The notes below the pieces were generated by a model. It was given only the letters and a program-made list of their open reading frames with translations. It had not been told where the DNA came from and did not search any database. A stretch of 64,000 bases of DNA from Thermocoleostomius sinensis A174 (lineage in GTDB: Bacteria > Cyanobacteriota > Cyanobacteriia > Elainellales > Elainellaceae): positions 2,395,026-2,459,025 of the forward strand of contig NZ_CP113797.1 of the NCBI RefSeq assembly GCF_026802175.1, read 5' to 3'. Positions 1-64,000 of this stretch are shown here, piece by piece. A program made the translations under genes and the position numbers. Each line of letters opens with the position of its first letter. Within the stretch, counting starts at the first letter, position 1.

Positions 1-338
1 TGTTCTTCTGATGTGAGTTCCGTGTGATAGTAGACTGCTGCAATATCTAATGGCTGCACGAGGTTGGGAATTACCTGTTCTGGTTTACCCTGTCGCACAA
101 TTAAGTCACTGCCAAGCGATCGCAATGACTGTCGCAAATTTGCCACGCTTTCCAGTAAAAACTGGGCCCGAAACGATCCGGTTTTGGGAAAGCCAAATGA
201 TGTTTGCCCAAATTGACGTGGATCGAAACAGTAGACCGGAATCACCCGCGATTGATGCTTCAGCGCTTGGTGCAGCGGTTCGTGATCATGCAAACGGAGA
301 TCGGTGCGATACCAAATGAGAATACGCAGTTCGGCCAC
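1..338 (-). CDS. DNA photolyase / cryptochrome (DASH-like), N-terminal part, truncated by window edge
   Basis: The reverse strand encodes the N-terminal Rossmann-type domain of a photolyase/cryptochrome, which runs off the left edge without a stop. The frame starts at a GTG (336-338), with an in-frame TAA upstream, and begins VAELRILIWYRTDLRLHDHE. It continues with VIPVYCFDPRQFG and FGFPKTGSFRAQFLLESV, the pattern of the cryptochrome-DASH branch. These blue-light flavoproteins repair cyclobutane pyrimidine dimers, in DASH proteins mainly in single-stranded DNA, using FAD and an antenna pigment. The FAD-binding helical domain lies outside the window, so photolyase versus DASH cannot be settled. 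The GTG start is the only plausible one after the upstream stop, but no strong ribosome-binding site is visible. Confidence 0.85.
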   Translation of the reverse strand, partial: MAELRILIWYRTDLRLHDHEPLHQALKHQSRVIPVYCFDPRQFGQTSFGFPKTGSFRAQFLLESVANLRQSLRSLGSDLIVRQGKPEQVIPNLVQPLDIAAVYYHTELTSEE

Positions 339-518
339 AAATTGTTCAGCGAATACGGGATATTAGAATTAATCAGGACACTGAATATAGTCTGCTGAAT
401 TTATTGTAAGTTCATTCTTCACCTGGGTAGTGCCCTTTTATCACAAGTAGAGGGAAAATAGGCAGTTGGATCTATCTCATCTTGATTCAATCTTGATTCA
501 ATGTTGTATCTCCAACCC

Positions 519-1217
519 CTACCCCCCCAGCACCGAATTCAGCCAAAACCCAACGATCGCACTACCCAACGGAACAGTAAGATTATCAATTCCTAAGCGC
601 GAAAAGGCTTCCAATGCAGTCGCGATTAGCGCAATAGCAATCGACACAAGCCACGTTTGCCAACTGTTACCCTGTACATTCAGCAACAGGAGGCTACTGA
701 TGACAAAACTAACCCAACACATCGTGATCGAGCCTTCCCAACTTTTTTGAATGCCGCCCACTTTATAGGGATGTGTTCCCCAGCGCTGACCAATCAGGGC
801 TGCCAGCCCATCTCCCCAAGTCATGACTAAGATGCCGATAACAGCATAGTATGGATACTGCTGCCAAAATATCGCAATCAGCACCCCGATACTGACGGCA
901 TAGAAAAACGTGCCCAAACTTTTACGACCAACACTGTCGATGCCGGGAAGGAGAGGAAATCGATAAGACACAAGCGTAACAATACTGAAGAAAATCGAGG
1001 CCGCAATGCCCAACCAAGCGGGGATTTGTAGCCACCACGCCAGCAGAATCACATTCCCCGTCCCAACATGAACGATTTTACGAACAATTTCGGCATCAGC
1101 TTGATTCTGACTTGCTCCCAGCGCCACCAACCCAACCACACCGACCCAAGCAGCAACGATCGCAATTTGCAGCCAAATGACAGGAAGATTCAGCGTATTA
1201 GACAGGGAATCAAGCAA
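519..1217 (-). CDS. phytol/dolichol-kinase family (VTE5-like) membrane protein
   Basis: A 232-residue polytopic membrane protein of the CTP-dependent polyprenol/phytol kinase family, related to CDP-diglyceride synthases. It has about six hydrophobic segments and the family landmarks RKIVHVGTGN (residues about 47-56), TWGDGLAALIGQRWG (about 133-147) and KSWEGS (about 158-163). In plants and Synechocystis this family phosphorylates phytol released from chlorophyll, feeding tocopherol and phytyl-diphosphate salvage; a farnesol or other prenol substrate is equally possible here. Length matches cyanobacterial homologues. The gene is transcribed in the same direction as the kinase upstream (1383-2972), 165 bp apart, with part of a dispersed repeat between them. 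Family assignment is firm; the exact alcohol substrate is inference. Confidence 0.82.
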   Translation of the reverse strand: MLDSLSNTLNLPVIWLQIAIVAAWVGVVGLVALGASQNQADAEIVRKIVHVGTGNVILLAWWLQIPAWLGIAASIFFSIVTLVSYRFPLLPGIDSVGRKSLGTFFYAVSIGVLIAIFWQQYPYYAVIGILVMTWGDGLAALIGQRWGTHPYKVGGIQKSWEGSITMCWVSFVISSLLLLNVQGNSWQTWLVSIAIALIATALEAFSRLGIDNLTVPLGSAIVGFWLNSVLGG

Positions 1218-1308
1218 TGCCTACCTGGATCGACTAGATCCACCAACTCATCTGATTTTTATTCTAGTGATTTGTGTAACCTGCACCAAGCATTCAGCCA
1301 TCCAGTGG

Positions 1309-1365
1309 TCTAGCCAGCGGCTCCTTCCCTTGGCAAGGCAAGGTTGGGAGGGATTGGCATCATGT
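1309..1365 (-). repeat. dispersed repeat, copy A (inverted orientation)
   Basis: Read on the minus strand, this segment matches the core of two other copies at 14420-14512 and 36708-36800. The shared core has a cctcccaacc arm, a ggcaagg-like centre and a gaggagccgc end. It lies between the phytol-kinase-like gene and the YARHG kinase. This copy is shorter than the other two. Confidence 0.7.
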
Positions 1366-1382
1366 GAAACCGGGGGTATCAT

Positions 1383-2972
1383 CTACTTCAATCCGTTGCG
1401 CTCTTGATACTCTAGAATAATTTGCACATTCTGCTTTTCTAAGGTTGATAGCAACTCATTAGGAAATTCATCCGGTGAATAAATTGGGGTATACCAAGGG
1501 CGACTATTAAAGTATGCTTGCAATGCTTCGTCCATAAATCGACGCCCATGCATGGCAAAGATGGCATTGCGGAGGATATCGAGTTCAAACGCCGTCTTTC
1601 CTGCCAAATCGACATCAGTGACGGGTCGGGTGGTGAGCCAAGCGAACTCATTCGATGACATGATATCGGATGATGCAACGTTGGGGGATTCGACATCAGT
1701 AGCGTTCGATGTCGATGCAGGAGTGGGCTGAGGCAGAGAGGGCGTGGGAACATCCGGTTGTGGGATTGTCGGCGTCGGAATTGCCAGCGGCGTTTGACTT
1801 GAATTCGTAGTCGGATTGCTGGTAGGCGACGATGGCGCATCGATGGGTGACGGTGATGCATTCGCTGCATCGGGGAGAGGCGGTGGGTTGACAGCAGGAC
1901 GCCGCAGCACCAACCCCAGTATCACAGCCGCTCCAATCAACCCACTGGCGATGAAACTGCCCAGAATAATGCCATTGTTGCGTTGCCCGGTGGCTGATGA
2001 TTGAGACGACGGAGCTAGTGGAGTCGATGGTTGAGATGAGACAGCAACAGTGGAGGGCAGGGTGGATGGATGAGTCGAGGGCACAAACGCTAAATCAGCA
2101 GCCATCACGGTTGTAGCTAGTTCAGGACTAGATGACGCTTGCAAGCCTTGCAAGGCCGATCGCATGGTTGCTGCCGTTGGATAACGATTGCGGGCATGAG
2201 ACTGAATCGCGCGATCAAGAACGTCCGCAAACTCAGGACTGATCTGAGGCGCATCAACTTGCCAGACATAGTCACCCGTTTGCGGATGCACCTGCAATTG
2301 CTGGGGCGCTTTGCCCGTCAGCAGATAGATTGCCGTCAACCCTAAACTGTAGAGATCGCTAGCAAAGACGGGTTTGCCCACAGCTTGTTCTGGCGGCATA
2401 TAGCCTGGTGTGCCAATAATGATTGATTGCGTTGGTTGCCCTTGAGAATTTACCACCGTTTGTACCGTTTCTTTTACGGCTCCAAAGTCGATCAATACAG
2501 GCTGTTGCGTCGATCGGCGCAGCATGATGTTATCGGGCTTTATGTCGCGATGAATAATCCCTCGCCGATGGATATAGTCTAAAACCGTGAGCAGACCGAT
2601 CAGTAAGGCTTTCACCGCTGCTTCGTGGTTTTGTTGAGGTTGCCCTGCTCGCAATTGCATCTGTTGAGTGAGGGTGACACCATCGATCCACTCTTGAACA
2701 AGATAAAACAAGCCGTCGGATTCAAAATAGGCATACAGTTTAGGAATTTGAGGATTGCCTTCGCCCAATTCCTCTAGAATGGCGGCTTCTCGCTGGAACC
2801 GTTCCTTCACCAATTGATACATTTGGGGCGGATCGACCACAGGCTTAAGCTGCTTGATCACACAGCGACGAGCAGAGGGTAGGTGAGTATCTTCTGCTAA
2901 AAATGTTTGACCAAACCCACCATCGCCGATCGTCTTCAGGATGCGGTAGCGGTGATTTAGCAGTTGTGTCAT
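1383..2972 (-). CDS. serine/threonine protein kinase with C-terminal YARHG domain
   Basis: An Hanks-type kinase of 529 residues. The kinase domain begins almost at the start (HRYRILKTIGDGGFGQTFLA, glycine-rich loop); VIKQL carries the ATP lysine (about K40), followed by IIHRDIKPDN, LIDFGAVK and GTPGYMPPEQ. A Ser/Thr/Pro-rich stretch follows, then one membrane segment (about 330-350, GIILGSFIASGLIGAAV), a long Pro/Ser/Thr linker, and a terminal YARHG domain (ELDILRNAIFAMHGRRF, then YFNSRPWY). The kinase would be cytoplasmic and YARHG outside the membrane. The reading frame stays open to 3032, but the ATG at 2972 directly precedes the kinase fold and matches the usual family start. YARHG is thought to be an extracytoplasmic sensing or cell-wall module; its ligand is unknown. 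Confidence 0.92.
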   Translation of the reverse strand: MTQLLNHRYRILKTIGDGGFGQTFLAEDTHLPSARRCVIKQLKPVVDPPQMYQLVKERFQREAAILEELGEGNPQIPKLYAYFESDGLFYLVQEWIDGVTLTQQMQLRAGQPQQNHEAAVKALLIGLLTVLDYIHRRGIIHRDIKPDNIMLRRSTQQPVLIDFGAVKETVQTVVNSQGQPTQSIIIGTPGYMPPEQAVGKPVFASDLYSLGLTAIYLLTGKAPQQLQVHPQTGDYVWQVDAPQISPEFADVLDRAIQSHARNRYPTAATMRSALQGLQASSSPELATTVMAADLAFVPSTHPSTLPSTVAVSSQPSTPLAPSSQSSATGQRNNGIILGSFIASGLIGAAVILGLVLRRPAVNPPPLPDAANASPSPIDAPSSPTSNPTTNSSQTPLAIPTPTIPQPDVPTPSLPQPTPASTSNATDVESPNVASSDIMSSNEFAWLTTRPVTDVDLAGKTAFELDILRNAIFAMHGRRFMDEALQAYFNSRPWYTPIYSPDEFPNELLSTLEKQNVQIILEYQERNGLK

Positions 2973-3088
2973 TATCCGAAAGCCTTTACTGGAAGCAGTT
3001 TCCTCTAGCGTAACCCAGCGAGTTGTTCCCACCCATTACGGCAGTTACCTAATAGAGAAGACGCAGATCTTAGGCCTTCATCCCCCAT

Positions 3089-3112
3089 CCCCTTCTCTTG
3101 TGGGAGAAGGGG
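3089..3112. repeat. GGGGAGAAG-type palindromic intergenic repeat
   Basis: A perfect 9-bp inverted repeat (ccccttctc / gagaagggg) with a 6-base loop, in the spacer between two minus-strand genes. Similar C/T-rich to G/A-rich palindromic blocks occur near 44.4-44.5 kb and 57.1 kb. This is a common type of dispersed repeat in cyanobacterial spacers. It creates a spurious ORF at 3005-3250. Confidence 0.6.
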
Positions 3113-3257
3113 AGCGAGTTTCCGGTTTCCTCTCCTGCGGGTCGGGCAGTTTGAGCTATCGTTGTAAGCCAAAAATCGCTCAATCAGAAAATTCCTGCTT
3201 ACAGACTGACTACCGTCCGCGACGATCGCCATCCGGGAAAGAGTTGGCAACCCGTCA

Positions 3258-4370
3258 CTAATATCGCAAGATTAAGGCGACTTGTTGATGGTCTGCTAAT
3301 GTTTTGTCGTCATCCACAAACACGACCTTGCCGCCCTTCGCCATCACTGACTCAATCAATTCATCAACGGCATCATCCATCACTTCAATGTCATCTAAAT
3401 CGTCTGTTGCTATGAGTTTCATGCCGCTTTGATCGACTCGGGCCGGATAGTGAAACTCTGCATTCACCAACAAAAGTTCGCCACGCCCTTCTTGAGCCGC
3501 TCGCCAAGCCTGCTCAATTCCTGAGGCACAAAGCTGTGCCCCTACAGCATTCTCCAATTTTTCTAGAGCTTGTTGACGCTGCTCAGCCAGTGCTTCTTGG
3601 ACTAGGGGATACACCAATTTGCCCAAATCGTGCGCAGAGGTTTTATCATAATTACCGCTTAACGTAGCAATGATTGCGTCTTTGTGCTCGGACACTTCAT
3701 TAAAAAAGCTGAAGTAGCGATCAATGCCCACTAGCACCAGCGGCAGAGGATCGGTTGCCATAAATGGTTTCAACGCTTCATCTGCTTTGCGGAAAAACTG
3801 ACGATGATGATCGTCCCGATAGGCCGAGGTGTTAATTCCTTCGCCGCCTGGAAGTTTGCTGCCACCGCCTGGTCCACCGTGAGTGAGTGGAAAATCCGGA
3901 TTTCTTACTTCTTCTAGCTCATCTAGAATACCGGAGAACAAGCTCGTAGACTGTTCGCTTAAGCTGAGCACCCAATATCGAGGGGTGCGGTTAAGGGCAA
4001 AGACCAGATCGCGGGTAGCAAACGTTTCATCGACAATGACGCGATCGCGGAACGGAAAGGGATGATAGTAAACACGATGCAATTCATGATTGGCAAAAAT
4101 CGCCAGTCCATCCAGTGTGTGAGGATAATCGATCGACTCTACGGCTTGCTCTAATTGCTTTAATACCGGACTTAATTCCCGATTAGAAAAATTTTGTTGC
4201 AAGCGTTCTTTGGCTTCGTCAACCAAGTTCTTGACTCGAATGGGATCTTGTTGGTTTTCAGGAGCCGTGCGATGGGTAGAGAGCAGAATCGAGACGGCTG
4301 GATAGCTCTGAATCGATTGCAGAAATTTCACGTCGTTATAGTTCATAACGGTTTTGGCGCTATTATCCAC
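3258..4370 (-). CDS. bacterial archaeo-eukaryotic release-factor-like protein (baeRF family, ribosome hibernation factor-like)
   Basis: A 370-residue soluble protein resembling the bacterial archaeo-eukaryotic release factor families (baeRF3-like), the group that includes the hibernation factor Balon. Visible features are an N-terminal domain (NYNDVKFLQSIQSYPAVSIL), a glycine-rich loop at about 165-180 (THGGPGGGSKLPGGEG) where aRF1/eRF1 proteins carry the GGQ hydrolysis loop, then DDHHRQFFRKADEAL, and a C-terminal L7Ae/eRF1 domain-3-like part ending near VFVDDDKTLADHQQVALILRY. Known relatives bind the ribosomal A site in stressed cells. There is no GGQ here, so peptide release is unlikely. 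It is divergent from rseP with about 156 bp between starts, a natural stress-promoter region. A second Met (residue 9) is an alternative start. Family is probable; ribosome binding is inference. Confidence 0.72.
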   Translation of the reverse strand: MDNSAKTVMNYNDVKFLQSIQSYPAVSILLSTHRTAPENQQDPIRVKNLVDEAKERLQQNFSNRELSPVLKQLEQAVESIDYPHTLDGLAIFANHELHRVYYHPFPFRDRVIVDETFATRDLVFALNRTPRYWVLSLSEQSTSLFSGILDELEEVRNPDFPLTHGGPGGGSKLPGGEGINTSAYRDDHHRQFFRKADEALKPFMATDPLPLVLVGIDRYFSFFNEVSEHKDAIIATLSGNYDKTSAHDLGKLVYPLVQEALAEQRQQALEKLENAVGAQLCASGIEQAWRAAQEGRGELLLVNAEFHYPARVDQSGMKLIATDDLDDIEVMDDAVDELIESVMAKGGKVVFVDDDKTLADHQQVALILRY

Positions 4371-4526
4371 ATCAACTATTATGTAAAGACTTTAGCAAAC
4401 AGAATTTTGATTAAAATCGCTCAAATGTCGGTTTCTTGCCCAGCCAAATCTAGATAAACCCCTTAATTTCCGTCGCCCTTTAGAATAGTAAGGATATAGA
4501 ACACCTATTTTGAGCGTTACGGGGTT

Positions 4527-5621
4527 ATGTCAGTTTTAGCGGCGATCGCAGTTCTTGCACTTTTAATTGTGGTTCATGAGTTGGGACATTTTTTAGCCGC
4601 CCGGCTTCAGGGAATCCATGTCAATCGGTTCTCGCTTGGGTTTGGACCCATTCTCTGGAAGTATCAGGGGAAAGAAACCGAATACGCTGTTCGTGCCATT
4701 CCACTGGGCGGCTTTGTTGGGTTTCCCGATGATGACCCCGATAGCAATATCCCCCCCAATGATCCAGATTTGCTGCGCAACCGTCCGGTACTCGATCGGG
4801 CGATCGTGATTAGCGCAGGCGTCATTGCCAACCTTATTTTTGCCTACTTGGTATTCGTGGCACAGTTTGCAGGCGTGGGGATTCCTGAAAAGTTTGACTA
4901 TCAACCGGGAGTACTAGTTTCCGAGGTGATTTCGCAAACGGCTCCGGCCGCTCAAGCAGGGCTACGATCGGAAGATTTAATTTTGGCAGTCGATGGTCGA
5001 TCGCTCGGTTCGTCGGAAACGGCAGTCAGAACCCTGATGGAAGAAATTCAAGCCAGCCCGAATCAGCCGATCGATTTGACGGTGCAGCGTAACGACCAAG
5101 AGTTGACAGTAACCGTCACTCCAGAAGCAGGAGAAGACGGTGTGGCTCGCATCGGCGTTCAGCTTTTGCCCAACGGCAGTATTACGGAATATCGTCGTCC
5201 CAACGGCATTGGCGAAGTGCTGATTCTGGCAGCCGAGCAGTTTCAAAATACCTTTGTGCGGATTGTGCAAGGCTTTGTTACCTTGATCACAGATTTTGGC
5301 TCGGTCGCAGGTCAAGTGGCTGGTCCAGTCAAGATTGTGGAGCAGGGAGCCGGCTTGGCTGCTGCCAACGCCAGTAGTCTGTTTCCGTTCACCGCGATTA
5401 TCAGTATCAACCTAGCGATTATCAATATCTTGCCGCTGCCAGCTTTAGACGGTGGACAGTTGGTATTTCTGCTGATCGAGGCATTGCGCGGTAAACCCTT
5501 GCCAAATCGGATTCAAGAAAACGTCATGCAAACAGGACTAGTGCTGTTGTTGGGGCTGGGGATCTTTCTGATTGTGCGAGACACGACGCAATTGGCTGTA
5601 TTTCAGCGCTTGTTTCAGTGA
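4527..5621 (+). CDS. rseP: RseP-type site-2 zinc metalloprotease (M50)
   Basis: A 364-residue intramembrane metalloprotease. HELGH (H17-H21) supplies the zinc ligands and catalytic glutamate in the first membrane helix, and LPALDGGQL near residue 310 gives the third metal ligand in a later helix. A single PDZ domain lies between (about 105-200, with GVLVSEVISQTAPAAQAGLR). Such proteases cut anti-sigma factors or other single-pass membrane proteins after a first cleavage. The length is that of one-PDZ cyanobacterial S2P proteins; E. coli RseP has two. The stop codon overlaps the start of nth, so the two are probably co-transcribed. The substrate cannot be read from the sequence. Confidence 0.95.
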   Translation: MSVLAAIAVLALLIVVHELGHFLAARLQGIHVNRFSLGFGPILWKYQGKETEYAVRAIPLGGFVGFPDDDPDSNIPPNDPDLLRNRPVLDRAIVISAGVIANLIFAYLVFVAQFAGVGIPEKFDYQPGVLVSEVISQTAPAAQAGLRSEDLILAVDGRSLGSSETAVRTLMEEIQASPNQPIDLTVQRNDQELTVTVTPEAGEDGVARIGVQLLPNGSITEYRRPNGIGEVLILAAEQFQNTFVRIVQGFVTLITDFGSVAGQVAGPVKIVEQGAGLAAANASSLFPFTAIISINLAIINILPLPALDGGQLVFLLIEALRGKPLPNRIQENVMQTGLVLLLGLGIFLIVRDTTQLAVFQRLFQ

Positions 5622-6355
5622 TGCCAGTTTTGAGGATGAAACGAAACTCGATCGATCCCCCTCGGAACCTGTCTGCCAAGAAACTAGCAGCCACTAAGCA
5701 GCGGGCGTTAGACATTCTGCTGCGCTTAAAGCAACTATATCCTGAAGCGCCCTGTACGTTGACTTACGAGACACCAGTGCAGCTTTTAGTTGCGACAATG
5801 CTTTCAGCCCAATGTACCGATGAGCGCGTAAACTTGGTGACACCCGCCTTGTTCCAGCGCTTTCCCGATGCCGAGGCATTTTCCAATGCAGATTTAAGCG
5901 AACTTGAAACCTTAATTCGATCGACGGGCTTCTACCGCAACAAAGCCAAAAACATTCAGGCAGCCTGTCGCTTGATTGTGTCGCAGTACGGGGGACGAGT
6001 GCCCGATCGGATGGAGGAATTACTAGCGCTGCCTGGTGTGGCCCGTAAAACCGCTAATGTGGTACTGGCCCATGCCTATGGGATTCATGAAGGTGTCACG
6101 GTTGATACCCATGTCAAACGCTTGAGCCAAAAGCTGGGGTTAACCGAGCACACCGATCCGATTCGAATTGAGCGGGACTTAATGTCCTTATTACCACAAC
6201 CAGACTGGGAAAATTGGTCGATCCGGTTAATTTATCACGGTCGAGCCGTGTGCAATGCTCGCAAACCTGCTTGCGATCGCTGTCAATTAGTTGATTTGTG
6301 TGCCTCGGCTCATTTGGCTGAAGCATCTACGGTTGAGCATCAATCAATCGACTAA
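5618..6355 (+). CDS. nth: endonuclease III (DNA glycosylase / AP lyase)
   Basis: A 245-residue helix-hairpin-helix base-excision-repair enzyme removing oxidised pyrimidines. It has QLLVATMLSAQCTDERVN, the hairpin LLALPGVARKTANVVL with the catalytic lysine, the catalytic Asp in GVTVDTHVKR, and a C-terminal iron-sulfur motif C-x6-C-x2-C-x5-C (CNARKPACDRCQLVDLC). The start is either GTG at 5618, a 4-bp overlap with rseP, or the adjacent ATG at 5621; both suggest translational coupling. The N-terminal extension of about 20 residues is not part of the enzyme fold. Its 3' end overlaps the convergent Nudix gene by 4 bp. Confidence 0.95.
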   Translation: MMPVLRMKRNSIDPPRNLSAKKLAATKQRALDILLRLKQLYPEAPCTLTYETPVQLLVATMLSAQCTDERVNLVTPALFQRFPDAEAFSNADLSELETLIRSTGFYRNKAKNIQAACRLIVSQYGGRVPDRMEELLALPGVARKTANVVLAHAYGIHEGVTVDTHVKRLSQKLGLTEHTDPIRIERDLMSLLPQPDWENWSIRLIYHGRAVCNARKPACDRCQLVDLCASAHLAEASTVEHQSID

Positions 6356-6855
6356 TCATATAGTTCTGGGAGATGGTACCGATTTAGAAACGCTTGTGCT
6401 CCCCCTGCTAGCGTAAACTCGATTGTTGGACGCTGCCAGAAGTAAGTAAACCGCAGTCCGGCATCAAATCCGTCCCCATGAACTATGTGCTCCCAACCAT
6501 TGGGAGTCGTAGATGGGGCTTCCAACAGAAAATAATGACGATAGGCAATGTGGTGAGTATCGAGCCAGCATCGCTGTGACGTACCCACTTTGCGAAGTAG
6601 CGTTAAGTTGGTGAGTCCACTCTCTTCATAAATTTCGCGATGCAACGCCGCTTCGATCGTTTCTTCAGGGTCAATACCGCCGCCGGGCAATTGAATGGGT
6701 GCTTCGCGACAATCTGGATGCCGAAATAGCAGCAATTCATATCGATCGACTTTGTTCTTGCGGATGATGAATGCACCGACTCGTTCCGGTAATTTGGAGA
6801 TCAGATGAGTCATGTAATAGCGCTGAATGTAGAAGAATAGCTGATCTAGCTTCAC
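6352..6855 (-). CDS. Nudix hydrolase
   Basis: A 167-residue protein with a complete Nudix box, GGIDPEETIEAALHREIYEE followed by SGL, matching Gx5Ex7REUxEExGU. It hydrolyses a nucleoside diphosphate linked to some moiety, with Mg2+ bound by the box glutamates. The substrate cannot be deduced; the sequence does not show the extra motifs of MutT or ADP-ribose specialists. It is convergent with nth, the stop codons overlapping by 4 bp. The first Met precedes about 20 residues of extension; the Met at residue 15 (MTHLISKLPERVG) is an alternative start. Confidence 0.88.
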   Translation of the reverse strand: MKLDQLFFYIQRYYMTHLISKLPERVGAFIIRKNKVDRYELLLFRHPDCREAPIQLPGGGIDPEETIEAALHREIYEESGLTNLTLLRKVGTSQRCWLDTHHIAYRHYFLLEAPSTTPNGWEHIVHGDGFDAGLRFTYFWQRPTIEFTLAGGAQAFLNRYHLPELYD

Positions 6856-7322
6856 GCCAATCTCCTATATTTTCGGATGTGGCGCTTCGATCAGTCTATT
6901 AAGGCGATGACTCGCTGTCCCATCGCCTCATCTTTATCAATCCGCGAATGTAGTGTAACAACGGTTATGTTTATCACGATCTACGTCATGTCTAGATGAT
7001 TCTGCGGTGTACAAAACCGCCTAAACTATAGGCAATCTCGTCCAAGCACACTACGGATCGCAAATGGTATAGAAAAATTAGAATTTTTTAAGAGAAAAGC
7101 AACCCTCTAGGCATGTTATAAATGTAAAGGTTTTTAAAGTATTTCAATTCGGGAATGGTATTCATTGCCGCAGTTGAATTAAGGACCTGATGTAAATTCG
7201 CGCCAGCACACAAGGTAGCCTGCTACAGAACCTTCCTAGGCTAGCAGGTCTTTTTGTGTGAATTTTTTGCGAATTTATGACAAACCCGTTACTCGTTCCT
7301 GTACGGAGATTGAACTCTTTTC
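6856..7322. other. intergenic region upstream of desA
   Basis: 467 bp without a credible gene. It contains the divergent upstream regions of the Nudix gene and desA, an AT-rich stretch at about 7075-7145, and a strong stem-loop listed separately. Cyanobacterial desA is typically cold-induced, so regulatory elements are expected here, but no specific operator was recognised. Confidence 0.5.
7207..7260 (+). promoter_or_regulatory. two-part stem-loop in the desA 5' region
   Basis: Two nested inverted repeats: outer cacacaa (7207-7213) with ttgtgtg (7254-7260), inner cctgcta (7219-7225) with tagcagg (7242-7248), and a T-run at 7250-7255 after the inner stem. It ends 62 bp before the desA start. 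It could be an intrinsic terminator for an upstream transcript or a leader structure of the desA mRNA; the outer stem absorbs the T-run, which would suit an alternative-fold switch. Role is inferred. Confidence 0.6.
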
Positions 7323-8387
7323 ATGACTGCCACCACAGAAAAGTTCGCAACCCCATCGATATCCTCGGCCGACACGGCGCTTCGATTGAACAATGTTCAG
7401 CTAAAGGATATCATTAAGACATTGCCGCGTGAATGCTTTGAGAAAAATCGCAGAAAGGCATGGACTTCGGTTTTCATCAGTGTCCTCGCTGTAAGTGTTG
7501 GATACGTAGCCATTGCCACTTCACCGTGGTTTCTTTTACCCCTTGCTTGGTTCTTTACTGGAACTGCCTTGACTGGATTTTTTGTGATTGCCCATGATTG
7601 TGGTCATCGATCGTTTGCCAAACGTCGCTGGGTAAATGATTGGGTGGGACAGATTCTGATGCTGCCATTGATTTATCCATTTCATAGCTGGCGCATTTTG
7701 CACAATCATCATCATCTTCATACAAACAAGCTAGCAATTGACAATGCTTGGCAGCCTTGGACAGCAGAAGAATATACCGAAACTCATTTCTTCATGCGCA
7801 AATTCTACGAAGCGCTGCGGGGGCGTTTGTGGTGGTTAGCGTCGGTCGCTCATTGGGCCAAACTTCATTTTGATCTCACCAACTTTACCAAGCGCGATCG
7901 TCAGAAAGTAAAAACATCAATCATCGCTGTGGTACTGTTTGCGGGGGTCTTCTTTCCTACATTAATCGCCACAACCGGTCTTTGGGGCTTCATCAAATTT
8001 TGGCTCATGCCGTGGCTAGGCTATCACTTCTGGATGAGTACCTTTACGTTGGTACACCACACCGCCCCTGACATTCAGTTCGAGCCGATCGAACACTGGA
8101 ACGCAGCCGAAGCTCAATTAGCCGGAACGGTTCACTGTACTTATCCGCGCTGGGTTGAACTTCTGTGTCATGACATTAACGTGCACGTACCGCATCATAT
8201 CTCTGTAGCAATTCCTTCCTACAATCTACGGACCGCTCACCGTAGCCTCAAACATCATTGGGGTAGCCACATTCAAGAAGCTCAATTTTCTTGGGCGCTG
8301 ATGAAGGTCATTGTAGAGTATTGCCATCTGTATCATCCTGAAAAAGCATATCAGCCCTTTCACGCTGTTAAGATTCCTGCGGAGTAA
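7323..8387 (+). CDS. desA: acyl-lipid Delta12 (omega-6) fatty acid desaturase
   Basis: A 354-residue membrane di-iron desaturase with the three histidine boxes HDCGH (91-95), HNHHHLH (127-133) and HVPHH near residue 297. The sequence is very close to the well-known cyanobacterial DesA, with shared stretches such as [50 protein letters not shown] and HDINVH. It introduces the Delta12 double bond into oleoyl groups on glycerolipids, using ferredoxin and O2 in thylakoid and plasma membranes, and is central to cold adaptation. The single ATG start fits the family N-terminus. It is followed by a 53-aa membrane ORF and OCP on the same strand. Confidence 0.95.
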
Positions 8388-8471
8388 AGGACAATTTTTG
8401 GAACAATCCAAGGAATCCAAAAAGCAACGGAGCGCGTCACCATTTATAGAAACTACGTGGAGATCGCAACC

Positions 8472-8633
8472 ATGTTTTCTAGACTCGATCGACGCGCTGC
8501 TGTTTTGGGTTTAGTTGGCTTGCTGTTGTTAACAGCAGCGTTTATTGCTTTTATCTACGTTGTTTCTCCGTTGCGCAAGCCGACATTTCAACCCAACAGT
8601 GCCAATGCAGGAACCTTAATCTCAGGATTGTAG
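8472..8633 (+). CDS. 53-residue single-pass membrane protein of unknown function
   Basis: ATG at 8472 to TAG at 8631-8633 encodes MFSRLDRRAAVLGLVGLLLL continuing as a hydrophobic helix to about residue 31, then a polar tail ending NAGTLISGL. The positively charged N-terminus (R4, R7, R8) predicts N-in topology with a tail of about 20 residues outside or in the lumen. It lies 84 bp after desA and 296 bp before OCP on the same strand. I do not recognise the family. A real gene is suggested by the coherent topology and by its position at the end of the desA transcript; a chance ORF remains possible. Confidence 0.5.
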   Translation: MFSRLDRRAAVLGLVGLLLLTAAFIAFIYVVSPLRKPTFQPNSANAGTLISGL

Positions 8634-8773
8634 GGGTTGCAAGAGGTCCATTGGCTACTAGCCGCAACCATCATAGCGGCGTACTATCTACCAATATTTC
8701 AGCAATACTCAGAGGAGCAGATTTCTGTCCCTAGGTTGGTTGCGTTTTGTCGCGTTTTTGTCACTCAACTGAA

Positions 8774-8820
8774 ATCTTTACAGCTATAAATTGAACTCTA
8801 TTCTTTGAGTTTGTAAAGAT
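8774..8820. promoter_or_regulatory. nested inverted repeat upstream of OCP
   Basis: A perfect 9-bp inverted repeat, atctttaca (8774-8782) with tgtaaagat (8812-8820), encloses a second one, aactc (8794-8798) with gagtt (8807-8811). A further half-site ctttaca follows at about 8834. The element ends 109 bp upstream of the OCP start. Symmetry of this kind suits a dimeric regulator operator or an mRNA leader hairpin. Function is inferred. Confidence 0.55.
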
Positions 8821-8929
8821 AATTTTACTAAACTTTACATTTTGTGATAATTTACTCATAAAGCTTCCTATAGGGCTTTGCCTTTTTATCTCTGCTTCTG
8901 TTGTAAATTTCGTCAGGTAGGTTTGTGAC

Positions 8930-9889
8930 ATGCCGTTTACTATTGATTCGGCCCGTGGAATTTTTCCTAGTACTTTGTCGGCTGACGCAGTACCGGCTAC
9001 GATCGCTCGATTCAACTTGCTGAGTGCCGAAGACCAGCTTGCCTGGACTTGGTTTGCCTATCGGGAAATGGGAAAAACAATCACAATCGCGGCTCCAGGA
9101 GCGGCTAGTATGCAGTTTGCAGAAGCCACACTGAATCAAATTCGACAAATGAGCTTTCCTGAGCAAACGCAGGTAATGTGTGACTTGGCAAATCATGCAG
9201 ATACGCCAATTTGCCGCACGTATGCAGCCTGGACTCCAAACATCAAGCTGGGATTTTGGTATCAGTTGGGGCAGTGGATGGATCAGGGAATTGTTGCTCC
9301 AATTCCAGCAGGCTATCAACTGTCTGCTAATGCTTCTGCGGTGTTGCAAGCACTGAGAGAGTTAGACCAAGGACAACAGATTACTGTTTTGCGCAGTGCC
9401 GTTGTAGACATGGGATTTGACCCAGACAAACTAGGTGATTATACAAGGGTTTCTGAGCCAGTGGTGCCGCCAAAGGATGCATCACAGCGCACTCAGGTAA
9501 CGATCGAAGGGATCACAAATCCGACCGTTTTAAGCTATATGAACAACCTCAACGCTAACGATTTCGGAGCACTGATCGATCTGTTCGCGCCAGATGGGGC
9601 CCTTCAACCTCCCTTTCAACGCCCGATCGTTGGCAGAGATGCTATTTTGCGGTTCTTCAATGAAGAGTGTCAAAACCTCAATCTGTTGCCAGAGCGCGGG
9701 GTGTCTGAACCGGCCGAAGGCGGTTACACTCAGATTAAAGTCACAGGCAAGGTGCAAACTCCGTGGTTTGGTGCGGCGGTGGGCATGAATATGGCTTGGC
9801 GGTTCTTGCTCAATCCTCAGGGCAAAATTTTCTTTGTGGCGATCGATTTACTCGCCTCTCCCAAAGAGCTATTGAATTTAATTCGCTAG
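8930..9889 (+). CDS. ocp: orange carotenoid-binding protein (OCP)
   Basis: A 319-residue photoactive keto-carotenoid protein, essentially colinear with Synechocystis OCP and of OCP1 type. The N-terminal helical domain begins MPFTIDSARGIFP and carries Y44, W110 and the phycobilisome-binding R155 at the conserved positions. After a linker of about residues 165-190, the NTF2-like C-terminal domain holds Y203 and W290, the predicted hydrogen-bond partners of the carotenoid carbonyl (Y201/W288 in Synechocystis; numbering here is shifted by two). It senses strong blue-green light and quenches phycobilisome energy as heat. A good ribosome-binding site (aggtagg) precedes the ATG. A terminator lies between it and FRP. 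No ketolase gene lies beside it. Confidence 0.98.
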   Translation: MPFTIDSARGIFPSTLSADAVPATIARFNLLSAEDQLAWTWFAYREMGKTITIAAPGAASMQFAEATLNQIRQMSFPEQTQVMCDLANHADTPICRTYAAWTPNIKLGFWYQLGQWMDQGIVAPIPAGYQLSANASAVLQALRELDQGQQITVLRSAVVDMGFDPDKLGDYTRVSEPVVPPKDASQRTQVTIEGITNPTVLSYMNNLNANDFGALIDLFAPDGALQPPFQRPIVGRDAILRFFNEECQNLNLLPERGVSEPAEGGYTQIKVTGKVQTPWFGAAVGMNMAWRFLLNPQGKIFFVAIDLLASPKELLNLIR

Positions 9890-9929
9890 AGCGAGGCAAA
9901 TTTGCAGATAGCCTTAAATGATTGAATGG

Positions 9930-9960
9930 AGAGCGCTCTCACCAAGGGCGCTCTGTTTTT
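9930..9960 (+). terminator. intrinsic terminator between OCP and FRP
   Basis: Stem agagcgc (9930-9936) with gcgctct (9948-9954), an 11-base loop, then gttttt. It begins 40 bp after the OCP stop and ends 25 bp before the FRP start, so it should end most OCP transcripts and make FRP depend on read-through or its own promoter. Confidence 0.8.
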
Positions 9961-9985
9961 GACCGAAGTAACAGGTGTGATTAAC

Positions 9986-10315
9986 ATGCAAGTGAGTGAT
10001 GTGGAGTGGTCTCAGGCTGAACAAACGATCGCAAAAGCTGCGTTTGAGAAAGCCTATGAGCGGGAAATGAATGCGTTAATTGAGCAAGTACGTGGACAAG
10101 CCAGCACGATCGAAACGCTCAAGGATGTATGGCAATTACACGACTTTTTAAGTGCTAAACGGCACGATATGGATGGCAAATATGACTATCAATATGCCTC
10201 GCTGATCTTTGTGTTTGCAACATTGGTTAAAGAAGGATGGCTGTATCTTGATGAACTAGAGGGTCTAGCCGCGGATAAACTGATGAAAGTGGCTGTTTTG
10301 TCCCGCATGGAATAG
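9986..10315 (+). CDS. frp: fluorescence recovery protein (FRP)
   Basis: A 109-residue all-helical protein matching FRP: WSQAEQ near the start, then FEKAYEREMNALI, the hallmark DVWQLHDFLSAKRHDMDGKY, and LAADKL near the end. FRP dimers bind the OCP C-terminal domain, detach active OCP from phycobilisomes and speed its return to the orange form. The frame is open from 9926, but that extension runs through the terminator stem-loop. The ATG at 9986 (MQVSDVEWSQAE) gives the family length and is preferred. It sits 96 bp downstream of OCP, the usual arrangement. The separate transcription implied by the terminator would keep FRP below OCP. Confidence 0.95.
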   Translation: MQVSDVEWSQAEQTIAKAAFEKAYEREMNALIEQVRGQASTIETLKDVWQLHDFLSAKRHDMDGKYDYQYASLIFVFATLVKEGWLYLDELEGLAADKLMKVAVLSRME

Positions 10316-10538
10316 GCTTACCAACGGTTCTTACTTCCTACTGCAAACTTTTCTGAAAAAGCCTGGGCTTACGAATCTTTATCCTTGGCAAAGGCAATTT
10401 TTAACATAAACTTCCGATAAAGTTCACCGAAGCGACAGATTTTTTCTCGGATCTTGACTCGAGAACTCTGCAAAGAGTATTCAGATCGAGTCTTCAACCG
10501 TGCTTCTGTCGAAATCCGTGAATGTGGAGTGCTCCCTT

Positions 10539-11993
10539 ATGCCAAGCCAAGGTTTTCTGGGTTCTGCCAATCGAGTAGTGCCGTTTCTGGGGCTAGCGTT
10601 GGTGCTAGTAACAACAACGGCTCCGGCAACTGCGCAACCCTCAAATCTTCCTGTATTTCAAGGACCGATAGGAAGCCCGCCGCCTCAGCCCGACTCTTCC
10701 TATCGCTTGGGGGCTGGCGATCGAGTCCGCATTGACATTTTTCAGGTTGAACAATACAGCGGCGAAAATGAAGTGCAGCTTGATGGCACGCTGAACTTGC
10801 CCCTCGTTGGAAGTGTGTCCGTTGCAGGGTTAACGTTGTCTGAAGCAACCGACCTAGTTTCCAGTCGCTACAGTCAATTTCTGCGCCGACCGATCGTCAC
10901 TGTCACCTTACTCAATCGACGCCCTCTGCAAATTGCCATATCCGGAGAGGTGATTCGCCCCGGTTCCTATGCCGTATCTCAACAACAAGGTGAACAATAT
11001 CCCACCTTAACGCAACTGTTGCAAACCGCAGGTGGAATTACCCAAAGTGCGAATGTTCGGCAAATTCAGGTTCGTCGAACCACAACCGGAGAGGTCTTCA
11101 ATGTTGATCTATGGGAATTTTTGCAAACGGGCGATCTTCGCTATGATGTGACGCTGCGCGATGGTGATACGATCGTGGTGCCTGAAACGACCATCGCTCT
11201 GAATGAAGCGCCAGTTCTGGCCGCGTCTAATTTTGCCCCCGAATCGGGACGCCCGATTAACATCGCGGTGGTGGGTGAAGTATTCCGTCCTGGAGCCTAT
11301 ACGGTAACAGGTGGAACCAGCAACACACAAATTGCCGGAGAAACAGGAAATATCACGATCGGTAGCGATAGCAGCCTGCCTACGGTCACTCGCGCCATTC
11401 AGATAGCAGGAGGCATCAAACCGCTTGCCAACATTCGAGATGTCGAAATTCGCCGCCTGACCCGCACTGGGCAAGAACAGGTATTTAAAGTCAATTTGTG
11501 GTCACTGCTGCAAGGTGATTTGCGGCAGGATGCCATTCTGCAAGAGGGTGACACGGTCGTCATTCCTACTGCAACCGCGATTAGTCCCGAAGAAGCTTCA
11601 ACGCTCGGTGCAGCTAGCTTTTCACCGGATACGATTCAAGTCAACGTGGTTGGGGAAGTAAAAAATCCAGGTATTGTTAGCCTGCGACCTAACTCCACGT
11701 TGAACCAAGCAATTTTGGCGGCTGGTGGTGTCACCCCTCGCGCTAGCCGCAATTCTCTCGACTTCATTCGCCTAAATCCCGATGGAACAGTGACTCGCCA
11801 AGAGCTAGAGCTTGAATTAGGAGATGCCTTAGCCACGGGCAATAACCCGATCGTTCAAAATAACGATGTCATTGTTGTCGGCCGATCGGGCATTGCAAGA
11901 GCAGGCGATACCCTGGAAACGATTCTGGCTCCCTTGGGCAATGCATTCTCAATCTTTGAATTTCCGTTTAGATTCCTCAGGCTTTTCCGGTAA
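10539..11993 (+). CDS. Wza-like polysaccharide export protein with SLBB domains
   Basis: A 484-residue secreted protein from the ATG at 10539. A signal peptide (about residues 1-33, ending APATAQ) is followed by a Poly_export domain (YRLGAGDRVRIDIFQVEQYS) and three SLBB-type units marked by ISGEVIRPGSY, VVGEVFRPGAY and VVGEVKNPG. It would form the periplasmic/outer-membrane part of a Wzy-dependent capsule or exopolysaccharide exporter. No lipobox cysteine is visible at the signal-peptide end, unlike lipoprotein Wza. The frame extends 13 codons upstream to a weaker start; the ATG at 10539 begins a proper signal peptide. The Wzc-like partner starts 23 bp after the stop, so they form an operon. 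Confidence 0.9.
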   Translation: MPSQGFLGSANRVVPFLGLALVLVTTTAPATAQPSNLPVFQGPIGSPPPQPDSSYRLGAGDRVRIDIFQVEQYSGENEVQLDGTLNLPLVGSVSVAGLTLSEATDLVSSRYSQFLRRPIVTVTLLNRRPLQIAISGEVIRPGSYAVSQQQGEQYPTLTQLLQTAGGITQSANVRQIQVRRTTTGEVFNVDLWEFLQTGDLRYDVTLRDGDTIVVPETTIALNEAPVLAASNFAPESGRPINIAVVGEVFRPGAYTVTGGTSNTQIAGETGNITIGSDSSLPTVTRAIQIAGGIKPLANIRDVEIRRLTRTGQEQVFKVNLWSLLQGDLRQDAILQEGDTVVIPTATAISPEEASTLGAASFSPDTIQVNVVGEVKNPGIVSLRPNSTLNQAILAAGGVTPRASRNSLDFIRLNPDGTVTRQELELELGDALATGNNPIVQNNDVIVVGRSGIARAGDTLETILAPLGNAFSIFEFPFRFLRLFR

Positions 11994-12016
11994 CTCTCTC
12001 ATCTGAAGGTTTAGGC

Positions 12017-14224
12017 ATGAAGACCCAAGAATCCCTGCAACCCCTCCCGTTTGTTAATCCAACTCTGCCCAGCGAGAACGATGAAGGCGGACTTCACGTC
12101 GGTCAAGTCATTGCAACGCTGCGTCGCCGTCTGTTGCTAATTGTGGGTGTTGCGTCGGCAATTACCCTGGCAGCAGGACTAAAAGCCTTTACGGACACAC
12201 CCGTCTATGATGCCAAATTTGAAATTTTGGTACAGCCAGATTCGGCCGAATCCCAGGTGATTTCTTCCCTTGACGAAACTGGAAACAGACCAACATCCAG
12301 ACAGGCCGTTACCCCAGATGGAGTCAAGGCAGATTTATTGCAGATCCTGGCCAGTCCCAAAATTTTGGAACCCGTGGTACAAAAACTGCAAAATGAATCT
12401 CCTAATATCTGTTCGGAGTTACTGAATCCAGGTGCCGAAGATCCAGTGATTGATCCATCCCTATCGGAGGCAGAGGTGAGACGGCGTTGCTATGAGGCGA
12501 TGGTCAATAACCTAGCTATTACGACGCTGGCAGAGGAATCCAACATTGTTCAGGTCAGTTTTCGCGGCAACAACGAAGAGTCGGTTGTGAAAGTTTTAGA
12601 CCTAATTTCGGAAGCCTACCTTGCCTATAGCCTTGAATCACGACAAGCCGATATTCAACGAGGAATCAAATTTGTTGAGAACAAACTGCCAGATCTGCGC
12701 GATCGGGTGTCTGTATTGCAAGACCAACTTCAGCAACTTCGGCAACGCTATGTTTTGATTGACCCAGAGTCGAAGGGCAATGAGTTATCGAACCAGATTA
12801 GCGCCTTCTCCCAAGAACAGCTTCAGGCGCAGGTAGAGCTAGAGCAGTCGCGCACCCTTTCCTCCGATCTACAGGGACAACTTTCGCAATTACCCACCGA
12901 ATTAGCCGCGTCCTCTGCCCTCAGTGAAAACCCACGCTATCAAAACCTGATCGCTCAGTTATTAGCTCTCGACGGCGAAATTGCGCAAGCTTCCACAATC
13001 TATTTAGAAACGGCTCCTGAAATGGAAGTCTTGCTAGAACAACGGCGCAATATCCTATCGTTGCTGACGCGAGAAAGTCAAGTGGCGCAGCGGCAAGTGG
13101 GTGGGCAAGTTCGGCAACTAGAAGTGCGCGATCGGGCGTTACAACAAACCTTGGGATCACTCAGAGCTGATGTCAATGAACTAGCACTAGTTTCTCGCAT
13201 CTATACAGATATTCAGCGCGAGTTGCAAATTGCCACCGATAACCTAAATCAGTTTTTGGCTAAGCGCCAATTGCTTGAAATTGACGCTGCCCAGCGTGAA
13301 ATTCCGTGGGAGCTATTAACCCCTACCACCGAACCTGAACCGACCTCGGCCAGTTTGCCACAAAATTTGGTTTTAGGAGCAATTCTGGGCTTACTGGTTG
13401 GGATTGGGGCCGCATTGCTAGCAGAACGCATGACAGATGTGGTACAAACACCAGAGGAATTGAAACGAATTACAGGCTTTCCTATTTTGGGTGCTATTCC
13501 CAATAACGATTCATTGCTGGGTGCGTCGGGAATTAATAGTTTTGCAGTGTCGCTGCAACGATTGGATTCTGCCATCCAGCAAAACCAGCAAAACCAGGAT
13601 ATTAACCGCGCTAGGTATAAAGACATCGATGCCTTTTCTGAGGCGTTTCGATCGCTCTATGCCAACATTCGCTTACTCAATTCTGATTCACCGATTCAAT
13701 CGCTGGTGATTAGCTCAACCCAACCAGGCGAAGGAAAAACAACAACTGCTATTCACTTAGCGATGGCTGCATCAGCCATGACCCAGCGAGTTTTACTAGT
13801 AGAGACCGATCTACGCCGACCAAGACTCTATCAGTACCTCGGACTGCACCATTCAGGCGGATTAATTGATGTGATTTCTGGCGATCTTTCTGTAAAAGAA
13901 GCAATTCAGCGATCGACCTTTGAACCAAATATGTTTGTCCTGACAGCGGGTGCCATTCCCCCAGATCCCACCCGTGTGCTATCCTCTCAAAAAATGCAGC
14001 GCTTGATGGAGCAATTCCAAAACAGCTTTGATTTAGTGATTTATGATGCTCCTCCTCTAGTGAACTTCGCTGATGCTTACCTCATTGGGGCCCATACCAA
14101 CGGCATGATTTTGGTTTCGGAGGTAGGTAAATTGAGACGATCGGCCCTGGAGCAAGGATTAGACCGAGTTCAAGTTGCAAAAACACCTGTCTTGGGGATT
14201 GTCTTGCAACGGACAATGTCTTAG
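12017..14224 (+). CDS. Wzc/GumC-type polysaccharide co-polymerase with BY-kinase domain
   Basis: A 735-residue inner-membrane protein. The N-terminal Wzz domain has a first membrane helix (LLLIVGVASAITLAAG, about residues 36-51), then a periplasmic coiled-coil region with Gln/Leu-rich repeats (about 200-440) and a second helix (NLVLGAILGLLVGIGAALLA, about 450-470). The cytoplasmic P-loop kinase domain has Walker A SSTQPGEGKTTT, Walker A' RVLLVETDLRRPRLY and Walker B DLVIYDAPPL. It regulates chain length and export with the SLBB protein directly upstream. The C-terminus ends LGIVLQRTMS and lacks the tyrosine cluster that BY-kinases normally autophosphorylate, so control by tail phosphorylation is doubtful. 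Confidence 0.92.
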   Translation: MKTQESLQPLPFVNPTLPSENDEGGLHVGQVIATLRRRLLLIVGVASAITLAAGLKAFTDTPVYDAKFEILVQPDSAESQVISSLDETGNRPTSRQAVTPDGVKADLLQILASPKILEPVVQKLQNESPNICSELLNPGAEDPVIDPSLSEAEVRRRCYEAMVNNLAITTLAEESNIVQVSFRGNNEESVVKVLDLISEAYLAYSLESRQADIQRGIKFVENKLPDLRDRVSVLQDQLQQLRQRYVLIDPESKGNELSNQISAFSQEQLQAQVELEQSRTLSSDLQGQLSQLPTELAASSALSENPRYQNLIAQLLALDGEIAQASTIYLETAPEMEVLLEQRRNILSLLTRESQVAQRQVGGQVRQLEVRDRALQQTLGSLRADVNELALVSRIYTDIQRELQIATDNLNQFLAKRQLLEIDAAQREIPWELLTPTTEPEPTSASLPQNLVLGAILGLLVGIGAALLAERMTDVVQTPEELKRITGFPILGAIPNNDSLLGASGINSFAVSLQRLDSAIQQNQQNQDINRARYKDIDAFSEAFRSLYANIRLLNSDSPIQSLVISSTQPGEGKTTTAIHLAMAASAMTQRVLLVETDLRRPRLYQYLGLHHSGGLIDVISGDLSVKEAIQRSTFEPNMFVLTAGAIPPDPTRVLSSQKMQRLMEQFQNSFDLVIYDAPPLVNFADAYLIGAHTNGMILVSEVGKLRRSALEQGLDRVQVAKTPVLGIVLQRTMS

Positions 14225-14299
14225 TAGTATCTCAGCAGGGACAAAGCAGAAAATTCGTTTCCCGAATTTGCCCAACCACTCACTTTTATAACTTTAGAG

Positions 14300-14327
14300 A
14301 GAAGCGTATGCGGATGCGCTTCTTTTT
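14300..14327 (+). terminator. intrinsic terminator after the Wzc-like gene
   Basis: Stem agaagcg (14300-14306) with cgcttct (14317-14323), a 10-base loop and a following T-run, 76 bp after the Wzc-like stop. It closes the SLBB-Wzc operon. Confidence 0.8.
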
Positions 14328-14419
14328 CGTATCTTGCCAGCGTACAAAAACGATTTAGCGGCACTCTATTCAGGTTGTTGGATGGGCGATCGCAAAAGTC
14401 ATCAATGTACAATACCCAG

Positions 14420-14512
14420 TCTCTATCCGGTTGTACAGTATGCCAACCCCTGCCAACCTCTTTTTGCTAAGGAGAGGAGCCGCCAGCGGTGGGGTGAATG
14501 CCGATGCAGCCT
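14420..14512 (+). repeat. dispersed repeat, copy B
   Basis: Matches copy C (36708-36800) over its whole length: tctctatc-ggttgtac leader, ccaacccctgccaacctc arm, ggagaggagccgccagcgg core and gatgc near the end. It shares the core with copy A (1309-1365). Complementary pyrimidine and purine arms allow a hairpin. Confidence 0.75.
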
Positions 14513-14847
14513 GAAAAAGAATTGGTGTAACCTTTCAGAAAAGTAGAAAGATCGTGAAGAATCAGGAAATTACTTTCGTAATCATTGCTTTTCTAGCAGG
14601 CATGTGCCAACCTATCCTAGAAAGAATGTAAATTTAAGTTTCGGTCGGCGCTATTTCCAAAATTGTCCGGATCACGCTGAATCTGCAAGTATAGTCTTGA
14701 ATGCAGGCCGTTTTTTATCTGTTTTCTAGATTACTTGCTTATCAATTTGTTATCTACCCGGAGAGACCAGTTCTCTTCCAGAATAAGTCACTAGTGAGAG
14801 TCTCAGCAACGCGCAGGCCTGAATACACCCCGAAATCAGCTACATTG

Positions 14848-15121
14848 ACATCTACCACTTAAGCAACCTGCGGAACGCTACAAGTCATCTACCAAAGGTC
14901 AAACACCAACGTCAGGTTTGAAGAGGTTAGTGCGTCCGACATCTACCATTGAAGCTGAATTGTAATCTAGTTGAACTTGCATCAGCTTACTCCTAGGCCG
15001 CACCTATACGATCAGGCAGACGCCAACTCTACCTTTTGCGTCTGTTCATAGCATCTATCGCATTAAGACTTTTTATTCGTTTGATGAAGTGTTGCAGGCT
15101 GGTTTCGCTGCCACATCTACC
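14848..15121. repeat. scattered catctacc words
   Basis: The word (a)catctacc occurs at 14848, 14885 (tcatctacc), 14939 and 15113, with a weaker form actctacc at 15026. Spacing is irregular (37, 54, about 87 and 87 bp), so it is not a CRISPR-like array. The same word also occurs at about 26222 and 46853. It may be a repeated protein-binding site or decayed repeat; significance is unproven. Confidence 0.35.
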
Positions 15122-15358
15122 TTGAACACTGCTCAAGTCCGATCGATTCTGCACAGCCCAATTGCCTAGGTTTGCTTGCATGGAATCGAAGCACTGCGCT
15201 AATTCTCACTGGTTACAAGCTGAATTCGTTTGTTCCTCAATCGATCGGTAATCGATCGCATCCACACGGTTTCCCATTGAGGATACCTCATTGCCCCCGT
15301 GACATTGAACACGGATTGATTCGTGTATTCCTGTTGGACGTACTATTTTGAAAAACCT

Positions 15359-16186
15359 ATGCCTCCAGAAATTTCGCCTCCAATTCAAAGCGTAATTGGA
15401 TTTCCGATTACTGCTTTACCATTTGACGGACAAATTGCATTAATGATGAAATGGGCAAGTAAGCGGTTAAGCAAAACGGTTTGTGTCGCCAATGTCCACA
15501 TGTTGATGGAGGCGCATACAAATCCGTCATTTGCCTCTATCTTGCTCGAAGCTGATTTAGTTACGCCTGATGGTATGCCACTGGTATGGTTGATGAATCT
15601 ATTAGGCAATCATCATCAAAATCGCGTCGCCGGGATGGATATTCTGATGGCGCTGTGTGAGCAGATGGTATGCCAAAACATCAGTGTCTTCTTTGTCGGC
15701 TCTACGCCAGAGATTTTGAAGAAAATTCAACAGCATTTGTTTGAGGATTTTCCCACTTTGCAAATCGCTGGAATGGAGCCTTTGCCGTTTCGTCCACTGA
15801 CTCCTGAAGAAGACAACGCCTTGATTCAAAAGATCAATCAAAGTGGTGCAGGAATTGTTTTAGTGTCATTGGGATGTCCAAAGCAAGAAATTTGGATGAA
15901 CCAACACCAAGGCAAGATTCAAGCCGTTATGGTAGGCTTGGGCGGTGTGTTTCCTGTATACGCGGGCATTCATAAGCGTGCTCCCAATTGGGTGCGCCAG
16001 TTAGGGTTTGAGTGGTTATATCGCTTGATTCAAGAGCCGCGTCGCTTGTGGAAACGATACCTCAGCACCATTCCACCTTTCCTATACCTTGCTGGCGTTC
16101 AATTGACCAATTTTTGGTTAGGTCGTACGCACAAAGCCAAGGCATTTTACCAGCCCAAGCAGGTGAAGGAGCAAGTCAATGTCTAG
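15359..16186 (+). CDS. WecG/TagA/CpsF family glycosyltransferase
   Basis: A 275-residue GT26-type enzyme that transfers a sugar (typically N-acetylmannosamine or its uronic acid, or glucose) to a lipid-linked acceptor during surface polysaccharide assembly. Family signatures are ANVHMLMEAHTNPSF, LVTPDGMPLVWL, RVAGMDILMAL, VFFVGSTPEIL, LVSLGCPKQEIWM, VGLGGVFPVYAG and KRAPNWVRQLGFEWLYRLI. The C-terminal hydrophobic/basic segment would attach it to the membrane. A GTG at 15323 would add 12 residues; the ATG at 15359 (MPPEISPP) is preferred. It lies about 1.1 kb after the Wzc-like gene and probably serves the same polysaccharide. Confidence 0.92.
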   Translation: MPPEISPPIQSVIGFPITALPFDGQIALMMKWASKRLSKTVCVANVHMLMEAHTNPSFASILLEADLVTPDGMPLVWLMNLLGNHHQNRVAGMDILMALCEQMVCQNISVFFVGSTPEILKKIQQHLFEDFPTLQIAGMEPLPFRPLTPEEDNALIQKINQSGAGIVLVSLGCPKQEIWMNQHQGKIQAVMVGLGGVFPVYAGIHKRAPNWVRQLGFEWLYRLIQEPRRLWKRYLSTIPPFLYLAGVQLTNFWLGRTHKAKAFYQPKQVKEQVNV

Positions 16187-16671
16187 AAGAGTTTAGCTTG
16201 ATTGAAGCGATTCAGTGATTAGTTAAATAACTGCTAAGTGCTTAGAGGAGCTGCAATTTGCTGAACGATTTCAGCTTCACTCATTCACCTTGGTTGTTGA
16301 GCGTTGAGCGTTAGAATACTGAGGTGCAACGATCGGGATTATCAAGATCAGGTATCTAAAAGGTCGTCCAAGGGCTGAGAAAATGAACAATCTGTGAAGC
16401 CAACCTCTATGAAGGGATTGCCTTAGTTGACAGCTTGCTCAAGAGAACCAGTCGAGCTAACAAAATGAACCGATCGTGTAAGACGCATAATAACTGCCAG
16501 ACTTTCGCTACAGCTAGCGCCGTATCCAGTGACCTTATTCTTTCCTAGACGATCGATCCTCTATTGAACAGCAGCATAAGCAGTCTGCTAATTTAGCTCT
16601 TAGGGTGGAGGAAATAAGGTCTGGCCTTACTGACAATAGATTTACGTTTAACTCTTTGACAGAAGCCGCTT
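16187..16671. other. intergenic region
   Basis: 485 bp with no supported gene. A small direct repeat (gttgagc twice, about 16300) is the only repeat noticed. It contains the upstream region of the Pmp3-like gene. Confidence 0.4.
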
Positions 16672-16854
16672 ATGACACTCCTACGAATAGTTTTAGCCAT
16701 CCTCCTGCCTCCAGTGGGTGTTTTTCTCACCTACGGAGTAGGTCCCACCTTATTTATTAACATTTTGTTAACTTTGCTAGGCTGGTTGCCAGGCAGTATC
16801 CATGCTGTGTGGGCCATAGCCAAACACGAACAAAACTTGGGCCGTAGCCTCTAG
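16672..16854 (+). CDS. YqaE/Pmp3 family small membrane protein
   Basis: A 60-residue protein with two membrane helices, LRIVLAILLPPVGVFL and FINILLTLLGWLPGSIHAVW, the characteristic two-helix layout of UPF0057 (Pmp3/YqaE/Ric1). Homologues are induced by salt, cold or osmotic stress and affect membrane potential. The conserved LPPVGVFL and LGWLPGSIHAVWAI segments make the assignment secure despite the length. It stands alone, with an alcohol dehydrogenase convergent downstream. Confidence 0.93.
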   Translation: MTLLRIVLAILLPPVGVFLTYGVGPTLFINILLTLLGWLPGSIHAVWAIAKHEQNLGRSL

Positions 16855-17058
16855 ACAGATTTGTTTAGCCAGTCGATGGCAATCACTACTGGCAATTTCA
16901 TGATTTCATGTTTGTTCTGAAGACTCGATCACGACAGGGGTGAGCATATCCGAATGCTTGCCCTTGTGGCATTGGTTGGCCTAGTAAATTGGAAATTGAA
17001 AATAAGTAAGCAGGTAGACGCGGGAAGAATAAACTAGAAATAAAGGATTTTCTCGCGG

Positions 17059-18048
17059 TTAAGTATCGATTACCAACACCGCTGCTCCTTGGATTCTTCC
17101 GTGCCGCAGTGCCTCCAGTGCTTGATTGGCGGCCGTCAGCGGAAACGCTTCTACTTGAGTTTGCACTGGAATCTGAGGAGCTAAGGTGAGAAATTCTTCT
17201 CCATCTCGGCGCGTTAAGTTAGCAACCGATCGCACCATTCTCTCTCCCCACAAAATGTCATAGGCGAATGCTGGAATCTCGCTCATGTGAATGCCTGCAC
17301 ACACAACAACCCCACCTTTTGCTGTTGCCTTTAAAGCCGTCGGCACTAGGGCCCCAACTGGAGCGAAGATGATAGCCGCATCGAGTAACGTGGGTGGAAA
17401 CTCATCAGAGCCACCAGCCCAGACTGCACCCAGATCACGCGCAAATTGCTGCCCTTGAGCATCTCCTGGGCGGGTAAAGGCATAGACCTGGCGATTTTGA
17501 TGTCGTGCTACCTGAATTATGATATGGGCGGCTGCTCCAAACCCATATAGCCCCAAGTGCTTGGCGTCGCTGGTCATGCCTAGCGATCGATAACCAATTA
17601 ACCCTGCGCACAGCAACGGAGCCGTTTGCAAATCAGGATAGCCGTCGGGAATACGGAAGCAAAAGCGAGCATCGGCCACCGTGTATTCAGCGTAGCCACC
17701 ATTCAGTTGATAGCCAGTGAATTTGGCAAAATCGCATAGGTTCTCTCGGCCAGAAAGACAATACCGACAGTGGTTGCAAGTATATCCCAACCACGGCACC
17801 CCCACGCGATCGCCGATCTGAAACTCTGTTACAGTTGCACCCAGTTCGACAATGGTTCCCACAATCTGATGTCCCGGAATTAGCGGTAGTCTGGGGTCTC
17901 TGAGTTCTCCATCTATGATGTGCAAATCAGTGCGGCAAATGCCACACATCTGGACTCGAATCAACACTTGATCAACGGTTGGGGTTGGAATTGGCACCTC
18001 CACAGCCTGTAATGGTTGCTTCGGAGTTTCTAACAACATAGCCTGCAT
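17059..18048 (-). CDS. zinc-dependent alcohol dehydrogenase (medium-chain)
   Basis: A 329-residue MDR-type oxidoreductase. The catalytic zinc site is suggested by CGICRTDLH and GHQ (the usual GHE has Q), and the structural zinc by four cysteines in CNHCRYCLSGRENLC. The NAD(P)-binding segment is LGLYGFGAAAHIIIQVARH, with A-A in place of the third glycine of GxGxxG. It resembles the AdhP/AdhA-like group, which interconverts primary alcohols and aldehydes; cyanobacterial relatives reduce a range of aldehydes with NADPH. It is divergent from the FAD oxidoreductase with 440 bp between. The Met at position 4 is an alternative start. Substrate is not predictable. Confidence 0.9.
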   Translation of the reverse strand: MQAMLLETPKQPLQAVEVPIPTPTVDQVLIRVQMCGICRTDLHIIDGELRDPRLPLIPGHQIVGTIVELGATVTEFQIGDRVGVPWLGYTCNHCRYCLSGRENLCDFAKFTGYQLNGGYAEYTVADARFCFRIPDGYPDLQTAPLLCAGLIGYRSLGMTSDAKHLGLYGFGAAAHIIIQVARHQNRQVYAFTRPGDAQGQQFARDLGAVWAGGSDEFPPTLLDAAIIFAPVGALVPTALKATAKGGVVVCAGIHMSEIPAFAYDILWGERMVRSVANLTRRDGEEFLTLAPQIPVQTQVEAFPLTAANQALEALRHGRIQGAAVLVIDT

Positions 18049-18488
18049 GGCTTCTTCTCTCTTTACTGTTTGCCTAGTTTTTGTTCTAATCGATTCCCTT
18101 TTTGATTAGAAATTTGAGCGTTAAGTAGGTGTAGGCAATATCTCCAAATAATATTTCATTCATCATAGAAATGATTCAACCTCTAAGTTAACCTCAAAAA
18201 ACAAAAGCGTACTTATTTAACCAATTTCTGCAAAGAAATGCGACGAGCAATTACAGACAGTGAATAAGGTTGATGATAATAAAAGTCCATAGCGTTGGCT
18301 ACAAACAAGCACCAAAGAGTATGAGAGAATCATCCTAACTTGATTCACTTGAATCCTCCGAATCAACACGGTTTCATTGCCCAATCAACAGCGTTAACCC
18401 AGATGGAGGACGATTTCCGAAGTTTCACCCAACTATACTGAGGCTGAACGCGATAGGTTGAAAACAGTTTAAGGATAAGAATTCTGGC
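18049..18488. other. divergent promoter region
   Basis: 440 bp between the ADH gene (minus) and the FAD oxidoreductase (plus), AT-rich at 18095-18200. No gene, repeat or clear operator was recognised. Confidence 0.4.
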
Positions 18489-19829
18489 ATGGATAATCAA
18501 GTCTATGATGTGGTGGTTGTGGGCGGCGGTGTAGCAGGAACGGCGTTGCTGTATGCATTGGCTACGTTTACCGATTTAAAGCGTGTGGCACTAGTCGAAA
18601 AATATACCCAGGTTGCATCAGTTAATTCCAAAGCCACTAACAATAGCCAAACGATTCACTGTGGTGACATTGAAACCAACTACAGCTTGGAAAAAGCGCT
18701 AAAAGTGCGACGATCGGCGCAAATGCTTGTGCGCTATGCCAGTGAATTACCTGCTGCGCAACGCGATCGCATCATCTACCGCTTCCCTAAAATGGTGATT
18801 GGCGTGGGTCAAGACGAGTGTCAACGTTTGCGCCAACGCTATGAAACCTTCAAGCCACACTTTGGTGGGATGCAACTGCTGGAAAAATCACAAATTGCCG
18901 AGATTGAGCCGAATGTGGTGATGATGAATGGACAAGAGCGCCCAGAAGCATTGGTGGCGATCGCCATTCTCAATGAATATACCGCAGTGAATTACGGTAC
19001 CCTGGCTCAATCGTTTGTGGAACAGGCTCAAGCAGTTGACCATAAAACCGTTGACTTGAGGCTGGGGCAAGCGGTGCAAGCGATCGAACCCGTGGGCAAC
19101 TACTACCGCATTGTCACCCCCGATGGCGCTCTTACTGCCCGGTTTGTGGTGGTATCGGCTGGCGGACATAGCTTGCTATTTGCCCATCGGTTGGGCATTG
19201 GTCTGAATTATTCTTGTTTGCCAGTGGCGGGCAACTTCTACTTCACGCCGCAGGTGCTGAAGGGTAAGGTGTATACAGTACAAAATGATCAGTTGCCCTT
19301 TGCGGCTATTCACGGTGATCCGGATGTTACGATGCCTGGTAAAACCCGCTTTGGTCCGACAGCCCTGCCCTTGCCTGTGCTAGAGCGACGCAATTTGCAA
19401 ACGGCGATCGATTATTTGGAAGTGTTGAAGCTGGATCAAACTGTGGCCAGCGTTCTATGGGATTTGTTTAAGGTGCGCGATATTCGCAATTACATCTTCA
19501 AAAACATGGCGTTTGAAGTGCCACTAGTGAATCGACGCTTATTCTTGAAGGATGCGCGGAAGATTGTGCCGTCTTTGCAACTACAAGATTTGACCTTTGC
19601 ACAGGGGGTGGGAGGGGTACGCCCACAGTTGATCGATCGAACTCAACATCAGTTGATTTTGGGTCAGGCCGAAATTGATCCGGGTAACGGATTGCGCTTC
19701 AACATTACCCCGTCTCCGGGGGCAACGACCTGTTTGGGGAATGCAGAACAAGATTTACTGCGCATTCAACAACATTTGGGCTGTGAGGTCGATCGACGCT
19801 GGTTTGACGCAGAACCCGTTTTGGCATAG
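18489..19829 (+). CDS. FAD-dependent oxidoreductase, malate:quinone oxidoreductase-like
   Basis: A 446-residue flavoprotein. The N-terminus YDVVVVGGGVAGTALLYALA is a dinucleotide-binding fold, followed by VALVEKY and ASVNSKATNNSQTIHCGDIETNY, which resembles the malate:quinone oxidoreductase/2-hydroxyglutarate oxidase group. Later segments are FVVVSAGGHSLLFAHRLGIG, FAAIHGDPDV, TRFGPTALPLP and VGGVRPQLIDR. Such enzymes oxidise a 2-hydroxy acid at the membrane and pass electrons to quinone. No membrane helix is apparent, as in Mqo. MsrA follows 42 bp downstream on the same strand, so co-transcription is possible. The substrate is uncertain. Confidence 0.8.
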   Translation: MDNQVYDVVVVGGGVAGTALLYALATFTDLKRVALVEKYTQVASVNSKATNNSQTIHCGDIETNYSLEKALKVRRSAQMLVRYASELPAAQRDRIIYRFPKMVIGVGQDECQRLRQRYETFKPHFGGMQLLEKSQIAEIEPNVVMMNGQERPEALVAIAILNEYTAVNYGTLAQSFVEQAQAVDHKTVDLRLGQAVQAIEPVGNYYRIVTPDGALTARFVVVSAGGHSLLFAHRLGIGLNYSCLPVAGNFYFTPQVLKGKVYTVQNDQLPFAAIHGDPDVTMPGKTRFGPTALPLPVLERRNLQTAIDYLEVLKLDQTVASVLWDLFKVRDIRNYIFKNMAFEVPLVNRRLFLKDARKIVPSLQLQDLTFAQGVGGVRPQLIDRTQHQLILGQAEIDPGNGLRFNITPSPGATTCLGNAEQDLLRIQQHLGCEVDRRWFDAEPVLA

Positions 19830-19871
19830 GTTCCGGGATCTTGATAGACAGGAAAGATAGTGTAACTTCTT

Positions 19872-20357
19872 ATGGAGAAAGCAACGTTTGGGGCTGGATG
19901 TTTCTGGGGTGTAGAAGCTGCGTTTCGTCGAGTTCGTGGGGTGGTGTCTACATCAGTTGGCTATATGGGTGGACACTTTGAACATCCTAGTTATTTGGAT
20001 GTGCTGTCGCGCATTACGGGTCATGCAGAAGTGTGTCAAATGGAATATGATCCAACAATCGTTTCCTACAAAGCCCTACTGGCTGTATTTTGGGCAATTC
20101 ATGACCCCACTAGCCTCAATCGCCAAGGACCCGATCGAGGTGAGCAATATCGCTCGGTGATTTTCTATCACACACCCGATCAAGCAGAAATAGCACATTG
20201 GGACAAAGCAGCCCTCGAAACATCAGGCTGGTATTGTCAACCGATCGTGACACAAATTCAACCTGCTTCGGCTTATTGGCTAGCCGCAGAGGAGCATCAA
20301 CAGTACTTTGAGAAACGGCTTAAAGCTCAGCAGCAACAAACAGCGATCGAGCAATAA
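19872..20357 (+). CDS. msrA: peptide methionine-S-sulfoxide reductase
   Basis: A 161-residue MsrA. The catalytic cysteine is in GAGCFWGVEAAFRRV (about C10), with VSTSVGYMGG, TGHAEVCQMEYDP, FWAIHDPTSLNRQGPDRGEQ then YRS, and a C-terminal EEHQQYFEKR. It reduces the S epimer of methionine sulfoxide in proteins with thioredoxin. The length is typical of single-domain bacterial MsrA. It lies 42 bp after the FAD oxidoreductase. The resolving cysteine is not at the most common C-terminal position, so recycling may use C56 or C118. Confidence 0.95.
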   Translation: MEKATFGAGCFWGVEAAFRRVRGVVSTSVGYMGGHFEHPSYLDVLSRITGHAEVCQMEYDPTIVSYKALLAVFWAIHDPTSLNRQGPDRGEQYRSVIFYHTPDQAEIAHWDKAALETSGWYCQPIVTQIQPASAYWLAAEEHQQYFEKRLKAQQQQTAIEQ

Positions 20358-20480
20358 ATTAGGCGTTGCTGCATTCAGGCATGATTTGCCAACCTTGTAT
20401 ATTCAGTGCACATTCCCACCAAGAAACGTTATCATTCCTATTTTGATGATTGCCCTCAGATGGAGAATTACGTCTAAATC

Positions 20481-21812
20481 ATGGATACCGTGCTGCAACG
20501 ATCGCGAGAGTTGAAGGAAGCGCTGACTGATTTTGTGCTCGATGCGGAAGGAGAGTTAGCGGTGGCACTAGAAACCTTTAGTGCGGAGCAACTGACTCGC
20601 TCTCAAAAGCAGAATATGCATCAACGAACGCTGGTGATTGATCGGTTTATTACCGAAGGAAACGTGAATCAGCAGTCTCCCATTGATTTATTTTTGCAAA
20701 ACGAGTCAGGGTTATCGGAAAGCGATCGACAGTTATTGTTGCGGTGGAAGCAAAGTTTTGTCGGATTATTCGCCATTACTAAAATTTTAGGTGATGGGTT
20801 CGAGTTAATGAATTGGACAACTGCCAAGTCGTATGTAGTGAAACCCAATGATGAAAAAGCGTGGCAGGATATGGCCCGCCTCAAAGAAGGGGAAATTATC
20901 CTGACACAAATTGCGCCAATCACTGATACTCTTTGGATTTTTTCCAGCCCTTGGACATCGCTGGGGAAACTTGGTAAACCCAAATTGGCCGTGGCGATTG
21001 GTAACTTTAAAGACAATTACAAACAGCATCTCTATAGCGATGCACCAGATTTGTTAGAAGAAGCATGGAATTCGGTTGAGCGCTATCATCACGATTTCGT
21101 CGAGTTTTTTGGTGGCGATGAAGTGACGATGTCTGGCTATGAATTGGGCAAACGTCTCACTGAATTTCAAGAAAAAATCACCCAACGCAATTTAGATGAA
21201 GCTGGAATCGATCGCTCTAAAACCCTAGAAGAAATTGCTCAAGAGGCAGGGATTTCGGAAGAAGAACTAGCCGAAACCGCAGAGGCAATGGGGACAGATG
21301 CCAAAACCATTTCGCAAGTTTGGAAGCAGCAAGCAAAATCGAAAATGGTGGCCCCGCAAGTCGAACTCCCTCCTAACTTGAAGAAAGCAGAACATGTAAC
21401 TGCCATGAGTCACCCTAAGTGGGGGCAGTTATTTCTGCCCTACTATCGTCAATTGCAAACGATTTTAGAAGCCGATAATTGGACTAGTATTCCTAATGCT
21501 GAAGCGATCGTGCGGCGATCGTTCGATGAGAAAGATATGAACGCGTTTGTGTGGAAGCGACTGGCTCAGCAGTATCCGAAACAGTTGGAAACAGTACTGC
21601 GAGCCGTGTTCGATCGACCTAATTTCAAATTAGAAAATGATTTTGATGCATTACTACAAGAACACGATAAACCAATAGAACCTGAACTACCCGAAATTGC
21701 AAGTGTTCCTGTGCATCTACACGACTTATTTCAAGAAGCTGTTGTAGAAATTAATAAAAACAAATCAAAAAGCAAAACAAAGAAGAAAACGGCAACAGGA
21801 TTTCAACGTTAA
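20481..21812 (+). CDS. conserved hypothetical protein (443 aa) with Lys-rich tail
   Basis: I do not recognise a characterised family. The protein is soluble and mostly helical. Residues 1-110 contain FVLDAEGELAVALETFS and RTLVIDRFITEG. A middle domain has AYV/ITDTLWIFSSPWTSLGKLGK-like beta segments (about 120-180). At about 230-290, KTLEEIAQEAGISEEELAE followed by AMGTDAKTISQVWKQ reads like two short helix-turn-helix units. The tail (about 425-443) is rich in Lys and Ser (NKNKSKSKTKKK), which suggests nucleic-acid or acidic-surface contact. It starts 123 bp after msrA on the same strand. Codon use is like its neighbours. Function unknown. Confidence 0.75.
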   Translation: MDTVLQRSRELKEALTDFVLDAEGELAVALETFSAEQLTRSQKQNMHQRTLVIDRFITEGNVNQQSPIDLFLQNESGLSESDRQLLLRWKQSFVGLFAITKILGDGFELMNWTTAKSYVVKPNDEKAWQDMARLKEGEIILTQIAPITDTLWIFSSPWTSLGKLGKPKLAVAIGNFKDNYKQHLYSDAPDLLEEAWNSVERYHHDFVEFFGGDEVTMSGYELGKRLTEFQEKITQRNLDEAGIDRSKTLEEIAQEAGISEEELAETAEAMGTDAKTISQVWKQQAKSKMVAPQVELPPNLKKAEHVTAMSHPKWGQLFLPYYRQLQTILEADNWTSIPNAEAIVRRSFDEKDMNAFVWKRLAQQYPKQLETVLRAVFDRPNFKLENDFDALLQEHDKPIEPELPEIASVPVHLHDLFQEAVVEINKNKSKSKTKKKTATGFQR

Positions 21813-21966
21813 TTTCATCCTCGTGTCTTATCCTTGATGAACCGTTACTTCGTCTCTATCTAAAGATTTGCTGAGTTCTATCTGTAGACAGAAGGGATTC
21901 TTTTCATCAAATCGATATCTTAGTTCTATAAGGATTAGATGAAAGAATTATTTGGAGGATCGAGGT

Positions 21967-22236
21967 ATGAATATCATTGCTTGGATTATTCTGGGTCTGC
22001 TAGCAGGTGCAATTGCTAAACTAATTTACCCTGGTCATCAAGGCGGTGGTATTCTCGCTACAATCTTGCTAGGAATTATTGGTGCATTTCTAGGCGGTTC
22101 CCTCTATGCATTACTGACAACAGGCACGCTACAACTAACGGCAGCCGGACTTAGTATTCCTGGTCTAATTGTTGCTGTCATTGGAGCAATGATCGCGATT
22201 TTCCTTTGGGGTTTGATGACTCGCCGTACCGTCTAG
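21967..22236 (+). CDS. GlsB/YeaQ/YmgE family stress membrane protein
   Basis: An 89-residue protein with three membrane helices: IIAWIILGLLAGAIAKLI, LATILLGIIGAFLGGSLY and GLIVAVIGAMIAIFLWGLM. Together with the KLIYPGHQGGG loop these define the transglycosylase-associated (UPF0410) family. Members are small inner-membrane proteins induced by envelope or acid stress; the transglycosylase link is historical and no catalytic residues are known. A ggagg ribosome-binding site at about 21954-21958 selects the ATG at 21967; the upstream in-frame TTG is not preferred. Confidence 0.9.
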   Translation: MNIIAWIILGLLAGAIAKLIYPGHQGGGILATILLGIIGAFLGGSLYALLTTGTLQLTAAGLSIPGLIVAVIGAMIAIFLWGLMTRRTV

Positions 22237-22399
22237 TTTGTGTGAAAGGACTTAGCACTGTAGCGAATGTCATCGTAAAGCTTTAAATCTTGCTGGGTTT
22301 CCTCGCTATAGTCGTTTCAGATTTCTCCTTGATTACATTTTGTCAGCAATGTTTGGTTCTAAGTTTTGGTTTTACTCTGAGAAGCAACCTTGGCTACTA

Positions 22400-22426
22400 C
22401 CACACTCTTAGCAGTGTGGTTTTTTA
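22400..22426 (+). terminator. intrinsic terminator upstream of the GH13 gene
   Basis: Stem ccacact (22400-22406) with agtgtgg (22413-22419), a 6-base loop and seven Ts. It lies 164 bp after the GlsB-like gene and insulates the amylase gene; it may also end a leader transcript. The rest of 22237-22619 shows no gene. Confidence 0.85.
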
Positions 22427-22619
22427 TTGAAAAGACACAGTTAGATTATCATGGCATCTGTCTAACGATAGAAAATGGAGCTTGATAAGGATAGATGCGG
22501 CGTCTATGGAGAGACTTCATAATTTACGCGGATGGCTGTTAATTTCAAATCTTAGATAGCAGCCAAATTAGAGTTATATTACAAATCGTAACTGTAATCA
22601 CTATCTACCTAAAACGCTC

Positions 22620-24584
22620 ATGACGCAACCACCTGCTTCGTCAACCATTACCGACCCCCACAAACTTGCTCCGGCTCAAGCTACTAGTGAACAATACGAA
22701 GTAGCCGATCCACAAGCAGAGGTAGAGGCAATTGTTGAAGAACCGCGATCGGACACCGACGTTGATCTAGAGTTCTTATATACCCGTGATATTGAATTTC
22801 GCCAAGAAACCATCTATTTCTTAGTCGTCGATCGGTTTTATGACGGCGATCCTGAAAATAGTGAAGGTCCAAATCCCGAACTCTACGATCCCGATCGACA
22901 AGATTGGGGTAAGTATTGGGGTGGAGATTTGCAGGGCGTCATCGACAAATTAGATTACTTGAAGAATATGGGAGTGACGGCAATTTGGTTGACTCCCTTG
23001 TTTGAACAGGTAGAAGACTTATTCTGCGGAAATGCCGCGATTCATGGATACTGGACGAAGGATTTCAAACGCATCAATCCACGCTTTTTGGCGAACGGTG
23101 AAGAGAATTCACTTAACAAAACCCAAGACAGCCGCGACACCACCTTCGATCGCCTCATCGATGAAATGCACAAGCGAAAGATGAAACTAGTGCTGGACAT
23201 TGTTTGTAACCACAGTAATCCCGATTTCAGTGGCGTTAAAGGTGAATTGTACGATGATGGTGTTAAAATTGCCGATTTCAACAATGACGAACGCCATTGG
23301 TACCACCATTACGGCGAAGTTCAGAATTGGGAAGATGATTGGCAAATTCAAAACTGCGAACTAGCTGGGCTGGCCACGTTCAACGAAAACAATACTGAGT
23401 ATCGTGACTATATTAAATCAGCTATCAAACAATGGCTTGATCGCGGCGTCGATGCGCTGCGGGTAGACACCGTGAAGCATATGCCGATTTGGTTCTGGCA
23501 AGAATTTAACGCCGACATCCAAGCTCACCGACCGGATGTATTTGTGTTTGGCGAATGGATTTATAGCCATCCATCGGACGATCGATCGGTGGAATTTGCT
23601 AACCACTCTGGGATGACCATTCTCGATTTTGGACTGTGCGTTGCCATTCGTGCGGCTTTGGCGCAGGGGGCCGAAGATGGCTTTTACCTAATTCAAAACA
23701 CCCTCGACCAAGACCATCGCTATAATGGCGCCACAGAACTCGTCACCTTCATTGACAACCATGACATGCCCCGGTTCCAATCGCTCAATCCCGATCCAGA
23801 GATGCTGAAAGTGGCAATGGCGTTGGTCATGACTACACGCGGCATTCCCTGTATTTACTATGGTACTGAGCAATATCTCCACAATGATACTGATGGCGGT
23901 AACGATCCTTACAACCGCCCGATGATGGAGCGCTGGGATACTGATACCGAAATCTATCGCATGATCCGATTGCTGTCGGGGGTGCGCCGCCTTAACCCGG
24001 CGGTGTCTATGGGCGGGCAATGGCAAAAATACATCACTCCGGATGTTTACTGCTATGTGCGTACCTATGGCGAATGTCGTTGCTTTGTGGCGCTGAATCG
24101 GGGTGAAGCCACCACAATCGACGAAGTGGAGACCGACATGCCCGACGGCGAACACACCTGTGTGGTAACGCACAACAAGTATGAAGTGAAGGACGGTAAG
24201 CTCTATAACCTGCAACTGGATGCACGCGGGGTGATTGTTCTCAGTCATGTAGGCGAACGAGCCAAAGGGCAAACGATCGTGCGGGTGCAACTCAATGGAG
24301 TGCAAACTCAGCCCGGTGAACGCATCGTTGTCACAGGTGATTGTCCAGAACTAGGCAACTGGGATATTGCCAAAGCCTATCCACTGGAATATATCAACCC
24401 CAATACTTGGTTTGCCGAAATTCCCTTTAATGAAAGCGCCGGAAAACTGGTGAGCTACAAGTATGCCATGTGGCGCGAAGGACAGTCGCCACTGCGGGAA
24501 AACTTAGTGGCTCGTCGTTGGGTAATTGCCAGCGAGGGCACGGTGAAGTGGCGCGATACGTGGGCCCCGGGTCGCGAATCTTAA
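22620..24584 (+). CDS. GH13 alpha-amylase / CGTase-like enzyme with C-terminal CBM20
   Basis: A 654-residue glycoside hydrolase family 13 enzyme. The barrel starts at about residue 58 (FRQETIYFLVVDRFYDGD) and has VTAIWLTPLF, LVLDIVCNHSNPDF (region I), GVDALRVDTVKH with the nucleophile Asp (region II), VFVFGEWIYS with the acid Glu (region III) and TFIDNHDMPRF (region IV). After the barrel and domain C, a starch-binding CBM20 domain fills about 550-650 (VRVQLNGVQTQPGERIVVTG, CPELGNWD). The architecture resembles cyclodextrin glucanotransferases and some alpha-amylases. There is no signal peptide: the first 55 residues are polar and acidic, so the enzyme is probably cytoplasmic and acts on glycogen. 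It is monocistronic, behind a terminator. Confidence 0.92.
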   Translation: MTQPPASSTITDPHKLAPAQATSEQYEVADPQAEVEAIVEEPRSDTDVDLEFLYTRDIEFRQETIYFLVVDRFYDGDPENSEGPNPELYDPDRQDWGKYWGGDLQGVIDKLDYLKNMGVTAIWLTPLFEQVEDLFCGNAAIHGYWTKDFKRINPRFLANGEENSLNKTQDSRDTTFDRLIDEMHKRKMKLVLDIVCNHSNPDFSGVKGELYDDGVKIADFNNDERHWYHHYGEVQNWEDDWQIQNCELAGLATFNENNTEYRDYIKSAIKQWLDRGVDALRVDTVKHMPIWFWQEFNADIQAHRPDVFVFGEWIYSHPSDDRSVEFANHSGMTILDFGLCVAIRAALAQGAEDGFYLIQNTLDQDHRYNGATELVTFIDNHDMPRFQSLNPDPEMLKVAMALVMTTRGIPCIYYGTEQYLHNDTDGGNDPYNRPMMERWDTDTEIYRMIRLLSGVRRLNPAVSMGGQWQKYITPDVYCYVRTYGECRCFVALNRGEATTIDEVETDMPDGEHTCVVTHNKYEVKDGKLYNLQLDARGVIVLSHVGERAKGQTIVRVQLNGVQTQPGERIVVTGDCPELGNWDIAKAYPLEYINPNTWFAEIPFNESAGKLVSYKYAMWREGQSPLRENLVARRWVIASEGTVKWRDTWAPGRES

Positions 24585-24701
24585 CCCCGAAATGGCGAAT
24601 TAAGGAGTAGGTTGAGAAATAAGGGTTAGGAAGTTATGGTTTAAGCTTCAGCTTGACCCACTGACTTCCTAATTATTTTTCTTCTATTCCTGTGATCGCT
24701 T

Positions 24702-25610
24702 ATGAAACGTATGAGCTTTCCCTCCCGTCTGGAGTGGAATGACGAAATTCAAGACATTATTCGCGCAGCAGCAGGCGGTTTTCTGTTTGGTATTCCGCTA
24801 CTATACACCATGGAGGTCTGGTGGATTGGTTCCTATACAGAACCACCGCTGATGCTGGGAATTTTAGCTACGACGTTTGTAATTGTGTTTTTGCTTAATC
24901 ACACCGATGGGTTTCGCCAGATACGTCCCGATCGCCCCACCCAGGCAATGACCGATTCGATCGAGGCGATTGCCATTAGCACCATTTGCGCTACATTCAT
25001 TCTGACGTTGCTGCGTGAAATTACCTCAACCACGCCCCTCGATGAAGCACTGGGTAAGATCGTTTTGGAAGGCGTGCCCTTTGCGTTGGGGGTGGCCTTG
25101 GCGCGATCGATTCTGCAAGGCGATCGATTTGAGTCGTCCCAAGCCACCGAGCATCAGGAAGCCGCATCGGAACCATCAGGTCATCCGCCGTCTGCCTCGA
25201 AGCCATCCCATTACAACGCCACCTTGGCAGACATTGGAGCCACCTTAATTGGTACGATCATTATTGCTTTTAACATTGCCCCAACCGATGAAGTGCCCAT
25301 GCTCGTTGCAGCAGCTTCTCCGCCGTGGTTAATTGCAATCGTGCTGGCATCCCTGCTGATTTCTTATAGCATTGTGTTTTTGGCAGGCTTCACCGCGCAA
25401 CAGCAACGTATTCAGCAACGGGGGCCGTTTCAGCACCCCATTACTGAAACGTTAGTATCCTACCTCATCTCGTTACTGGCGGCGGCCTTGATGCTATGGT
25501 TTTTTCATCGCCTTAGCTTTGCTGACCCGTGGACTTCGTGGTTAGAAAATACGGTGATTTTGGGGCTTCCAGCTACGATTGGTGGGGCAGCAGGACGGTT
25601 AGCAGTATGA
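24702..25610 (+). CDS. TIGR02587 family integral membrane protein
   Basis: A 302-residue membrane protein with seven or so hydrophobic segments in two halves separated by a polar loop (about 145-165, rich in Ser/Pro/His). Family-like stretches are DIIRAAAGGFLFGIPLLYTMEVWWIG, FLLNHTDGFRQIRPD and ALGVALARS. It fits the TIGR02587 family of unknown function. The TGA stop overlaps the start of the next gene (ATGA), which fits TIGR02588, so the two form a translationally coupled pair. A start at the Met four codons in (24711) is possible. No enzymatic motif is visible; a transport or sensing role would be speculation. Confidence 0.85.
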   Translation: MKRMSFPSRLEWNDEIQDIIRAAAGGFLFGIPLLYTMEVWWIGSYTEPPLMLGILATTFVIVFLLNHTDGFRQIRPDRPTQAMTDSIEAIAISTICATFILTLLREITSTTPLDEALGKIVLEGVPFALGVALARSILQGDRFESSQATEHQEAASEPSGHPPSASKPSHYNATLADIGATLIGTIIIAFNIAPTDEVPMLVAAASPPWLIAIVLASLLISYSIVFLAGFTAQQQRIQQRGPFQHPITETLVSYLISLLAAALMLWFFHRLSFADPWTSWLENTVILGLPATIGGAAGRLAV

Positions 25611-26053
25611 GCAATATGAAACGATCAGTTTCGCAAGGTCAATTTTCGCGGGGTCAATTTTCTCGATCGTCTCAACGATCGCGTCTTTCAGCCGAAGCCA
25701 TCACGATCGCCATTTCCTCACTGATTGTGGCGGCTCTGATTGGGCTGATTTTGCTCGTGTGGATAACAAAAGACGATCGACCGCCGATTTTGTCAATCAG
25801 CACGCCCGAAGCCGTTCGGCAAGAACAAGGCTATTACTATGTGCCTTTCACGGTGAAAAATGACGGTGGCGGTACGGCGGAATCAGTGCAAGTGATTGGC
25901 GAACTGCGCATCAACGGACAAGTAGAGGAACAGGGCGAACAACAAATTGACTTTCTTTCTAGTCGTGAAGAGGAAGAAGGCGCATTTGTCTTTAGCCGTA
26001 ATCCGGCATTAGGGGATTTGGTTCTCCGTATCGCTAGTTATAAACTTCCGTAG
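25607..26053 (+). CDS. TIGR02588 family membrane-anchored protein
   Basis: A 148-residue protein starting at the ATG that overlaps the upstream stop by 4 bp. A basic Ser/Gln-rich N-terminus leads to one membrane helix (AITIAISSLIVAALIGLILLVW, about 30-52). An exported beta-rich domain follows, with GYYYVPFTVKNDGGGTAESV and ELRINGQVEEQGEQQIDFLS, resembling an immunoglobulin-like or CARDB-type fold. It matches TIGR02588 in layout and in its fixed partnership with TIGR02587. An earlier in-frame ATG at 25529 lies inside the upstream gene and is not preferred. Function unknown; a complex with the upstream protein is likely. Confidence 0.85.
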   Translation: MSNMKRSVSQGQFSRGQFSRSSQRSRLSAEAITIAISSLIVAALIGLILLVWITKDDRPPILSISTPEAVRQEQGYYYVPFTVKNDGGGTAESVQVIGELRINGQVEEQGEQQIDFLSSREEEEGAFVFSRNPALGDLVLRIASYKLP

Positions 26054-26378
26054 TCAACGTTCGAAGATGAGGAAGGATACTACTTTTCTGCGAGCATTGA
26101 GGTGGCCCAGTATCTAGTTAAATGGATCACGTTATAGAAGTCGTAACCTACGGAGAATTACTAGTAGCTCCTTGCCAAAAGAAAAACCCCAGAGTTGCCT
26201 CTGGGGCTTGAATCAGGGTGCATCTACCATTCACTTTTACCTATATATGGGCTGATGTCCGGACTTGGTGGAGTGTTTTACATAGTTTTTAAATAACTCA
26301 TTGCCTTTTCAAAGTTTTCACGGATCAATATTTCTTTACGGTTGTAAAAACAAAACCTATTCTATCTAGTCTACGCAA
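26054..26378. other. intergenic region with minus-strand terminator
   Basis: 325 bp between the TIGR02588 gene and cobM. No protein gene is visible. It contains a stem-loop whose T-run lies only on the minus strand (26177-26206) and a catctacc word at 26222. No cobalamin riboswitch hallmark was seen before cobM. Confidence 0.5.
26177..26206 (-). terminator. orphan intrinsic terminator, minus-strand polarity
   Basis: Perfect stem ccccagag (26187-26194) with ctctgggg (26199-26206) and a 4-base loop. On the minus strand it is followed by tttttctttt (26186-26177); the plus strand has no T-run. No minus-strand protein gene lies upstream, so it may end a small RNA starting within about 26220-26370. 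Confidence 0.65.
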
Positions 26379-27182
26379 ATGCAAACCGAACCGTTACACT
26401 TACCGGCTGCCGTGTATATTGTCGGAGCCGGGCCAGGAGATCCAGAGTTGTTGACGATCAAGGCTCAGAAGCTATTGATGCAGGCAGATGTCATTCTGTT
26501 TGCTGATTCCCTCGTGCCGCCACAAATTTTGGATATCGCCCGTCCCAATGCCGAGATTATTCGCACAGCAAACAAAACCCTGGAAGATATGCTGCCACTG
26601 ATGCTCGATCGAGTGCGATCGAATCGATCGGTAGTGCGGTTGCATTCGGGTGATCCGTGTTTGTATGGTGCCGTACACGAGCAAATGCAAGCCCTAGCAG
26701 CCGCAGAAATTCCATTTGAGGTGATTCCAGGAATTAGTGCCTTCCAAGCCGCCGCCGCTACGCTGAAGGTGGAATTGACAGTTCCAGGACTGGTGCAAAC
26801 CATCATCCTAACGCGCATTAGCGGTCGCACTCAGGTTCCAGAGACCGAAGAACTGGCATCCTTGGCGGCTCATCAAGCTAGCCTCTGCCTGTATCTCAGT
26901 GCTCGCCATATAGAAGCTTCGCAAGCCAAGCTGATGCAACATTACTCAGCCGATACCCCCGTGGCGATTTGTTTTCGCTTGGGCTGGCCCGACGAAAAAA
27001 TTTGGGTTGTGCCGCTGAGTCAGATGTCCGAAGTCACCGAACGAGAACGTCTGATCCGCACTACGCTATATGTCATCAGTCCCGCCTTGGCAACTGTAAA
27101 TGCTGGGCTTTATCCTGATGGGCGCCGATCGCGACTCTATAGCCCCGATCATTCCCATCTGTTTCGCCCAGATAGGGGATAA
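26379..27182 (+). CDS. cobM: precorrin-4 C11-methyltransferase
   Basis: A 267-residue SAM-dependent methyltransferase of the tetrapyrrole family. It begins AVYIVGAGPGDPELLTIKA, then VILFADSLVPPQIL, VVRLHSGDPCLYGAVHEQ, EVIPGISAFQAAAA, TRISGRTQVPETE and PVAICFRLGWPDEKIW. This sequence of motifs is diagnostic of CobM/CbiF, which methylates C11 of precorrin-4 (or cobalt-precorrin-4) in corrin synthesis. The enzyme is cytoplasmic. The C-terminal 25 residues are a poorly conserved basic tail. No other cob gene is adjacent, as is common in cyanobacteria. It is convergent with the chain-length determinant gene. Confidence 0.95.
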   Translation: MQTEPLHLPAAVYIVGAGPGDPELLTIKAQKLLMQADVILFADSLVPPQILDIARPNAEIIRTANKTLEDMLPLMLDRVRSNRSVVRLHSGDPCLYGAVHEQMQALAAAEIPFEVIPGISAFQAAAATLKVELTVPGLVQTIILTRISGRTQVPETEELASLAAHQASLCLYLSARHIEASQAKLMQHYSADTPVAICFRLGWPDEKIWVVPLSQMSEVTERERLIRTTLYVISPALATVNAGLYPDGRRSRLYSPDHSHLFRPDRG

Positions 27183-27265
27183 GGAAGGGATGAAGGAAGA
27201 AGGATGGGGGGTGGGCAAAAGGTAAAAGGTAAAAGGCAACTCCTCATCCCCACTCTCCACTCGCC

Positions 27266-29278
27266 CTACTGTGCCACCCTCAAATCGGTGTAGGAGCGCG
27301 ATCGTTTTTCCTTCGTGACCACAGCAATGGCTACTCCAATCAAAGCTCCAAACACAGCGGCAGACCCCAGATCTTTCTCTAGATCATAAAAGTAATTGCG
27401 AACTGGCTCTCCAGATGGTGTCTTGATTAGCTCTGGCGCAGACACTAGTTGCCAAGTCATTTGCTGAGGTGGCACTTGAGCTTGCAACTCCTCGCGTTGG
27501 TCAAAATATTGCTGCAAAATTTTCGTCTCGGCTTGCAGTTGTTGACGCAAGTCGCCATACTGCCGCAGCACCGTTGCCAGTTCTTGCTTGCGTTGCGTCA
27601 CGGACTTCTGGGCTTCAGCGATGGTTTGCTGCCGCATTTCCATCAGGTTGATCTGATGCACGGTGCTGATGGACTGTTGCAGCAATTTCAACAGTTCTGG
27701 CTCTTGAAACACCGGATCTTGTAAATTCGACGCTGGATTAGTCACGTAGCGCTCTAAGGTGTTGACCATTTCTTGCCCTAGTTGGGCGGCTACGGTTTGA
27801 TGTTGTGCTCGCAGCGATCGCAACGCCTCATCTTCTGCTTGATAGCTGCTTAATGCCGTCACAATTTGCCGATCTAACTCGCGAAACTGTTTCAGCAGGG
27901 CTTGATACTGCCCATCGCGATCAAGAATTGCTTGAGCAATCGACTCATCAGGCTGCAAGGCCATTCGCATCTGCAACTCTTCATAATCACGCCGTGCGTT
28001 AGCTAACTTGCCCGATAACTCGGCTTCTTGCTTGGCAATTTCGGCCGATCGGGCAGAAAATAGCCGAACTTGCATCTCTAGATTCTTTAATCCATGCTGC
28101 TGATGAAAGCGCTGGATTTGATCACGCAGTTCACTCACCCGCTGTTGTGCTTGAGGAATTTGCGCGTCGATAAATTTTAAGCCCTGGCAAGCACTGTCAC
28201 GACAGCTTTCGTTGTTGTAGTCTACATAGGTTTTGGCCAATTGTTCTAAAACAAGCTGAACGCGCTGCGAGTCGGTATCGCGATAGCGGACTTCCAAGTG
28301 GCGATCGCCCTTTACCGTGATATCCAGGTTTTCACTGAAACGTTGGAAATCGAGATCAGGGTGTTCGGCTTGTAGCTGTTCAATGATGGGGTCAAGCAGA
28401 CGCGGGCTTTCCAAAATTCGAATCTGCGTCTCGGAAATCCGTTGATTGGTGTCATCAATTTGCGGAGTGGCAGCCACACCATCTTGGGGTGCCTGGGTTT
28501 GCACCACTAGTTGAAACGTGCCTTCATATTCTGGAACGCGATTGGCAACTTGTCCGGCTGTTCCGGCTGTGACGGCAATTGTTACCCCTGCTGCAATGCC
28601 CACTTGTCGAGGAATGGCAAACGATCGAGTGGTTGATTGCACGTTGCCCGGGTTCTGGTCCGGGTTCTGATTGTTGATGGGCACAGCGTCCTCAACCGAG
28701 GCTTGACTAACCGCAACAATTGAAGTATCCGAGCAAGACTGAGCCACATCGACCAGATGTGCTGAAGGAAGAGAAAGTTGGGAGGAAGATGTGGGGACAC
28801 TAGCAACAACCAAGGTTTCTGGCTCGGCTTCTGGTTTGGCTTCTGGCTCGGTCTCAGGAGTTGATTCCAGCTTTACTTCGTTTAAAGGTTGTGGTGTGTC
28901 AATCAGCCCTGTGTCAGGCTGTTGACGCTTGGATGCGGTCAGGGCAACCGCCTCGGCTTCCATTGCCCACAACATTTGGTCGATCGCCTCAAGCGATTGG
29001 ATGAGTTGAAGATCAGAGAGAGTGGGTTCAACCTCTGCCAAACGCAGCATGATATCAATTTCGCTGAAAGCCGCTGCCATTTGCGCATCCGAGATCAAAG
29101 AATCAACTTCGATGGATTGCAAAATTCGATCGGCTTGATCGAGCAATTTCACCAATTCCGGAATATCCGAGAGAGAAACATCAAATATCGGACACAGATT
29201 AGAATCCGTCGGAGAAGATGCCACTGATCTACGATGACGCAGTAAAACGGTCAATAGCTTTGTCTGATTAATCTTCAT
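27266..29278 (-). CDS. Wzz/GumC-like polysaccharide chain-length determinant with long N-terminal extension
   Basis: A 670-residue protein. The C-terminal 430 residues are a polysaccharide co-polymerase: helix RQVGIAAGVTIAVTAGTAG (about 225-243), a Wzz-type segment (EGTFQLVVQTQ, ILESPRLLDPIIEQL), long coiled coils rich in Gln, Glu and Arg (about 375-600), PQQMTWQLVSAPELIKTPS, and a final helix DLGSAAVFGALIGVAIAVV. There is no P-loop kinase domain. The first 225 residues are unusual: acidic, helical (LVKLLDQADRILQSIEV, EIDIMLRLAEV, LEAIDQMLWAMEA), then a linker with alternating Pro/Glu (PEAKPEAEPETL). That part would be cytoplasmic and may bind a partner kinase or polymerase. It is separate from the 10.5-14.2 kb export operon, which may need it. 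Confidence 0.82.
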   Translation of the reverse strand: MKINQTKLLTVLLRHRRSVASSPTDSNLCPIFDVSLSDIPELVKLLDQADRILQSIEVDSLISDAQMAAAFSEIDIMLRLAEVEPTLSDLQLIQSLEAIDQMLWAMEAEAVALTASKRQQPDTGLIDTPQPLNEVKLESTPETEPEAKPEAEPETLVVASVPTSSSQLSLPSAHLVDVAQSCSDTSIVAVSQASVEDAVPINNQNPDQNPGNVQSTTRSFAIPRQVGIAAGVTIAVTAGTAGQVANRVPEYEGTFQLVVQTQAPQDGVAATPQIDDTNQRISETQIRILESPRLLDPIIEQLQAEHPDLDFQRFSENLDITVKGDRHLEVRYRDTDSQRVQLVLEQLAKTYVDYNNESCRDSACQGLKFIDAQIPQAQQRVSELRDQIQRFHQQHGLKNLEMQVRLFSARSAEIAKQEAELSGKLANARRDYEELQMRMALQPDESIAQAILDRDGQYQALLKQFRELDRQIVTALSSYQAEDEALRSLRAQHQTVAAQLGQEMVNTLERYVTNPASNLQDPVFQEPELLKLLQQSISTVHQINLMEMRQQTIAEAQKSVTQRKQELATVLRQYGDLRQQLQAETKILQQYFDQREELQAQVPPQQMTWQLVSAPELIKTPSGEPVRNYFYDLEKDLGSAAVFGALIGVAIAVVTKEKRSRSYTDLRVAQ

Positions 29279-29794
29279 GATTAAACTTCCTCCAACTGGA
29301 CGCTAAGCAGGTATACTGTGTCCCCTGATCCAGGATTACCGAAATCGCCCCCCTGATCCGGAAATTTCGTAATGAGGGTAGACTCTGGAAACCGACGGGA
29401 AGCAGATGCGCCATCTAACGTTAATGAGTCGGTAGCGCAAAGACTCGTTGTAAAATTTCTAACCTTGAATCACTTGGGGGTGAAGTGGAAACAGAGGAAG
29501 CCGTGCAAGTTGCTGGCGATCGGCTTCAGCAAGTGGGTTTGATGCCGCGTCAGGAGAAACCACAGGAAAAGCGGCTCGTGAATTCCAAGTTCGGGGATCT
29601 GTCTGCGCTAGTACAGCTAGCCATGACAAAAAGAGCTTGCAACAAACTAGCCTCAAGCTCTCTTCCGATTGGTGTTTTTTGCACTTGTGTTTTGCAATGA
29701 TAGCAGTGCGAAGTCAGGTGAGGGAGGGTTATCATGTCACCCTATTCAGTTAAAATTTCCATCACCTGATACTGTCCTACTTTATTCCATGCTT
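29279..29794. other. intergenic region
   Basis: 516 bp between two minus-strand genes. Short ORFs here look non-coding. It holds a near-duplicate cccctgatcc block (29321-29362) and the minus-strand terminator at 29626-29661. Confidence 0.4.
29626..29661 (-). terminator. intrinsic terminator for the AGCS symporter gene
   Basis: On the minus strand, agagcttg (29661-29654) pairs with caagctct (29639-29632), followed by tttt. It lies about 134 bp downstream of the symporter stop. Confidence 0.7.
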
Positions 29795-31429
29795 CTATCG
29801 CTGAATCGATTCTTCCGAAGTTTGTAGAGCAAGCTGTTGCTCGTAGGTAGGCATTTGTCCAGAAATGAGTCGTTGCCAATAATCTTTCAGATCGGCCGCC
29901 ACCTCGTTAGAAAGGATGTAACAGCCAAGCAGATTGGGGAATGCCATGCCCAGCAGCAACAGGTCGCTAAAGTCAATAATCAGCGATAGGCTCGCCAAAC
30001 ATCCCAAAAAAGTGAATACCACATAGATAATCTTGAAGACGATCGTGCTGCGTTCTCCAAACAAATAGCCCCAAGCCTGTACGCCATAATAGCTCCAGGA
30101 AATGATCGTCGAGAAGGCAAACAAACAAACAGCAATACTCAGAATCACAGGAAACCAACCAATTACATCGGCGAACGCACTGGAGGTCATTTGCACACCG
30201 CTTAACTCTTCTCCAGTGTTTTGGTAGGCTCCTGTTAACACAATCACGATCGCCGTCATATTACAAATCACGATTGTGTCAATAAAAGGTTCTAAAAGTG
30301 CCACAATGCCTTCGCGAATAGGTTCATCAGTACGAGCCGCTGAGTGAGCAATGGCGGCTGAGCCAATTCCGGCTTCATTGGAGAACGAACTGCGGCGAAT
30401 GCCCTGCACCATGACGCCAATAATCCCGCCCCCTACTGCGGTTGGAGCAAAGGCTTCTCGAAAGATAGTAGCGATCGCACCGGGAACTTGCGGTAGATTT
30501 GCCAAAAACACAATCAAGCAGGCAGCGATGTAAATAACCGCCATCGCAGGAACTAATTTCTCGGCAACAGCCCCAATGCGACGAATTCCGCCGATGATGA
30601 CAACTCCCGCTAAGAGGGCAAGCACAATGCCAAATAACCAAGCTGGTAGCCCAGGGAAAAGACCAGAAATGGCAGAATAGGCCTGATTGGCCTGAAACAT
30701 GTTGGCTCCGCCCAACGATCCACCCAGCGTCAAGATACAAAACAGCACCGCCAAGCCTTGCCCCAAAGGCCGCATTCCTCGTTGCGATAGACCACTCGTG
30801 AGGTAATACATGGGGCCACCCAACACCGTGCCGTCTGCTAACACACGGCGATACTTCAGCCCCAGCGTACATTCCACAAACTTACTGACCATGCCAAATA
30901 GCCCGGCCATCGTCAGCCAGAACATTGCTCCTGGCCCACCCAATTGAATCGCTACGGCTACCCCAGCAATGTTGCCCAAGCCAACCGTCCCAGATAAAGC
31001 CGTCGCCAACGCTTGGAAGTGGGATACCTCGCCATCGTCGTGGGGGTCATCATACTTGCCCCGTACGACATCGATCGCATGTTTGAAGCCGCGAAAATTG
31101 ATGAAACCCATGCGAATCGTGAAGAAAACGGCCGCCACAAACAACCACAACACGATGAAGGGGAAACCATTCTCCCCACCAATGGGAAAGAACAGAATGG
31201 TGGCCAAAAAGTTGACAATGGGTTCAATGATAGCGTTGGCGATATTGCCACCCGGTTCTGCCTCCTGAGCCACAGCGCTTGGAGCAAAGATCATCATCAG
31301 CCCAATTAAAATCGGTATGGCATACCAGGTTTTGTGCTGCCAAGTGGTAGTGTCTAGCCGATGGTGCAGGCGGTTGATAATCAATCCAGCCTGAGTTTCA
31401 ACGTTGATTTTTTGTCTCTTCATAACCAC
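29795..31429 (-). CDS. alanine/glycine:cation symporter (AGCS family)
   Basis: A 544-residue sodium- or proton-coupled amino-acid carrier with about ten membrane helices. Family signatures are RGKYDDPHDDGEVSHFQALATAL and SGTVGLGNIAGVAVAIQLGGP (the AGCS substrate-site motif), then FVECTLGLKYR, GGPMYYLTSGL, GIRRSSFSNEAGIGSAAIAH and ARTDEPIREGIVALLEPFIDT. It imports alanine or glycine. An N-terminal hydrophobic stretch ending APSAVAQEA resembles a signal sequence before the first helix, a little longer than the usual family start. Internal Met 3 is an alternative start. A terminator lies downstream. It is divergent from the universal stress gene, with 650 bp between. Confidence 0.93.
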   Translation of the reverse strand: MVMKRQKINVETQAGLIINRLHHRLDTTTWQHKTWYAIPILIGLMMIFAPSAVAQEAEPGGNIANAIIEPIVNFLATILFFPIGGENGFPFIVLWLFVAAVFFTIRMGFINFRGFKHAIDVVRGKYDDPHDDGEVSHFQALATALSGTVGLGNIAGVAVAIQLGGPGAMFWLTMAGLFGMVSKFVECTLGLKYRRVLADGTVLGGPMYYLTSGLSQRGMRPLGQGLAVLFCILTLGGSLGGANMFQANQAYSAISGLFPGLPAWLFGIVLALLAGVVIIGGIRRIGAVAEKLVPAMAVIYIAACLIVFLANLPQVPGAIATIFREAFAPTAVGGGIIGVMVQGIRRSSFSNEAGIGSAAIAHSAARTDEPIREGIVALLEPFIDTIVICNMTAIVIVLTGAYQNTGEELSGVQMTSSAFADVIGWFPVILSIAVCLFAFSTIISWSYYGVQAWGYLFGERSTIVFKIIYVVFTFLGCLASLSLIIDFSDLLLLGMAFPNLLGCYILSNEVAADLKDYWQRLISGQMPTYEQQLALQTSEESIQR

Positions 31430-32079
31430 AACGATCGGGTATAATCTGCACTCAATTTGATAGTTACTAATCCAGCTTGTTGTCGGCGAAGTACAGCCAA
31501 TTATGGAAACGTACCAGTGTAATTGGGACAGTGAGCTAGTTTGTAAAAAAACGCAAAAATCCCCACGCTTTCATCCAATACCACTTCTCGTGGATCAATT
31601 TTTGTTAAGTTAAACACGCTTACAACAAACAGTTCCTTCTTTCAACCGCAGGATCGATTCATCCCGATGACACAATCTCTCCCGAGAGAGTTGCATCTTA
31701 ATCAATAGCTTTGATTTGAGGCAGTTTCTGAATTTTAACTTTGTCCTTCAACTGTCTTGATCTCTAGTGGAATACTCGAACGCGGACATAAGCGTACCTC
31801 TGGTTGTAAAGCAATTCATTGCCGCAACTAGCCGACCAAGACTCTGCAAAATGACTTGATTTAAGATTTTTATTAATTTAATTTGGCACAGAGAATGATA
31901 ATTCTAGGTGATTTAATCTACGACATTCGATCGCTAGCGTTGCAATATGGAACGTTTTACCTTGTGTGAACCCGTACTGTAGCGAAACTAACAGCCAGTT
32001 TGGCGAAAACACTGCTGATAGTTAAAGTAAACAATTCATTGATATTAGAACAGTCAACTTAATCGTCAGGTGAAACAGA
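31430..32079. other. long divergent promoter region
   Basis: 650 bp between the AGCS gene (minus) and the universal stress gene (plus). AT-rich near 31860-31900. No protein gene, riboswitch or repeat was recognised; no glycine-riboswitch core was found before the symporter. Confidence 0.4.
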
Positions 32080-32511
32080 ATGAGCCTATTTTCAACCGAT
32101 CGCATTTTAGTGCCTATTGACTTCTCCGATGGAGCCTTTACGGCCTTGTCCCAAGCCATCGATTTTGTTGGCGACCCAGCCCGCGTGTATGCCTTGCATG
32201 TTTTGCAACCTCTAGAACCAACTGATCCGGCGGTTATCTGGCAAACGCTGGACGATCAGACCCGCAAGCAACATGTTGAGAAAGCTTTTTTTGAACGGTG
32301 TAGCGACGCTAAGTATCAAGGGCTACATTTTGATGTGGCGATCGGCAACCCCAGTTCTGAAATTGTTGACTATGCCAAACAACACAACATCGATTTGATT
32401 GTGGTATCGCCGCATGGTCGTACAGGCCCGCTGGGGCGGTTTTTGCTGGGGTCGGTAGCGGAACGGGTTGTTCGTCATGCCCACTGTCCGGTGTTGGTAG
32501 TGCGTAGGTAA
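32080..32511 (+). CDS. universal stress protein (UspA family)
   Basis: A 143-residue single-domain USP. ILVPIDFSDGAFTALSQAIDF forms the first strand and helix, YALHVLQPLEP the second strand, and the ATP-binding signature is VVSPHGRTGPLGRFLLGSVAE, the G-2x-G-9x-G-S pattern seen in nucleotide-binding members. It probably binds ATP and acts in general stress; the partner is unknown. It is monocistronic, followed by a stem-loop. Confidence 0.95.
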   Translation: MSLFSTDRILVPIDFSDGAFTALSQAIDFVGDPARVYALHVLQPLEPTDPAVIWQTLDDQTRKQHVEKAFFERCSDAKYQGLHFDVAIGNPSSEIVDYAKQHNIDLIVVSPHGRTGPLGRFLLGSVAERVVRHAHCPVLVVRR

Positions 32512-32550
32512 ACCTATCCTATGCACCAAAGCTGACCTCTTCAACCTTAA

Positions 32551-32571
32551 ACCCGACAAAAAAAGTCGGGT
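32551..32571. terminator. stem-loop after the universal stress gene
   Basis: acccgac (32551-32557) pairs with gtcgggt (32565-32571) around a seven-A loop, 40 bp after the USP stop. The following plus-strand bases (atgtttgc) are only weakly T-rich, so terminator function is likely but not certain. Confidence 0.5.
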
Positions 32572-32735
32572 ATGTTTGCGGTGTTTTGCGGCCCATGCTA
32601 CGATGCTCGGCAATGGTTAAAAGGCTATGCGCTGTTATTGCGCGAATTGATTCGTGGTTTAGCACGCTGTGACTGAGTATTCGCTAGCTATTTGCTGTGT
32701 TGATGCTGTTGAGAAAAGGTATCTAGGACGATCTC

Positions 32736-34043
32736 ATGACCCAGGCAATCCCAACTTCAACTTCGACCTCTACTGCCGCCACCTTCACGGCTCTTAAATG
32801 TAAAGAATGTGGGGCTGAATACGAACCCAAAGCAATGCATGTTTGCGAATTTTGCTTTGGGCCGCTGGAAGTCACCTATGATTACAGCGCTTTGGCTCGA
32901 ACGGTAACTCGCCGTAGCATCGAGGCTGGGCCAAAGTCTATCTGGCGCTACCGTTCTTTTCTGCCAGTTGCCAGTGAAACACCGATTGATGTCGGGACGG
33001 GCATGACACCCCTCTTGAAGGCTAACCGCTTGGCACGTCGCCTGGGTCTCAAGCAGTTGTTCATCAAGAATGATGCCGTTAACATGCCCACTCTCAGCTT
33101 CAAAGATCGGGTGGTATCAGTAGCCCTCACCCGTGCGCGTGAACTGGGCTTCACCACAGTGTCTTGCGCTAGTACTGGAAATTTGGCAAATTCTACGGCT
33201 GCGATCGCGGCTCATGCCGGGTTAGACTGCTGTGTGTTTATTCCCTCGGATCTCGAAGCGGGCAAGATCTTAGGAACGCTGATTTATGGCCCAACGGTGA
33301 TGGCAGTGCAAGGCAATTACGATCAGGTGAATCGCCTCTGTTCGGAAGTGGCCAACACGCATGGCTGGGGCTTTGTCAACATCAACTTGCGTCCGTACTA
33401 CTCGGAAGGTTCAAAAACCTTGGGGTATGAGGTAATTGAGCAACTAGGCTGGCAACTGCCCGATCACATTGTCGCTCCTTTGGCTTCTGGTTCTCTCTTC
33501 ACCAAGATCTATAAAGGGTTTCAAGAATTTACTCAGGTTGGCTTAGTCGAAGGCAAGTCGGTACGCTTCAGTGGGGCCCAAGCCGACGGCTGCTCTCCGA
33601 TTGCTCAAGCCTTCAAGGAAGGGCGCGATTTCATCAATCCAGTCAAGCCCAGCACCATTGCCAAGTCGATCGCCATTGGCAACCCCGCCGATGGAGTGTA
33701 TGCCGTAGATATTGCTCGCAAGACCAACGGCAACATCGAATCAGTCACCGATCAAGAGATCATCGATGGCATCAAGCTGCTAGCCGAAACCGAAGGCATC
33801 TTTACCGAAACAGCAGGGGGCACAACAATTGCCGTCCTGAAGAAACTGGTAGAAGCGGGCAAAATTGACCCAGATGAAACCACCGTTGCCTATATCACAG
33901 GAAATGGACTCAAGACCCAAGAAGCGGTACAAGGCTATATTGGCGAACCATTGACAATCGAACCCAAACTCGACAGCTTTGAGCGGGCCCTAGAGCGCTC
34001 TCGCACCCTCGATCGATTGGAATGGCAACAAGTACTAGTTTAA
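32736..34043 (+). CDS. thrC: threonine synthase
   Basis: A 435-residue PLP enzyme that converts O-phosphohomoserine to threonine. A four-cysteine N-terminal zinc-ribbon-like part (CKECGAEYEP, CEFCFGPLE) precedes the fold-type II core. GMTPLLKANRLARRLGL and NMPTLSFKDRVVSVAL carry the PLP lysine; CASTGNLANSTAA is the phosphate or substrate loop; then VNINLRPYYSEGSKTLGYE, VAPLASGSLFTKIYKGF and TETAGGTTIAVLKKL. The cysteine-bearing extension is found in the cyanobacterial and plant-like ThrC type. A ThiS/MoaD-like carrier protein starts 96 bp downstream on the same strand, a possible functional link. Confidence 0.95.
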   Translation: MTQAIPTSTSTSTAATFTALKCKECGAEYEPKAMHVCEFCFGPLEVTYDYSALARTVTRRSIEAGPKSIWRYRSFLPVASETPIDVGTGMTPLLKANRLARRLGLKQLFIKNDAVNMPTLSFKDRVVSVALTRARELGFTTVSCASTGNLANSTAAIAAHAGLDCCVFIPSDLEAGKILGTLIYGPTVMAVQGNYDQVNRLCSEVANTHGWGFVNINLRPYYSEGSKTLGYEVIEQLGWQLPDHIVAPLASGSLFTKIYKGFQEFTQVGLVEGKSVRFSGAQADGCSPIAQAFKEGRDFINPVKPSTIAKSIAIGNPADGVYAVDIARKTNGNIESVTDQEIIDGIKLLAETEGIFTETAGGTTIAVLKKLVEAGKIDPDETTVAYITGNGLKTQEAVQGYIGEPLTIEPKLDSFERALERSRTLDRLEWQQVLV

Positions 34044-34139
34044 AGACTGTAGCCATTAATCTAGAGCCATTTGTCTTCTTCTTTCTCCTTCCTGCTTGGT
34101 TCTCTTGATTCACCCTTCATTACGTTTACCGTTCAAGCT

Positions 34140-34415
34140 ATGTCTGTTAAAGTTCTAATTCCTACACCTCTGCAAAAATTTACCCGCGACCAAGCCACGA
34201 TTGAATGTGAGGGCAGCAACATCACTGAGTTGCTAGATTCGCTTGAGCAGGATTTTCCTGGTATCAAGGCTCGTTTGTGCGACGATCAAGGTGAACTGCG
34301 TCGTTTCATTAATTTCTACGTCAATAGCGAAGATATTCGCTTCTTAGATGGTAAGAATACTCAACTCAACGCTGGTGATGAAGTCAGCATTGTGCCAGCA
34401 GTTGCAGGTGGTTAA
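34140..34415 (+). CDS. ThiS/MoaD-family ubiquitin-like sulfur carrier
   Basis: A 91-residue beta-grasp protein from the ATG at 34140 ([15 protein letters not shown]). It has [54 protein letters not shown] and the terminal Gly-Gly that is thiocarboxylated by an E1-like enzyme. The reading frame upstream to 34071 is not family-like. MoaD serves molybdopterin, ThiS serves thiamine and CysO-like members feed cysteine or homocysteine synthesis. Here it follows thrC by 96 bp, which favours a role in sulfur or aspartate-family amino-acid metabolism over molybdopterin; no moa genes are nearby. The pathway is inference. Confidence 0.9.
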
Positions 34416-34434
34416 TCCGCTGAAACTCTGCGAA

Positions 34435-34830
34435 TTATTTCAGAGCATAATCAGCTTGATACTCAACTAACTCAATTTCATTACCGTCTGGATCATTTAC
34501 ATAAATCCGAAACTTGGTCTCTGGAGATGACATTGTATAGTACTCAATGTTGTTCGCCTCTAGAGACATTTTCATCTTTTCGCCATTCTCAATGACGAGA
34601 CCGACATGATTGATGCCAATTTCCCGATAGGGTTGGCGTTCCCGCTTCATCGCGGGTTGATGATTGAGCGCTAGATAAAACTGCTGATTGCCTAAATGTA
34701 TCCAACGATCGCCCTGCCATTCTCCTTCTGCCCGCACAAACCAGTCTGGAAACAAAGTCTGGTAAAACGTTTTAGAGGCGTCAATATCGTGACAGGATAA
34801 ATTAATATGTTCAAACCGCTGAAAATTCAT
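34435..34830 (-). CDS. VOC family (glyoxalase-like) protein
   Basis: A 131-residue vicinal-oxygen-chelate protein with two beta-alpha-beta-beta-beta units: FEHINLSCHDIDASKTFYQTL and GINHVGLVIENGEKMKMSL, ending YVNDPDGNEIELVEYQ. Metal ligands would be the His in HINLS, Glu or His in the second module and the Glu in NEIELVE. Members include glyoxalase I, fosfomycin-resistance enzymes and dioxygenases; substrate cannot be told. The ATG at 34830 has an aggag site 6 nt upstream and is preferred over the in-frame Met at 34854. It is convergent with the carrier-protein gene. Confidence 0.88.
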   Translation of the reverse strand: MNFQRFEHINLSCHDIDASKTFYQTLFPDWFVRAEGEWQGDRWIHLGNQQFYLALNHQPAMKRERQPYREIGINHVGLVIENGEKMKMSLEANNIEYYTMSSPETKFRIYVNDPDGNEIELVEYQADYALK

Positions 34831-35061
34831 AACGCTTCTCCTATATGAGGTCAATAGGATTAATAGCTAAATCGTACTCGTTATGAATATGAGTTGTCTA
34901 TCAGCATTCTTACCTACTGTTATTCAAGCTTGTTAATATTCAAACGACGAACTCCGCTGCCTCGTCTGCGAAAAAGGCTCGTGCGTCACCATTGCTTAGC
35001 ACGAGACCTGGTAATTTGAACGATTAGCTGAACGTATTGTTTGCTGTTATCGTGAACGTTC

Positions 35062-35913
35062 TCAGCGCCGCTTTTTCAGCTTCGGTTGACCTTGAGTATT
35101 AATGTCTAGTTCCTCGCGCCGAATGGTTTCTTCGGCACTTACAGTGTCTCGATCGACTTCTTTACGAATCTGGACTTCTTCACTTACAACCGCTTCTTTG
35201 CGAATATCAGGGGTTTCTTCATAGACTTCCATGCGGGCAACTTCGCCTTCTCGGAAATCTACTTGACTAGCATCAACCGCCTGGTGGTTGGTTGGCTGAG
35301 TCCGCTCAATCACAACCCGCTCTTTCTCAATCGGAACCGAGACATGGGTAGTTTCGGTTTCAACCCGCTTGCCGATCACTGCCTCACCTGTTTTTTGCCG
35401 CTGCTTGTTAGCAACTAGGCGTTCCTCATACAGCTTCAAGGACTGGCGGTTCTGATCGCTTAGGTTATACAAATCCGGATCGCGATCGTAATCATAGGTA
35501 TCGCGATCATAAGCAGGATCTGAGGAAGTTGAAGGCGCAGTGGACCGATAAACATTCCGCACGTGCTCTTCGTGTTCGTAGTCAATCTTGTCTAGATCAT
35601 CAAAGTCTGGCAAAGATTCAACTTGGTGCTTAGTCAAACCTTTAGCATAAATGCGGCGCTCGTGAGTATTGATATCGGCTCGCCCAACAGGCAACAAAAC
35701 CTTTTTCCCAAAGATCCAGAAGCCTGTATCGACTACAAAGTAGCGAAAGCTACCATTCCGATCATCCACGAGAATGTCGTAAACAGAGCCAACCTTGTCG
35801 ATTTCCCGTTCATCATTGCTTTGAGCATAGACGTCATAGTTTTTGATGTCATCATTATCGGTAGCATTATGACGGTAATCCGAATAGAAATCTCCAAGTT
35901 TTAGAAGTGGCAT
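35062..35913 (-). CDS. PRC-barrel and DUF2382 (YsnF/AvaK-type) protein
   Basis: A 283-residue soluble, highly charged protein. The N-terminal PRC-barrel includes GSVYDILVDDRNGSFRYFVV and KKVLLPVGRADI. A Tyr/Asp-rich linker (about 115-160, YDRDTYDYDRDPDLYN) follows, then DUF2382 with LKLYEERLVANKQRQKTGEA, VIGKRVETETTHVSVPIEKE, and repeated EEVQIRKEV and EETIRREEL. This architecture is common in cyanobacteria and radiation- or desiccation-tolerant bacteria; the related AvaK is an akinete marker. Function is unknown, with stress or differentiation suggested by relatives. A gaggag ribosome-binding site precedes the ATG. Confidence 0.9.
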   Translation of the reverse strand: MPLLKLGDFYSDYRHNATDNDDIKNYDVYAQSNDEREIDKVGSVYDILVDDRNGSFRYFVVDTGFWIFGKKVLLPVGRADINTHERRIYAKGLTKHQVESLPDFDDLDKIDYEHEEHVRNVYRSTAPSTSSDPAYDRDTYDYDRDPDLYNLSDQNRQSLKLYEERLVANKQRQKTGEAVIGKRVETETTHVSVPIEKERVVIERTQPTNHQAVDASQVDFREGEVARMEVYEETPDIRKEAVVSEEVQIRKEVDRDTVSAEETIRREELDINTQGQPKLKKRR

Positions 35914-36447
35914 ATTGAGTACTCCTCCTTCTTGCTTTGTGGCTTTCGAGTTCCATTTTTCAAGGTTTTCGGAGTTTGTCCCATCTGTCTGTAGTTCGAA
36001 TCTAGTAGATTTAACTGGGGCCCTTAAGCAATACTTACAGATAGGCGTTAGTTAGAAATACTTGGTTCAATCTGAATTGCCGATCGTTGTGTTCATTGCG
36101 GATAAACAGGAGGAAATCGGTAGTGTTGTCTATCACAAAATCGCTAAACGATCGGCGTCTAGCTTTGAAATTTATGATGGACTAGAGATAGATTTCAATC
36201 AATAAATTGAGATATTTATAATTCTCAATTTGAAGATTTTGAAGATTCGCACTTTGAGTAAGAATCAATGAACCTCATTGAATACCTATCATTAAGCACA
36301 ATATTCTAATTTCGCTTTAATTTTATGCAGCTGTAGTTTTGTCTCTGCTATCGTTCAGCCTTGACGCATAGACAATCGTTGCTTCCATATCAGCCGGATT
36401 TGCTACGATCGTTGGCGTAGACAGTCTAACAAGATGGAGCAATACGG
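35914..36447. other. divergent intergenic region with AT-rich palindrome
   Basis: 534 bp between the PRC/DUF2382 gene (minus) and the small 69-aa gene (plus). It contains an inverted repeat aattgaga (36205-36212) with tctcaatt (36223-36230) in AT-rich DNA, followed by ttgaagat repeats. No gene was recognised. Confidence 0.45.
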
Positions 36448-36657
36448 ATGTTCCTTGATGAACTAGCGCCAGTTTTTAAAGAACTGACAGGAAATCCTGT
36501 AGCATTTCTGGGTGGATTTGTGTCTGGATTACTGCGGCTTAATCTAGCCGAAGACCCTGTGAAATCCTGGCTTGATCAACAAGCAGGGGGATCTTCTTAC
36601 ACGCCAACTTCTATCAGCAGCAACGGCAATGGTCCTCAAACGATTTCGATCGAGTAG
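36448..36657 (+). CDS. small conserved cyanobacterial protein (69 aa)
   Basis: A 69-residue protein: FLDELAPVFKELTGNPVAFL, then GGFVSGLLRLNLAEDPVKSWLDQQ and a Ser/Asn-rich tail. The first 45 residues form an amphipathic or hydrophobic helix pair. I recognise this as a small protein of the type widely found in cyanobacteria, but no function is known. Support for a real gene comes from a plausible ATG, a monocistronic position and a strong terminator at 36832-36864, although copy C of the dispersed repeat lies between. Confidence 0.75.
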   Translation: MFLDELAPVFKELTGNPVAFLGGFVSGLLRLNLAEDPVKSWLDQQAGGSSYTPTSISSNGNGPQTISIE

Positions 36658-36707
36658 TGCTGTGGCTAAGTGTTAAAATCTGCTTCAATCTTTTACCTAA
36701 ACCTAAT

Positions 36708-36800
36708 TCTCTATCTGGTTGTACCGTACACTGACCCCTCCCAACCTCCCGTTGGCAAGGGGAGGAGCCGCCAGCGGCAGGGTAAATGTGATGCCGCATG
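36708..36800 (+). repeat. dispersed repeat, copy C
   Basis: Full-length match to copy B (14420-14512) and core match to copy A (1309-1365 on the other strand). Elements: tctctatctggttgtac, gacccctcccaacctc, ggcaaggggaggagccgc, then cagcgg and gatgcc. It lies between the 69-aa gene and its terminator. Confidence 0.75.
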
Positions 36801-36831
36801 ACAAAGGAAAGTATAACCTACTAAACTCGTT

Positions 36832-36864
36832 AGAGCCTCTAATCGCGAATTAGTGGCTCTTTTT
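36832..36864 (+). terminator. strong intrinsic terminator
   Basis: Stem agagcc-t-ctaat (36832-36843) with attag-t-ggctct (36849-36860) around a short loop, followed by a T-run. Its polarity is plus, so it ends the transcript of the 69-aa gene and the repeat; it lies 36 bp from the convergent TPR gene stop. Confidence 0.85.
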
Positions 36865-36899
36865 AGGCAATTCATCTATACCAATAAAGCCAAACCCAA

Positions 36900-37706
36900 T
36901 CAATCCGCTGTGTCTGGTTGACTACCCACTAAGCTGGCCAACCAGCGTTCTACTTGCGCTCGCAACCGCACCGACGGATTCTTTTGAAAAGTGCTAGATT
37001 CGGGCAGTAGAGCTAAGGCACGCCGATAATCGGCAACAGCACAGTTCCAATCGCCCTGTAGGTGATGAGTACGACCGCGTTCTGCGTAAATGTGTCCTTC
37101 CAATTTGCCCAGACACAGAGCCAGTTCTAGGCTCTCGATCGCCCGATCATACATTTCTAGCTCACGAAAGGTAATGGCTTGATTAATCCAAGCGCGACTA
37201 TTGACTGGGTTCAAGTCAAGCGCCACATCATAATCAAGAATGGCTTCCAAAAACTGACCTTGAGCGGCATAGTAATTGGCACGATTGTTATAGGCACTGT
37301 CCAAGCGGGGGTTCAGTTCGATCGCCCGGTTATAGTCTGCAAGGGCCGCATCCGCTTGACCATTTTGGAAATACACTAATCCACGGTTGCTGTAATCGTT
37401 AGCACTGGTGGGATTACAGTCAATGAGATGGCTGAACAAAACGATGGCTTCAGTGTGATTCCCTTGCTGGGCTTCCGTCAGGGCTTGCTGCCGCAACAAA
37501 GCCCGCTGCTTAGCTGAGCTTAAACTCGACTGCACTGGGGGCTGGTGTGTGGAAGGTTTAGCAGGCTTAGCGGCTTCTCCTAATCTTGCTTGCCAATGCT
37601 TTTGAACACAACCGATAGTGCTGCACGCCTTAGCCACGGCTGGCTTGAGGAAGCGGCTATTGAGACCGATGCGACGAGTTTGACTAGCGAAAGAGTATGT
37701 ATTCAT
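36900..37706 (-). CDS. tetratricopeptide repeat protein
   Basis: A 268-residue protein with about five TPR units from residue 75 to 230: ALTEAQQGNHTEAIVLFSHL, SANDYSNRGLVYFQNGQADA, SAYNNRANYYAAQGQFLEAI, SRAWINQAITFRELEMYDRA and HIYAERGRTHHLQGDWNCAV. The N-terminal 60 residues are basic and Gln/Pro-rich with no signal peptide. It is a protein-interaction scaffold; partners are unknown. The ATG at 37706 has a gagga site just upstream; the in-frame Met nine codons earlier (37733) is less likely. Confidence 0.85.
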   Translation of the reverse strand: MNTYSFASQTRRIGLNSRFLKPAVAKACSTIGCVQKHWQARLGEAAKPAKPSTHQPPVQSSLSSAKQRALLRQQALTEAQQGNHTEAIVLFSHLIDCNPTSANDYSNRGLVYFQNGQADAALADYNRAIELNPRLDSAYNNRANYYAAQGQFLEAILDYDVALDLNPVNSRAWINQAITFRELEMYDRAIESLELALCLGKLEGHIYAERGRTHHLQGDWNCAVADYRRALALLPESSTFQKNPSVRLRAQVERWLASLVGSQPDTAD

Positions 37707-38650
37707 GCTGTCCTCACGGTGTGTACAGCCCAACAGAATTTTCGATGCTATGGCGCCTCGATATCTAGTGTCTGGCTTTTCGTCTAACGAAACATCCTTC
37801 TGTATGTCACTTAATAGGGCGTCTGACGAGGAAGTGTAAGGTTGAAAGTACGGAAATAGAAATCAGGGTGCTAAGGGACTTCAGGAAGCGAGGAAATCGT
37901 GTTTAGGTTGAATCATGGCGGTTCCACCCCTGGATTACATCTGGCTATTATCAGTAGTATTGCGGAAAAACTTCAGTCAATTCGTGAAATTTTCCGGAGG
38001 CTAAAGGGAAGAATTTATAAAACTGTGATGAACTTTGAAGCGGTATGAATTGACAAGTGCCTCATTTATACTCTTCGAGGTCTAAGGGCGATCGATTCGG
38101 AGAGTTCGTTTAAAGTCACTACGAATCAACACTGGCAAAGTCAAGAGGCATCAGGCAATACGGTCTACCGAAGGACATTGAACTACCGGGAGCACCACTG
38201 TACCGCTTTAAAAATTGGTCTCAAAAACGAAAAGTTGGTTTCAAAAACGCAGCTTTTTGGTCTGGTAACTCTAGGTGGAACTGATCACTGCAACCCGAAG
38301 ATAAAATTTTGACCACTGAACGTGAAACCCTTGAAGCTCACATTGGCAAGTGGCATCAAGCCGAAGAAGATTCGTCAACTGATTGAGTGTGGTTTTGGCT
38401 GCAAGCGTTTATCAAGATCAATGAATCTGCAATAAATCTTTACTTATTCTATCGATTCTGCCCTGTTTTTCAACCCTCAGATGATAAGTGAATCGAAGCA
38501 ACGGTGACGAAATTCACCAGAATGCTTTATAAGGAGTTGGTAAGAAGCTTTACAAAATGATAAGGTTTACTCTCAGTAACACGTTTTGCAGGTTGGTGCC
38601 CTCCCTCGAACGTGTGAACCTGGACGACTAAATGAAGGAGTGTGAAAACG
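37707..38650. other. long intergenic region upstream of crtR
   Basis: About 0.94 kb between divergent genes with no ORF I can support. A local near-duplicate ttggt-tcaaaaacg lies at 38215-38255. Part of this may be decayed sequence. The crtR promoter must lie at its right end; no operator was recognised. Confidence 0.45.
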
Positions 38651-39604
38651 ATGTCGGAGGCAGTGAAGCCCCTGACTGTGCCAAAGGAGCTATTGGGCCC
38701 ACCGGGTGACGTAAACCCTACCCTGTTGATGTTTGTAGCAGCCGTTGTCTTAGTTGCCGTGTCAACATCTGGTCATTGGCTGTGGAACTTTCCAGATTGG
38801 TATTGTTTTCTCAGCAATACGATCGCCCTGCATCTGGTAGGGACAGTCATTCACGATGCTTCGCATAATGTGGCCCATCGCGATCGCTTGATGAATTCGC
38901 TGTTAGGTCACGGCAGTGCGCTGATGTTAGGTTTTTCCTTCCCGGTTTTTACACGGGTACACATGCAACATCATGCAAATGTAAACGACCCAGACAATGA
39001 CCCAGATCATTTTGTTTCAACGGGTGGGCCACTCTGGCTAATTGCACCCCGTTTTTTCTATCACGAAGTATTTTTCTTTAAACGCAAATTGTGGCGAAAA
39101 TACGAGTTATTGGAGTGGCTGTTCGATCGCTCTGTATTTGTGGCGATCGTTTGTTTGGCAATTCATTTTAATTTTTTGGATTACCTGTTTAATTTCTGGT
39201 TCTCGCCAGCCTTGGTAGTGGGGTTGGCGCTGGGATTATTTTTTGATTATTTACCTCATCGTCCGTTTCAAGAGCGCAACCGTTGGAAAAACGCTAGGGT
39301 GTATCCCAGTCCCATTCTCAACCTGCTGATTATGGGGCAGAATTATCACTTGATCCATCACCTCTGGCCGTCCATTCCTTGGTATAATTACCAACCTGCT
39401 TACCGAGCAACTCGTCCCTTACTTGACTCTAAGGGCTGTCATCAGACACTGGGACTGCTTCAGGGCAAAGACTTCTGGAGCTTTTTGTACGATGTGTTTC
39501 TTGGCATCCGCTTTCACGGACACACTACTTCTACTCAGGGGTTCACCGACCAAGCGATCGATGAGATGTCAACCGCCGATTCGCCTGAACCTACCTCTAA
39601 GTGA
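38651..39604 (+). CDS. crtR: beta-carotene hydroxylase (CrtR-type di-iron)
   Basis: A 317-residue membrane hydroxylase of the desaturase superfamily. Histidine clusters are HDASHNVAH (about 73-81), HMQHHANVNDPDNDPDH (about 112-128) and HLIHHLWPSIPWYNY (about 237-251), with DYLPHRPFQERNRWKNARVY, which closely matches cyanobacterial CrtR. It adds 3-hydroxyl groups to beta-carotene or its derivatives, leading to zeaxanthin. Zeaxanthin and 3'-hydroxyechinenone are photoprotective, and the latter is the natural OCP pigment, which links it functionally to the OCP block 29 kb away. The ATG at 38651 has an aaggag site 10 nt upstream; a GTG at 38642 would be too close to it. Confidence 0.92.
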   Translation: MSEAVKPLTVPKELLGPPGDVNPTLLMFVAAVVLVAVSTSGHWLWNFPDWYCFLSNTIALHLVGTVIHDASHNVAHRDRLMNSLLGHGSALMLGFSFPVFTRVHMQHHANVNDPDNDPDHFVSTGGPLWLIAPRFFYHEVFFFKRKLWRKYELLEWLFDRSVFVAIVCLAIHFNFLDYLFNFWFSPALVVGLALGLFFDYLPHRPFQERNRWKNARVYPSPILNLLIMGQNYHLIHHLWPSIPWYNYQPAYRATRPLLDSKGCHQTLGLLQGKDFWSFLYDVFLGIRFHGHTTSTQGFTDQAIDEMSTADSPEPTSK

Positions 39605-40099
39605 CAGCGGTCAAGTGTAAATCTGAGGTTCGCAGAGTTTTGTAGGGTGGGCAATGCTCACCTTGCATTGCAGTTGCTCAAATGGTGTGAAGCAGGCAAG
39701 ACGAACGCAGTAGGTCGATCGGTCAAGGAAAGCTTTCATTCAAACTTATTCAAACTATAAGTGTGGCAAGGCAAGCAAGTCCAGCGCTTCATCACAAATT
39801 GCCTGTTGTTTAAGTTGTTGTGTAATTTATTACAAAGTTTAGCTCGTTGCTATACCCAACGTCAAAAGTTGCAACACACCCAAATCCTGCTAAACGCGAT
39901 TGGTAGTGCAAGCGCTAAGCCGAGATTGTTTAAACGCCAAAGTTTTTGAGACACAGCAAAAAAAGTCCGGACATAATAAAATCGCTATGTAATACACTGT
40001 ATTGCAACCGTATAATTACGTATTTCCTTATGTCTAGTAAAAAGGTGCATTACTCGACAATGTTTAGCTTGAGTTATTTAAACTGTCTACTGATTTTTT
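39605..40099. other. intergenic region with a gtagggtgggcaatgc motif
   Basis: 495 bp. At 39642-39663 lies gtagggtgggcaatgctcacc, a motif I know as a widespread dispersed repeat in bacterial and cyanobacterial genomes. A 62-codon frame from a GTG at 39761 has no recognisable family and is not called. Confidence 0.45.
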
Positions 40100-41191
40100 A
40101 TGCTAGTAAGCACTGAAATTGCCAAAGCTCCCGCGTGTAAGCGTTTGATCAAACTATGGGAGGATCGTTACACCCCCAACTTATTTGCCCTTACTTCAGC
40201 GCAAGCCCCCTGGGTCTTTAGTGAATTACTCGAAGCATCGTCTCCTGAAGGTCGAGCGATTACCGTATCTAAATTGCAAGAACCACTGATGAATCTTAGA
40301 TGTGAGCTTGCTGTTATTCAGGCGAAAATGCTTTATGAGTACATCTCAGATGTGCTGAATTTACGAGAAGCCAGGCAACTCACGGAATGCGCCCTTCAGC
40401 TTTACATAAAATTGCTAGAGCTTTACCAGCAACCTACGTCGATCGAGACTCCGGTTTTGAGTGGTCTATATACAGATATCGGCGATACATCCCTTGCAGT
40501 TTGGGGAATTCCAGACATTGAAGCACTCGCTACAGCAGTAGAGCCAGCACTGCTACAGCTTCAGAAGCAACATGTGGCGTCGATGGACTGGCGTGCACTC
40601 GGCTTCATGACCACTCAGTTAAACTTCACGAACAATTTGCTTCTCCAGAAATTGACACCGATAGAACAAGTGTTAATCACTCCCTACTTCAAGTTTGTAG
40701 AAGAACAAGTCGCTATTCCCTGGAAACGAATTTGTGCAGCAGCGGCCAGACATGCAGCAGATTCACCTAGGTTAATTGTGGTAGAGCAAATGTTGCCGGT
40801 CTCACTCGATGTTGCTTGGTCAGTCTATCGCTATCTATCTTGCCAATTTCCTAACCATTGCAGTCGTAGAGGAACGCTAAACAATCCGGCTGTGATTCAT
40901 TCCTGTATTCGAGACCTAGAAATGTTCCAAGCGTATCTGTGGCTCTCTGTCCTAGAAGAAAGCCTTTTATCTGTTAAACAGGAACTCGTTACCTTGTGCG
41001 TTATGGTCATGGAAAGCGTCGAGATAGCGGAAGCGTTCTTCATTAAAGCAATCCAACTGTTGATGGACGAAATTCTTAGCCGTGTCAGCTTAGACCAAAA
41101 AGATCTCTTACTGCCTTATATCGAAGGAATCCAGCAAGCATTTTATGTCAAGCGTGGACGCTTAGGAATTGTGAGTCAGGAAACCGCTTAG
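40100..41191 (+). CDS. conserved hypothetical helical protein (363 aa)
   Basis: I do not recognise this family. The protein is soluble and almost entirely helical, with no signal peptide or membrane segment. Notable stretches are RLIKLWEDRYTPNLFALTSA, EARQLTECALQLYIKLLELY, LLLQKLTPIEQVLITPYFKFV and IRDLEMFQAYLWLSVLEESL. The even helix distribution suggests an alpha-solenoid or phycobilisome-lyase-like fold, but no known motif supports this. It is monocistronic with its own upstream region. Codon use resembles neighbours and the long open frame makes it a real gene. Confidence 0.75.
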   Translation: MLVSTEIAKAPACKRLIKLWEDRYTPNLFALTSAQAPWVFSELLEASSPEGRAITVSKLQEPLMNLRCELAVIQAKMLYEYISDVLNLREARQLTECALQLYIKLLELYQQPTSIETPVLSGLYTDIGDTSLAVWGIPDIEALATAVEPALLQLQKQHVASMDWRALGFMTTQLNFTNNLLLQKLTPIEQVLITPYFKFVEEQVAIPWKRICAAAARHAADSPRLIVVEQMLPVSLDVAWSVYRYLSCQFPNHCSRRGTLNNPAVIHSCIRDLEMFQAYLWLSVLEESLLSVKQELVTLCVMVMESVEIAEAFFIKAIQLLMDEILSRVSLDQKDLLLPYIEGIQQAFYVKRGRLGIVSQETA

Positions 41192-41749
41192 GTTAGACGG
41201 ACTTTGATACCTTCCCCTCATTTCCCTACTCCTGCTCCTACCCTTGGGCGATGGAGAGTCAGAGAATCACCCCGCGACTCCAGCAACACCCATTCTTCCA
41301 GCTCCGAGCTCCGCTGCTAGCAATGGGAAGGGACGTGGAGACCTACTCCTCCGTTTCGACTCCCCTGACCCAAATGGAGCAAAGGGGGTGGAAGATGAGG
41401 GGGCAATGAGTTGTCAGTTAATCAGCTTCTCATGCTCTAATGGTCTTAGTCCGCTTCACCTTTGTAACGTGTTTGATGATTTTAGTTGCTGCTTTCAGGA
41501 ATTAAGGAGGATGCCGCTGTAGTCTTATCATGGTTCAACCAACTAACCGAATGATACAGACGAACTTTGAGCTTAAAAGCGTTAGAGGCAAGCTTTGTGT
41601 AAAGACACGTTGCAGCTTATGTAAAGTCTTTTTCGGGGTAAATCAGAGCGATCCGTCGCTCTACTAGAGTAAAAGTAGATACTTCTATTGTTCGCTTCTT
41701 TTATCTAGTTCTTACAAGCATTTTTATCGATAGTTCGGGGGATCTGCAC
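41192..41749. other. intergenic region with dispersed-repeat sequence
   Basis: 558 bp. The left part (41220-41430) consists of C/T-rich and G/A-rich repeat sequence, giving a spurious 92-codon frame. The segment 41391-41430 is repeated at 44501-44541. The right part is upstream of the 187-aa gene. Confidence 0.5.
41391..41430 (+). repeat. gggg-caatgagttgt dispersed repeat, copy 1
   Basis: Shares gatg-ggggg, caatgagttgt-ag and aatcag-ttc with 44501-44541. The G-rich start belongs to the same class of spacer repeats as those near 3.1 and 57.1 kb. Confidence 0.55.
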
Positions 41750-42313
41750 GTGGCTGGTTTAGTATCTAGTGCATCACTGGTGCGTAATTTTGCTCAACGT
41801 TTTGAAAAGCCGTTTACTGGGCTATTTTTAACGGCTGGTTTATTTGTTACAGTGCATCCTGATGTGCTTCTTGACAGCAAGCTTGTCTCCGATCACACAC
41901 AACAGCTTTCAATTGCATCCTTTCAATCCGCAACATCAGATGTTGCGGCTGATGACATCATCGCTGATGGGGTGTATCTCTATGGTCAAGCATCAGAGCC
42001 AGATCAAATTGGTTCGACTTACCTGATCTTTGAAGTAGATCAAGGTCAAGTCGTGGGGGCATTCTATATGCCATATTCCTCATTTGACTGCTTCTATGGC
42101 AATGTGTACACCGATCGCCTAGCGCTGACAGTGATTGACAGCTACGAACGCACCTATCACCCTTACGCCATTGCATTGGAGCCGCAAGATGCTGTGGCCA
42201 TGGTTGGCAATGACCCGATCGCTCCCATGGGACTCGAAGGCTTCCACCAACTAACTGAACCCAGCGGAAATGACCTGCGATTGCTGTCTATTTGCCAATC
42301 AGACGTACAATAA
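41750..42313 (+). CDS. conserved cyanobacterial hypothetical protein, probably exported
   Basis: A 187-residue protein from a GTG start. The N-terminus (FTGLFLTAGLFVTVHPDVLL, about 22-41) is one hydrophobic segment, likely a signal anchor. The rest is beta-rich: DDIIADGVYLYGQASEPDQI, STYLIFEVDQGQVVGAFYMP and SSFDCFYGNVY. The YLIFEV-x-VVGAFYMPYSSFDCF stretch resembles a conserved domain seen in cyanobacterial proteins of unknown function. A small GNAT gene starts 35 bp after the stop, so they may form an operon. Function unknown. Confidence 0.7.
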   Translation: MAGLVSSASLVRNFAQRFEKPFTGLFLTAGLFVTVHPDVLLDSKLVSDHTQQLSIASFQSATSDVAADDIIADGVYLYGQASEPDQIGSTYLIFEVDQGQVVGAFYMPYSSFDCFYGNVYTDRLALTVIDSYERTYHPYAIALEPQDAVAMVGNDPIAPMGLEGFHQLTEPSGNDLRLLSICQSDVQ

Positions 42314-42337
42314 ACAGACACACACCAATCAGACGTA
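42296..42337 (+). repeat. 12-bp direct repeat at a gene junction
   Basis: caatcagacgta at 42296-42307 and 42326-42337, spaced 30 bp. The first copy overlaps the end of the 187-aa gene; the second lies just before the GNAT start. Confidence 0.6.
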
Positions 42338-42348
42338 TCACGCAACGC

Positions 42349-42786
42349 ATGGATGCACTAGTGCTTGAGATAGTTTCCTATGCAGAGGCAGCGTCTGCGG
42401 TTCGATTTGTACGACAAGCTGTTTTTCAGCAAGAGCAGCAAATTGATCCAGCCCTTGACTTCGACGGCTTGGATGAACTAGCGCAGCATGTGGTTGCCTA
42501 CAATAATACAGACCCAATTGGAACAGCCCGGATTCGACCGCTAAACGATCGGTCTGCAAAGCTGGAACGTGTGGCCGTGTTGTCGGCTTATCGAGGACGA
42601 GGGGTTGGCAAAGCCTTAACAGAGGCAGCGATCGAATTCCTCAGACAACAGAAATTTGTAGAGATCAGGCTCAATGCCCAACTCCACAGCAAGCTGTTTT
42701 ATCAAAAATTGGGGTTTGAGCCGCGTGGAGAAGAATTTGAGGAAGCGGGAATCCCTCATATTCAAATGTGGCGAGCATTGCAGTAG
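42349..42786 (+). CDS. GNAT family N-acetyltransferase
   Basis: A 145-residue acetyltransferase. Motif A, KLERVAVLSAYRGRGVGKAL, contains the R-G-x-G-x-G/A acetyl-CoA loop, and VEIRLNAQLHSKLFYQKLGF is motif B. FVRQAVFQQEQQIDPALDFDG matches the ElaA/YitI-like subgroup whose substrates are unknown. The frame is open upstream to 42292, but the ATG at 42349 fits the family length. It follows the 187-aa gene by 35 bp. Confidence 0.9.
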   Translation: MDALVLEIVSYAEAASAVRFVRQAVFQQEQQIDPALDFDGLDELAQHVVAYNNTDPIGTARIRPLNDRSAKLERVAVLSAYRGRGVGKALTEAAIEFLRQQKFVEIRLNAQLHSKLFYQKLGFEPRGEEFEEAGIPHIQMWRALQ

Positions 42787-43323
42787 GACTTGCTAAAAAA
42801 TTACATTTCAGCAGCGAACCCTGCCCATTTTTGTAAATGGTAGGCTTTGTATTGTGAAAGTTCAAACTGAGTAAATGTATTTTTAAATACGAAATCTCCC
42901 TCTTTAGGATGAGGCTGGTGTCGAGCTATCTATCTAAAAAGAGATAATTGACGAATAAATTTGCTTTCAAATCAATAGTACGATCGGTCTTTACTAAATA
43001 GGGATCAAACCAAACTCGGTAGGAATTCACGCTAAAAGCATTTGAAAACGTTCAAAAAACAAGAATTTTTCCGCTAATTCAATGAAAGCGTTAATTATTT
43101 TGAAGTCAATACAATTGCAGAAATTTAACAAAAAGTTAGAGTGGGGATCAGCCGTTTGCATGACTGATTTCAAGTAATTATGTAACTGAATATACGCATT
43201 TAGGTTAGTTGAAATTCAGGGAACAGTTTGCGATTATAGCAATGAAAGCAAAAGAGTTAGCAACAGTTTTTGTAATCTTGTTTACGGTTTTGTTCGTTTA
43301 GTTATGTAACTTAGAAGAAACTC
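42787..43323. other. AT-rich intergenic region
   Basis: 537 bp, markedly AT-rich. No protein gene, palindrome or repeat with strong support was seen. It precedes the small zinc-ribbon gene. Confidence 0.4.
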
Positions 43324-43512
43324 ATGAATACTCTTAATGAATGTCCTTGTTGCTCTGAACAACTCCTGCGTCATGCCCGTCATGGCCAGGTATACTGGTT
43401 TTGCCGCCACTGCCGTCAAGAAATGCCGAATTTGGTGACAGTAGTTTCATCCAATGACAAAAAAGCTGTTAATTCAAAGCAAGATTTATCCCATTTGTTG
43501 AATTTGGTTTAG
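43324..43512 (+). CDS. small zinc-ribbon protein (62 aa)
   Basis: A 62-residue protein. NECPCCSEQLLRHARHGQVYWF followed by CRHCRQEMP contains two CxxC knuckles (C8-x2-C11 area and C28-x2-C31), so it should bind one zinc ion. This N-terminal pattern is a recurrent small cyanobacterial protein type, often beside signalling genes. Function unknown, perhaps an adaptor or regulator. A hairpin with a T-run follows at 43599-43628. Confidence 0.8.
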   Translation: MNTLNECPCCSEQLLRHARHGQVYWFCRHCRQEMPNLVTVVSSNDKKAVNSKQDLSHLLNLV

Positions 43513-43598
43513 GACTCCTTGAAGTAGGGTAGTCTGCCATTGTCGCTCCATTACCTCTTATCCATTACCTCTTAATTGTTTGCGTTCAGCACTAGCAT

Positions 43599-43628
43599 GA
43601 GCCGGGAGTTTCTCGGCTCAATTGTTTT
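43599..43628 (+). terminator. intrinsic terminator after the zinc-ribbon gene
   Basis: Stem gagccg (43599-43604) with cggctc (43614-43619), followed by aattgttttt. It lies 87 bp after the stop and separates this gene from the rhomboid gene. Confidence 0.7.
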
Positions 43629-43721
43629 TGTTAGAATATAAAGCTTTTCAAAGAAAATTTTGCTTGTTGATGAAGCAGCGCTATAAAGTTGCTCAGATCT
43701 ACGTAGCTGCTGTGGTTCTTG

Positions 43722-44393
43722 ATGAATTTTGATTTATTGCTTTCCAATCCGCTAGCCTATCTCAAAATCTACTTATCGTCTGACAACTTCAATTTAGAAG
43801 AACAAGCGAGAGCCGTTGGCAATCTAATTGTGATTGCGTGGACGATCTATATTCTGGATTGGGGGATCGGTAAAGGAGCACTAGCCTGGTCGTTGGGGAT
43901 TCGTCCCCGCACAGTAGGTGGGCTATTAGGCATTCCTGTGGCTCCATTTTTGCATGGTTTAAGTAAAACCAAAGATGGTGAGCCAGACAATTCGCATATT
44001 GTTGGTAACACAATTGCTTTTGCTATTTTGGGTTTGTTTATTGCCCTGCAAGGATTGCGCCTGTTTTATGTTGTAACGATCGGTATTGTTTTGATTAGTA
44101 GCTTCGGAACGTGGTTATTTGGCAGAGAAGGTAGCATTCATGCCGGGGCAAGTGGCGTCACCTATGGTTACACTGGCTTTCTGCTTGTGTATGGTTTTAT
44201 TTCTAGAAATCCACTCGCTATCTTTTTAGGAGCACTGGCTTTTTTAATCAATTTAAGGCGAGGGTGGAGCATCAGCGGAGTTCTGCCAACTGACGCCGGT
44301 ATATCTTGGGAGATGCATCTGTTCGGCTTCTTAGGTGGAATTTTGATGGCCTACCTCATTACCTACGTCACGCTCAGTTGTTGTTCGCCATAG
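43722..44393 (+). CDS. rhomboid family intramembrane serine protease
   Basis: A 223-residue protein with six membrane helices. The rhomboid features are HIVGNTIAFAILG (with the helix-2 His and Asn), the catalytic serine in HAGASGVTYGYTGF (GxSG), and the catalytic His in EMHLFGFLGGILMAY. It would cleave single-pass membrane proteins within the bilayer. The loop between helices 1 and 2 (RPRTVGGLLGIPVAPFLH) is also family-like. A TTG directly before the ATG extends the frame by one codon; ATG 43722 is chosen. Its substrate is unknown. It is the second intramembrane protease in the window after rseP. Confidence 0.88.
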   Translation: MNFDLLLSNPLAYLKIYLSSDNFNLEEQARAVGNLIVIAWTIYILDWGIGKGALAWSLGIRPRTVGGLLGIPVAPFLHGLSKTKDGEPDNSHIVGNTIAFAILGLFIALQGLRLFYVVTIGIVLISSFGTWLFGREGSIHAGASGVTYGYTGFLLVYGFISRNPLAIFLGALAFLINLRRGWSISGVLPTDAGISWEMHLFGFLGGILMAYLITYVTLSCCSP

Positions 44394-44500
44394 CTTAATT
44401 AGCTGATAACCCTCGATGGACCTCACCTTAAATTCCTCTCCCAGAGAGGAGATGGGACTTTAGAGCCGTTCTCCCTTGCTCTCATGCGTGGGAGTAGAGG

Positions 44501-44541
44501 TTGGGGGATGGGGGAGCAATGAGTTGTTAGGCAATCAGGTT
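44501..44541 (+). repeat. gggg-caatgagttgt dispersed repeat, copy 2
   Basis: Matches 41391-41430. Directly upstream (44420-44500) is C/T-rich and G/A-rich palindromic sequence including a ctctcccagagag block, part of the same spacer-repeat class. Confidence 0.55.
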
Positions 44542-44572
44542 CGCCATAACTTCAAGGTATTTTTCCGAATAA

Positions 44573-45523
44573 TTACTCTGCTAATAGTGGCGATCGATAC
44601 AACACCGACTCGGATACGATCGCCAATTGTTCATTCATCCAAATCAGTGAAGCTTGCTGTACAATGCCAGCCTTCAATGTGACAAGGGAGAAATTGCGAA
44701 TGTATCCAGTCTCAGTTGCTTTGATTCGAGGAACACTAGCGGCATTGAGATAAACCGTTCCCTCCATGTCATCTGTTGCCATCGTGCGTAGTCGTTCTTT
44801 TGTATGGCGCAACTGGTGGTGCATATGTCCAAAGGCAACCAGTGGAATCCTTTTCCCAATTTGACGAACCTGTGCGATCGCCGCCGCCAAATCCGGATCG
44901 CCATAATCACCACCGATGGGTTTCCAGTCCCTACCACAGGGAGCTTCGGCTGCCTCTCCCAAACCTTTGGGTCCACAATGTCCGATGAAGATTAAGGTAT
45001 CATGGCTTGCCTGTTCCGCAGCTGCCACAATCCGATCGGTTGATTCCTCAAAGCTGTTGACGCCGTAGCGAGACTGGTAGAAATCGCCATGTTTCCACTC
45101 AGACCCACCCCAACTGAACGGCCGCCCTCCAATAACTGACAAGTTCAGTGCTGGGAAATCTAGCTTGGCATAGCCTACGTGGGTCTCGCCTAATAGGTCA
45201 AGTTGTCGTTGAACCCAGTCCTCCTGCTGTCGGTCATAGGGGCATTTCTCCCGCCCCCACTCTGTCACAGAATACCAAGCGTCATGGTTACCCAAAATCA
45301 CTGCTTTAGGTAATGGCATCGCTGCAATCGATTGAACTACTGGAATGGATTCATTACCAAAATCGCCCACCAATAGCACCAGATCAATACCCAACTGTTT
45401 TAGACAAAGCTGATCCTCGTTATCCCAAAGATCGTGGACATCTCCAACAATCGCTACTTTAATCAGATCAGACTCCGGCTCAAGCTTCACCGACGACAAT
45501 AAATCCTCTTCGTAACTGCTCAT
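44573..45523 (-). CDS. TIGR04168-type metallophosphoesterase
   Basis: A 316-residue calcineurin-like phosphoesterase. Metal-binding motifs are KVAIVGDVHDLWD (D-x-H), LVLLVGDFGNES (GD), VILGNHDAWYSV (GNHD), LIFIGHCGPKGLG (GH) and LVAFGHMHHQLRH (GHxH), all present and in order. It has the phenotype of the cyanobacterial/plant TIGR04168 family, probably a phosphodiesterase with unknown substrate. An approximately 20-residue leader precedes the fold. It is a lone minus-strand gene with repeat sequence downstream. Confidence 0.92.
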   Translation of the reverse strand: MSSYEEDLLSSVKLEPESDLIKVAIVGDVHDLWDNEDQLCLKQLGIDLVLLVGDFGNESIPVVQSIAAMPLPKAVILGNHDAWYSVTEWGREKCPYDRQQEDWVQRQLDLLGETHVGYAKLDFPALNLSVIGGRPFSWGGSEWKHGDFYQSRYGVNSFEESTDRIVAAAEQASHDTLIFIGHCGPKGLGEAAEAPCGRDWKPIGGDYGDPDLAAAIAQVRQIGKRIPLVAFGHMHHQLRHTKERLRTMATDDMEGTVYLNAASVPRIKATETGYIRNFSLVTLKAGIVQQASLIWMNEQLAIVSESVLYRSPLLAE

Positions 45524-45663
45524 GCTGATTCTAACCGGCTCTAAACCGTATGCCTAATAGTTCGCTGAGCAAACCCAAAGCCCACACTTGGCCGACACCG
45601 TTAAGCATATTGTTAGGCATATCGATCGTGGCTGATATGCATTACTATTTTAAAAACCCTTAC

Positions 45664-46182
45664 TTATGGGTCTACCTTTTCAATGTAATTTCGAATGTCA
45701 TTAAGATCAATATAGCGATCGGTGGCATTGCGTAATTCACGGGCAATCATACCTTCTGTTGAAACCACCGTAATATGAGTATTTTTCGATCGCAGCAGTT
45801 CAATAGCCCGTTCAAAATCGCCATCTCCACTGAATAAGATGACCCGATCATACTGATTGACCGTGTTAAACATGTCTACAACAATTTCTATGTCCAAGTT
45901 CGCTTTCTGGGAGATCCGCCCAGAACTGTCATCATAGTATTCTTTCAGAATTTTGTGACGAACAGTATATCCCAAGCTGATCAGTGCATCTCTGAAGCCA
46001 CGCTGATCTTGTGGATCTTTCAAGCCAGTATACCAAAACGCATTCACAAGCGATACGGTTGGATCACTAGTGAAGTACTCTAACACCTTTCTTGGATCAA
46101 AGAACCAACCGTTTTTTTGTTGAGCGTAGAACATATTGTTCCCGTCTACGAAAATAGAAAGACGGTTCATAGACGACGACAT
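45664..46182 (-). CDS. LabA-like NYN domain protein
   Basis: A 172-residue PIN/NYN-fold protein, very similar to the cyanobacterial LabA/LalA proteins: LSIFVDGNNMFYAQQKNGWF carries the first acidic residue, QKANLDIEIVVDMF the middle aspartates, and ILFSGDGDFERAIELLRSK the final acidic cluster. NYN domains are predicted RNases. LabA in Synechococcus acts in negative feedback of kaiC expression, but paralogues have other roles. The frame is open to 46269; the ATG at 46182 has an aggt-like site upstream, and the ATG at 46170 (MNRLSIF) is the classical family start. Confidence 0.9.
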   Translation of the reverse strand: MSSSMNRLSIFVDGNNMFYAQQKNGWFFDPRKVLEYFTSDPTVSLVNAFWYTGLKDPQDQRGFRDALISLGYTVRHKILKEYYDDSSGRISQKANLDIEIVVDMFNTVNQYDRVILFSGDGDFERAIELLRSKNTHITVVSTEGMIARELRNATDRYIDLNDIRNYIEKVDP

Positions 46183-46886
46183 AGAAACTGACCTAGAGTT
46201 TTTGGCAGGAAAGTCGATTAGTCCACTCAAGTTTGACACCTTCCTCCTAACAAATATGAATAAGGACAAGAATTAAACGTCTAAATTTATAATCAAATTG
46301 AAGCCTATTACGCGCAGAACAAATAGCGGTGCTTATTAGATTTTATAAGAGCGCTATTGAACAGAGTTGTTATTAGATACTAAGATTCAAAGCTAACCAT
46401 AGCATTAATTGCAAGCTAGGCGATTCAGCCTTTTGGGAGAAAACTAAACACTTTGAGCTAGTAACTAACCCTGAAAAATTAGGGCGTAAAAACAATCTTA
46501 CCAATAGGATACAATCGTTTTTTAGGCGATGGCGGTGGTGACAACTGCTCAGGCTCAGCGCTACTGATTTAAGGCTAGATTTAAGGCTAGCTCAAAGATA
46601 TAGTAGTTTAGCCGATAGAACTAAAAAGGAGTGAATTGATAGATACCAACATGCTCCAAATTTCAGGGGTTAACTATCAGCTTCAGTATTCTATAGAAAA
46701 ATGTGAGCAATAAAATTCAACCAGGTAGCCACGTCAACTTAAAAGAACGAATCAGATAGTTATCCGCTCAATAACAACATAGGCATTGAGATGCTTGTCA
46801 CAACAAACTGACTTGAGATATTACGAAATTATAAACATTTGACTAGATATTCCATCTACCTTGTTGTAGATCCAGGTTGCTGAAGA
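46183..46886. other. AT-rich intergenic region
   Basis: About 0.7 kb between two minus-strand genes. No gene recognised. A short hairpin, atctac (46854-46859) with gtagat (46866-46871), lies just downstream of the sulfurtransferase stop; no T-run follows it. Confidence 0.45.
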
Positions 46887-47765
46887 TTAGGATTCCGATC
46901 GATAGGAGCACCAATCACTCCAGCTTCCAACATACAGTTGGCTATGAGAAATACCAGCCATTTCTAAAGACAGCACATTCACACAAGCTGTAACCCCAGA
47001 ACCGCAATAAACGATGCGTTCCTCATGCTGGGGAAGCGTTGCCCATCGCTGCTGCTGCTCCAAAACTGACCGCGCATAGCCTTGGGCATCGGTTACATCT
47101 TGCCAGGGATAATTGAGCGCACCGGGAATATGACCCGCGATCGGATCAATGGGTTCCCATTCTCCTCGATAGCGTTCGCCTTCTCGGGAATCGATTAAGA
47201 CAACCGAAGGCAGATCTTTACGCTGCCTGACGGTCTCAATATCCACGACTCGATCGAGTCGCAGCCGAGGCACAAAATGCCCCGATCGCCATGGAGGTAT
47301 TACAGTACTGAGTGCATAACCCGCTTGCTGCCAAGCTGACAGTCCTCCATCCAAAACAGCAACGTGGTCATGTCCCATATAGCGCAATAGCCACCATAAT
47401 CGAGATGCAAAAGCAAAGCGAGAGTCGTCATACACCACGACCCAACTAGGCTCTTGTCCATTACCTGAATAAATACCAAAGCAGCTTAATTTTTTTGCTA
47501 GTTCGTTCGGATCGGGTAGAGGATGGCGTCCACCGTGCTGGTGTACTGGCCCTGATAAATCCTGATTTAAATCCAGGAAATAAGCACCGGGAATATGACC
47601 TGTCTCATATTGCTGGCGTCCTTGTTGAGGAGCAGCTAAATTAAAGCGACAGTCAATTACAACCAGCCGAGGATCACTGAGGTTGTTGTGCAGCCACGCC
47701 ACAGGAACGATGTAACATTCACCTCTAGCCATAGCGCTGCTGAACAGCGTTCCATCTAACTCCAT
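46887..47765 (-). CDS. two-domain sulfurtransferase (rhodanese / 3-mercaptopyruvate type)
   Basis: A 292-residue protein with two rhodanese domains. The inactive N-terminal domain has LVVIDCRFNL and HIPGAYFLDLNQDLSG. The C-terminal domain has VVLIDSREGERYRGEWEPID, AGHIPGALNYPWQDV and the catalytic cysteine in VYCGSGVTACVNVLSLEMAG (active loop CGSGVTA). A CGSGVTA loop is typical of mercaptopyruvate sulfurtransferase-like enzymes rather than CRKGVT thiosulfate rhodaneses. It transfers sulfane sulfur to thiol or cyanide acceptors in the cytoplasm. The start ATG precedes a leader of about 15 residues. Confidence 0.92.
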   Translation of the reverse strand: MELDGTLFSSAMARGECYIVPVAWLHNNLSDPRLVVIDCRFNLAAPQQGRQQYETGHIPGAYFLDLNQDLSGPVHQHGGRHPLPDPNELAKKLSCFGIYSGNGQEPSWVVVYDDSRFAFASRLWWLLRYMGHDHVAVLDGGLSAWQQAGYALSTVIPPWRSGHFVPRLRLDRVVDIETVRQRKDLPSVVLIDSREGERYRGEWEPIDPIAGHIPGALNYPWQDVTDAQGYARSVLEQQQRWATLPQHEERIVYCGSGVTACVNVLSLEMAGISHSQLYVGSWSDWCSYRSES

Positions 47766-48433
47766 GTTGACCTAACCATCCCCTAGGGCGTAACTCATAC
47801 CCTTAGGCTAAAGCGCTAGCGTTTAGAGAATTTATTTATACGCTTCCATCCATATTCTACGCATTTATTCGCGATAAGGCTATGGGTTGGACAAGATTGA
47901 GATATGAGATTAGTGTGCAAGAATAGTACTATTCTTGGCAGTCTGGCGATCGAAGCAACGCTAACCGTCGTTACTGCCGATCAATGGCCGTGCCTACTCC
48001 GCTGCCCGCTCACCCGCATCAAAGTACTCTATCCACCGAGACTTTATCTATCAAGAAGGATAAAAACTCGGCTAGGCGGCTCATTCTCTTCACTCACTGC
48101 AAGATTATCGTAAAGTAGTTTCTTCTAGACAATAATCTCCGTGAAATACCGGATCTCTGCCAGGATTCAATTCTCCATACTGATGACGTAACCCTTCCGT
48201 TCAGTATCAATCCCCCGACGTTGGGGAATTTAGGGAGCGGTTCGGGTTGAAATTGGCACTGTTAAACCATCGTCTTAGAATCATTTAGGATCATTATTAT
48301 TTGTTATTACTCGTTCGTTTCTCCACACTGCTTTGTGGAGTTCAGGAACTGTTGGATGGCTGTATGACTAGGAGATCTATCATCACTCTACTCTGAAGTA
48401 GGTACGTTTGCGGACTCAAGCGAGCATTTTCCT
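47766..48433. other. divergent intergenic region
   Basis: 668 bp between the sulfurtransferase (minus) and the HD-GYP regulator (plus). Includes an aaagcgctagcgttt palindrome (about 47811-47825) and a small hairpin tcccc-gggga (48211-48227). A 69-codon frame at 47904 has no family support. Confidence 0.4.
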
Positions 48434-49411
48434 GTGAACTGTTTCGATTCCGAAAGACCCAAAATTTTGGTGGTGGATGATCATCCTTCTAGTCGGATGA
48501 CAGCCGTGGCGCTTTTATCAGTGGAAGGATATGAAGTGCTGGAAGCAGATAGCGGTCAGGTGGCTTTAGAGCGTGTGAGTGAAATGGCTCCTGATTTAAT
48601 TCTGCTAGATGTGATGATGCCGGGCATGGATGGCTACGAAGTTTGTCGGCGTTTAAAGCAAGAAGAGTTGACTCGGTTAATTCCTATTGTGTTTGTCACG
48701 GCCCTCAACGATCGTCGGGCCCGTCTATATGGAATTGAGGTGGGTGGGGATGATTTTCTCTCGAAACCATTTGATCAATTAGAGTTATCAGCGCGAGTCC
48801 GATCGCTGATTCGGCAAAAGCGGCTGAATGAAGACTTAGACCATGCCAGTAAGGTATTATTTTCTATTGCTCGTACGGTTGAACGTCGCGATCCGAATAC
48901 AGGGGATCACTGTGAACGGTTGGTGGTGTTAGGCAAGGCTTTTGGCGAATACATGAAACTGTCGCGGCTGGAAGTGCGCGATCTGATTTGGGGTGGCTAT
49001 TTGCATGACATTGGTAAGGTGGGAATTCCTGATGCCGTGTTATTAAAAACAGGTAAGTTGTCGCCCGACGAGTGGCAAATTATGCAACAACATGTATTGA
49101 TTGGTGAACAGATCTGTCAACCCCTGCGCACGATGCGAGGCGTGATTCCCATCATTCGACACCATCACGAACGCTGGGATGGCACTGGCTATCCTGATGG
49201 CTTAGTGGGCAATGAAATTCCGCTGCTCGCGCAAATTTTTCAATTAGTTGATATTTATGATGCTCTGACGCACGAACGTCCCTATAAACGCGCCTATAGC
49301 CCCAAAGAATCTCTCGATCTAATGGTTCAAGAGACTGAAAAGGGCTGGCGCAATCCAAACTTGATGGAAAAATTTGCGGAGTTTATTGCAACCCAACAGG
49401 TAGCAGCTTAG
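48434..49411 (+). CDS. response regulator with HD-GYP phosphodiesterase domain
   Basis: A 325-residue two-domain protein from a GTG start. The receiver domain has D15-D16, phosphoacceptor D59 (LILLDVMMPGMDG) and K111 (FLSKPFD). The HD-GYP domain has HDIGKVGIPD (H191/D192), HHHERWDGTGYPDGL and VDIYDALTHERPYKRAY. HD-GYP proteins hydrolyse cyclic di-GMP (some cGAMP) under control of a sensor kinase, and all metal-binding positions look intact. The cognate kinase is not adjacent. glmU follows 106 bp downstream on the same strand. Confidence 0.95.
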   Translation: MNCFDSERPKILVVDDHPSSRMTAVALLSVEGYEVLEADSGQVALERVSEMAPDLILLDVMMPGMDGYEVCRRLKQEELTRLIPIVFVTALNDRRARLYGIEVGGDDFLSKPFDQLELSARVRSLIRQKRLNEDLDHASKVLFSIARTVERRDPNTGDHCERLVVLGKAFGEYMKLSRLEVRDLIWGGYLHDIGKVGIPDAVLLKTGKLSPDEWQIMQQHVLIGEQICQPLRTMRGVIPIIRHHHERWDGTGYPDGLVGNEIPLLAQIFQLVDIYDALTHERPYKRAYSPKESLDLMVQETEKGWRNPNLMEKFAEFIATQQVAA

Positions 49412-49517
49412 GCCAAGTAATGAAGGGCTTGAACAAAAGTTCGGAAGAAAACGATCGGAAAGGGGACATAAGCGCGATATACTGCGTGGGTGAAAAAGTG
49501 CAGGCTAGAGTAAAGTC

Positions 49518-50963
49518 ATGGTAGCGGTAGCAATTTTGGCAGCAGGACGAGGAACGCGCATGAAGTCTCGGTTGCCCAAGGTGTTGCATCCCTTAGGCGG
49601 GCGATCGCTACTGGAACGAGTGTTGGGATGTACAACAGGAATTCAACCCACTCGACGGCTGGTGATTGTGGGATATGCAGGCGAGACTGTGAAACAAGCG
49701 ATGACCCACATTCCCGGTCTAGAATTTGTGGATCAGCCGGAACAGCTTGGAACCGGTCATGCCGTACAGCAGTTATTGCCACATTTACAGGATTTCTCTG
49801 ACGATCTCTTGGTTCTCAACGGCGATGTTCCCCTGTTGCGCCCCGAAACTTTAACAGCACTGTTAGAAACCCATCAAGCGAATCAAAATGCAGCCACTAT
49901 CCTCACAGCCCAACTGCCCGATGCCAAGGGTTATGGTCGGGTGTTTTGTGACGGGCAAAATGTGGTGACGCAAATCATTGAAGATCGAGATTGCACACCG
50001 GCACAACGACAGAATCGTCGGGTCAATGCTGGCATTTATTGCTTCCGCTGGGCAGCTTTGGCTGAAGTGTTGCCGAAATTGCAAGCTGATAACGATCAAA
50101 AAGAGTACTACCTCACTGATGCTGTCAACTTTTTAGATCCAGTGATGGCTGTTGATGTGCAAGATTATCAAGAAATTTTAGGCATTAACGATCGCAAACA
50201 ACTAGCTACCGCTTACGACATTTTACAAACGCGGCTTAAAGATGACTATATGGCTGCTGGGGTGACGCTAATTGATCCCGATACAATTACCATCGACGAT
50301 ACCGTTCAATTAGAGTCAGATGTGATTATTGAGCCACAAACCCATCTACGTGGCCAAACCATCGTGCGATCGGGCAGTCGCATTGGCCCAGGCAGCCTCA
50401 TTGAAAACAGCGAAATTGGCGAAAATACCACCGTGCTCTATTCCGTCATCAGCGATAGTGTAGTACAAGCGGGTTCCCGCATTGGTCCCTATGCGCATTT
50501 ACGGGGACAGGTGCAAGTCGGTGAGGGCTGCCGCATTGGCAATTTTGTAGAACTCAAGAATTCAACATTGGGCGCACACACAAATGCAGCGCATCTTTCG
50601 TATATTGGAGATGCAACCTTGGGCAACCGCGTCAATATTGGTGCTGGAACGATTACAGCTAATTATGATGGTGTGCGCAAGCATCGAACTGAGATTGGCG
50701 ATCGGTGTAAGACTGGCTCAAATAGTGTACTAGTTGCCCCCATTACTCTGGGAGCCGATGTCACCGTTGCGGCCGGTTCAACGGTTGTCGATGATGTTCC
50801 TGCTGATTGTTTAGTGGTTGCTCGGGCCCGGCAAGTGGTAAAACCTGGTTGGCGAATGAAATCTCAAGCGAGTTCAACTTCTAGTTCCGCCTCTAGTTCA
50901 ATCCAGCCTAGTTCCGCTGTGTCTCCAGCCAATCCATCAGTCGATCTACCACCTGACACTTGA
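49518..50963 (+). CDS. glmU: bifunctional UDP-GlcNAc pyrophosphorylase / GlcN-1-P acetyltransferase
   Basis: A 481-residue enzyme making UDP-GlcNAc for peptidoglycan and lipopolysaccharide. The uridyltransferase domain has [20 protein letters not shown] and [15 protein letters not shown], and LNGDVPLL. After about residue 250 a left-handed beta helix carries the acetyltransferase: [59 protein letters not shown] and [16 protein letters not shown]. The final 30 residues are an unusual Ser/Pro-rich tail ([20 protein letters not shown]), probably disordered. It is directly downstream of the HD-GYP regulator. Confidence 0.96.
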
Positions 50964-51358
50964 AAACCAATCCCCCTTCGCGTGTTCTTTACAAGTGCAG
51001 CCTCATTCACGTCAGCCTCTTGCTCCCGATTTCCTCATCCGATCGGGTCGTTTTTGCAACATTTGGTGTAGGTTCTTTCGTCATCACCAATAGATTAGAA
51101 CAGGCTTACCATAGAAGTAGGCAGCCACCCAATGTCATTCCCTGGGTATGCTCGGCCGTAGACCGCCACTGTTACCCGTTTACTCGTCACCATTGCGCAC
51201 TCAACGCGTTGACCGTCATGCATTGCACTCAGCTTGTTGAACAAGAACGGAACAGCAACCTGTCCTGACGGGAACTTGTTTTGCAGGGTGTTAATCTACC
51301 GATCGCTGGCTTCAATCCACTCATTGACCCATACCGGATAGATCGTGGGATTTTCCTA
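50964..51358. other. intergenic region after glmU
   Basis: 395 bp. A 102-codon frame from a TTG overlapping the glmU stop is not family-like and is not called. No terminator or repeat was recognised. Confidence 0.4.
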
Positions 51359-51778
51359 GTGCTACCCTTTGAATTCGTCGTCATTGGCAAACCAGTTTCT
51401 CACCAAACTAAAGATCGTAAACGAGTGCAAGCCTGGAAAGAGATAGTACGCCAGGCTGCACAAGCTTGCTGGGCCGGCCGCCCCCCTCTAGGAGAACCTT
51501 TGAGAGTTGTGATTACCCACTATTACGAGGTGCCATCGGGGGAAGAATCAGGAGTTCCTGATAGTGATAATATAGTAAAACCAGTCCGGGATGCGCTCAA
51601 TGGTGTCATTTATGTAGATGACTACCAGATCACAGACTTTGTTAGCCGCAGACGCAATCTTAACGATTCCTTCAGAGTGAGGGGAATGTCTACCGTTTTA
51701 GCAGAGGGATTCTGCAAGGGCGAAGAATTTTTGCATATTAAAATAGAGGCTGCCCCCGATCCGTCGGACTTAAGTTGA
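51359..51778 (+). CDS. RusA family Holliday-junction endodeoxyribonuclease
   Basis: A 139-residue protein from a GTG at 51359 (VLPFEFVVIGKPVSHQTKDR). The frame is open from 51281, but that extension is not family-like. RusA features are the N-terminal VVIGKPVSHQTKDRKRVQAW and the metal-binding cluster VPDSDNIVKPVRDALNGVIY-VDDYQI, with three or four acidic residues and the conserved Lys. RusA cleaves four-way junctions; it is often a prophage function, but here no phage genes are near and cyanobacteria carry chromosomal relatives. The next gene, nuclease-like, begins 21 bp downstream, so they probably form an operon. Confidence 0.88.
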   Translation: MLPFEFVVIGKPVSHQTKDRKRVQAWKEIVRQAAQACWAGRPPLGEPLRVVITHYYEVPSGEESGVPDSDNIVKPVRDALNGVIYVDDYQITDFVSRRRNLNDSFRVRGMSTVLAEGFCKGEEFLHIKIEAAPDPSDLS

Positions 51779-51799
51779 GAACCTAGGTGAGAGCATAGA

Positions 51800-52132
51800 G
51801 TGGCTGTTATGACCCGCCGTGAGAGTCAGAATCCATTAGAATATCAACGACTGCTGCGTCTTGCCAGGGAATATCGGAGGAAGGGATACCAAGTCACTCT
51901 TCATCCGTCACCAGAGCAGCTTCCCCCGTCGTTGGCCCATTGTTCGCTTGATTTGTTAGCCGTCAGCGACAGTAAAGTAATTGCGGCTGAAGTACGAACT
52001 CGCGAAAACTTAACGCTGAACGGCTCAGAAGATCTGCGTCGAATTAGCGAATCTGTGCAAAAGTTACCAGGGTGGGAGTTTGAATTGATTGTCACCAACG
52101 CTCGCCATAAAAAGGCTGACTCCTTGGATTAG
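51800..52132 (+). CDS. putative restriction-endonuclease-fold protein (110 aa)
   Basis: A 110-residue protein. YQRLLRLAREYRRKGYQVTL and HCSLDLLAVSDSKVIAAEVR are followed by SEDLRRISESVQKLPGWEFE and LIVTN. The Asp-x-beta-strand-Glu-x-Val-Arg pattern resembles the core of a PD-(D/E)xK nuclease fold with the lysine replaced by arginine, as in small REase_AHJR-like domains. Catalysis is not assured. It is 21 bp after RusA. A GTG at 51800 is preceded by aggtgag; the ATG at 51809 is an alternative start. A role with RusA in recombination or repair is inference. Confidence 0.65.
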   Translation: MAVMTRRESQNPLEYQRLLRLAREYRRKGYQVTLHPSPEQLPPSLAHCSLDLLAVSDSKVIAAEVRTRENLTLNGSEDLRRISESVQKLPGWEFELIVTNARHKKADSLD

Positions 52133-52193
52133 TGCGTATTAGATTAGTGCGTAACCGCTCAGTTCAAGACTGATCAAAACTCAATAGCTTTAG

Positions 52194-52239
52194 GCGTTGT
52201 GTGAATGGAAACCCTCTAGCCGTTTCCATCATGCAACGC
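52194..52239. terminator. hairpin between convergent genes
   Basis: Outer gcgttg (52194-52199) with caacgc (52234-52239); inner atggaaac (52205-52212) with gtttccat (52222-52229). It lies between the RusA operon end (52132) and the ftsI stop (52319). No long T-run on either strand, so a bidirectional transcript-end structure is suggested. Confidence 0.5.
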
Positions 52240-52318
52240 TAATTCTTTACTGTGTCTTTGCAAGCGTGTAAACTTTGCGAGATTTACAGAATCTTTACGA
52301 GAAACCACTCCCCACTCC

Positions 52319-54514
52319 CTAGTCCCTAATTGCCTCATCTACATACCCATCACCCATATCTTCCTCAACATAATTTCCTGGGACATTCTGTCGATCGTCT
52401 GACCATTCCTCAGTCCATTCCTCAGATGCATCTTCTGAATTATCCACCTTGCTGGAGGGAATGCGATCGATGTTAATCAAGGATTCAATCACCGTTCGCA
52501 CGATCGGCGCTGCTACGGTTGATCCATACGCATCTTCGCCTTGCGGTTCATCCACTACCGCTAAAATGGCATATTGGGGATCATCAACGGGGAAAAGACT
52601 GATAAAGCTGGTGATTCTAGCACTAGTGTAGCCTCCATCAATCCCAGCTTTTTGGGCTGTTCCTGTTTTGCCAGCGACGCGATAGCCCGGAATTGCTGCG
52701 AGTTGCCCAGTTCCTTCTAGTACTGCATCTTCCATCATTAACAGAACAGTTTTCGCAACTTCAGGCGAAAAGATTGGCCGAGGTTGTGGCCGCTCTAATT
52801 GCCAACTAATTTCACCATCTGTTTTGATTAACCCTTGGACAACATGCGGGGTCACCATTTTGCCGCCATTTGCCAACATGCTGTGTAATTGCAGCAGCTT
52901 AATCGGCGTCAATGAGAATCCTTGTCCAAAAGCAGTCGTAGCAGGTTCGATCGAAGCACTGGTGAACTGCTGATAGCTTTTGAGTTGTCCCCCTGCTTCA
53001 GACGGCAAATCAATTCCAGTTGGTTGCTCTAACAATAGTCGTTCCAGCCAGCCATAGTAGACCCCTGGTTCCAGCATTTGCATCATCCGCACCATACCAA
53101 CGTTGCTGGAATATTGCACAATTTCACTGACCGACAATTGACCGCGTCCGCCATTTTCCTCAAAGTCGGAGTTTTGAATTGGCCAGCCGCCCACTTCGAT
53201 CGCCCCTTCGTCATAAAACGTGTCATCGGGACGAACCGCACCCGATTGCAGTGCAATAGCGACATTGATGGGCTTAAACGTAGAACCAGGTTCATAGAGA
53301 TCGCTCAATACCCAGTTGCGCAGTTGCTCTAAATTGGCTTCATAGTACTTATTAGGATCGTAGGACGGTTCTGACACCATGGCCAGAATGGCTCCGTTAT
53401 GCACATTCATCGCCAGCACCGCTCCCCGTTTGGCGCTGTATTTTGCTAGCTGTTGTTTCAGAGCTAACCGAGCAGAACGCTGGAGACGACTATCAACCGT
53501 AAGCTGTAGCTGAAGATCATCTTGTTGTTGCTCTAGGAAGTTGCGCGGCAATTCGATCGGAATAATTGATCCGTCGCCCGATCGGGTCAGAGCCATGCCT
53601 TCAATAGAGTGCCGCAACTGCTCTTCAAAGCTATATTCAACACCTGATTGTCCGTGACGATCGACATTGACGTAGCCCACCACATCGGCAAACAGATCTT
53701 GCTGTGGATATAACCGTTGCTGTTCTGGCACCAATTCCAGCCCGTCTAGTTGCAGATTAGTAATTTGACGACTGATATCTTCGGGCAATCCATCCTGAAG
53801 GCGAATACCGCTTTCACCTTGTTCTAGTTTCTCCATCAATTCTTCTGGTCGATGATTGAGAATGGGTGTCAGGATGCTGGCAATTTCATAGACTGGTTTT
53901 TGAAACAAGATTGGATGGGCATACAGTGTATAGACTGGTTGATCCATTGCCAAAACGGTTCCCGTGCGATCGACAATCGGCCGGCGAGGAACCAGCGGAT
54001 TTAGGTAAATCATCTGCTGGGCTTTGGCTAGCTCTTTCAACGTACTAGCTTGTAAGACCTGAATTCGGAACAAATTCAGCAACAGCAGCAGCATGGCCAC
54101 CAGCAATATACTCCATACCAGAATCATCCGAAACCGAAGCTGGGATGCCCGTGGAGCCTTAGCCCGTGGGCGCTGCGATCGATTAGGTAGCTGCACTAGC
54201 GGGTGTTGCGTCCGGGGCAACTGTCCCAGCCGATGTTGTTGGCTATCAACGAAAAGCCGTTTGGCTACTTGCTGTAATCGAGATGGGGGAGTAGAAGCTA
54301 ATTGCGAACTCCTACTGGGTCGGCGGCTTAGAGAGGGTTGACTTTCTTTTAGGGGTGAACGCAGTTTAGAGGGGGATGGGTGGACAGACGATCGCTCCGT
54401 GGCCGATCGCCGAGCAGACGAATGAGATGAGCGTCCCCTAGATAACTGAGATCGCGTGTTTCGGCTTGTCCATTGCTGTCGCAGAGATTGAAGAAACGAG
54501 AAGGAAATAGCCAT
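52319..54514 (-). CDS. ftsI: septal peptidoglycan transpeptidase FtsI (PBP3/class B PBP)
   Basis: A 731-residue class B penicillin-binding protein. The first 125 residues are basic and Ser/Arg-rich and cytoplasmic, longer than usual. One membrane helix follows (about 130-150, MILVWSILLVAMLLLLLN). The pedestal domain has GTVLAMDQPVYTLYAHP and VVGYVNVD. The transpeptidase domain has the active serine in EPGSTFKPI (SxxK), YSSNVGM (SxN) and VAGKTGTAQKAG (KTG). It crosslinks septal peptidoglycan with FtsW. The upstream gene encodes an FtsL-like protein 89 bp away, with a 13-bp tandem repeat in the gap. Confidence 0.95.
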   Translation of the reverse strand: MAISFSFLQSLRQQWTSRNTRSQLSRGRSSHSSARRSATERSSVHPSPSKLRSPLKESQPSLSRRPSRSSQLASTPPSRLQQVAKRLFVDSQQHRLGQLPRTQHPLVQLPNRSQRPRAKAPRASQLRFRMILVWSILLVAMLLLLLNLFRIQVLQASTLKELAKAQQMIYLNPLVPRRPIVDRTGTVLAMDQPVYTLYAHPILFQKPVYEIASILTPILNHRPEELMEKLEQGESGIRLQDGLPEDISRQITNLQLDGLELVPEQQRLYPQQDLFADVVGYVNVDRHGQSGVEYSFEEQLRHSIEGMALTRSGDGSIIPIELPRNFLEQQQDDLQLQLTVDSRLQRSARLALKQQLAKYSAKRGAVLAMNVHNGAILAMVSEPSYDPNKYYEANLEQLRNWVLSDLYEPGSTFKPINVAIALQSGAVRPDDTFYDEGAIEVGGWPIQNSDFEENGGRGQLSVSEIVQYSSNVGMVRMMQMLEPGVYYGWLERLLLEQPTGIDLPSEAGGQLKSYQQFTSASIEPATTAFGQGFSLTPIKLLQLHSMLANGGKMVTPHVVQGLIKTDGEISWQLERPQPRPIFSPEVAKTVLLMMEDAVLEGTGQLAAIPGYRVAGKTGTAQKAGIDGGYTSARITSFISLFPVDDPQYAILAVVDEPQGEDAYGSTVAAPIVRTVIESLINIDRIPSSKVDNSEDASEEWTEEWSDDRQNVPGNYVEEDMGDGYVDEAIRD

Positions 54515-54563
54515 GAACCAGCCTCAAACAAAAATCACAGTGGAGGGACATATGGAAGCATAG

Positions 54564-54602
54564 ATCAGTTACACGAATCGGTCACACGAATCAGTTACAC
54601 AA
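54564..54602. repeat. three tandem 13-bp repeats between ftsL-like gene and ftsI
   Basis: Units atcagttacacga (54564-54576), atcggtcacacga (54577-54589) and atcagttacacaa (54590-54602), with two to three differences. They end one base before the ftsL-like stop and lie in the ftsI leader. Confidence 0.8.
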
Positions 54603-54603
54603 A

Positions 54604-55158
54604 TCAATATCCTAGGGGCTTGGCTGGCGTTGTTTGATGCGTCGATCGCCGTCGTGCTTGAACGAGGGGGCGTTCCGGTGCTGGCATTAGAAAAATAGTG
54701 TGATTGGGATCAGGAACCATCAGACCACTATTAGGTGACTCTGCTTGCTGGGCCATCTGGTTTTTTAAGGCTTCATTTCCTGAAATTAACTGTCGTTCCT
54801 GCTTTTTTAAAGTTTCAAACTTACTGTATTCCTGCCCCCAGCGCTGCTGCACATACACCGTCCAACCATAGACTGTCAGCACAGACATGATGAGCAAAAA
54901 TGTTGTCACCGACGAAACCCGCTGTACTCGGATTAACCATTGCAACCACTGGGGAGGCGTTGATGTGCGAGGGAGCGGCGTTACCACAGTTTCATGCACG
55001 GCTGTTGGCAACGAAACCCGTCCAGCCGATCGACTACTTCGGCGTCGCGATCGTAACGATGGCACTGCTTCTAGGCGAGCCGAGGCATTGGGCCGCAGGG
55101 ACGATCGCCTGGCTGACAGACGCTGATTGACTTCATCTGACCTTAAAGCATTTGCCAT
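54604..55158 (-). CDS. FtsL/FtsB-like septum protein (single-pass)
   Basis: A 184-residue protein. An Arg/Ser-rich cytoplasmic N-terminus (about 1-75) precedes one membrane helix (VTTFLLIMSVLTVYGWTVYV, about 83-102) and then a coiled coil (WGQEYSKFETLKKQERQLISG, NEALKNQMAQQAES). A basic/Pro-rich tail includes MPAPERPLV. This topology and its position directly upstream of ftsI identify it as the FtsL-like divisome protein of cyanobacteria, where sequence is poorly conserved. It should form a complex with FtsB-like and FtsI proteins. The homologue is inferred from topology and context, not from a strong motif. Confidence 0.75.
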   Translation of the reverse strand: MANALRSDEVNQRLSARRSSLRPNASARLEAVPSLRSRRRSSRSAGRVSLPTAVHETVVTPLPRTSTPPQWLQWLIRVQRVSSVTTFLLIMSVLTVYGWTVYVQQRWGQEYSKFETLKKQERQLISGNEALKNQMAQQAESPNSGLMVPDPNHTIFLMPAPERPLVQARRRSTHQTTPAKPLGY

Positions 55159-55509
55159 AACCTCGCACCTGAACTAACTAGTTACTGTTTACCAGCCATT
55201 CCCAAAATCATCCGCACCAAATCAAATCTCTAGACCAGGGCACGGACCACCTCATCCTGATTTGCACCAGATATAGTACCCGCTCCATCACAAAAATGGT
55301 GTTTCTTTTCGTGAACCAGAATGGAATGTTCCAAAAGTATAAGGGGGACTGACCCAATCGAGATCTATAAAGCGAAAGAAAATTTTGCGATCGCCAAAAA
55401 CTGGTTGATTTGGGTCAGCTTACCAAATTTTTGCACTAAAAAATAAAGACGCCTTGCCCGGCGTCTTTACAAAATCTAGAATTTTTGCAGTTGTTAATAC
55501 TGGATGCAA
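55159..55509. other. intergenic region between ftsL-like gene and PPC gene terminator
   Basis: 351 bp. It holds the upstream region of the ftsL-like gene and, at its right end, the minus-strand terminator of the PPC-repeat gene. Nothing else recognised. Confidence 0.4.
55438..55469 (-). terminator. intrinsic terminator for the PPC-repeat gene
   Basis: On the minus strand, aaagacgcc (55469-55461) pairs with ggcgtcttt (55454-55446) around a 6-base loop, followed by a T-rich run atttttttag. It lies 40 bp after the stop. Confidence 0.85.
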
Positions 55510-57009
55510 TCAAATGGCTTGCAGTGTGAGATCGTAACGAGCCGCTCCAGAGGATTTCTCAACGCTAACGAAGTAGTTACCTGGCGTCAATGTTCGGGAG
55601 ATGTTAGTACTACCACCACTGGTAGAGTTGTACGTAACTCGCTCACCAGAATCAATCTGACCATTGTTATTGTTGTCTCGGTATAGGTACAAGTAGGTAA
55701 AGCCGCTACTGGAGATCGTGGAAAGGTTGGCGTTAAAGTTCCAAGATGGTTTAGTTGAGTTTAGGGTAAATTTGTAAAAATCTTGCTTGTCGAGGTTGCC
55801 AACATAGTCTTTAGTGGTGAACGTTCCCGCAAACACGCCCAGATTTCGCGCAGTCGATGGATTGGAACCAGGATCAACAGCGGGTGTGTAATCCGGGTAG
55901 GGAACCGTGGTCATGTTTAAGGTATATCGATTGGCCCCACTTGACTTTTCAACGGCTAGGAAATAGGAACCAGGTGTCAACACCTGTGAAATGTTTGTGC
56001 CGCTGCTGGACGAGTAGGTGGAATCCACTCGCTCGCCCGAATCTACTTGACCATTATTATTGTTGTCTCGGTATAAGTACAAATAGGTAAAGCCACTGGC
56101 AGAAATGTTAGAGAGATTGGCGTTGAAATCACTGACAGAGGTGACGTTGAACTTGTAGTAGTCTGCATTATCCAGGTTGCCAACGTAATCCTTCGTAGTG
56201 AACGTTCCAGCCAGCGTACCCAAATTACGCGCAGTAGACGGAGTTGATCCGGCTGTAATGGCTGGGGTGTAGTCGGGATAAGCTGTTGTCGTCAGGACTA
56301 GATCATACTGATGCGCACCGCTGGACTTTTCAACGGCTAGGAAATAGGAACCAGGTGTCAACACCTGTGAAATGTTTGTGCTGCTATTGGCAAATTTGTA
56401 ATCAATGCGTTCCCCGTTATCCACCTGTCCATTGTTATTGTTGTCTCGATAGAGACTTAGGGAGGTGAAACCACCACTCGAAGTTCCAGAAAGGTTAGCA
56501 TTGAAATCGCTGACTGAGGCAACGTTGAATTTGTAGAAATCTGCCTTATCCAGTTCACCCACATAGTCTTGAAAGCTACGGCTACCAGTGGTGAGTGTAC
56601 CTAGATTGCGGGCGGTTGCAGGGGTGTTGTCACCCGGAGCAGGATTGGCAGGGGGAAGCAACGGAGCGGCAGTGGCTGTGAGTGCTAGCCGATAGCGGGT
56701 ATCTTTGCGACCGCGAGCCACACTAACATAGTAGGTCCCGGCGTCAACACCCGTCAGCGAGATTTGACCACGCTTGCCAGTTGGCCTAAGGCGGGCGATC
56801 GTCGCTCCTACTTGATTCATCAATCTGATCGTGATAGGAGTTTTAAGCTTACTGACGGTTAAGGACAAGCTGCTACGTTGCGTCAGCCGAAAGCGACGAA
56901 AATCAACTCGATCCTGCTTACCCACAAAATCGTTGAAGGCTCTTGTGCCATTGAGTTGTCCCAAGCTACGAGCCGATCGCAGGGAATTGTCTTTATTGCT
57001 GATTGACAT
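55510..57009 (-). CDS. protein of four tandem PPC domains with calcium-like loops
   Basis: A 499-residue protein made only of pre-peptidase C-terminal (PPC) domains. The first (about 15-115) has FNDFVGKQDRVDFRRFRL. Three closely similar repeats follow, each starting with ARNLGTL and DYVG-LDKADFYKFNV, with YRDNNNNGQVDNGERI-type loops (D-x-N-x-N-G-x-x-D) resembling EF-hand calcium loops, and ending PGSYFLAVEKSSGA-YDL. There is no signal peptide at the N-terminus and no catalytic domain. PPC domains usually follow secreted proteases; a stand-alone protein is atypical. It may leave the cell by a non-Sec route or act as an adhesive or binding protein. The repeats include an exact 58-bp DNA duplication. 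A terminator follows. Confidence 0.88.
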   Translation of the reverse strand: MSISNKDNSLRSARSLGQLNGTRAFNDFVGKQDRVDFRRFRLTQRSSLSLTVSKLKTPITIRLMNQVGATIARLRPTGKRGQISLTGVDAGTYYVSVARGRKDTRYRLALTATAAPLLPPANPAPGDNTPATARNLGTLTTGSRSFQDYVGELDKADFYKFNVASVSDFNANLSGTSSGGFTSLSLYRDNNNNGQVDNGERIDYKFANSSTNISQVLTPGSYFLAVEKSSGAHQYDLVLTTTAYPDYTPAITAGSTPSTARNLGTLAGTFTTKDYVGNLDNADYYKFNVTSVSDFNANLSNISASGFTYLYLYRDNNNNGQVDSGERVDSTYSSSSGTNISQVLTPGSYFLAVEKSSGANRYTLNMTTVPYPDYTPAVDPGSNPSTARNLGVFAGTFTTKDYVGNLDKQDFYKFTLNSTKPSWNFNANLSTISSSGFTYLYLYRDNNNNGQIDSGERVTYNSTSGGSTNISRTLTPGNYFVSVEKSSGAARYDLTLQAI

Positions 57010-57530
57010 AATTTAGGGTAGTTGAAGTCGTATGTTGTATGGAATTGAGGATGTGAGTTGATTGACCAACAAACCTCGCACTGCCCTCACTCCAACTCCT
57101 CGTCTGCTCTAGGAGAGGGGCGTTCGATCCAGGTTTGGGGTTGAAGTCCCTCCGTCCTGTATGAGAAGGACTTTAGGGATAAGGGGCAAAGAGTCGTCAC
57201 TCAACTCGGGGTGTGAGTGTAATAAAAGCAAGCAACTTCTACAGCCCCAAAGTGATATTGGGGATAAAAGCCGTTTCTTTAGTAACAGGTTCACTCAACT
57301 TGGCGTGAACCTTCTGGCTTTCAGATTCTTCAAGTGCCAAACACGCAATTCTCCCCACGGTTGATCAATAAAACTTACAGTAGATACGACTAAAATAGCG
57401 GGTTGAGTATGTTCTATTTGCTACGTGCTATTTTGCGTGTCTACTAGCATATTTCAATTATTTCTTTCCATTTCTCTAGCGGTCAGGATTTTTACTTAAA
57501 CTTTAAAAAGTTCAATTTTTAGCGAGTCTT
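57010..57530. other. intergenic region with repeat sequence
   Basis: 521 bp between the divergent PPC and cofH genes. The section 57080-57190 is spacer-repeat sequence (ctctaggagagg, ggacttta-ggg) like that at 44.4 kb. The rest is AT-rich upstream sequence of cofH. Confidence 0.5.
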
Positions 57531-58667
57531 GTGATTACTCAAACAATTAATGCTATTCTCGATCGCGCCCTCGCCGGACAGGATATTTCCGAAGCAGAAG
57601 GCGTTGTGCTGCTGCAACAAACAGAAGCAGAACCCATTGCCGCCATTCAACAGGTGGCCGATCGGCTGCGACAGCAGCAAGTCGGAGATTCTGTCACCTA
57701 TGTGATTAACCGTAATATTAACTTCACGAATATCTGCGAACAACACTGTAGCTTTTGTGCGTTTCGGCGAGATGACGGAGACGCCGGGGCTTATTGGCTC
57801 AACGAAGCGACCATTTTGGAGAAAGCCAGAGATGCTGTGCAGCGAGGAGCGACTGAAATTTGTATGCAGGGCGGTTTGAATCCGCAAGCCAAACTCCACG
57901 GTTCTTCATTGGCTTACTATGTGCACCTCATTCACACCATTAAAGATGCCTTTCCCGATTTACACCTACACGCCTTTTCGCCCCAAGAAATTCAATTCAT
58001 CGCCCGCGAAGATCAATTGCGCTACATAGATGTAATTCTGGCATTGCAAGCAGTTGGAGTAGACTCGATGCCCGGAACCGCCGCCGAAGTATTGGACGAT
58101 GAGGTACGGCGCGTGATTTGTCCCGAAAAAATCGACTCAGCAACGTGGCTTGAGATTGTCGGAACGGCACATCGAGTGGGGATGCCCACGACCAGCACGC
58201 TGTTATCCGGGCACATTGAAACACCAGAACACCAGATGCGGCATTTAGGGCGACTGCGATCGCTTCAACAAGCGGCCGTTGAACGAGGCGATCGGGGTTT
58301 AACAGAATTCATTCTGTTGCCATTTGTTGGACAAGAAGCGCCCAAACCGCTGCGGCGTCGAGTCGGACGCGATCAGCCTGTTCTGGCGGATGCTCTGAAA
58401 CTAATGGCCGTGGCGCGCATTTTTCTCGGTCATTGGATTCCCAATCACCAACCAAGCTGGGTCAAGCTGGGTCTTGCTGGAGCCACTACAGCACTGAATT
58501 GGGGCTGTAATGACATTGGCGGCACCTTGATGGAAGAGCATATTACCACGATGGCCGGGGCGCAGGGTGGAACATGTATGGAAGTGGAGGATCTACGGAT
58601 GGCGATTGAGTCGATCGGGCGGGTGGCCCAGCAGCGAGATACGCTATATGGCAAGATCAACGATTAG
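57531..58667 (+). CDS. cofH: FO synthase subunit CofH (radical SAM)
   Basis: A 378-residue radical-SAM enzyme, starting at a GTG (57531, [16 protein letters not shown]). The [4Fe-4S] motif [10 protein letters not shown] (C-x3-C-x2-C) comes after RNINFTNI. Other family segments are [45 protein letters not shown] and [20 protein letters not shown]. CofH condenses 4-hydroxyphenylpyruvate-derived and pyrimidine units to make the deazaflavin FO (with CofG). In cyanobacteria FO serves as an antenna chromophore of photolyases. CofG is not adjacent. The GTG start is the first codon of a family-like N-terminus. Confidence 0.93.
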
Positions 58668-58829
58668 CTGCCTCTCTAAGACATAGAACAGAAGCTTGCA
58701 TTTCTATTTAGCCCAGCAAGATGGGAATGATGATCGCAGCGATACAAAGCGGTACAATAGGTGCAACCAGTTTTTTAACCTAATTTTCTAATTTTTTGAT
58801 TCAACATTTAACCTAATTTAAGAATCGCG

Positions 58830-59090
58830 ATGGTGCAAGCATCCTCTGAACTGTTGACGTTAGATGAATTTCTCAGGTTGCCGGAAACCAAACCCGCCCA
58901 TGACTTCATTGATGGTCAAATCATTGATGGTCAAATCATTCAAAAAACCATGCCTTAAGGAAAACACAGTACAATTCAGCGAATTCCTGTCCCCGAATTT
59001 GCAGCAGCTTCTCATCTTACTGTAGGTCAACTCTTCGGTTGATTAGCAGACTGGTTTCATCTCCCTACAGATCACGAATGCGATTACTAA
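58830..59090 (+). pseudogene. decayed Uma2-family (DUF820) endonuclease-like gene
   Basis: One reading frame contains the start and end of a Uma2 protein with the middle missing. ATG at 58830 gives MVQASSELLTLDEFLRLPET, then HDFIDGQIIDGQIIQKTMP, a TAA (58956), then GKHSTIQR. The frame then jumps to IPVPEFAAASHLTVGQLFG, a TGA, LADWF and a final TAA at 59088. The first stop stands where the family has Gln (CAA to TAA) and the second where it has Trp (TGG to TGA). About 100 residues of the core, including the PD-(D/E)xK metal site, are gone. A 15-bp tandem duplication (attgatggtcaaatc) also lies in it. It is not functional. Confidence 0.85.
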
Positions 59091-59100
59091 AAAGACTTAA

Positions 59101-61866
59101 ATGAAATACTATCGCCAGTTTAAGTTTATTCTTATCTTTTTTTTTGCGATCGGGCTAGGTTTCATTATTCCTATGAATGCAAGTCAGGGAATCGATCGCG
59201 GACTAACGGCGAAAACATCCCTATCTCAGTTGCAAACTCAAACACTGGAACAACAGGCACAACAATTTTATGAACAAGGGCAATACCAACAGGCAATCGA
59301 TCGATTGCAACAGGCGATCGCGGGTTATGAAAATCAGCCATTGCGTCAAGCCGCTGCCTACAGCAACCTGGCGTTAGCCCATCAACAGCTTGGCAACTGG
59401 GCTGAGGCGAATCAAGCTATCTACACCAGCCTGAATTTACTGCAAGCGATCGAAGCCGTTGATCCAATCGTCTTGGCACAGGTATTGAACATTCAGGGAG
59501 GGCTGCAACTAGCCCAAGGACAACCCCAAGCGGCGATCGCTAGCTGGCAACAAGCAACAACCTTATTTGAACAAGCCAATTTTGCACAAGCTAATCAGGT
59601 CGAGGCGATCGCTCAGATGCATATCCATCAGGCTCACGCCCTGCAAACGATGGGCTTATATCGTCAGGCAATTTCCCAACTGTCTGCCCTTAATCAGCGA
59701 TTGCAAACGGAATCAGATTCTGTGGTAAAGGCGACGGCGCTTAGAAGTTTAGGCGATGCGCTGATTGTTGCTGGCAATTTACCACAGGCCGAAGCAACGC
59801 TGAATCAAAGCTTACAAATTGCCACTCAACTGCCTGATAGTTCTGAAACCCAAGACGCGATCGCTGCCATTTACCTCAGCTTAGGAAATTTGACCCGCGC
59901 CCAAGCGTTTGCAGATCTCGGTCGTCAGAATTTAACGCCAACCGAAGCCATCATTCGCCTGACTCAATCTCCCTCAGAGAGATTTGATGCTGCTGAGCGA
60001 GCCATCTGGCAGCAACAAACTGCTGCGGCCCAAACCTTTTACCAACAAACTCAAGTGGCCCTCGATCGCTATGAACAGGCGGCCGCTACGGCCATTTCGC
60101 AGGATACACAACTTCAGTCCCAACTGAATCAACTTAGTGTCTTCATTGCAACCGATCGGCTCTCTCCTGCCTTGACGTTGTACCCACAGATTCAAACTCG
60201 TCTGGATGCGCTTCCTCCTACCCGTCGCAGCATTTATCAACGACTGGATTTGGCACAAAATCTGGCAGAGATAAGGCGGCAGAGATTGTCACACCCTATC
60301 GTGGGCGATCAGAACTCAAATGCTATTCCCAGCATCACTGAGATTGCTCAACAATTCACTACAGCACAACAGTACGCTCAATCGATCGGGGATGTTCGAT
60401 CTCAATCGTTTAGTTTGGGGGGGCTAGGCGAACTATACGAACAAACCGGACAATGGCAAGTGGCACAATCGTTGACAGAACAAGCACTGGAACTCTCTCA
60501 GTCCATTGACGCTACAGACATTTCCTATCGCTGGCAGTGGCAACTAGGACGGTTGTTGAACGCTCAAGGTGCTCGAGAAGCAGCGATTTTTGCCTATCAA
60601 GAAGCTGTCAACAGTTTGCAATCGTTGCGCAATGATTTAGTGGCTGTGAATCGAGATGTGCAGTTTTCGTTTCGCGAACAAATTGAACCTGTGTACCGAG
60701 AATTGGTTGGATTGTTACTTCATTCGGATCAACGTTCAGAATCAAACCTAGAACGTTTGATACAAGCTAGAGATGTGATTGAAGGATTGCAAATTGCAGA
60801 ACTAGATAACTTTTTTCGAGAAGCGTGCCTAGATACCAAATTTCAACTCGATCGCATTGTCGATCAGGAACAAGTATCAGCAGCCATTCTTTATACCATT
60901 CTGTTGCCTAACTATTTAGATGTGATCGTGAAACTACCGCACCAATCGCTGTTGCACGTCACGACAGAAGTAGCCCAGCAAACCGTGGAATCAACGATCG
61001 ATCAATTGTTGGTGGAACTGAAACGCCCCTTTGTATCACGGCGATCAATGGACTTATCGGCCCAGATTTACGATTGGTTGCTTCGTCCAGTTGAAGCCAC
61101 ACTGCAAAACAGTAACGTTGAAACATTGGTGTTTGTGCTAGATGGATCGTTGCGCAGTTTACCAATGGCAACCTTATATGACGGGCAACAATACTTATTA
61201 CAGAAATATAGTGTGGCGATCGCCCCTGGTCTGCAATTGCCTGATCCACAACCACTTCAAGCTCAGGCCTTGCACGCGCTGGTGGTAGGGTTGAGTGAAG
61301 CTCGCGAAAATTTTCCACCACTCAATTATGTAGTCAAAGAAATTGAACAGATTCAGGCAGATATTCCCAGTCAGGTGCTGTTCAATCAAAGCTTTACGCG
61401 GGACAACTTTCAAGCCACTATGCGCTCGCAACCCTTTACAATCGTTCATATCGCCACCCATGGACAATTTAGCTCGAACGCAGCCGGAACGTTTATTCTA
61501 GCCTGGGATGAACCGATCGACGTGAATGAACTCAGCACGGTGTTACAAACACAGGAACTCGTTCGTCCAGATCCGATTGAATTGCTGGTTTTAAGTGCCT
61601 GTCAAACGGCTGTTGGCGATCGACGAGCGACATTGGGGTTGGCGGGGGTATCTGTTCGAGCCGGGGCCCGCAGTACGATCGCCTCACTGTGGAACTTGGA
61701 TGATGATTCTGGAGCCGTGTTCATGGGCAAGTTTTATCAAGAGCTATTGAATTCAGTTTCCAAGGCAGAAGCGCTGCGTCGGGCCCAATTGAGCTTGCTC
61801 ACTGATCCAACCTATCAGTCACCTCGATTTTGGGGTCCCTATGTGTTGTTGGGCAATTGGCTTTAA
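59101..61866 (+). CDS. TPR-CHAT protein (caspase-like protease domain)
   Basis: A 921-residue protein. A membrane or signal helix (FILIFFFAIGLGFIIPMNA, residues 8-26) is followed by TPR repeats (about 50-560, e.g. AQQFYEQGQYQQAIDRLQQ and AAYSNLALAHQQLGNWAEAN). The C-terminal CHAT domain (about 640-921) has the catalytic dyad: His787 in IVHIATHGQFSS and Cys834 in LVLSACQTAVGDRRA, with GVSVRAGARSTIASLWNLDDD and AEALRRAQLSLL following. CHAT proteases are related to caspases and separases. TPR-CHAT proteins are abundant in filamentous cyanobacteria; targets are mostly unknown. It starts 10 bp after the Uma2 remnant. Confidence 0.95.
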   Translation: MKYYRQFKFILIFFFAIGLGFIIPMNASQGIDRGLTAKTSLSQLQTQTLEQQAQQFYEQGQYQQAIDRLQQAIAGYENQPLRQAAAYSNLALAHQQLGNWAEANQAIYTSLNLLQAIEAVDPIVLAQVLNIQGGLQLAQGQPQAAIASWQQATTLFEQANFAQANQVEAIAQMHIHQAHALQTMGLYRQAISQLSALNQRLQTESDSVVKATALRSLGDALIVAGNLPQAEATLNQSLQIATQLPDSSETQDAIAAIYLSLGNLTRAQAFADLGRQNLTPTEAIIRLTQSPSERFDAAERAIWQQQTAAAQTFYQQTQVALDRYEQAAATAISQDTQLQSQLNQLSVFIATDRLSPALTLYPQIQTRLDALPPTRRSIYQRLDLAQNLAEIRRQRLSHPIVGDQNSNAIPSITEIAQQFTTAQQYAQSIGDVRSQSFSLGGLGELYEQTGQWQVAQSLTEQALELSQSIDATDISYRWQWQLGRLLNAQGAREAAIFAYQEAVNSLQSLRNDLVAVNRDVQFSFREQIEPVYRELVGLLLHSDQRSESNLERLIQARDVIEGLQIAELDNFFREACLDTKFQLDRIVDQEQVSAAILYTILLPNYLDVIVKLPHQSLLHVTTEVAQQTVESTIDQLLVELKRPFVSRRSMDLSAQIYDWLLRPVEATLQNSNVETLVFVLDGSLRSLPMATLYDGQQYLLQKYSVAIAPGLQLPDPQPLQAQALHALVVGLSEARENFPPLNYVVKEIEQIQADIPSQVLFNQSFTRDNFQATMRSQPFTIVHIATHGQFSSNAAGTFILAWDEPIDVNELSTVLQTQELVRPDPIELLVLSACQTAVGDRRATLGLAGVSVRAGARSTIASLWNLDDDSGAVFMGKFYQELLNSVSKAEALRRAQLSLLTDPTYQSPRFWGPYVLLGNWL

Positions 61867-62433
61867 GGTTCTCTAACGATACTCTCTAACGATACAAAGG
61901 GACGATCGTGCGTCAAACGTGAGTGAATTGAGTAAGGGTGGGTTGAGTCAAGCAAGCGTCTTGTAATGAGACTGCTATGAGATCACGGTTATGTTGGGAT
62001 AGGGGGACGGTCAATTTAAGTTTTATTTTAAGTTACCCTATAACAAGGGTGCAGTTTTGAATGCTGAGTTTTGAACGCTAGAAGAATAAGTAGGTTTGCT
62101 TAACACTCCCTCGGCCCTAGCTACACCTAACTGAACGAGTGCTTTTGAGGGACAGATGCAATTAGGGAACAACAGAAACAAAAACAAATACCAAGCTAAT
62201 GGGCTGCTCTGTCAAAGAAGCAGTTTAATCGGTAGAAAGCAGGCGTATCAAACAGAAGTTACACTGGTCTTAATCGAATTGTGTCGCTGATTTATTCTTT
62301 AGGACGGTTCTCCATTTTTCCCTATTGTTCTAATTGCCAGGTTTAACTATCAAGGCTGAATTAGGCAATTGGTTGAGGCTGTTGTTGCACGCTCCACTGC
62401 TTCGTTGCTCTTTCTATCTGCCGACTTTCTCTC
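61867..62433. other. intergenic region
   Basis: 567 bp with no supported gene. A 13-bp direct duplication (tctctaacgatac, at 61870 and 61883) lies just after the CHAT stop. The remainder is upstream of the sensor gene. Confidence 0.45.
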
Positions 62434-64000
62434 ATGACTGAAGCTTTTCCCGACCGTCTGCTGTGCTCAATTCCTGCGCCAGTTAACGAAGCGAAACGGT
62501 TAGAAGCACTGCGACGCTACGAGATTCTTGACACGCCTCCAGAAATTGCATTCGATCGAATTACCACATTAGCAGCGCGTCTATTTGATGCACCGATCGC
62601 GCTTGTTTCCCTTGTCGATGCATCTAGAGCATGGTTTAAATCTTGTTACGGGTTTGAGTTACAGGAAGTTCGGCGCGATAACACGATTTGCAGCGTGGCA
62701 TTGCTGTACGACGACGTGTTGGTGGTTCCTGATACCCAACTAGATGACCGGTTTACCTGTAACCCATTCGTGCAGGCCGATCCGGGGTTACGGTTTTATG
62801 CAGGTGCTCCGTTGATTACCCATGATGGGTTCACGCTTGGAACGCTGTGTCTGTTGGACATGAAGCCGCGTCCAGATCTGACCGATGCGCAAAAAGCGAC
62901 TTTGTCTGATTTGGCTGCTATGGTGGTGGATGAGCTAGAACTGCGATTGGCCGCCCGCCGCATGGCCCAAATTGATACCGCTCTTCTAGAAGTGACGAAA
63001 GGAGTCGCTGCTGCCACAGGTGATGCGTTTTTTTTGGCATTGGTACAGCAATTCACCAAAACCTTGGGGGTTGATTATGCTTTTATTGGGTTAGTCGATA
63101 GCTCTGACCATTTTGCCGATCGCCCAGATACCGTCAAGACGATCGCGGTTTGTGCCGATGGAGAAATCATCGACAACTTTGAGTACTCCCTGCGTGGCAC
63201 CCCTTGCCAAGAGGTGCTGCAAACTCGAAAACTGTGTCTCTATCCCAGTGGGGTGCAGTCCCAGTTTCCCCACGCCCCCTTACTGGTTCCGCTTCAGGTC
63301 GATAGCTATGCCGCTATTCCCTTTTTTGATTCAGTGGGCGCACCGCTGGGATTGTTGGCCGTTATGGGGCGAACTCCCCTGTCCAATCTCCAGCTTGCAG
63401 AATCACTGCTAACTATCTTTGCCCTACGAATTGCTACCGAACTAGAGCGCCAACAAACAGAGTCCGATCGCCAGCAAGCACAACAGGAATTAGCCCGCCT
63501 GATCGAACAACGAACCGCCGAACTATCGCAGGCCAACGAATTATTGCGGCGAGAAATTGCAGAACGGCAGCAAACCGAAGTAGCACTGCAAAAAGAACAA
63601 GAAACGCTGAAGGTGTTGCTAGATAACGTTCAAGCTGGCATTGTTGCCTGTAATGCTGAGGGCATCTTGACGCTGTTTAATCAAGCGGCACGCGAGTTTC
63701 ATGGTTTACCCGAACAGCCTTTACCAGCCAGCCAGTGGGCGGAACACTATGATCTCTATTTGCCGGATGGCACAACCCGTATGTCCCAGACCGAAATTCC
63801 CCTCTTTCGGGCTTTGCAGGGCGAAATCCTGTACAACGTCGAAATGATGATTGTGCCCAAACAGGGAGCAGCCCGAACGCTGCTTGCTAGTGGACAGGCG
63901 ATCGTTGATGTGCATGGTCAGAAGCAGGGAGCCGTGGTGATCATGCATGACATTACCGAGCGCAAGCAAGCCGAGGAAGAACGGGCAGAATTAGCACGAG
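62434..64000 (+). CDS. GAF/PAS sensor protein, 5' part, truncated by window edge
   Basis: ATG at 62434 opens a frame of at least 522 codons without a stop to the right edge. The first GAF domain (about 25-165) has LEALRRYEILDTPPEIAFDR, IALVSLVDASRAWFKSCYG, TICSVAL and YAGAPLITHDGFTLGTLCLL, the standard set for cyanobacterial sensor kinases. A second GAF domain (about 190-335) has YAFIGLVDSS and VPLQVDSYAAIPFFD. A coiled coil (about 340-390, ARLIEQRTAELSQANELL) leads to a PAS domain (VLLDNVQAGIVACNAEGILT). The output domain is beyond the window: histidine kinase or GGDEF are the likely options. Confidence 0.85.
   Translation, partial: MTEAFPDRLLCSIPAPVNEAKRLEALRRYEILDTPPEIAFDRITTLAARLFDAPIALVSLVDASRAWFKSCYGFELQEVRRDNTICSVALLYDDVLVVPDTQLDDRFTCNPFVQADPGLRFYAGAPLITHDGFTLGTLCLLDMKPRPDLTDAQKATLSDLAAMVVDELELRLAARRMAQIDTALLEVTKGVAAATGDAFFLALVQQFTKTLGVDYAFIGLVDSSDHFADRPDTVKTIAVCADGEIIDNFEYSLRGTPCQEVLQTRKLCLYPSGVQSQFPHAPLLVPLQVDSYAAIPFFDSVGAPLGLLAVMGRTPLSNLQLAESLLTIFALRIATELERQQTESDRQQAQQELARLIEQRTAELSQANELLRREIAERQQTEVALQKEQETLKVLLDNVQAGIVACNAEGILTLFNQAAREFHGLPEQPLPASQWAEHYDLYLPDGTTRMSQTEIPLFRALQGEILYNVEMMIVPKQGAARTLLASGQAIVDVHGQKQGAVVIMHDITERKQAEEERAELAR

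Follow-up and report, generated by a model that had tools for sequence, protein, structure and literature searches.

What does a baeRF-like gene do beside a site-2 protease gene in a cyanobacterium? The gene in question lies in Thermocoleostomius sinensis A174, within a stretch of 64,000 nucleotides that is called the window throughout. Its product could hold ribosomes in an inactive state, as the hibernation factor Balon does, or clear stalled ones. It could act with its neighbour in a joint stress response, or it could have lost contact with the ribosome altogether. By analogy with characterized systems, the gene very probably encodes a Balon-type hibernation factor of the ribosomal A site, belonging to the Psychrobacter (AOC03_06830) branch.

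Gene, family and predicted fold

The minus-strand frame is full length and intact. In its longest form it extends from 3258 to a GTG start at 4370 and encodes 370 amino acids. The start is placed instead at the ATG at 4346, because the homologues begin there. Features of the locus are collected in table 1. The Pfam model baeRF_family3 (PF18845) matches residues 131–296 of the 370-residue frame with an E-value of 4.6e-45. The score of 154 bits, compared with a cut-off of 31.5, therefore places the match far beyond chance. This is the one PF18845 match in the 5.81-Mb, single-contig genome. The NCBIfam equivalog model NF052287, ‘AOC03_06830 family ribosome hibernation factor’, gives 439.9 bits (cut-off 330), and the match covers residues 7–362 of the protein and positions 2–361 of the profile. 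Among solved chains, phmmer returns a single match at E < 0.001: chain 8rd8_B, Balon of Psychrobacter urativorans (E 6.6e-43, residues 6–362). The match table gives the molecule name of this chain as ‘methyl-accepting chemotaxis protein’; the entry title is that of the hibernation factor Balon.

Table 1. Features of the Balon-type locus, in window coordinates.
Feature	Coordinates	Strand	Remarks
Ser/Thr kinase with C-terminal YARHG domain	1383–3032		adjoins the Balon-type gene on the side opposite rseP
Balon-type gene (AOC03_06830 family, Pfam baeRF_family3)	3258..4346	-	362 aa, ATG at 4346; open frame, Pfam, NCBIfam, homologue starts
C-terminal pelota/L7Ae-like domain, about residues 250–362	3261..3599	-	EF-Tu side in Balon
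Middle domain (RNase H-like, release-factor), about residues 121–249	3600..3986	-	2hst alignment, PF18845
Glycine-rich loop, residues 147–172	3831..3908	-	position equivalent to GGQ/lasso loop; no GGQ
N-terminal domain, about residues 1–120	3987..4346	-	signature THRTAPENQQDPIRVKN; decoding-centre side by homology
Residues 28–29, Ala-Pro	4260..4265	-	place of the only His-Pro of Balon; alignment of 55 rows
Region between the two start codons, 180 bp	4347..4526	.	promoter-like sites at chance level; no conservation among relatives
rseP-like site-2 protease (PDZ-bearing M50)	4527..5621	+	divergent neighbour; no conserved unit with the Balon-type gene

The predicted structure supports the same assignment. 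An AlphaFold2 model was built from an alignment of 55 rows, comprising the window protein and 54 of 80 loci from public genomes, and has a pLDDT of 91.2 and a pTM of 0.78. Foldseek ranks Balon chains first, then Msmeg1130, then archaeal RF1, and six of its top eight matches are Balon-type chains. In VIA-align comparisons, the model matches ribosome-bound Balon with Z 26.6 over 346–354 residues (rmsd 7.5 Å), Msmeg1130 with Z 24.1 over 348 residues (rmsd 6.0) and aRF1 with Z 18.2 over 346 residues (rmsd 10.8). Archaeal and eukaryotic RF1 proteins score about 18 and Pelota about 11. The large overall rmsd to Balon is inferred to reflect domain orientation in the free model. The original prediction depended on an N–M–C release-factor fold, and all three domains of the model find separate matches. 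Residues 1–120 align to the N domain of eRF1 (2llx, Z 10.9), residues 118–249 to its middle domain (2hst, Z 10.6) and residues 255–362 to the C-terminal domain of Pelota (5eo3, Z 10.2).

Comparison with the solved relatives places the protein more closely. Balon of P. urativorans (8rd8/8rdv/8rdw) is homologous over the full length, with about 28–31% identity, and both proteins combine the N–M–C fold with the absence of GGQ. The mycobacterial Balon homologues Msmeg1130 and Rv2629 have the same fold (Z 24.1 and 16.0) at about 17% identity, and the model NF052288 gives the window protein 37.6 bits, far under its cut-off of 480. The archaeo-eukaryotic RF1 (aeRF1) and Pelota/Dom34 proteins have the three-domain release-factor fold in common with it, but their structural scores are lower, and both GGQ and NIKS are missing from the window protein (NIKS as read from the translation). 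Curated profile, sequence match to a solved structure and fold thus strongly support the baeRF/Balon assignment first made from the letters alone, and the intact frame divergent from a site-2 protease is likewise as described. The gene encodes a new, intact member of the known Balon (AOC03_06830) family, and this reading is already captured by the curated NCBIfam model.

The glycine-rich loop and the proposed mode of action

Balon is the best paradigm for how the protein may work. It sits in the A site with no need for mRNA, threads one loop around A2602, captures the tail of bL27 and binds EF-Tu(GDP) (PMC10901736). By analogy, the window protein would enter a vacant ribosomal A site under stress or in stationary phase, independently of mRNA. 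Its ribosome binding, any role of EF-Tu and the timing under stress are modelled on the solved Balon structures. The bL27 of this genome has the usual N-terminal tail and begins MAHKKGTG. The genome also encodes one protein of the HPF/LrtA-type family, whose gene (G000:C1:3713307) is far from the window; none was found within the 64 kb. HPF has been reported as the gene found most often beside Balon (PMC10901736), and none was detected at E 1e-8 within 4 kb of the 80 Balon-type loci, some of which are cut by contig ends.

At the lasso position the window protein does carry a loop. As had been noted from the sequence, it is rich in glycine (LTHGGPGGGSKLPGGEG) and lacks GGQ, reading NPDFPLTHGGPGGGSKLPGGEGIN at the position of the aeRF1 motif. 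Its GPGG...LPGG pattern recurs in Chloroflexota relatives and is absent in Balon. Phe152 is invariant in the 55 rows and Pro153 is present in 54; Gly158, Pro159 and Gly160 are kept in 39, 45 and 40 rows, respectively. Between window residues 147 and 177, the loop has 31 residues in 28 of the 55 rows and 28 residues in 17. This length is tighter than in baeRF families generally, for which the available text of a comparative study speaks of a ‘striking lack of constraint’ (PMC6514570). From the pattern of conservation, we infer that the loop touches the peptidyl-transferase centre in a conserved way and takes no part in catalysis.

Membership of the same superfamily, together with the rescue roles that a 2019 analysis proposed for baeRF proteins (PMC6514570), would also suit a Pelota- or Vms1-like rescue or release factor that clears ribosomes which have stalled, whether or not it hydrolyses the peptide. 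The loop bears directly on this alternative. GGQ occurs there in only two of the 55 rows (L061 and L089) and not in the window protein; no column from 147 to 172 has a conserved Gln, the highest count being 13 of 55. Balon, rather than Pelota, is the nearest relative of known structure (Z 26.6 versus about 11). Rescue is unlikely on these grounds, and the best reading is a hibernation factor, not a peptide-release enzyme.

The only His-Pro in the sequence of Balon is presumably the published HP motif of the decoding centre. All 55 rows keep the proline at this place (residue 29). One row has HP, and the histidine site is Ser or Ala in most. Since the presumed HP histidine is Ala in the window protein, where Balon has His-Pro, the decoding-centre contact may differ from that of Balon.

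Neighbourhood of the gene here and in other genomes

The original prediction linked the gene to its divergent neighbour, whose Peptidase_M50 and PDZ domains are clear (E 7.3e-63). A common control region was thought to couple envelope and translation stress. The genes are indeed divergent, with 180 bp between the start codons, but this pair is missing at all 19 other family-3 loci and all 19 other rseP loci. None of the 19 other family-3 loci (20 with wider flanks; several cut by contig ends) has rseP, nth, the kinase or the NUDIX gene nearby. No family-3 gene lies upstream of rseP at any of the 19 other rseP loci, searched with flanks of about 1.5 kb; nth is found at 19 of 20 rseP loci, and the family-3 gene upstream only at the window's own. 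Two genomes (G173 and G039) have both genes, on different contigs. A promoter scan of the intergenic region is at chance level, with three sites against 2.0 expected, and the 180 bp upstream give no convincing alignment with the two nearest relatives, whose proteins are 74–85% identical. A lineage-specific adjacency gives no support to a joint envelope and translation response, and an rseP-linked module is highly improbable. As far as gene order and sequence can tell, the position beside rseP seems to be a chance local arrangement and not a conserved circuit for stress.

On the opposite flank, the YARHG-domain kinase of the window was not found at other family-3 loci. In one genome (G193), a protein kinase is divergent from rseP. 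It is only 39.5% identical to the window kinase and its C-terminal part is unmatched; orthology is not claimed, nor is an ancestral kinase–rseP order.

A different association is seen elsewhere in cyanobacteria. Cyanobacteria contribute 34 of the 80 loci, and 20 of these 34 have an arginine, cyanophycin, glutamate or acid-resistance gene within 4 kb. The genes counted were arginine deiminase, glutaminase, HdeD-like DUF308, GltS, cyanophycinase and an arginine-ornithine-type antiporter. The ten reference proteins were chosen after the neighbourhoods had been seen and were partly drawn from the tested loci, and many loci come from related genera. None of the ten was found near the 46 non-cyanobacterial loci, in 20 arbitrary 9-kb stretches from seven of these genomes, or at 20 rseP loci, which are shorter. 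Family-3 loci in those same seven genomes were matched in five of eight cases, one of the five only by an AstE-like gene.

Several individual loci illustrate the arrangement. L099, L103, L132, L107, L112, L106, L127, L081 and others lie near cyanophycinase, arginine deiminase and arginine-ornithine antiporter genes, and glutaminase, HdeD-like and NhaC genes are also nearby. Nodosilinea nodulosa PCC 7104 carries two Balon-type copies (L099 and L127); arginine deiminase and cyanophycinase genes lie near one of them and a glutaminase gene near the other. HdeD is among the neighbours already reported for Balon (PMC10901736). The literature search returned no paper that joins arginine deiminase with glutaminase, or cyanophycinase, to ribosome hibernation.

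These neighbours were not found near the window gene or its two nearest relatives, and none of the ten reference proteins matches in the 64-kb window. Elsewhere, the T. sinensis A174 genome has two glutaminase genes and three DUF308 loci. It is conceivable, and put forward tentatively, that many cyanobacterial Balon genes belong to an arginine/cyanophycin–glutamate and acid-resistance island. Hibernation would then be tied to the mobilization of nitrogen reserves and the production of ATP and ammonia in dark or acid stress, and the branch of the window gene would have the same protein without the island. This association is more interesting than the rseP link, and is absent in the window genome.

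Distribution, upkeep and significance

At E 0.001, NF052287 finds a match in 125 of the 388 genomes of the class; only 26 exceed the cut-off, and the window protein scores best. Used as a query, the window protein finds matches in 90 of 291 genomes. In 18 of these the copy is at least about 46% identical, and one more genome has only a short fragment. A second, commoner cyanobacterial baeRF group (for example L021, L024 and L030) matches Pfam baeRF families 3, 7 and 6 in the three members scanned. This group is about 19–34% identical to the window protein among the matches listed and, unlike it, falls under the NF052287 cut-off. Fourteen plasmid records match, all at under 60% identity, one of the 12 listed being cyanobacterial (Kovacikia minuta, 49%); these show at most that the family is mobile. 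Several Bacteroidota members (L115–L126, mostly Bacteroidales) adjoin a Clp-type AAA gene and an opposite-strand MacB/FtsX-like permease.

The window protein is 50–59% identical to most Chloroflexota-type rows (L054–L075), 44–48% to L098, L109 and L110 of the same type, and 46–53% to the main cyanobacterial clade. For the trees, 13 of the 80 loci were omitted at first: L053 (frame break), L084 (internal stop), L071 (truncated) and ten whose groups were already covered; the first 252 residues of L053 were later restored. A quick tree sets the window protein, L053 and L032 apart from the main cyanobacterial clade. In a more careful tree, built without seven long-branch or outgroup rows, constraining all 31 cyanobacterial rows to one group improves on the free search by 5.12 log units, with p-AU 0.613. 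Since this joint grouping is not rejected, horizontal transfer from Chloroflexota is not claimed.

The window gene is under purifying selection: pN/pS is 0.18 in comparison with L032 (360 codons) and 0.13 with L053 (250 codons), pS being saturated. Such constraint speaks for a gene that is in use. The copy in Cyanobacteria bacterium RM1_2_2 (L053:3078-4159) has a frame break and that in Nostoc sp. MG11 (L084:8001-9074) a stop codon; either may reflect assembly error or decay. That the window gene is a remnant or repurposed baeRF protein with ribosome binding lost, as the patchy distribution and the broken frame of the 85%-identical RM1_2_2 copy (on a contig with coverage of only 3.7) might suggest, is the least probable reading, given pN/pS of 0.13–0.18, the full-length intact frame and the invariant core residues.

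Cyanobacterial members had been called not well described. This stands for experiments: among the papers listed by a literature search on baeRF, Balon and hibernation, none studied a cyanobacterial Balon experimentally. It does not stand for annotation, as NCBIfam already names the family. The available text of one review names only the HPF-type LrtA among cyanobacterial hibernation factors (PMC11102965), and the present analysis places an intact Psychrobacter-type Balon in this group. A misleading link to rseP is removed. Cyanobacteria that bear the gene would allow Balon to be tested against natural light–dark energy cycles.
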